A DNA stretch of 20,338 bases, from the IMG/VR virus record IMGVR_UViG_3300044996_000112, positions 1 through 20,338 of that record. One strand, 5' to 3'. How positions within the stretch are numbered: position 1 is the stretch's first letter; every line of letters begins with the position of its first letter. This DNA is from a virus. The notes below the pieces were generated by a model. The model was not told the DNA's origin. It did no database searches and saw only the letters and a program-made list of their open reading frames with translations. A program made the translations under genes and the position numbers. Below are positions 1-20,338 of the stretch, one piece after another.

Positions 1-489
1 CCGCGTAGACTTGTAAACTCCCCGAGGCCCCGCCGTCTTGGGACCCGGCTGGCTCTGAGTCGTCCCTTCTGCTGTCGCCCTCTGACCCCCCTCCGGTGTG
101 TAGGAGGTCTGGGTGCCGGTGCCACCACCACCAGTCTCGTCAGGCTGGAACCGGACAAGTCCCTTCTGTTGAGCCTTCTCGATCTCCGCCCTGGTTTGCG
201 CCGTCGTCATCCCCATGTTCTGGAGCTTCTCGTACATCTCGTCGACGTTGCCGCCGAAGATGCCGCCCTTGACGTAGCGGAGGTACTGCTTCACGAGGAC
301 CTCGTTGGCAGGATCACGAATCGCCGTGGTCCAGTTGCCACCGAAGTTGTCCTCGACGATAGCGGAGAGTGTCCTGAGAGCCGATTCTGCCCGGAGCCGT
401 TTCCTCTCCTTGGCTTGCTGCAGGGCAATCAGAGTGTTCTGGATACTCGACTCCCGACGAGGCATCATCTGTCCACCGGAAACAGCCAC
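1..489 (-). CDS. Unrecognised protein, 3' end cut off by window edge
   Basis: The reading frame is open from a GTG at 489 to the window edge, giving 163 codons without a stop. The start is supported by AGGAGG at 496-501, six bases upstream, which overlaps the stop codon of the gene before it. An ATG pair at codons 8-9 is an alternative start. The N-terminal half is charged and probably helical (residues about 10-115, rich in Arg, Lys, Glu). The visible end is a Gly/Thr/Gln/Pro-rich, disordered-looking stretch that begins with a GGGG run. I do not recognise the family. Its place directly after a Gly/Ala-rich candidate internal protein, at the end of the virion operon, suggests another minor virion or ejection protein; this is inference from position only. 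Confidence 0.75.
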   Translation of the reverse strand, partial: MAVSGGQMMPRRESSIQNTLIALQQAKERKRLRAESALRTLSAIVEDNFGGNWTTAIRDPANEVLVKQYLRYVKGGIFGGNVDEMYEKLQNMGMTTAQTRAEIEKAQQKGLVRFQPDETGGGGTGTQTSYTPEGGQRATAEGTTQSQPGPKTAGPRGVYKSTR

Positions 490-499
490 CTTCTACCTC

Positions 500-1513
500 C
501 TATCCACCGAGACTAGCGAGAGCCGCGATGATATCCACGATCGACATATCCTTGAGACCTGTGGAGCCAGGATCAATCGGGGGAGCAACCCACTCGGGAC
601 TGGACAGCCCACCTGCAGCCCCGAGGGCACTTCCGAACAGGCTCGCATACAGACCCTGCTGCCCCAACCCAAGCTGACCAAGACCGGAACCTAGGGCACC
701 GAACTGACCACCCAAACCACCGAGAGCCCCGAATCCCTCAAGCCCAAGGCCCAGCCCACTGAGGAGCGAGTTGGTCTTGAACTGCTGATTCTGAGCCGTC
801 AGAGGCATGGCCGTCCCGAGCAGGGTGTTGTAGATCCCAAGCTGCGTGTTCCCCAACTGGAGGGCTGCATCCCGCCCTGCCCTGGCCGCAGCGTTCATGC
901 CCGCATCGATGTTGGCACTCGAGTACCCAGCCCCCAGCCCCGAGAACTCGGAGGAGGAAACTCCGATGGCCGCCCTGACCATGTCCTCAGTCTGCTTCTT
1001 GAGCAGCTCGTCCATCCCACCCGTAGACCCCATCGCAAGCCCCTGCAGCTGAGGAGCGAGCGCCATGAACTGGGAGAACGACGCATTCGGGTCGTACGAC
1101 TGTGACGCCGCCAGGATCTGGGGTAGCAAACCCTGAATCCCCGCCCCCGCAGCCCCTAGGTAGTTTGCTCCTGTCCCAAACAGACCTGCCCCCTGAGTAG
1201 TCCAGGGACTCGTTGTCGTGGCAGCACCGTACAGATCCCGGAGCCAGCCACCCCGCCCACCCGTGCCGAACAAGAGACTGGAGAAATCGCTCGTGTAGGG
1301 GTTCACGTTCTTGAACAGTGCAGCGTACGTCTCGGGGTCCATCACCGTAGAGGCTGGGGCACCCTCCCACTGGTTGTCCCACCAATCAGGAAGCCAGGAC
1401 ATGGTAGACTCTGGGGTTGCTGAAAAAGCGTCCATGAGAAGACCGGGATACCAACCCGAACCCCCAGCGTCCGTCCAACGCTTATACCGAGCAGCTCTTC
1501 CAGCTTTCGTCAT
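500..1513 (-). CDS. Gly/Ala/Leu-rich minor virion protein, possibly internal/ejection protein
   Basis: 337 residues. The ATG at 1513 sits one base after the stop of the nozzle-like gene, and its GGAGG lies inside that gene's last codons. The first 60 residues contain basic and Trp-rich stretches (SWLPDWWDNQW near residue 40). From about residue 75 on the protein is dominated by Gly, Ala, Leu, Ser and Gln. One helical charged segment (about 165-185, DELLKKQTEDMVRAA) is followed by repeated GLG/GALG patterns at about 250-300. Such low-complexity, membrane-compatible sequence is seen in podovirus internal virion or pilot proteins that leave the capsid with DNA. That function is inferred from composition and from its place downstream of the nozzle gene. 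It could equally be a tail-tip or unrelated structural protein. Confidence 0.8.
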   Translation of the reverse strand: MTKAGRAARYKRWTDAGGSGWYPGLLMDAFSATPESTMSWLPDWWDNQWEGAPASTVMDPETYAALFKNVNPYTSDFSSLLFGTGGRGGWLRDLYGAATTTSPWTTQGAGLFGTGANYLGAAGAGIQGLLPQILAASQSYDPNASFSQFMALAPQLQGLAMGSTGGMDELLKKQTEDMVRAAIGVSSSEFSGLGAGYSSANIDAGMNAAARAGRDAALQLGNTQLGIYNTLLGTAMPLTAQNQQFKTNSLLSGLGLGLEGFGALGGLGGQFGALGSGLGQLGLGQQGLYASLFGSALGAAGGLSSPEWVAPPIDPGSTGLKDMSIVDIIAALASLGG

Positions 1514-1514
1514 A

Positions 1515-3335
1515 TCAGTCCTCCGGTCCGTAGATTCGCTCGGAGCCGCGCTTCTTCACGCGGAAGGTCATCTCCGAGATTGTGTAGGGCACAGAACTCG
1601 AGTCCGAGGTGAACTCGAACCTCATCGTCGACCCAGTCAGCCTGAAGTCTACATGTCCCTCGTCATCGCCCGCTGCGATGGTGAACGAGCCCAGGTTCCT
1701 CCAGACCCCACCCTTGTTGGTGGAGCCCCTGACGGTGAAGGTCAGGTCGGAGGTAGCCAGATCGTTGGTTTTCAGGGCAACCCTGTAGACCGTCTTCTTG
1801 TCATCGGGGAAGTCGAAGTCGAAATCCTTGGTGGTGAAGGACGCCGAGATGTTGCCGGTCGCGTCTGCCGACAGGGTGGACTCGTACCGATACACAAGGT
1901 CGGACACCCCAACGTAGAGCTTCTTGCCAGCACCCTGGCCACCGATGGCATCCCATGAAGCGAAGACACCCATGCCGGTATCCCAGGTCTGTACCGTCAG
2001 GCCCGCAGAGGTATTGAGGGTATCCCAGGTGTACTGGGTGTACAGCTCCGCCAGCCCGATCATGGAGCAGGACACCTGATCGTAGCTCCACGCCTTTGCG
2101 ATGTAGTCAAAGCTCCAGATCTTCTCGATCCCATCCGACAGGCCGGGGAACCCGAAGCACACCCGGTTGTTCGCCGGATCCGGCATGACGTAGGCTGCCC
2201 ACAAGTTGCTGCAGGTCTTGATGGTTTGCTTGACAACCGGAGTGCCGATGGGCTCGAGACCTGCGTTGGACAGGTAGTAGATGTTGTCGTCACCGATGAA
2301 AAAGTGCCCTCTCAGCCAGGGAGCTACCGCCTTCATCCCGACGAGTCCGATACCCCCAGACTCGATTCTTTCGGGCACCAGTGGAAGGGTGTCCCCTGCG
2401 TACTGAGAGGGCCTGAGTAGCCAGATCGCGTCGGTCATGTAGCAGATGAGAACTGAGCCCATCGAGACCAACCTTCGGATGTACCCAGCACTGTAGGGTA
2501 GATCCAAGAAGGTCGAACTCGACGTAGCTCGATCAGTGAAGTCGGTGTGGGTAAGCGTCCGAGACCACGTGATCCTGGTGCGGTAGTCGGTTCCTGCTGA
2601 GACGATCCTGCCACACCACACCCGGTCTTTGAAGAAGGTGATGCAGGTCGGAACGAACGTCACGCTGCCAGACCACGCTCCGAACGTCGTCCCGTCAAAG
2701 CTCCGGGGAGACTTGACGCTGTCCGTCATGACAACCTTGTTGTCCACGATTGTCCAGTCAACGAAGTACGGGTTGACCGCCTTGAGGCTCTTGTACACCT
2801 TGTAGTCTAGCTTGGTCGTGTAGGTGTTGGTGGGGGGCTCATCCAAGGAGATGAGCTTGTTGCTCAGGATGTTCGCGATGACCACCATCTCGTTCAGAGA
2901 GGTGTAGCTCAGATGCACTACGTCCTTCTGACTGAGCTTAGTGTTCCACCCCGGGTTGTTGGTAGCGATCAGGTACTGTCCGGACACCCTTAGGTGAGCC
3001 GACGTTGTGAACGTATCGTACTTGGGAGTAGTGCCCGAGTTCGTCGACAGGTACACGAATCGGGCATCGATGATCATGGTGACCTGCGTCCCGTCAGTCT
3101 TCCAGAAGGTGATGATGTCCCTGACGGGGGGGTAAAGTGTGGCAGAGGACGAGTAGATCCCGAGACCGGGACGCCTCGTTAGGCCCCCGGTCCCAACGAT
3201 GTAGTTCTTGGCGTCGAGAAGAGCCTCATCCGCAATCTGGTTAGAGGGCAGACTGAGGACAACCCCCTTGTTCAGGGGCCTCAGCGGTATCGAGACCGGA
3301 GTCCCAGGCGTGAAGAGGCTCTTGATGTCGCTCAC
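1515..3335 (-). CDS. Tail nozzle / DNA-stabilisation-like protein (P22 gp10 / T7 gp12 type)
   Basis: 606 residues, starting at a GTG that overlaps the upstream stop as GTGA. Features typical of phage nozzle or tubular proteins are visible: a GGLTRRPG segment at about residues 50-57, the pattern VVMTDSVKSPRSFDG at 201-215, and FFKDRVWCGR followed by RITWSRT and TDF at 234-266. In such proteins this resembles repeated beta-propeller blades reporting a position or value. The C-terminal part (about 480-600) reads as beta-sandwich with a basic end. Known relatives form the distal tube of short-tailed phages and help hold packaged DNA. The length fits that class. The general assignment is fairly sure; whether it is closer to gp10 or gp12 cannot be told here. 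Confidence 0.72.
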   Translation of the reverse strand: MSDIKSLFTPGTPVSIPLRPLNKGVVLSLPSNQIADEALLDAKNYIVGTGGLTRRPGLGIYSSSATLYPPVRDIITFWKTDGTQVTMIIDARFVYLSTNSGTTPKYDTFTTSAHLRVSGQYLIATNNPGWNTKLSQKDVVHLSYTSLNEMVVIANILSNKLISLDEPPTNTYTTKLDYKVYKSLKAVNPYFVDWTIVDNKVVMTDSVKSPRSFDGTTFGAWSGSVTFVPTCITFFKDRVWCGRIVSAGTDYRTRITWSRTLTHTDFTDRATSSSTFLDLPYSAGYIRRLVSMGSVLICYMTDAIWLLRPSQYAGDTLPLVPERIESGGIGLVGMKAVAPWLRGHFFIGDDNIYYLSNAGLEPIGTPVVKQTIKTCSNLWAAYVMPDPANNRVCFGFPGLSDGIEKIWSFDYIAKAWSYDQVSCSMIGLAELYTQYTWDTLNTSAGLTVQTWDTGMGVFASWDAIGGQGAGKKLYVGVSDLVYRYESTLSADATGNISASFTTKDFDFDFPDDKKTVYRVALKTNDLATSDLTFTVRGSTNKGGVWRNLGSFTIAAGDDEGHVDFRLTGSTMRFEFTSDSSSVPYTISEMTFRVKKRGSERIYGPED

Positions 3336-3598
3336 GTCTTAGCCGGAATGAAGATCTTCCCGAACTGGTAGAGGATGCTCGCCGCCCCGGCATGAGAGAT
3401 CCCTGAGGCGACCCAACCCTTCCAGGTCCAGGGGGAGATTACCACTGCCGAAGCCACGAACCCGAGGACCATGACGGCGACGATGTAGGACCACTTCGGC
3501 AGCTTGTCCTGGGCCACTGCCTTCACACCAAGCAGGATCCCGATGATCCCCGCCACCATGCCCACGTTGACACCAGGAAACAGGTTCAGCGCATCCAT
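3332..3598 (-). CDS. Small membrane protein, holin-like
   Basis: 88 residues from the ATG at 3598, chosen because AGGAG lies five bases upstream; a GTG at 3601 directly before it is too close to that site. Two hydrophobic segments are clear (about residues 9-28 and 36-55). A third weaker one (61-79) is followed by a short Lys-containing tail. Small size, two to three membrane spans and position directly after a peptidoglycan peptidase gene match phage holins, which open the inner membrane at lysis time. No specific holin family is recognised. The stop overlaps the start of the nozzle-like gene by four bases, so translation of the two is probably coupled. Confidence 0.7.
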   Translation of the reverse strand: MDALNLFPGVNVGMVAGIIGILLGVKAVAQDKLPKWSYIVAVMVLGFVASAVVISPWTWKGWVASGISHAGAASILYQFGKIFIPAKT

Positions 3599-3601
3599 CA
3601 C

Positions 3602-3645
3602 AGCTCCTCTCTATATGTCCGAACACCCTTCCCTACAAGTATCGG
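3602..3645 (-). other. Short intergenic gap inside lysis cassette
   Basis: A 44-base gap between the peptidase stop and the holin-like start, one of the longer gaps in this tightly packed operon. It carries the Shine-Dalgarno site of the holin-like gene and an AT-richer ATATAG stretch. No hairpin or convincing promoter was seen. Confidence 0.4.
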
Positions 3646-4221
3646 CTACAGGCCGAGGATATCCTCCATCCTGATCCTGTTCTCGTGCTTCGCCCATGTC
3701 GTCCCCGGATGCCCCTCGATGTGCAGGTGACTCTCGAAAGGTGTGGGCATTGTCTGACCAGCAAACCCCATGTACCCCACACAGTCACCCTGCTGCATCT
3801 TGCAGGGCTCAGTCCACATCGAGATGATGTATTCGTCGTTAGACTTCTTCGAGTAGAAGAACCTCGTCGGTCTCGCGGTGAAGAACGGCCCCATCAGATC
3901 CGGGTTCCCGTGCGCGTACAGGTACATCTCCCTGTGCCCCTCGCACACAAGAACGCAGCAGACCCCATAGAACTCCACCGAATAGTTCGCGAAGGGGTAC
4001 GAGGACCCATTCATCCACCTGATGTTGCCCCAGTTGTTGTAGATGTTCCGATCCTTCGACACCAGGAGGATCTGGTGCCACATCGCTTCCCCGTCCTTGA
4101 GAGCCCTCCACGGAGTCCCAACAGGTCCCATGATATCCAAGGCCCCGTGGACGTGCCCACCTCGAGCCTCATCGAACCTCGAGGTGACCAGTCCGTCATC
4201 CGCCGGGAAGACTGCCTTCAC
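3646..4221 (-). CDS. M23-family (LytM-like) metallopeptidase, probable endolysin
   Basis: 191 residues. The signature of zinc endopeptidases of family M23 is complete: HGALD (H25 and D29, the HxxxD motif), YAH with H104, and SHLHIEG with H165 and H167 (the HxH motif). A VGYMGFAGQT segment (148-157) matches the usual Gly-rich turn before the last motif. M23 enzymes cut peptide cross-links in peptidoglycan. An insertion of roughly 50 residues (about 45-95) separates the first two motifs. There is no signal peptide and no separate wall-binding domain, so export would need a holin or the enzyme could ride in the virion. The GTG start overlaps the upstream stop as GTGA. The flanking membrane-protein genes favour a lysis role. 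Confidence 0.9.
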   Translation of the reverse strand: MKAVFPADDGLVTSRFDEARGGHVHGALDIMGPVGTPWRALKDGEAMWHQILLVSKDRNIYNNWGNIRWMNGSSYPFANYSVEFYGVCCVLVCEGHREMYLYAHGNPDLMGPFFTARPTRFFYSKKSNDEYIISMWTEPCKMQQGDCVGYMGFAGQTMPTPFESHLHIEGHPGTTWAKHENRIRMEDILGL

Positions 4222-4595
4222 GGGAACAGCCTCGGAATGAGGATTGACGCCGCCACCGGCAGGGCAGCTGCAGCTGCCAACTTCGCCATCTCTCGGGCGA
4301 ACCGGCCCTTGTCCAACAGCTTGGAGATTCTCTTCCCCTGCTCGTGCTGCTGCTCTGAGATCGTCTTCATCCCAAGCTGGACAACCTCCAGCGTCTCCTT
4401 GAGTGCCATGTTCTCCTCCTCATGCAGCCTCTCATGTGACTTGAAGAATCCCCCGCCATTCCGCTCCGCCCCAAAGAGCGTCGTCTCGATCTCCCCCATC
4501 CGTTCCACCGTCCGGTTCAACTTCTCGAAAAGAACCCCGATGTCCTCCCCGTGCTTCTCGATGATCTTGTTGTTCGGGCAAGGATGTTCAGGCAT
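4218..4595 (-). CDS. Coiled-coil protein with C-terminal membrane anchor (XhlA-like layout)
   Basis: 125 residues. CAGGAG lies six bases before the ATG. Most of the protein (about residues 10-100) is charged heptad-like helix. It ends in an Ala/Leu/Ile-rich membrane segment (about 105-121, AAAAALPVAASILIP). This layout, a soluble coiled coil then one C-terminal span, resembles XhlA-type phage proteins that associate with the membrane and assist holin/endolysin lysis. Here it directly precedes an M23 peptidase and a holin-like gene, which supports the comparison. No sequence-level family proof is available by eye. A C-terminally anchored structural protein remains possible. Confidence 0.75.
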   Translation of the reverse strand: MPEHPCPNNKIIEKHGEDIGVLFEKLNRTVERMGEIETTLFGAERNGGGFFKSHERLHEEENMALKETLEVVQLGMKTISEQQHEQGKRISKLLDKGRFAREMAKLAAAAALPVAASILIPRLFP

Positions 4596-4630
4596 GATGT
4601 TCTCCTGCTCGTATCACTATAGAGTGGCCG
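4596..4630 (-). other. Intergenic gap before lysis cassette
   Basis: A 35-base gap that separates the last fibre-like gene from the first lysis-cassette gene. It holds the CAGGAG ribosome site of the downstream gene and a short CACT/AGTG inverted repeat around a central ATAG. No clear promoter or terminator can be supported. Confidence 0.35.
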
Positions 4631-5452
4631 TCACACATTCGCCCCGCGCCCGGTCATCATCCATCCCGAGACGTAACCCATGTATATAGCTGGCGCCGCT
4701 CCGATGGTGTAGACTGCTATATCGAACTCGCCAAGGCTGTTCACCTGCACCCACGTCAAGCCCTCTGCGTGCATCCGGTACTGGTATCCATAGGTGTAGC
4801 CGGAATCATGCGGGCGCCAGTACGGGGTCGAGCAATCCACCAGTGAGTTGACCACGAGCAACCGCTTCGCTCCGATGGGGAAAGCTGTCCCCGGGGTGTA
4901 CGTCACGGTGTAGTAGGTCTGTGCCACGATACCGGACGTCTTTGACCAGTACCAACTCGCTCCGCCGTTAGGACCAAGCGTCATACATGGAGCGCCGATG
5001 ATAACCCACCCACTCCCGTCGCACAGCAGCGTCAGGTAGTCATTCTGATACCAGATGCCAACCGTCGTGTTCCCGTCGATCGTCTCGGCCCCGCTGCCGT
5101 CGACAGTAATCTTCCCAGCTCCGCTATCGACCTTGCGGATCGTGATGACCCGCCCCGTGTTCGAGGCTGCGGCGGGAAGGTTCACGGTGAAGGCGCTCGC
5201 ACCAGTTGTCACGAGCAAGTATTCGATCCCGTCCCTCGTCGTGATGGTCGTGGGAGACGTGGACGTCGAGGAGACAACAGCCCTTCTGCCCCCCGTATTG
5301 AGCATCCTCCATCCCGCAACAAGCTCAATCTCCCTGGGATCCGAGGTCTCAGAGTTGAAGTTGAACGCCTCGAACGGGAAGGCCCCAGGGTTGACCTCCT
5401 GAACATCAGTAGAACCGGGAAGAACAGGGGGCCGAAGAGGATACTCTTTCAC
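4631..5452 (-). CDS. Tail fibre / receptor-binding-like protein
   Basis: 273 residues from a GTG at 5452 that overlaps the stop of the upstream gene (GTGA). The frame stays open 28 codons further upstream, but that extension lies inside the neighbour. Residues about 76-153 match a module common in phage fibre and spike proteins: a beta-rich segment with TVNLPAAASNTGRVITIRK, then GAETIDGNTT, ending in a CDGSGWVIIG strand. The C-terminal part is Tyr/Trp/Gly-rich (about 160-270), as in receptor-binding domains. It is the last of three consecutive fibre-like genes and sits next to the lysis cassette. The fibre assignment is well supported; the receptor and any enzymatic activity are unknown. Confidence 0.78.
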   Translation of the reverse strand: MKEYPLRPPVLPGSTDVQEVNPGAFPFEAFNFNSETSDPREIELVAGWRMLNTGGRRAVVSSTSTSPTTITTRDGIEYLLVTTGASAFTVNLPAAASNTGRVITIRKVDSGAGKITVDGSGAETIDGNTTVGIWYQNDYLTLLCDGSGWVIIGAPCMTLGPNGGASWYWSKTSGIVAQTYYTVTYTPGTAFPIGAKRLLVVNSLVDCSTPYWRPHDSGYTYGYQYRMHAEGLTWVQVNSLGEFDIAVYTIGAAPAIYMGYVSGWMMTGRGANV

Positions 5453-6477
5453 TCTACGGCCTCCCAGAACCTGTTCATGAAGGCTTTCGTAGAGTACCCA
5501 CCTACAAATGCCATCTGGGCAGTGGCCCTCTTCCAACGAGTAAACACCTCACCAACAACAGCTGTACTGGTGGAACCGAAACTCTCGAGTTGAGTAGCTG
5601 CAGAGGTTGTGCAGACATACCTTCCCTGGCTGTTGACGAAGTAGAAATTGCTCCCACTTCTATAGAAGAAGACTCCGGAGGTGTAACTAGGAAGCACAAT
5701 TTCGGAAGCGGTGTTGATGTCGTGAGCTGTCGTATCATTTTGGACAAAAAGGAGACCCATCTGGCCACCAAATGGAGTGGAACTCCCACTACCTCTAGGA
5801 GTGGTATCAACTACGAATGAGGAAAGAAGGTCCGAGTAGCTGATTCTCGTAACCTGCGCGGACCTCTTGTGAAGGAAGTGGAGATTCCCTCCATAGGCAG
5901 CAAGAGGACCCTGCTGATAGGTACTGGTCAAGCTCCAGTCTGAGGTCGTGTAATTGGAAGCGGTACGGGGAGCCCAACTAGTCGTTCCAGTTGCTGGGGT
6001 ATACAGAAAGGTACTGGCCAAGTAGTTGGTGAGGCTCTTCCTAACCGTGAGCCCGCCTACTGCAACGGCGTCCAAGTCACTCCAGTCTATCGTGATGTAG
6101 GCATCGAGGTTCGTCGTGGAGTAGGTACTGTCGTAGGAACTGTCTGCGTTCGAAGACGTACCGAGAGAAGTCCATGTCCCCGACGAAACAGAGATGGCAT
6201 TCACCAAGAGGGTCAGAACGCCAGCGGCAGTCCTGCCACAAACGGCCAGGAAAACTCGATCTGAGTAGACACACCCTCTCGGGGTACTCACGCTAACGAA
6301 ACTGGCAGCAGAGATGTCCCAAGTCGTGATCGTCGTCCCAGTGTAGGAGGCAATGGTCACAGCAGTCGTCGTCGCCACCAAAGACACCGGCTTGTCCTCG
6401 ACGAAGATCCACGTCTTGCCGGATGGGAGCGTGACCAACTGCTTCCCCATACTGTAGATAGCCCCCATCGTAGCCAT
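5449..6477 (-). CDS. Ser/Thr-rich beta-structured virion protein, probable fibre component
   Basis: 342 residues. The ATG shares one base with the upstream stop (TGATG). The protein is rich in Ser, Thr, Tyr and Gly and poor in charged residues, with alternating hydrophobic/polar patterns throughout, as in beta-propeller or fibre proteins. Segments such as YSDRVFLAVCG (about residue 70) recall the repeated blade motif of nozzle-like proteins, but the match is weak. Base composition is clearly lower in GC than its neighbours (84 of 180 bases, 47 percent, at 5641-5820), which suggests a swapped or imported gene, as expected for host-range proteins. The exact role is not recognised. Confidence 0.72.
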   Translation of the reverse strand: MATMGAIYSMGKQLVTLPSGKTWIFVEDKPVSLVATTTAVTIASYTGTTITTWDISAASFVSVSTPRGCVYSDRVFLAVCGRTAAGVLTLLVNAISVSSGTWTSLGTSSNADSSYDSTYSTTNLDAYITIDWSDLDAVAVGGLTVRKSLTNYLASTFLYTPATGTTSWAPRTASNYTTSDWSLTSTYQQGPLAAYGGNLHFLHKRSAQVTRISYSDLLSSFVVDTTPRGSGSSTPFGGQMGLLFVQNDTTAHDINTASEIVLPSYTSGVFFYRSGSNFYFVNSQGRYVCTTSAATQLESFGSTSTAVVGEVFTRWKRATAQMAFVGGYSTKAFMNRFWEAVE

Positions 6478-7154
6478 CAGCCACCTACAATCGTGACCGA
6501 GAGATCCGCCCCGGCAATCGTTGACCCGACTTGGCTGATGTCCAAGGTCAGGTAGTCATCGTCAGCCAGGATCTTGTTCGTCGCATGAAAGGAAGTCACC
6601 GAGTTGGTGAAGCCAGAGATGGCTATCGTCGGCTTCGTCACTCCAGAGAAGAGGGAACTCGACCCGTTCTTGAGGAGATCAACGATCAACGTGGTTCCCG
6701 TAGGAGCCGTCCCAACTCGTATGGAAACCTTCGAGATCGTCGCAGCCCTAGAGAAGTGGATCGGAGGAACCACTGAGGACCCTGTGATCAGAACACCCTG
6801 CACAGAAGCCCTGTACATGTACTCCATACAGGCAGCAAACGCCGACCCGTTGTAGTAGTAGATGTGCCCTGTGGTACTCTTCACCCAGAGACGTCCCAGG
6901 TCGAGAGTTGCAGAGAGAGACCCACCATCCACAGAGGTTGTCGGGGCTGCGGCCTGACAGAAGGCTACTGCAGACCCTTGCCGGTGCATCCCATGGTTCG
7001 CGTTGGTGTCGGTGTAGAGGCCGATGTGTTCCCTGGCGATGCGCTCCTCCACCGCGACCTTGAATTGCCGGATGGAATCATCCCCCTGCCGGGGGTCATC
7101 GGAACCCTCAGGATCCGCCCTGAACGCACTGTCCCACGTTACGGTTATGCTCAC
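6477..7154 (-). CDS. Tail fibre-like protein with GDDxIR motif
   Basis: 225 residues, starting at a GTG that overlaps the upstream stop (GTGA). Residues about 19-43 (DDPRQGDDSIRQFKVAVEER, then IAREH) match a motif widely found near the N-terminus of phage fibre or fibre-attachment proteins, in which a GDD-x-IR-x-x-K helix precedes an R-x-x-x-EH. A short beta module with WVKSTTGHIYYYNGSAF follows at about 90-107. The C-terminal half reads as a jelly-roll-like beta sandwich. It probably links the fibre to the tail or forms its proximal part. The motif is well known from phage genomes; the structural placement is inference from position after the adaptor-like gene. Confidence 0.78.
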   Translation of the reverse strand: MSITVTWDSAFRADPEGSDDPRQGDDSIRQFKVAVEERIAREHIGLYTDTNANHGMHRQGSAVAFCQAAAPTTSVDGGSLSATLDLGRLWVKSTTGHIYYYNGSAFAACMEYMYRASVQGVLITGSSVVPPIHFSRAATISKVSIRVGTAPTGTTLIVDLLKNGSSSLFSGVTKPTIAISGFTNSVTSFHATNKILADDDYLTLDISQVGSTIAGADLSVTIVGG

Positions 7155-8104
7155 AGGACCACCTCCACCTGTCCATCAGCTCGCTCGAAGGCCATGTCCG
7201 ACTCCTCCTTGGTCCGAGCCATGAACGTCTCCAGGGACCTGTAGGTGGCATAGGCCTCCCCAGTCTCCCCGTTCTCCATCTGCCCAATCCACGTCGTTGC
7301 CAGAACCAGCGCCCAGTGCCACTGTGCCGGAATGTTCGGTACATCCCCTATGGCCGCCAGAGCAGTCGGAATCTTCATGCACTCGAGCTTGAACCAGACG
7401 TTCGCGTTCACCGGGGAGTCGAAGAAGATCTTGTTCCCAAAGGTGTAATAGGACCCAGGGTCGTCCGAGGGAGCATCGTAGGCGGAGGCAAAAGACTCAC
7501 GACGCTCCGCGTAGCTCAGATCCGACCCTGAGTCCAGATTGGACAGCTTCAAACTCGCAAGCAGAACCTGCGAGGGATCCAGCGATATGTTGTACTGTAC
7601 CTTCGAGGAGGTCGACGCCACGAACTCCATGAAGTCCTTGTACAGCTCAACTGTCGACGTTGCATCAGGATTGGTGGTCCAATCCTTGTGCAGCGTAGCA
7701 GTTTGTGAGGCACCTGAGTAGTCGACGATGATCCGATACTGCCCAGACCCAGTCCCTCCTGTCACCTCGATGACCCACCCGTTGTAGAAGTCATCCTCGG
7801 CCGAAACCGTGAATCCAACCGAGTTCAGGGTCACCGAGTTGGTAGACGCTGTGTTGACTACACCCGCAGTCCCAGACAGGAGAGCCGTCTCAAAGTAAGC
7901 CTCCGACTCGAGAGACGCGAACCTGACCTGCCTACCGTTCTCGAACTTCCACGACACGATCCTCTTGTAGGACTCGTTGATCCACCTCAAGAGGATCGTC
8001 CCCCCAGCTGTCGTGAAGTCTACAGCAGTTCCCGTGTAGGGATCCAGGTCCGAGGGCTCCCCCAAGTTCCGCCAGATCTGGGCAGCGATCTCTCCAGCTG
8101 TCAT
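7151..8104 (-). CDS. Head-tail adaptor / tail tubular A-like protein
   Basis: 317 residues. The ATG overlaps the previous stop as ATGA. The N-terminus (AGEIAAQIWRNLGEPSDLD) and a helical segment near 265-290 (IPAQWHWALVLATTWIGQM, then a Glu/Ala-rich helix) follow the pattern of podovirus adaptor proteins, whose alpha-helical ends pack under the portal ring. The middle (about 75-160) is beta-rich and Thr/Ser-rich and could be an inserted Ig-like domain. Such proteins seal the portal and provide the platform for nozzle and fibres. The position before three fibre-like genes fits. The family is recognised from pattern only; T7 gp11-like and P22 gp4-like options cannot be separated. Confidence 0.65.
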   Translation of the reverse strand: MTAGEIAAQIWRNLGEPSDLDPYTGTAVDFTTAGGTILLRWINESYKRIVSWKFENGRQVRFASLESEAYFETALLSGTAGVVNTASTNSVTLNSVGFTVSAEDDFYNGWVIEVTGGTGSGQYRIIVDYSGASQTATLHKDWTTNPDATSTVELYKDFMEFVASTSSKVQYNISLDPSQVLLASLKLSNLDSGSDLSYAERRESFASAYDAPSDDPGSYYTFGNKIFFDSPVNANVWFKLECMKIPTALAAIGDVPNIPAQWHWALVLATTWIGQMENGETGEAYATYRSLETFMARTKEESDMAFERADGQVEVVL

Positions 8105-8472
8105 TTCCGACTCTCAATCTTCTTCAGGAAGAGGTCCCACTCTCCCGGCTTCGGAACGATGACCCCATACCGACCGCCCTTCTTGTACTCTGGCGTGGAG
8201 AGCCACTTCTTGAAGGAGTCAAACGTTCTCGACTCTCGAGAAGACCCCATCATGTGAAGCTCATCCCCGAAGACTGCCCACAGATACTCGAGGTTCCCAG
8301 CGTTGGCCTCGAACGGCTTGATCTGTGACAGCCAATACTCCATGGCGTTCATGAAGTTGAAGTCGCGCTTTGGCTTGTACCCGCTGTTCCTGCTGCTGTA
8401 CTTGTCCCCCCCAAAGACCTTACCGACGTCGACAGGACCCTGCGTTCCCTTGCCGTAGTTCTGGTCAGACAT
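8101..8472 (-). CDS. Unrecognised protein, 123 aa
   Basis: Starts at an ATG that shares one base with the stop of the 44-residue gene upstream (TGATG). The frame is open 23 codons further upstream, but that extension overlaps the neighbour and gives an unlikely Glu-rich start. The N-terminal 40 residues are Gly/Lys/Ser-rich and probably disordered. Residues about 40-120 are mixed helical with conserved-looking aromatics (NAMEYWLSQIKPF, YLWAVFGDEL, KKWLSTPEYK, GEWDLF). No catalytic motif is apparent. It lies directly before the adaptor-like gene in the head/tail-joining part of the operon, so a small virion or assembly role is possible. I do not recognise the family. Confidence 0.75.
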   Translation of the reverse strand: MSDQNYGKGTQGPVDVGKVFGGDKYSSRNSGYKPKRDFNFMNAMEYWLSQIKPFEANAGNLEYLWAVFGDELHMMGSSRESRTFDSFKKWLSTPEYKKGGRYGVIVPKPGEWDLFLKKIESRK

Positions 8473-8606
8473 CAGCTTCCTCTCTTCTTCGGTGCCTTCC
8501 TCTTCTTGGGAGTGACCTTCCCCCCATACTTCTTGTCCCACTTCGCCGCGACCTCGGGGTGCTTGGCGTACATGTATCGACGTTGCTTCGCGCTTCGGTA
8601 CGGCAT
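8472..8606 (-). CDS. Small basic phage protein, 44 aa
   Basis: A short gene with ATG at 8606 and TGA at 8472-8474. The predicted protein begins MPYRSAKQRRYMYAKHPEVA and continues AAKWDKKYGGKV to a Lys/Arg-rich tail. The opening resembles a family of tiny phage and prophage proteins with the pattern S-x-x-QRR-[YF]-hydrophobic-A followed by a W/F-x-K segment, often found among head genes, function unknown. A purine-rich GGTAGGAAG stretch, overlapping the upstream stop, serves as ribosome site. The stop is shared with the next start (TGATG). The high positive charge could suit nucleic acid binding, but nothing proves it. Confidence 0.8.
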   Translation of the reverse strand: MPYRSAKQRRYMYAKHPEVAAKWDKKYGGKVTPKKRKAPKKRGS

Positions 8607-8610
8607 CTTC

Positions 8611-8880
8611 CTACCCCAGGTGAATGTCGAGTGTGCCCGAATCCATGTCCGCCACCGTCACCCCCAGGCACCACTCGTACACAGGGATGAAGATGTACTC
8701 GTTGGCGGCAGACACCTTGTGGTTTCGTATCACAGCTCCCGCAGCATTCGTTACCTGCAGCAGGTGCCCTGCCGTCGTCGCCCCGATCCAGTGCAGGTTC
8801 GTGACGTAGACCCGCTCAGTCGTCGCAGCCTCCTGCCCCGTAACCGTGATGATGTTGGCCGCAGACCTTGTAGCACTCAT
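8611..8880 (-). CDS. Small beta-rich protein, probable minor head/virion protein
   Basis: 89 residues with AGGAGG and a four-base spacer before the ATG. The sequence reads as a compact beta sandwich: short hydrophobic strands (NIITVTG, RVYVTNLHWIG, HLLQVTNAAG, YIFIPVYEWCLGVTV, SGTLDIHL) separated by turns. There is no signal peptide or charged helix. Proteins of this size and fold are common as decoration, head-completion or fibre-cap proteins in phages. The position between the fibre-like and adaptor-like genes agrees with that. No specific family is recognised. Confidence 0.78.
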   Translation of the reverse strand: MSATRSAANIITVTGQEAATTERVYVTNLHWIGATTAGHLLQVTNAAGAVIRNHKVSAANEYIFIPVYEWCLGVTVADMDSGTLDIHLG

Positions 8881-8888
8881 GATTCCTC

Positions 8889-9074
8889 CTACCTTCCGCC
8901 CCGTCTACCACGGGCTCCTGCTATGCTTATCGGCACGTAGTGGTTGCCCGAGAAAGTGTTCAGGATCGCCTCCAGAACATCCCACCATCCCCACGTCCCT
9001 ACCGCCACGACACCCGGCAGATCCCCCCCAGCCGTGAACGCCCCCTCCGTTCCCACCGTCGTCGTGTCAGCCAT
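8889..9074 (-). CDS. Unrecognised small protein, 61 aa
   Basis: The start ATG lies inside the last codons of the upstream gene (eight-base overlap, ATGGCTGA). The protein opens with a Thr/Gly-rich stretch, has a hydrophobic Trp-rich centre (about residues 20-42, VVAVGTWGWWDVLEAILN) and ends in Arg/Gly (ARGRRGGR). The centre could be an amphipathic helix or a short membrane-associated segment. Retention of a clean frame within a coupled gene chain, plus a clear ribosome site for the next gene right after it, supports it as real. Its function is unknown. Confidence 0.6.
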   Translation of the reverse strand: MADTTTVGTEGAFTAGGDLPGVVAVGTWGWWDVLEAILNTFSGNHYVPISIAGARGRRGGR

Positions 9075-9321
9075 CTGCCTTCTTCACTGGCAGGTCGTAT
9101 GTGAGCCCTCTCTTCTCGTACTCCTTTTTGAGTCTCTCCTCATACGGAACCCTCAGAGGAGTATCTCTCGGCGGGGCAGCCTTCCTGTCAACCTCCATCC
9201 TCACCATCTCAGCCTTGATAGCCTTGATGGCCCCGAACAGTTTCCTGAGGGCTAACCCCATCCCTATGGATCCGACGACCCACCCTCCCACTACCGCCCC
9301 AACAACCCAGTACCATTCCAT
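9067..9321 (-). CDS. Small protein with N-terminal membrane segment and basic/acidic helix
   Basis: 84 residues, with AAGGAG six bases before the ATG and overlapping the end of the upstream gene. Residues about 4-25 are a hydrophobic Gly/Val-rich span (YWVVGAVVGGWVVGSIGMGL). The rest is a charged helix with Lys, Arg and Glu (AIKAIKAEMVRMEVDRK, later YEERLKKEYEKRG). One N-terminal span plus an extended helix is also the layout of inner-membrane spanins, but size, position and lack of an overlapping partner are only weak support. It could equally be an accessory membrane protein. Confidence 0.68.
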   Translation of the reverse strand: MEWYWVVGAVVGGWVVGSIGMGLALRKLFGAIKAIKAEMVRMEVDRKAAPPRDTPLRVPYEERLKKEYEKRGLTYDLPVKKADG

Positions 9322-9323
9322 CC

Positions 9324-10397
9324 CTAGCTCCTTGTAACGGAGTCCGTCGCAATCGTCAACGTGAACAGCGTGTTCCCCGCCCGGTCCTTGTACGCATACG
9401 CATTCCCGCTCTTCGCGATGTTCCCGCTCGCCTTGGCAAGGACCTGCTTCATCGCCGTCTGCAGGTCAACCGCCCCATCGATCACGCCCGCAAGGATCTC
9501 CGCAACTGTGATGTCGTTGAGCGCCGCCAGACCCGCGTCCATCTCCGCCTTCGTCGGCGGATCGTAGTCATCGAGCCCCTTCCTTGCCGCAAGCGAGATC
9601 ATGTTCGAGGCGTGTGCCGTGCTCCCCACGTCCGAGGCGAAGGTCGCGTTGTCAATCGCTGCGTCCGCAATGGCGGCCGCCGTGATCGCGTTGTTCGCGA
9701 CCGCGCCCACGCTCGCGTCGATCCGGCCGCTCACGAGCGCAGCCGGCAGACGCGCCTGGATGTCCTCCGTGTCCGCCTGAATCCCATCCACCTCGGCCTG
9801 GAGCGTCGTCCCGGTGTCTACGAGGATCGCGTCGATGTCCGTCCCGATCTGCGCATCGAGGTCAAGCCCTCCCGCGTCCGAGATAGGCAATCCCCCCGCC
9901 GCGTCGGCCGCAGCCGCGGGCAGCGCCGTTCCCGCGAGTCCCCTCGTCGCCGAGTAGTTCGAGCAGGCCGACTCAAGGTTGCTGGCCTCCGTCTCCTGCG
10001 TATCCGTCCGCCCGATGGTCTTGACGTTCGCGTCCATGAACCCGGCGTCCTTGGCAGTGAAGAGCGATGCCCACGCCGCCTGCGCGAGGACCATGAACGT
10101 GCACCGAACGGGCAGACACTCGCTGTCGTCCTGCACGACCACGGTCAGCAGTCCTTCCGTATCGGAGAGCGAGGTCGTGATCGTCAGGTTGTAGTACCCG
10201 TCCGCGCTGGTGATGGCCGCCCAGGTCGCGGAAGAGATGTCGGTCACGCTTGCGGCATCGTGCTTGATGATCTCCGCCTCATCGGCCGTGCTGAGCGAGA
10301 TGGCTGTCTCGGGCGTCAGCCCGTCCGTCTTGTCCACGAACGGGCCGACGACCACCTTGGTCTGCGTGTTTGCCTGGATGAAACCACAGAACGCCAT
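9324..10397 (-). CDS. Ala/Asp-rich fibre-like protein
   Basis: 357 residues with AAGGAG before the ATG. Residues about 1-110 form a beta-rich domain (VVVGPFVDKTDGLTPETAISLS; GYYNLTITTSLSDTEGLLTVVV). This is followed by a long Ala/Asp/Thr/Ile-rich segment (about 125-290) with heptad-like phrases such as TTLQAEVDGIQADTEDIQAR and NAITAAAIADAAIDNATF, typical of trimeric fibre stalks and seen in many phage genomes. The C-terminus (about 325-357) returns to beta strands. Its GC content is very high (88 of 120 bases at 9661-9780). It is probably a head or tail fibre. It lies before the adaptor gene and apart from the three fibre genes at 4631-7154, so a head-fibre role is possible. Confidence 0.75.
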   Translation of the reverse strand: MAFCGFIQANTQTKVVVGPFVDKTDGLTPETAISLSTADEAEIIKHDAASVTDISSATWAAITSADGYYNLTITTSLSDTEGLLTVVVQDDSECLPVRCTFMVLAQAAWASLFTAKDAGFMDANVKTIGRTDTQETEASNLESACSNYSATRGLAGTALPAAAADAAGGLPISDAGGLDLDAQIGTDIDAILVDTGTTLQAEVDGIQADTEDIQARLPAALVSGRIDASVGAVANNAITAAAIADAAIDNATFASDVGSTAHASNMISLAARKGLDDYDPPTKAEMDAGLAALNDITVAEILAGVIDGAVDLQTAMKQVLAKASGNIAKSGNAYAYKDRAGNTLFTLTIATDSVTRS

Positions 10398-10398
10398 C

Positions 10399-11079
10399 TC
10401 AGTGCTCCTTGTAGTGGTACATCGCCACCGGGATGCTCAGGCCGCCTGCGGCTGGAGTAGCGTTGAATGCCAGCAACTCCAACGCCCATGACGTGTCCGA
10501 ACCCGTTGTGTCCTGTGCATCATCTGTGGTAGCCGACGTCAGTATCCGATAGAACTGGTTGATACGGCCATCGGTACCAGCGTTCACCGTAGCCGCTGCT
10601 CCAGCGATAGTCTGGTTACTGTGTGTTCTCGGGCCCGAAGCGCTCGCTCCGCACACCCAGATCGAGTTGTCGGTAGTAGACGACACGTCTGGAGTATCGA
10701 GCGCCGTGCCGTAACCCGTCGAGTTCTTGGAGTCGTTATACGTTACGGTATATCCGCTCGTCCCGTACACGCTGGCGATTATCCTGAGATACCCGTATGA
10801 CGAATAGGTGATCGTACACGAGAACACGTCAGCGGCGTTGGCTGCGGTAGCGATGCAGTAGTAGTGCCGCATCGAGCTGCCGATTTGCGCCAGCTTGGTG
10901 AATGTGTTGCCCGCGGTATCCGTGACGTCTCCGAACGTAGCCGCGCTGGCACCCGATAACGCAACCGTCACCACGATCAGATTGCCGACGGAGACGTTGA
11001 TTCCGGCACTCGTTGATACCGTTCTTGGCGAGTTGCCCTCCGTCTCCCCGTTCTTTGTGTCGATGAATGACAACGCCAT
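10399..11079 (-). CDS. Beta-sandwich virion protein with Ig-like repeat pattern
   Basis: 226 residues. A GAGG lies eight bases before the ATG. The sequence alternates strands and turns over its whole length. The segment NLIVVTVALSGASAATFGDV, then TDTAGNTFTKL and later FSCTITYSSYGYLRIIASVYG (about residues 32-105), follows a pattern common in surface or fibre beta-sandwich domains of phage and bacterial proteins. There is no signal peptide. The final residues (AMYHYKEH) are charged. It stops one base before the next start, so the two are co-translated. It is probably a capsid-surface or fibre-associated protein; sugar binding is possible but unsupported. Confidence 0.72.
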   Translation of the reverse strand: MALSFIDTKNGETEGNSPRTVSTSAGINVSVGNLIVVTVALSGASAATFGDVTDTAGNTFTKLAQIGSSMRHYYCIATAANAADVFSCTITYSSYGYLRIIASVYGTSGYTVTYNDSKNSTGYGTALDTPDVSSTTDNSIWVCGASASGPRTHSNQTIAGAAATVNAGTDGRINQFYRILTSATTDDAQDTTGSDTSWALELLAFNATPAAGGLSIPVAMYHYKEH

Positions 11080-11090
11080 CGGCGCGTCCT

Positions 11091-11528
11091 CTACGTCCCC
11101 TTGTCCTGCAAGCCCGCTGGCTTTCGCGGGGTGCCCTTGGGGCTGTACCAGAAAGGGCCGAAGGCCGGATCGGCGTCCTCCTCTACGTCACTCCACGCGA
11201 ATGCGCTGTAGCTCACGTTCCCCCCGCCGTCTGTCAGGCGCACGCGCACGCCCGCTTTCCAGGTCGTGCGGTAGGGGAACACGATCAGGAGCTCCGTCGC
11301 GCTCGTCGTCCCGACGAACGTGAGTATCGCCGGGTCCTGCGGCGCCGGGACGGTCCCCGCGTAGATGAACACCTCGTAGGCAACGGTGTCCCCAGGAAGG
11401 AACGGGTTCCCGGCCGTGTCCGCCGTCACCGGGTCCCACTGGAGTGTCGCCTGGTTGCGGTAAACCACTGTCTGCCCGCAGGCCGCAAAGGCCACGAGCA
11501 GAAACGCCAACGCGAGTAGCTTTCTCAC
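11091..11528 (-). CDS. Predicted lipoprotein with fibronectin III-like domain
   Basis: 145 residues from a GTG at 11528 that overlaps the upstream stop as GTGA; the frame stays open further upstream only through the purine-tract region. The N-terminus is a lipoprotein signal: RK at 2-3, hydrophobic core LLALAFLLVAFA, then A-C with Cys17 as the lipidation site. It obeys the general lipobox rule, although Phe at -3 is uncommon. The mature part (about 22-120) reads as one fibronectin III-like domain (LQWDPV; VAYEVFIY; LTFVGTT; WKAGVRVRLTDGGGNVS; AWSD). A membrane-tethered lipoprotein is unusual inside a virion gene cluster. Possible roles are superinfection exclusion, an outer-membrane lysis partner or a host-surface change. 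None is proven. Confidence 0.75.
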   Translation of the reverse strand: MRKLLALAFLLVAFAACGQTVVYRNQATLQWDPVTADTAGNPFLPGDTVAYEVFIYAGTVPAPQDPAILTFVGTTSATELLIVFPYRTTWKAGVRVRLTDGGGNVSYSAFAWSDVEEDADPAFGPFWYSPKGTPRKPAGLQDKGT

Positions 11529-11701
11529 GGCACCACCTTCTTGTCCGGAATCACACTGAGGACGAACTGCACGATCCCCAGGAACAGCGCGCACGCCGTT
11601 GGCCACCATGACAGCTCGACGCCGACGACCTCCTTGAGGAACCCCGTCACCGCAGCCACGAGCCACGGAGCCAGTTTGCCAACGATCCGTTTCCAGTTCA
11701 T
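11525..11701 (-). CDS. Small membrane protein, two hydrophobic segments
   Basis: 58 residues from the ATG at 11701, chosen because AAGGAG (11707-11712) lies five bases upstream. Hydrophobic segments lie at about residues 11-22 (APWLVAAVTGFL) and 32-51 (WWPTACALFLGIVQFVLSVI), with a short KK tail. The size and topology fit a small holin, antiholin or other membrane accessory. The gene overlaps the lipoprotein start by four bases. The same frame is open up to an ATG at 11899, which overlaps the previous stop as ATGA. That longer form (124 residues) would add a Leu/Phe/Ser-rich stretch encoded by the purine tract. I prefer the short form because of its ribosome site and the low complexity of the rest. 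Confidence 0.65.
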   Translation of the reverse strand: MNWKRIVGKLAPWLVAAVTGFLKEVVGVELSWWPTACALFLGIVQFVLSVIPDKKVVP

Positions 11702-11724
11702 GTGCACTCCTTGCAAAGTGAGGA

Positions 11725-11742
11725 TGCCGCGAAGACGCGGCA
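11725..11742 (-). promoter_or_regulatory. Short perfect hairpin upstream of small membrane protein gene
   Basis: A perfect 7-bp inverted repeat (TGCCGCG / CGCGGCA) around a four-base loop (TCTT on the coding strand). It lies 12 bases before the AAGGAG ribosome site. There is no following U-run, so it is not a standard intrinsic terminator. An mRNA-end or stability role is possible. Confidence 0.5.
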
Positions 11743-11790
11743 GGAGGGTAGTGAAGCGAAGAGGAGGAAGGGAGAGGAGCGAGAGCTGCC

Positions 11791-11868
11791 GGGAGAGGGA
11801 GGAGAGGAAGAAGAGGAGGAGGAGGAGGAAGAGAGGAGGGGAGAAGAGAAGAAAGGAGAAGAGAAGAA
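11791..11868. repeat. 78-base uninterrupted homopurine tract
   Basis: Every base from 11791 to 11868 on the plus strand is A or G; the coding strand is therefore pure C/T. Purine-rich sequence continues less strictly to about 11742 on the left. The core is built of GGA/GAA units (GGAGGAGGAGGAGGA around 11815-11828). No other stretch in the window is comparable. Long mirror-like purine tracts can form triplex DNA, and simple repeats of this type change length by slippage. Confidence 0.9.
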
Positions 11869-11895
11869 CCCAACCCCCATCCCAACCTCCATATG

Positions 11896-12126
11896 TCATC
11901 CCTTACCTCTGCGCTTCTGCAAAATTGAGGGGATGTCTTCCGCATCCCCACAAGCCGTTCCGTACCAACGTCCCTCGAAGGAGGTCATCTCGGATTCGCG
12001 GAACTCGAACCCGCAGATGTGGCAGTACCTCCACCGGCCTCCTCTACCCCCAGGTTCAGTCCCCTCGAGGTGATCCGTGGTCGTCACGTTGACCGGGGAG
12101 GAGGACCCCTGCGTTATGTCCGCCAT
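11896..12126 (-). CDS. Small zinc-ribbon-like protein with a degenerate second Cys pair
   Basis: 76 residues. The N-terminal 30 are polar and disordered-looking. Residues about 33-63 follow a pattern typical of small phage zinc ribbons: W-x-YCHICG (a CxxC pair at 35/38), an FRESEM segment, GRWYG, then TAC. The expected second CxxC is reduced to one Cys (GTACGD), so only three ligands are visible and zinc binding may be weak or lost. The tail is basic (QKRRGKG). It directly follows the capsid and small beta-protein genes. No ribosome site lies between the upstream hairpin and the ATG at 12126, so initiation may depend on coupling or RNA structure. Confidence 0.7.
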   Translation of the reverse strand: MADITQGSSSPVNVTTTDHLEGTEPGGRGGRWRYCHICGFEFRESEMTSFEGRWYGTACGDAEDIPSILQKRRGKG

Positions 12127-12134
12127 GAAGGATC

Positions 12135-12154
12135 GGGGGAGGTTTCCCTCCCCC
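12135..12154 (-). promoter_or_regulatory. 8-bp hairpin with GAAA tetraloop
   Basis: On the coding strand GGGGGAGG and CCTCCCCC pair perfectly around a GAAA loop (a GNRA tetraloop, very stable in RNA). It lies in the 40-base gap between two head genes, eight bases before the ATG at 12126. There is no U-run after it, so a classic intrinsic terminator is unlikely. The GGAGG-like ribosome sequence is locked in its 5' arm, which suggests control of translation or an RNA stability element. Confidence 0.6.
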
Positions 12155-12166
12155 TACTCCTTACCG

Positions 12167-12454
12167 CTACGACTTGGCCGTCCGACTTGCGTCGGCCCAC
12201 ATGACCAGGAGAACCGCGTTCGTCGAATTAGTTCCCGACGTGTTGTTGATCGTGTTCGCCGCCGTGACGCTGAACTCGCTTGAGAGGTCGGCTACGGAGT
12301 TGACCACGATGCCTCCTGTAGAGTACCTCACCTTGATGACGCTCATGATCGCGTCACTCGTGGTGATGCCGGTGATCGTGAAGTTACCGGCGGTACTCCC
12401 CTTCACTGCGGAAAGCCGAATGTTCAGACCGTGAGGAAACCGAGTGAACGCCAT
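12167..12454 (-). CDS. Small beta-rich protein next to major capsid gene, possible head accessory
   Basis: 95 residues with AAGGAGG before the ATG. The protein is beta-rich and uncharged in the middle (NFTITGITTSDAIMSVIKV; GGIVVNSVADLSSEFSVTAA), rich in Asn, Ser and Thr, and ends in a hydrophobic strand (NAVLLVMWAD). Small proteins of this kind directly after the capsid gene are often capsid-surface or head-accessory proteins. The assignment rests on position and composition; no family is recognised. Confidence 0.78.
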   Translation of the reverse strand: MAFTRFPHGLNIRLSAVKGSTAGNFTITGITTSDAIMSVIKVRYSTGGIVVNSVADLSSEFSVTAANTINNTSGTNSTNAVLLVMWADASRTAKS

Positions 12455-12466
12455 AGTTTCCCCTCC

Positions 12467-13387
12467 TTACGCGCCCGCGTTCCCGTAGGCTCCCCTGTAG
12501 TCGAAGAAGGTCGCGGCGCACCGCATCGACACCTTGTACAGGATGTCGCCGGTCGCGAAGTCCTCAGTCTTCTTCATCTGCAGCTTGCGCCTCCACAGGT
12601 ACCGGAGGTCATGGTTCGCCGGATCGAGCAGGTGGTACGCCGTGGTGCTGGTCAGGTAGTGAGAGAGCATGTACTTGAACTTGCCCTTCACCGTGTTGAT
12701 CGCATTCTCGGCGGACTCCGGGTCCAGCTCGGAGAGCTGGAGTTCCCGAGCCTTCCACTCGAGACCGGGCGGGATGATGAGCAGCGAGGGCTGGCTCACG
12801 ATGGGAATGCTCTTCTCGTTCTTCATCGCGGCCGCAAGGTCGTACAGACCCTGGATCGTGGTCTTGGAGAGCGCACCCGCTGTGCCCAGGTTGTCGACCG
12901 TGGTGGTCCCCGAGAGGAGATCCGGATCGAGCAGGGTGTGCGCGTTGGCGTACAGGGCCGCACTGTCGATGCCGGTGTAGGTGGACCCGGAGAAGGCGTC
13001 GTTCAGGACATCCCAGAAGACCAGCTCCCTGGTGTAGGCAGCCGACTTGCCGAGATGCTCGAAGATCTTCTTCATGTGCCCGACCATGTCGTCTTCCTGC
13101 ATCTCCTCGGTGATCGCCACCGCGAGAGCCCAGACGGTGAAGTACACGGTCTTGCTGTTGCCCTGCTTGAAGGCCTCGTACTGGACGCCGCCGCCCTCGA
13201 ACTTCTCCTTCAGCCGCCCGAGGCCAGACATCTGGCCTTCCTTGATGTAGTTGCCCTCGACGTTCTCGATCTTTGCGACCTTCGACCACTCCTCGGGGAT
13301 CGCCGCGTAGGAGTCGAAGAAGACCTTGCGAAAGTTCTTGTCGTAGAGCTGCGAAAAACTCGTCGTGTTCATGATGCCGCCAGCCAT
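12467..13387 (-). CDS. Major capsid protein (HK97-fold, Mu gpT-like)
   Basis: 306 residues with GGAGGAGG upstream of the ATG at 13387; a second ATG at codon 6 is possible. The sequence follows the order seen in HK97-fold coat proteins of the Mu-type head family: a short N-arm (SQLYDKNFRKVFFDSY), AVAITEEMQEDDM at about 89-101 and LNDAFSG near 128-134. Then come an ALYANAHTLLDPDLLSG loop (144-160), LIIPPGLEWKARELQ (203-217) and, near the end, a YLWRRK/FATGDILYKV segment. Capsid subunits assemble on the scaffold around the portal. The length is normal for the group. Flanking scaffold- and decoration-like genes confirm the assignment. Confidence 0.92.
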   Translation of the reverse strand: MAGGIMNTTSFSQLYDKNFRKVFFDSYAAIPEEWSKVAKIENVEGNYIKEGQMSGLGRLKEKFEGGGVQYEAFKQGNSKTVYFTVWALAVAITEEMQEDDMVGHMKKIFEHLGKSAAYTRELVFWDVLNDAFSGSTYTGIDSAALYANAHTLLDPDLLSGTTTVDNLGTAGALSKTTIQGLYDLAAAMKNEKSIPIVSQPSLLIIPPGLEWKARELQLSELDPESAENAINTVKGKFKYMLSHYLTSTTAYHLLDPANHDLRYLWRRKLQMKKTEDFATGDILYKVSMRCAATFFDYRGAYGNAGA

Positions 13388-13402
13388 GTTTCAGCCTCCT
13401 CC

Positions 13403-13879
13403 TTAGGTCGTCTGACCGTCGTACTGGGACAGCTTGAAGATGACCAGCAGGTGCGAGTAGGTGCCCGCAGTCCAGCCGGGCGCGAACCCGACGATGTTGC
13501 ACTGTCCAGGTGCAGCATCTGCCATGTCCAGGGACATCACGCCGGTACCACCCTCGATGCTTCGGTAGGTACCGATCATCGTCTGGGTCGCAGACGTGGT
13601 GGTCGAGGCCTGAATCTCGAACACGTTCGTCTTGGTGGCCGGGTAGAACCGGAGCTTGGGGTATACTGCCGCAGCCCCGGTGACTGCGTGGGCAGCGACA
13701 CCCGCGATGAGAGCCGAGGTGCTGAGGGCGAGACTGAGGTACCCCGTTGTGAGCCAGATCAGCGCGTCCCCAGCAGCGATGCTGACGCTGGTGTTTACCA
13801 GACCCTCGGCGAGGGTCGGATACCCACCACTGGTAGAGTACGCAAACCGAAAGCCGAATGGGCTATTCGTGTACGCCAT
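13403..13879 (-). CDS. Capsid decoration / head stabilisation-like protein
   Basis: 158 residues with AAGGAGG before the ATG. The pattern is typical of a protein often found just before or after phage coat genes: an NSPFGFRFA start, GDALIWLTTG at 37-46, GVAAHAV, then FYPATKTNVFEIQ and a C-terminal hydrophobic strand (SHLLVIFKLSQ). Related proteins bind the outside of the capsid lattice or form part of its stabilising layer. The position directly upstream of the major capsid gene supports this. Symmetry and binding site cannot be inferred. Confidence 0.75.
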   Translation of the reverse strand: MAYTNSPFGFRFAYSTSGGYPTLAEGLVNTSVSIAAGDALIWLTTGYLSLALSTSALIAGVAAHAVTGAAAVYPKLRFYPATKTNVFEIQASTTTSATQTMIGTYRSIEGGTGVMSLDMADAAPGQCNIVGFAPGWTAGTYSHLLVIFKLSQYDGQTT

Positions 13880-13944
13880 TCTCTACCTCCTTGATCAAAC
13901 TGATAGGCTCAGGCCAACGGCCCTCTGCACCTATCTTACCCGTG
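13880..13944 (-). promoter_or_regulatory. Intergenic hairpin before the decoration/capsid genes
   Basis: A 65-base gap. On the coding strand GATAGG and CCTATC (outer arms at 13930-13935 and 13902-13907) flank an inner GGGCC/GGCCT stem with a GTT loop. The transcript can therefore fold into a two-part hairpin just upstream of the AAGGAGG of the decoration gene. Only a short TTT follows, so termination is doubtful. It may protect the capsid mRNA or attenuate read-through. Confidence 0.45.
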
Positions 13945-14598
13945 TCAGGCTTCCGTTCCCGACTCATCGATGATCCGGATCCCAGCTTTCTTTCGGCCAC
14001 CCCTCTTGCGGTTCGCGACCTCCACTGCCTCCTTCACCTCGTCCTGATCGTTCACGGCGAGTTTGGCGTGTGACTGGTCCGACATGGCCTGGATATGTTG
14101 CTGGTAGAGCGCGTCCGGAACCTGCATGAGAACGAGGTCAACCTTGCCCTCGTCCGTCATGAGCCGGTGCTGGTCGCCAGTGAAGTCCGAGTGGGAAGCG
14201 GCGCTCGGATCGGTGACGACCGTATATCCGTAGGACTTGCGCAGCTCCACCTCGCGGGGGTCTGCCCAGTAGTTGTGCATCCCCTTCGCCGGTTTCGTCT
14301 GCATCCGCCGGTACGAGATGCCATCGAACGGGGACCGCACGTACTCGACGCGCCCACTCTTGGCACCGTCGTTCTGCTTGGCAGCCCGATCTCTGGCTCT
14401 CTTCTCACCGAGCGCCAGGAAGTAGTCCATGGCGTTCTCTCGGCTGAGTCCCCGGATCAAGTCCTCGGGAAGCTCCCTCATATCATCGGCAGAAAACTGG
14501 AATCGGACGCCTTCCTTGTCGAAGGCAACGATATCCTCATCGGGAACCTCGGAGGTTATTGTGACCCGATCCGCCTCCGTACTCTTCGCCTTGGCCAT
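13945..14598 (-). CDS. Unrecognised protein between scaffold and decoration genes
   Basis: 217 residues, with a GAGGAAGGTGAG purine stretch before the ATG. The N-terminus is acidic (EVPDEDIVAFDKEG), the middle helical with many charged residues (ENAMDYFLALGEKRARDRAAKQ), and the end basic (ANRKRGGRKKAGIRIIDE). Distinct phrases (YVRSPFDGISYRRMQ; KGMHNYWADPREVELRKSYGY; KVDLVLMQVPDALYQQ) suggest a folded core. It lies in the head-assembly part of the operon and may be a head assembly, maturation or minor capsid protein. No protease triad or known domain is evident. I do not recognise it. Confidence 0.78.
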   Translation of the reverse strand: MAKAKSTEADRVTITSEVPDEDIVAFDKEGVRFQFSADDMRELPEDLIRGLSRENAMDYFLALGEKRARDRAAKQNDGAKSGRVEYVRSPFDGISYRRMQTKPAKGMHNYWADPREVELRKSYGYTVVTDPSAASHSDFTGDQHRLMTDEGKVDLVLMQVPDALYQQHIQAMSDQSHAKLAVNDQDEVKEAVEVANRKRGGRKKAGIRIIDESGTEA

Positions 14599-14602
14599 CT
14601 AC

Positions 14603-15394
14603 TCACCTTCCTCTCTTGCTCATCATGTAGTCTTCGATGCTCAGACCCTTCCGGTCTGCCGCATCCAGGTCGCGCTGCGTGTACCGTACCACCCGTCTCC
14701 TGGTGCCCTGCCCCGGTTGGGACGCGGAGCCCTCAGCGTAGGATACCTGGGGACGGCCGGAAACCTTGGCAGGGTCGATGCCGTACTCGCGGAGCTTGCG
14801 CTCGACGATCTGCTCGGCAATCTTCTCGGCCCTCTCGGACTGGATCTCGTCCTGGTGCTTGAGGGTGACCTGCGTGTGGGCGTACTCCCAGACCTGCGGC
14901 AGGGCCTGCTGGGCGGCGGGGAGGGCACCGACGAACTCCTCGATCTCCTTCTTGTACTTCTTGAAGGTGGGAGCCTTGTCGGGATCCAACTCGATGACCT
15001 TCTTGGCGATGGTCGCCGCCCCATGGGAGGCCTGCCCGATGATGGGGGCAAGTTCCCGCTTGGCGATCTCAGCGATGAGAGCGTAGGGGTCTGCGGACGC
15101 GAAGATGCTATCGTTGATCCTCTTGCGGAAGTCTTCTTGGGACTCGCCGGGCTGGCGGTCGGGCACTGCAGGTGCAGCCTGCTGCTTGCCCGCCATCTGC
15201 TGGATCGCCTGGGCAAGCTGCGAGGAGTTGTCTGCTCGCTGCTTGAGTTCATCGAGTTCAGCCCTGGTGACCGTAGGGGTCTCGGCAGCAGCTTCGACCT
15301 GCTCCTCCCCCTCCTCGGCCATCTCGTAGTCGACCGGCTCGTCCTTGTCATCGGGCTCCTCCAGGAGGATGTCCGGTGCCTTGCTCTTAGCCAT
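14603..15394 (-). CDS. Scaffold-like head assembly protein
   Basis: 263 residues. The ATG lies within the end of the upstream gene (eight-base overlap, ATGGCTAA). The composition is that of scaffolding proteins: a strongly acidic N-terminus (residues about 11-40, EEPDDKDEP, EMAEEGEEQVE), long charged helices with probable coiled coil (45-70 and 130-205), no Cys, and a basic C-terminus (RRRVVRYTQRDLDA, ending SIEDYMMSKRGR). In known phages such proteins guide coat assembly and leave the head before or during packaging, and the basic C-terminus binds the coat. Position between portal and coat genes supports the call. No internal protease is seen. Confidence 0.75.
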   Translation of the reverse strand: MAKSKAPDILLEEPDDKDEPVDYEMAEEGEEQVEAAAETPTVTRAELDELKQRADNSSQLAQAIQQMAGKQQAAPAVPDRQPGESQEDFRKRINDSIFASADPYALIAEIAKRELAPIIGQASHGAATIAKKVIELDPDKAPTFKKYKKEIEEFVGALPAAQQALPQVWEYAHTQVTLKHQDEIQSERAEKIAEQIVERKLREYGIDPAKVSGRPQVSYAEGSASQPGQGTRRRVVRYTQRDLDAADRKGLSIEDYMMSKRGR

Positions 15395-15674
15395 TCTTGG
15401 CCTCCTTCAGTTCTTGTCGGGCCTCCTCGAGGGTCTCGTAGATGAAACGCTCGAGACAGGCGAGGACCTCACGGTAGAACCGGATCCCTCCTTGGTGGAG
15501 CCGGATCTTGTTGGGGTCATCCTCCGATTCCAGGCGCTTGGCCCATTGGGTTCCCAGGAAGTCCAGGACCAGCTCCTTGAACGTTTCCCATCCCGGGCTG
15601 TCCGATAGCTCCTTGAGGGACTCCAGGTCCTGCACCCATCGCTCCAGGTCCTGCTCCGAGTAGCCGTCTGCCAT
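15387..15674 (-). CDS. Small helical protein overlapping the portal C-terminus
   Basis: 95 residues from the ATG at 15674, read in a different frame from the portal. AGGAGG (15680-15685) lies five bases upstream, inside the portal gene, and strongly supports this start. The protein is a plain soluble helical sequence (DLERWVQDLESLKELSDSPGW; KELVLDFLGTQWAKRL; GGIRFYREVLACLERF; a Glu/Lys tail), with normal amino-acid variety, unlike the portal tail it overlaps. Its first 52 codons share DNA with portal residues 636-687. It ends eight bases into the scaffold gene. Its role is unknown; a small head assembly protein is plausible from position. Confidence 0.82.
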   Translation of the reverse strand: MADGYSEQDLERWVQDLESLKELSDSPGWETFKELVLDFLGTQWAKRLESEDDPNKIRLHQGGIRFYREVLACLERFIYETLEEARQELKEAKNG

Positions 15675-17580
15675 TCAAGCCTCCTATGCTTTGTATTTGT
15701 TCGAGCATCTGATTTCTGAAGTCGACCAGCTGCTCGAGCTTTTCGTAGTTGGGCATGTACTCCTTGGTGTCGGGCTCCCCACCGAACTCGAGGATCTTCG
15801 ACATGATCTTCGAGAGGCCCGCGTACACCTTGACGTTGTGATCGAACAGGTCCTGGAGCTGCGGCATCTTGGGGAGCTGCATGGCGATCTGCGTGATGGT
15901 CTGCATGAGCTGCCCAGAGAGCCCGATGTACATGTTGTAGGTCTGGATGAGCATCAGGTACCGCTGGCGCTCCATCTCGTAGGTCTCATCGACGTCGGTG
16001 GTGTTGACGGTGAAGGCCATCTTCAGCGGGATGTCCTCAACGGGCATGTCGAGGCAGTCGGGCAGGAGGAGAAGTTCCTTCTCGGAGAGTCTCCGGATGC
16101 TCCGCTCGTGGGTCAGGACGGCCTCACGGTTCCTGCAGAGTTCCATCCAGACCAGCATCCCGACCTCGGCGAAGGAGTCCTCGAGGCCCTCGGCCACGGC
16201 CTGGAAGACACCGGAGGATTGGCGGAGGCGGAGGACCTGGGATTGTGCGGAGTCACGGCTCTTGAGGGTGGAGTCGGCGAAACCACCCTGGATCTCTGGC
16301 ATCCCGACGTTGCGCATGGCCATCTGGAAGTCGAGCTGCTCCGCCTGCAGGGAGGAGGGGTAGACCTCTCCAGACTGGACGGGGACCAAGTCCTCCTTAG
16401 GGTTGTCGAGCATCCAGATCTTGCCGGGCCTGACCTCCTCGCGCTGCTTACCGCCAGAGTGGCGGCGCATCGCAAACATCTTGACGGCCGCGAGGTGGGT
16501 ACCGTCGATCCGGGCGTTGTGGAGGGTGTCTGCTTCCATCTGCATGTGGTAGGTCATCTGGCAGACGCCACGGCCCTCGATGGTGCCGGGCTGGTGCATG
16601 TAGATGAAGGGGACGATGGGTCTCCAACCGAGTTCGTTGTACTCCTCGCGGAGGAAGGTTCCCGAGTTGAGTTCCAGGGTGATCTTCACGTCGGCGTAGA
16701 CGCCGTCATCCTCGACGTCCCAGTAGACGTAGTACTCGTGGATGTCCCAGACGCGGTTCTCGAGGATCTGGCCGCCTGCGAGGGCGGCGTTCTCCTCCTC
16801 GAACTTGAGGGGGTTGGTTCTGGCCCACTCTTCGAGGGCCTCGGAGGTGCCGGGGTTGTAGATGCCCATGCGCTCACGCTGCGTGATGACGTGCCAGGGG
16901 ACGTGCGAGGTGTGCCGGATCCAGGGCATGACCTGGATTTCGTCCCAGCCCTCACGGTAGAGGCAGTCCTCGTACTGGATGGAGAGGAGGGAGGGGCCGT
17001 CGTGCTGGAAACGCTCGATGATCTCGGTCAGACCAGAGGCGTTGCGCCTCTTGAAGATCCGAGGGCGGCGCTCCCAGAGGACTTTGACGAAGGCGGTACC
17101 CAGAGAACCGGCGTCGTAGAGCAGGTACTTGTTCTTCTTCTTCAGGTCGAGGTCGTTTCGGGACTCAGCGAGCAGGTTGAGGTACTTCTCGCGCAGTGCA
17201 GCCTTCTGTTCCTCGATGTCGTCCTCCTGGTTGATCGGTTTGACGCGCCAGAAGGGCTTGAGGGAGAAGGTTGTCTTGAGGGCACCGAAGAGAGTCTTCG
17301 CATTGATGTCGGTGAGGGGCGTACAGACGTTGGAAGCGTCCTTCCAGGGGTAGTTTTTGGTCTTCTGCTTGGGAATCCCGACGCGAGTGCGCCGGTATTC
17401 GGCCACGTTCTCGAGTTTTTCGGAACGTTCGGCCTCGGCGAGCTTCGTTTCCTGCTCGACGTAGTCCAGGAAGGCTTTTCGGGCCTCCTCGTTGGGGAAA
17501 ATGCTGTGCACGGGGGTCTCGTCGGGTGTGATGGGGTTGTCATCCTCGAGAACCACGCTTCCAACGACCTTGTCAGACAT
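15517..17580 (-). CDS. Portal protein
   Basis: 687 residues, with GAGAGG six bases before the ATG. The family is shown by NYPWKDASNVCTPLTDINAK at about 76-95, a long helical and beta core with the charge pattern of P22-like portals, IVPFIYMHQPGTIEGRGVCQ in the middle, and long C-terminal helices (about 540-630). A dodecameric portal sits at one head vertex; terminase docks on it for packaging and the adaptor attaches to it later. Residues 636-687 form a Gly/Pro/Ala/Gln/Met-rich tail (GAGPGAMGAGPGVPQGA and further repeats) that shares DNA with the next gene. The tail is probably disordered. Confidence 0.93.
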   Translation of the reverse strand: MSDKVVGSVVLEDDNPITPDETPVHSIFPNEEARKAFLDYVEQETKLAEAERSEKLENVAEYRRTRVGIPKQKTKNYPWKDASNVCTPLTDINAKTLFGALKTTFSLKPFWRVKPINQEDDIEEQKAALREKYLNLLAESRNDLDLKKKNKYLLYDAGSLGTAFVKVLWERRPRIFKRRNASGLTEIIERFQHDGPSLLSIQYEDCLYREGWDEIQVMPWIRHTSHVPWHVITQRERMGIYNPGTSEALEEWARTNPLKFEEENAALAGGQILENRVWDIHEYYVYWDVEDDGVYADVKITLELNSGTFLREEYNELGWRPIVPFIYMHQPGTIEGRGVCQMTYHMQMEADTLHNARIDGTHLAAVKMFAMRRHSGGKQREEVRPGKIWMLDNPKEDLVPVQSGEVYPSSLQAEQLDFQMAMRNVGMPEIQGGFADSTLKSRDSAQSQVLRLRQSSGVFQAVAEGLEDSFAEVGMLVWMELCRNREAVLTHERSIRRLSEKELLLLPDCLDMPVEDIPLKMAFTVNTTDVDETYEMERQRYLMLIQTYNMYIGLSGQLMQTITQIAMQLPKMPQLQDLFDHNVKVYAGLSKIMSKILEFGGEPDTKEYMPNYEKLEQLVDFRNQMLEQIQSIGGLNGRRLLGAGPGAMGAGPGVPQGAIGQPGMGNVQGAGPGLPGNPMGQAPGIGG
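15680..15685 (-). promoter_or_regulatory. Shine-Dalgarno site inside the portal gene
   Basis: A perfect AGGAGG in portal codons for I-G-G, five bases before the out-of-frame ATG at 15674. It decides the start of the overlapping 95-residue gene. Confidence 0.85.
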
Positions 17581-17594
17581 GAAAAACCTCTCTT

Positions 17595-19370
17595 TCAGTA
17601 GCCTGTGATGGGGTTACGACCCACTGCAAGGGCAAACTCTTCGTCCTGTTCTTCCTGTTCACGGGTTTCCTCAGTGGAAAGGGGTCTGGAGAGACGCTGG
17701 ATGGCCATGGAGGACATGTCCAGGACGTCTTTTCGGTACCTGTTGGAGGGGAAGATCTTCTGTTCGTCGATGAAGTCACCGTAGCGGCAGTTCTTGTTGA
17801 GCCAGATGCAGCCTTGGGCGAGAGGGTTGCCGATCAGGGTTCGGATCCTGACGTCCTTGTCACCGATGGCGGGGCATCCCTGGATGTTCAGGTGGATGGA
17901 TCGCTGATGACGCTCACGTTCGAGGATGCTGCGGAGGACCCGCTGGAAGGAAACTTCCTCGAAACCGACCTCCTTGTAGTACCCGTCGTACTTCTTGGAC
18001 ATGGCGAAGATCTCGTCACAGACTCCGTAGATGTCCCACTGACCGACGCGGAGGTCGATGAGGTAGTAGTTACCGTCTGCGTCCATCGCCCAGAACCCGA
18101 TTGCGGTGCGGCAGGCCTTGGAGAGGAGGCCTTTCTCGGTTGCGGCAGGGTCGATGTAGATGCCAGCGTCACAGGAGTCGAGGAAGAAGGTCTTGGGACC
18201 GATGGGTTCTTCGCCGGGAGCGAGGATTCTGGAGATGACCCATCGCTGCTGGTCGTCCTGGTAGACTCGGCAGAAGCGGGGGGTGTAGGAGCCGAGTTCG
18301 TTGAGGCCGGTATCCTCGATGTTGTTGGCTCCCTGGGTGGCGTAGGACCAGAAGTCCTTCTCACGCCAGTCATCGAGGAACTCCTTGTTGGTGGCTTCGG
18401 GCTGGATGATGATGCCATCCTCGATGATGGAGCGGTAGTAGATGACCCAGTGGCCGTTGGGCAGCTCCTTGATGGTGTTGTCGATGTAGCCGAGGACCTT
18501 CTTGCAGTCGTCGGTGACGATCTGGGAGGGGTCGTTGGGTCCGAAGCGAGTGGCGGCATAGATGATCTGGGAGGTGTTCTGGTCGTACAGGAGGGCTCTC
18601 GTATTGGTCTGGAACCACTGCATCTTGGAGACCATGGAGACGGAGCCCTGGCGCTCGATGTTGAGGTCGTCCATGCCCGCAAGGTCGTCGATCAACTCCT
18701 TGGTGTAGTGGCCGCCCTCGGAGGCTCCGGTTGCGGCACGGGCTGTGACGGAGGGCTCGGCCCAGCGGCGGGTCCGGTTGGGCATCTCGAAGGCGTCCTC
18801 GTTCCACTTGTGGCGACGACGGGCGTGCTTGGGCAGGTCCAGGTTGGGGCACCACTCGGGGTAGGTCATCTTCATGAGGGGGTTGGAGTCGTAGTTGCGC
18901 TGGATCTGGGTCTTGAAGCCCTCGGAGCGGTTCAGGATTCCGGAGGCGATGAGGAGACGCTCGTCGGGGTCACGGAGGAGGTCCCAGGTGCCGCCGCCGT
19001 GGGTCATGATGGTCGACTTGCGGTGGTTGCGGGGGAGGATGGCGGCTCCACGGGCACCGGGGCCGAGGCAGTGGTCGGACTGACGGAAGTTGCAGATCTC
19101 CAGGTGGAGGGTGGAGTTGAGCTTGTCGTAGGGGCCGTAGGCACCACAGATGACCTTGAGGAAGAACCAGAGGTTGACGAGGCCAGCTTGGCGGATGAGA
19201 GAGTGGACCTTGCCGTTGATCTGGGGGTTGGCGGAGCGGAGTTCGCGGAGCAGGTGGACCAGGATGAGCTGGATGTCGGAGGCCTTGGTGATGGAGGGGG
19301 CGAGGGGGTGAGGCCGGATGGCGAACTTGTTTACCGAGCGCGTCTGTGCTTCCATCCCTTGCCGGTCCAC
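17595..19370 (-). CDS. terL: Terminase large subunit (ATPase/nuclease)
   Basis: 591 residues. The motor that cuts concatemeric DNA and pumps it through the portal using ATP. The ATPase half has a Walker A-like PRNHRKST at 113-120, and ELIDDL at 225-230 fits Walker B. The nuclease half shows FFLDSCDAGIYIDPAA (acidic residues D398, D401, D407) with a following beta hairpin (FWAMDADGNYYLIDL), then GFEEV near 469-473 and D548/D551 near the end, in the RNase H-like order expected of terminases. The GTG at 19370 is chosen because GAGG lies five bases upstream; an ATG five codons in (19355) lacks proper spacing. It follows the small-terminase candidate by six bases. Confidence 0.93.
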   Translation of the reverse strand: MDRQGMEAQTRSVNKFAIRPHPLAPSITKASDIQLILVHLLRELRSANPQINGKVHSLIRQAGLVNLWFFLKVICGAYGPYDKLNSTLHLEICNFRQSDHCLGPGARGAAILPRNHRKSTIMTHGGGTWDLLRDPDERLLIASGILNRSEGFKTQIQRNYDSNPLMKMTYPEWCPNLDLPKHARRRHKWNEDAFEMPNRTRRWAEPSVTARAATGASEGGHYTKELIDDLAGMDDLNIERQGSVSMVSKMQWFQTNTRALLYDQNTSQIIYAATRFGPNDPSQIVTDDCKKVLGYIDNTIKELPNGHWVIYYRSIIEDGIIIQPEATNKEFLDDWREKDFWSYATQGANNIEDTGLNELGSYTPRFCRVYQDDQQRWVISRILAPGEEPIGPKTFFLDSCDAGIYIDPAATEKGLLSKACRTAIGFWAMDADGNYYLIDLRVGQWDIYGVCDEIFAMSKKYDGYYKEVGFEEVSFQRVLRSILERERHQRSIHLNIQGCPAIGDKDVRIRTLIGNPLAQGCIWLNKNCRYGDFIDEQKIFPSNRYRKDVLDMSSMAIQRLSRPLSTEETREQEEQDEEFALAVGRNPITGY

Positions 19371-19376
19371 TGTGCC

Positions 19377-19778
19377 TCAGGCGTCGTCAGGATCGGGCTC
19401 AGAAATGCTTGTAAGGAGGTCGAGAGTTTTCGTGGGGACCGCTTTGCGGGTTTTCTTGGGCTTCCGCTTGGAGGAGGTAGGGATGTCTTCAACCAGGACT
19501 CCTTTGAGTTCGATGGGTTCTGAGGTGGCAACGCCTACCTGGGAGGCAAGGGCTCCCAAGGCAGCAGAGAGCATCTCGATGGGGACGGTTCCGGAGGACT
19601 TGTCGGTGGGGGGTGGGGTGACACCGAGGCCGGTCCGGTCCCAGATGTCGGTCAGGAGGGACTTACGGAGGTCGGGGGGCGTCATGGTGTCTTCGAGCAT
19701 CTCACGGGCGACCTGGATGGAGAGGTCTTGGAGGACGTAGAGGGGGGAGGGGAGAGCCTTGGGGTCTTCAGCGCCCAT
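19377..19778 (-). CDS. Possible terminase small subunit
   Basis: 133 residues. The ATG lies within the end of the gene before (11-base overlap). Residues about 15-52 (LQDLSIQVAREMLEDTMTPP, then DLRKSLLTDIWDRTGLG) follow a helix-turn pattern found in small terminases and related DNA-binding proteins, where short helices end in a D-R-[AT]-GL motif. The C-terminal half is Pro/Lys/Thr-rich with a basic stretch (SSKRKPKKTRKA) that could contact DNA. Small terminases mark the packaging start and load the large subunit. The call depends mostly on position right before the large subunit and on this weak motif. Confidence 0.6.
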   Translation of the reverse strand: MGAEDPKALPSPLYVLQDLSIQVAREMLEDTMTPPDLRKSLLTDIWDRTGLGVTPPPTDKSSGTVPIEMLSAALGALASQVGVATSEPIELKGVLVEDIPTSSKRKPKKTRKAVPTKTLDLLTSISEPDPDDA

Positions 19779-20037
19779 CGTTGTGCGTGGGGGCAGGCTG
19801 GGAGGCAGGGATGACCAGAGGCTGAACCTGGGGTTCTAGGGTGGCGAGACGGTGAGAGAGGATAGCGAGCTGGTCTTCGAGGAGGTCGACGGTGGCGGTT
19901 AGGGAGGTGAGGCGGAGGGCCCAGGCGGTGAGGAGGGCGGGGATGTCCAGGAGGATGCCACAGAGGGGGCAGGTCCAGGGGGAGCGGGTGGCGAGAGGGG
20001 GGAGGGGGGAGAGGTGAGGGCAGGTGGATTGGTCCAT
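19768..20037 (-). CDS. Small protein with CxH/CxxC cluster and coiled coil
   Basis: 89 residues. Near the N-terminus a CPH (C6, H8) and a CPLCG (C23, C26) could bind one zinc ion. Residues about 38-69 (ALRLTSLTATVDLLEDQLAI, then LSHRLATLE) form a leucine-rich heptad coil, and the end is Pro-rich. Codon use with mostly C or G at third positions supports coding. No Shine-Dalgarno site is visible in the 20 bases before the ATG; it may be read leaderless or from another start. As the first gene of the packaging cluster it could be a regulator or a small DNA-binding packaging factor. The family is not recognised. Confidence 0.6.
   Translation of the reverse strand: MDQSTCPHLSPLPPLATRSPWTCPLCGILLDIPALLTAWALRLTSLTATVDLLEDQLAILSHRLATLEPQVQPLVIPASQPAPTHNDGR
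19985..20020 (+). repeat. G-run cluster with G-quadruplex potential
   Basis: On the plus strand there are runs GGG (19985-19987), GGGGGG (19997-20002), GGGGGG (20004-20009) and GGG (20018-20020). It lies at the start of the first packaging-cluster gene, on the template strand. Whether it folds in vivo is unknown, and part of it is simply the C-rich coding sequence read in reverse. Confidence 0.4.
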
Positions 20038-20113
20038 GGTGAGAGGATCGGAGATGTGTGGTCGGACAATGGATTGAGGGAGGGGGAGTTGAGAAAAGTT
20101 TGGAGAGCGTTAC

Positions 20114-20158
20114 CCCCCGCGCGCGCATGGGCGTGTCCACGCGGGGGTGGGGTGGGGG
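20114..20158. repeat. GC-rich inverted repeat with adjacent G-runs
   Basis: CCCCCGCG (20114-20121) and CGCGGGGG (20140-20147) are perfect 8-base inverted arms around an 18-base centre that itself contains GCGTG/CACGC. The right arm runs into GGGGGTGGGGTGGGGG (20143-20158). It could form a hairpin in DNA or RNA, or bind a protein dimer. Confidence 0.55.
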
Positions 20159-20182
20159 CACCCGGAGGCGGCGAAGGGGTGA

Positions 20183-20322
20183 TTGTGCGCACAAGCATTT
20201 GGCCAGCCTGGGTGCGCCTCGGCCAGCCCGGAACCCTTGCTTGACGCAAACAATCCGGGCACCGCATTGTGCAGACAATCATCAGCAAGATGCTTGCCCA
20301 GACAACACGTTGTGCGTGCAAC
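20183..20322. repeat. Four TTGNNCNNRCAA motifs (operator or iteron-like)
   Basis: Four 12-base sites share TTG at one end and CAA at the other: TTGTGCGCACAA at 20183 (a perfect palindrome), TTGTGCAGACAA at 20267, TTGCCCAGACAA at 20294 and TTGTGCGTGCAA at 20310. A 13-base relative, TTGACGCAAACAA, lies at 20241. The starts are unevenly spaced (84, 27 and 16 bases apart), the last three being close. The dyad half-sites suggest binding of a dimeric protein. Confidence 0.5.
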
Positions 20323-20338
20323 CATCACCCCGCCCGGC

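Follow-up and report, generated by a model that had tools for sequence, protein, structure and literature searches.

A long +1 overlap between a portal gene and a small helical-protein gene, probably old and constrained in both frames, in a group of tailed viruses

How do the end of a portal gene and the first half of a second, out-of-frame gene come to occupy the same viral DNA, and is such an arrangement a local accident or a maintained one? The question is raised by a 20,338-base record of an uncultivated virus (hereafter the window, meaning the whole stretch analysed), in which the genes discussed lie on the minus strand and are laid out as follows.

17595..19370, minus strand: terminase large subunit gene, upstream of the portal (phrog_38, E 2.5e-37).
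15517..17580, minus strand: portal protein gene, 687 aa (coding 15520..17580, stop TGA 15519..15517; PF23899, phrog_332/phrog_1216, and AF2 model compared with the N4 portal).
15680..15685, minus strand: AGGAGG Shine-Dalgarno sequence within the portal coding sequence, 5 nt ahead of the small-gene ATG (enriched across loci).
15520..15675, minus strand: dual-coded portal tail, about residues 636-687, predicted to be disordered and rich in Gly, Pro, Ala, Gln and Met (AF2 pLDDT, and composition beyond a codon-shuffle null).
15517..15674, minus strand: out-of-frame overlap of 158 nt, with helices 1-2 of the small protein inside (ORF coordinates and AF2 helices).
15387..15674, minus strand: small helical protein gene, 95 aa, three predicted helices (AF2; homologues with and without overlap in related loci).
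14603..15394, minus strand: next gene, acidic/Gln-rich scaffold-like protein, 263 aa (ORF and position only).
12467..13387, minus strand: major head protein gene, farther along.

A preliminary description of this DNA had reported a 158-base overlap of the portal and the small gene with an AGGAGG inside the portal, and both were confirmed from the coordinates (AGGAGG at 15685..15680), the small ORF lying in the +1 frame relative to the portal with 158 nt common to both. Across this stretch the portal frame reads ...GLNGRRLLGAGPGAMGAGPGVPQGAIGQPGMGNVQGAGPGLPGNPMGQAPGIGG. In the frame of the small ORF, a TGA (15677..15675) immediately precedes the ATG at 15674 and this, together with the AGGAGG at 5 nt, points to a small gene that would be initiated independently. 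Other overlaps in the window, where examined, are of 1-8 nt (8 nt between the small and the scaffold-like genes), which agrees with the 1-11 bases given previously; the one exception, an apparent 88-nt overlap (5449..5536) between the minus-strand ORFs 4631..5536 and 5449..6477, would be only 4 nt long with the GTG at 5452 as start codon.

The portal protein matched PF23899 (SU10_portal; E 5.6e-13, 48.6 bits against a cutoff of 30) and, in Foldseek comparisons of its AF2 model, the portals of N4 (E 5.7e-22) and SU10 (E 3.9e-17), with a global TM of about 0.5, as well as other podovirus portals. No family match was found for the 263-aa scaffold-like protein. Elsewhere in the window, this podovirus-type portal is accompanied by a possible baseplate gene (4631..5536, minus strand; phrog_20556, E 1.2e-6) and by a gene with a virion structural match (1515..3335, minus strand; phrog_3287, E 2.6e-28). 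Two possible lysis genes were also noticed, an ORF that by eye resembles an M23-type peptidase (3646..4221, minus strand; GHVHGALDI...HLHIE motifs) and a hydrophobic holin-like ORF (3332..3601).

A single-protein search recovered two near-identical contigs and Caudoviricetes sp. vir526 (BK063670; host Methanomicrobiales), with portals 29-30% identical to that of the window (30% for vir526). In each, a small ORF runs over the portal end in the +1 frame, by 149 nt in the two contigs and by 209 nt in vir526 (an 88-aa ORF, 5579..5845 of locus L004), as it does in the window. The vir526 record leaves this small gene, situated between portal and scaffold, unannotated, probably on account of the 209-nt overlap with the portal. 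Among named phages, relatives were limited to vir526 and, as weak matches, two Manatee Spring genomes; none was found in scans of bacterial and archaeal genomes, and a scan of viral contigs for the small-gene pattern gave no matches because the family is too divergent.

Profile searches extended the collection to about 175 loci; once duplicates had been removed, the small gene could be identified in 110 loci belonging to two deep portal clades, with portals about 20-37% identical to that of the window. An overlap of at least 90 nt was present in 94 of the 110 distinct loci, always in the +1 frame (94/94), with counts that are affected by the heuristic by which the start codon was picked in many loci. 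A measure of open frame that does not depend on the start gave the same picture, in that the +1 frame stays open before and after the portal stop in nearly all loci and the +2 frame is usually closed. Overlap lengths in the relatives range from about 90 to 250 nt. Moreover, a Shine-Dalgarno match of at least 5 nt preceded an ATG of the +1 frame in 44 of 88 loci, as compared to a per-ATG frequency of 1.3% in that frame within portal cores, the former figure being somewhat inflated since it allows several ATGs per locus. The recurrence of the overlap in 94 of 110 loci and in one frame is more than chance. Portals ending before the small gene, which the preliminary description had named as the contrary outcome, occur in only four members of the window's clade, scattered within it, and three of these carry a tail upstream of the small gene. 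As a side observation, MW202601 contains an unannotated 92-aa ORF after the portal (5078..5356 of locus L180; 1-nt overlap), with a weak match to the small-family profile (E 4e-4, in a small test set).

Substitutions were analysed in 17 pairs of relatives, and an earlier, partly overlapping set of pairs agrees with the results, which are as follows: (i) the rate of change at third positions of the small gene is 0.27 inside the overlap as opposed to 0.44 outside, (ii) of the changes silent in the small gene, only 30 of 201 yield R, C, W, H, K or a stop in the portal (31.6% expected; P = 7.7e-8), (iii) among changes silent in one frame only, those silent in the small gene are in excess over those silent in the portal (201/350; 47.5% expected; P = 2.2e-4), and (iv) 56 of 149 changes in the small protein are conservative (28.8% expected; P = 0.023), a weak result as a test of the small frame taken alone. 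Both frames thus appear to be under purifying selection. For the small-gene frame, where the preliminary description had proposed to look for it, the signal comes chiefly from the excess of silent changes and less from the conservative ones.

The portal tail encoded over the overlap was found to be, as claimed at the outset, a Gly/Pro/Ala/Gln/Met-rich segment that is predicted to be disordered, and in the overlapping loci as a whole such tails are poor in Arg, Cys, Trp and His, the last three being almost absent. This composition could in principle arise by plain loss of a stop codon, whereby the portal frame was extended into the small gene and helix codons read in that frame gave a tail as a neutral by-product. 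Helix-coding DNA does lean somewhat in this direction: non-overlapping small genes contain 25.5% Gly/Pro/Ala in the portal-equivalent frame versus 14% in the other frame; Arg makes up 13% in the former, where stops occur at 2.2 per 50 codons. However, when synonymous codons were re-drawn for each overlapped small protein (the codon-shuffle null), the observed tails lay far past this expectation, with Gly/Pro/Ala at 56% against 37% (higher in 78 of 78 loci), Arg at 2.7% against 9.7%, and 0 stops against 2.4. Gly/Pro/Ala richness as a mere default of the frame is ruled out by this null, and the overlapped DNA seems therefore to have been shaped for the tail too. Furthermore, tails of the same kind, Gly/Pro/Ala/Gln-rich and almost Arg-free, are borne by portals without overlap, both in the window's clade (L012, L026 and L028) and in the outgroup (45% Gly/Pro/Ala and 17% Gln over the last 45 residues of non-overlapping tails), and changes silent in the small gene are, as described above, filtered in the portal frame. 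Judged by the codon-shuffle and substitution tests, simple stop-codon loss appears largely refuted, and we hold it to be improbable. In L028, where the overlap is absent, the portal tail (end 5962) consists of collagen-like GPQ repeats (GPQGPQGPNGPQGPQ), as if it had been rebuilt through repeat expansion.

Which of the two partners came first at the shared DNA was approached through loci in which they do not overlap. Behind most outgroup portals (L081-L101; 20-25% identical) comes a small ORF, about 80-125 codons long, whose start coincides with the portal stop or closely follows it, and within the window's clade four members (L012, L014, L026 and L028) have a small gene with an overlap of only 0-17 nt. 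In hhalign comparisons, the overlapped small genes matched the non-overlapping members of the same clade with 97.6% probability and one outgroup set (L081, L083, L089, L095 and L097) with 94.3%, in both cases over nearly the full length, and a second outgroup set only weakly (53.6%); the small proteins also matched those of the second clade over nearly their full length (95.7%). A [S/x]P-x-[W/Y/F] turn is common to the overlapped half (helices 1-2) and to the same half of the non-overlapping relatives. The overlapped half being homologous to non-overlapping small genes, the overlapped DNA therefore descends from a small gene, which on these comparisons is the older partner there. In a tree of portal cores, built by a quick method and with an assumed root, the overlapping loci fall in two supported clades, and L012, L014, L026 and L028 are scattered within one of them, so placed that they are best read as separate losses of the overlap. 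As far as the sequences indicate, the overlap is a conserved feature of two deep clades and not a local accident. The preliminary description had proposed overprinting, and one part of that proposal stands, namely that the portal stop lies inside a genuine and older small gene with non-overlapping homologues; its other part, a disordered tail created as a by-product, does not, as portals without overlap share the tail and its composition is selected.

The opposite history, in which the start of the small gene shifted upstream into a pre-existing portal tail, draws on the same tails without overlap (L012, L026, L028 and the outgroup), by which the tail as a feature could match the small gene in age; yet the overlapped half of the small protein, helices 1-2, is homologous to the same half in the non-overlapping relatives, which traces this DNA to the small gene and not to the tail, and we rate this history as unlikely as stop-codon loss. 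Less probable still is programmed ribosomal frameshifting into the +1 frame, with a portal-small fusion as its product. A frame relation that stays constant along such a lengthy open stretch does resemble a frameshift cassette, but the downstream frame of the window has a start of its own (AGGAGG-N5-ATG) with an in-frame TGA directly before it, Shine-Dalgarno matches are enriched in the relatives, and separate, non-overlapping homologues of the small gene exist. Finally, an artefact (an error in the portal frame or a spurious small ORF), to which the missing annotation in vir526 might lend some colour, is in practice refuted by recurrence of the arrangement across independent assemblies, by selection in both frames and by homologues outside overlaps, and its probability appears negligible.

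We thus favour, with considerable confidence, a pair of overlapping genes long maintained in the head module of a tailed-virus group, in which one stretch would encode an ordered and a disordered segment, both constrained. On the sequence comparisons, an ancestral small helical gene lying directly downstream of the portal has been overrun by the C-terminal frame of the portal, in the fixed +1 frame and over about 90-250 nt. The conflict would be bearable in that the two products make different demands, the tail on composition only and the small protein on sequence. Ribosomes translating the portal would read through the tail, and translation of the small protein would be initiated by separate ribosomes from the internal Shine-Dalgarno sequence; the overlap probably saves about 150 nt and may keep two late products together.

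Structure predictions are in keeping with such a division. The small protein, previously described as helical, gave a confident three-helix AF2 model (mean pLDDT 93.3; helices 7-25, 27-50 and 54-94), and the overlap covers its residues 1-52, so that in the window the portal stop lies within the turn linking helices 2 and 3, a place that is not fixed among relatives. The overlapped portal tail (residues 633-687) has pLDDT below 50. The portal is accordingly predicted to be disordered exactly across the overlap, where the small protein is predicted to be folded. Some SU10/N4-type portals, though not all, have a C-terminal helical barrel. That of the N4-like phage DEV is formed by portal residues 620-721 (PMC10925440); by monomer prediction such a barrel is absent from the window portal, in which the disordered tail may take its place and would probably reach from the crown of the portal into the interior of the head. 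A bolder reading, which we put forward only tentatively, goes beyond mere compression and sees in the shared stretch a functional module that has been maintained: a disordered tail of selected composition replacing the portal barrel and a partner in portal/scaffold assembly would have co-evolved and be co-produced from one DNA stretch, kept since the common ancestor of the two deep clades.

The small protein had no match to a named family in PHROGs or Pfam and none to sequences of solved structures, where only scattered, non-significant matches were seen, and comparison of its fold with fold libraries gave no significant match; its divergence appears too great for any named family. In BFVD, its fold paired non-significantly (E about 0.5) with proteins of the N4-like phages Presley (102 aa) and pVco-5 (116 aa), which equal the portal-adjacent genes in length (pVco-7 being used for pVco-5). 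The head module of Escherichia phage SU10 (gp6 portal, gp7 of 78 aa and unnamed, gp8 scaffold, gp9 MCP) is ordered as in the window, and Escherichia phage N4 (gp59 portal, gp58 of 115 aa, gp57, gp56 MCP) has a small gene in the same place; unlike in the window, portal and small gene do not overlap in either phage, being separated by 9 nt in SU10 and 2 nt in N4. Homology of the small family to N4 gp58 and SU10 gp7 was not detected (hmmsearch E 0.12 and 0.32) and, with hhalign probability below 1%, was rejected. By position, the small protein occupies the unnamed portal-scaffold slot of SU10 gp7 and N4 gp58, and its place between the portal and scaffold genes suggests that it probably helps portal/scaffold assembly.

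Overall, the gene pair appears real, old and mostly unannotated. It offers a natural, many-times-sampled case of a folded and a disordered protein sharing codons, in which the rules of dual coding (frame, residues, allowed changes) can be measured rather than modelled. In addition, it brings to light a small gene of the head module that was left unannotated in vir526, the only named relative examined, and draws attention to an uncharacterised small-protein position separating portal from scaffold in phages like SU10 and N4. No description of a portal-tail overlap was found in the literature searched, most subscription journals lying outside its scope. Long same-strand overlapping genes of dsDNA viruses have been surveyed (PMC7017920, PMC8903798); +1 is the commonest overlap frame aside from overlaps of 1 and 4 nt, and typical +1 overlaps are short, with a median of 14 nt (PMC8903798). 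Like those surveyed, the present overlap joins neighbouring genes out of frame, in +1; in contrast to them, overlaps of the window type span about 90-250 nt, are conserved across portals only about 20-37% identical, and are split into an ordered and a disordered product. The pair is of a known kind, and is unusual in its length for a dsDNA virus, its depth, and its clean ordered/disordered division.
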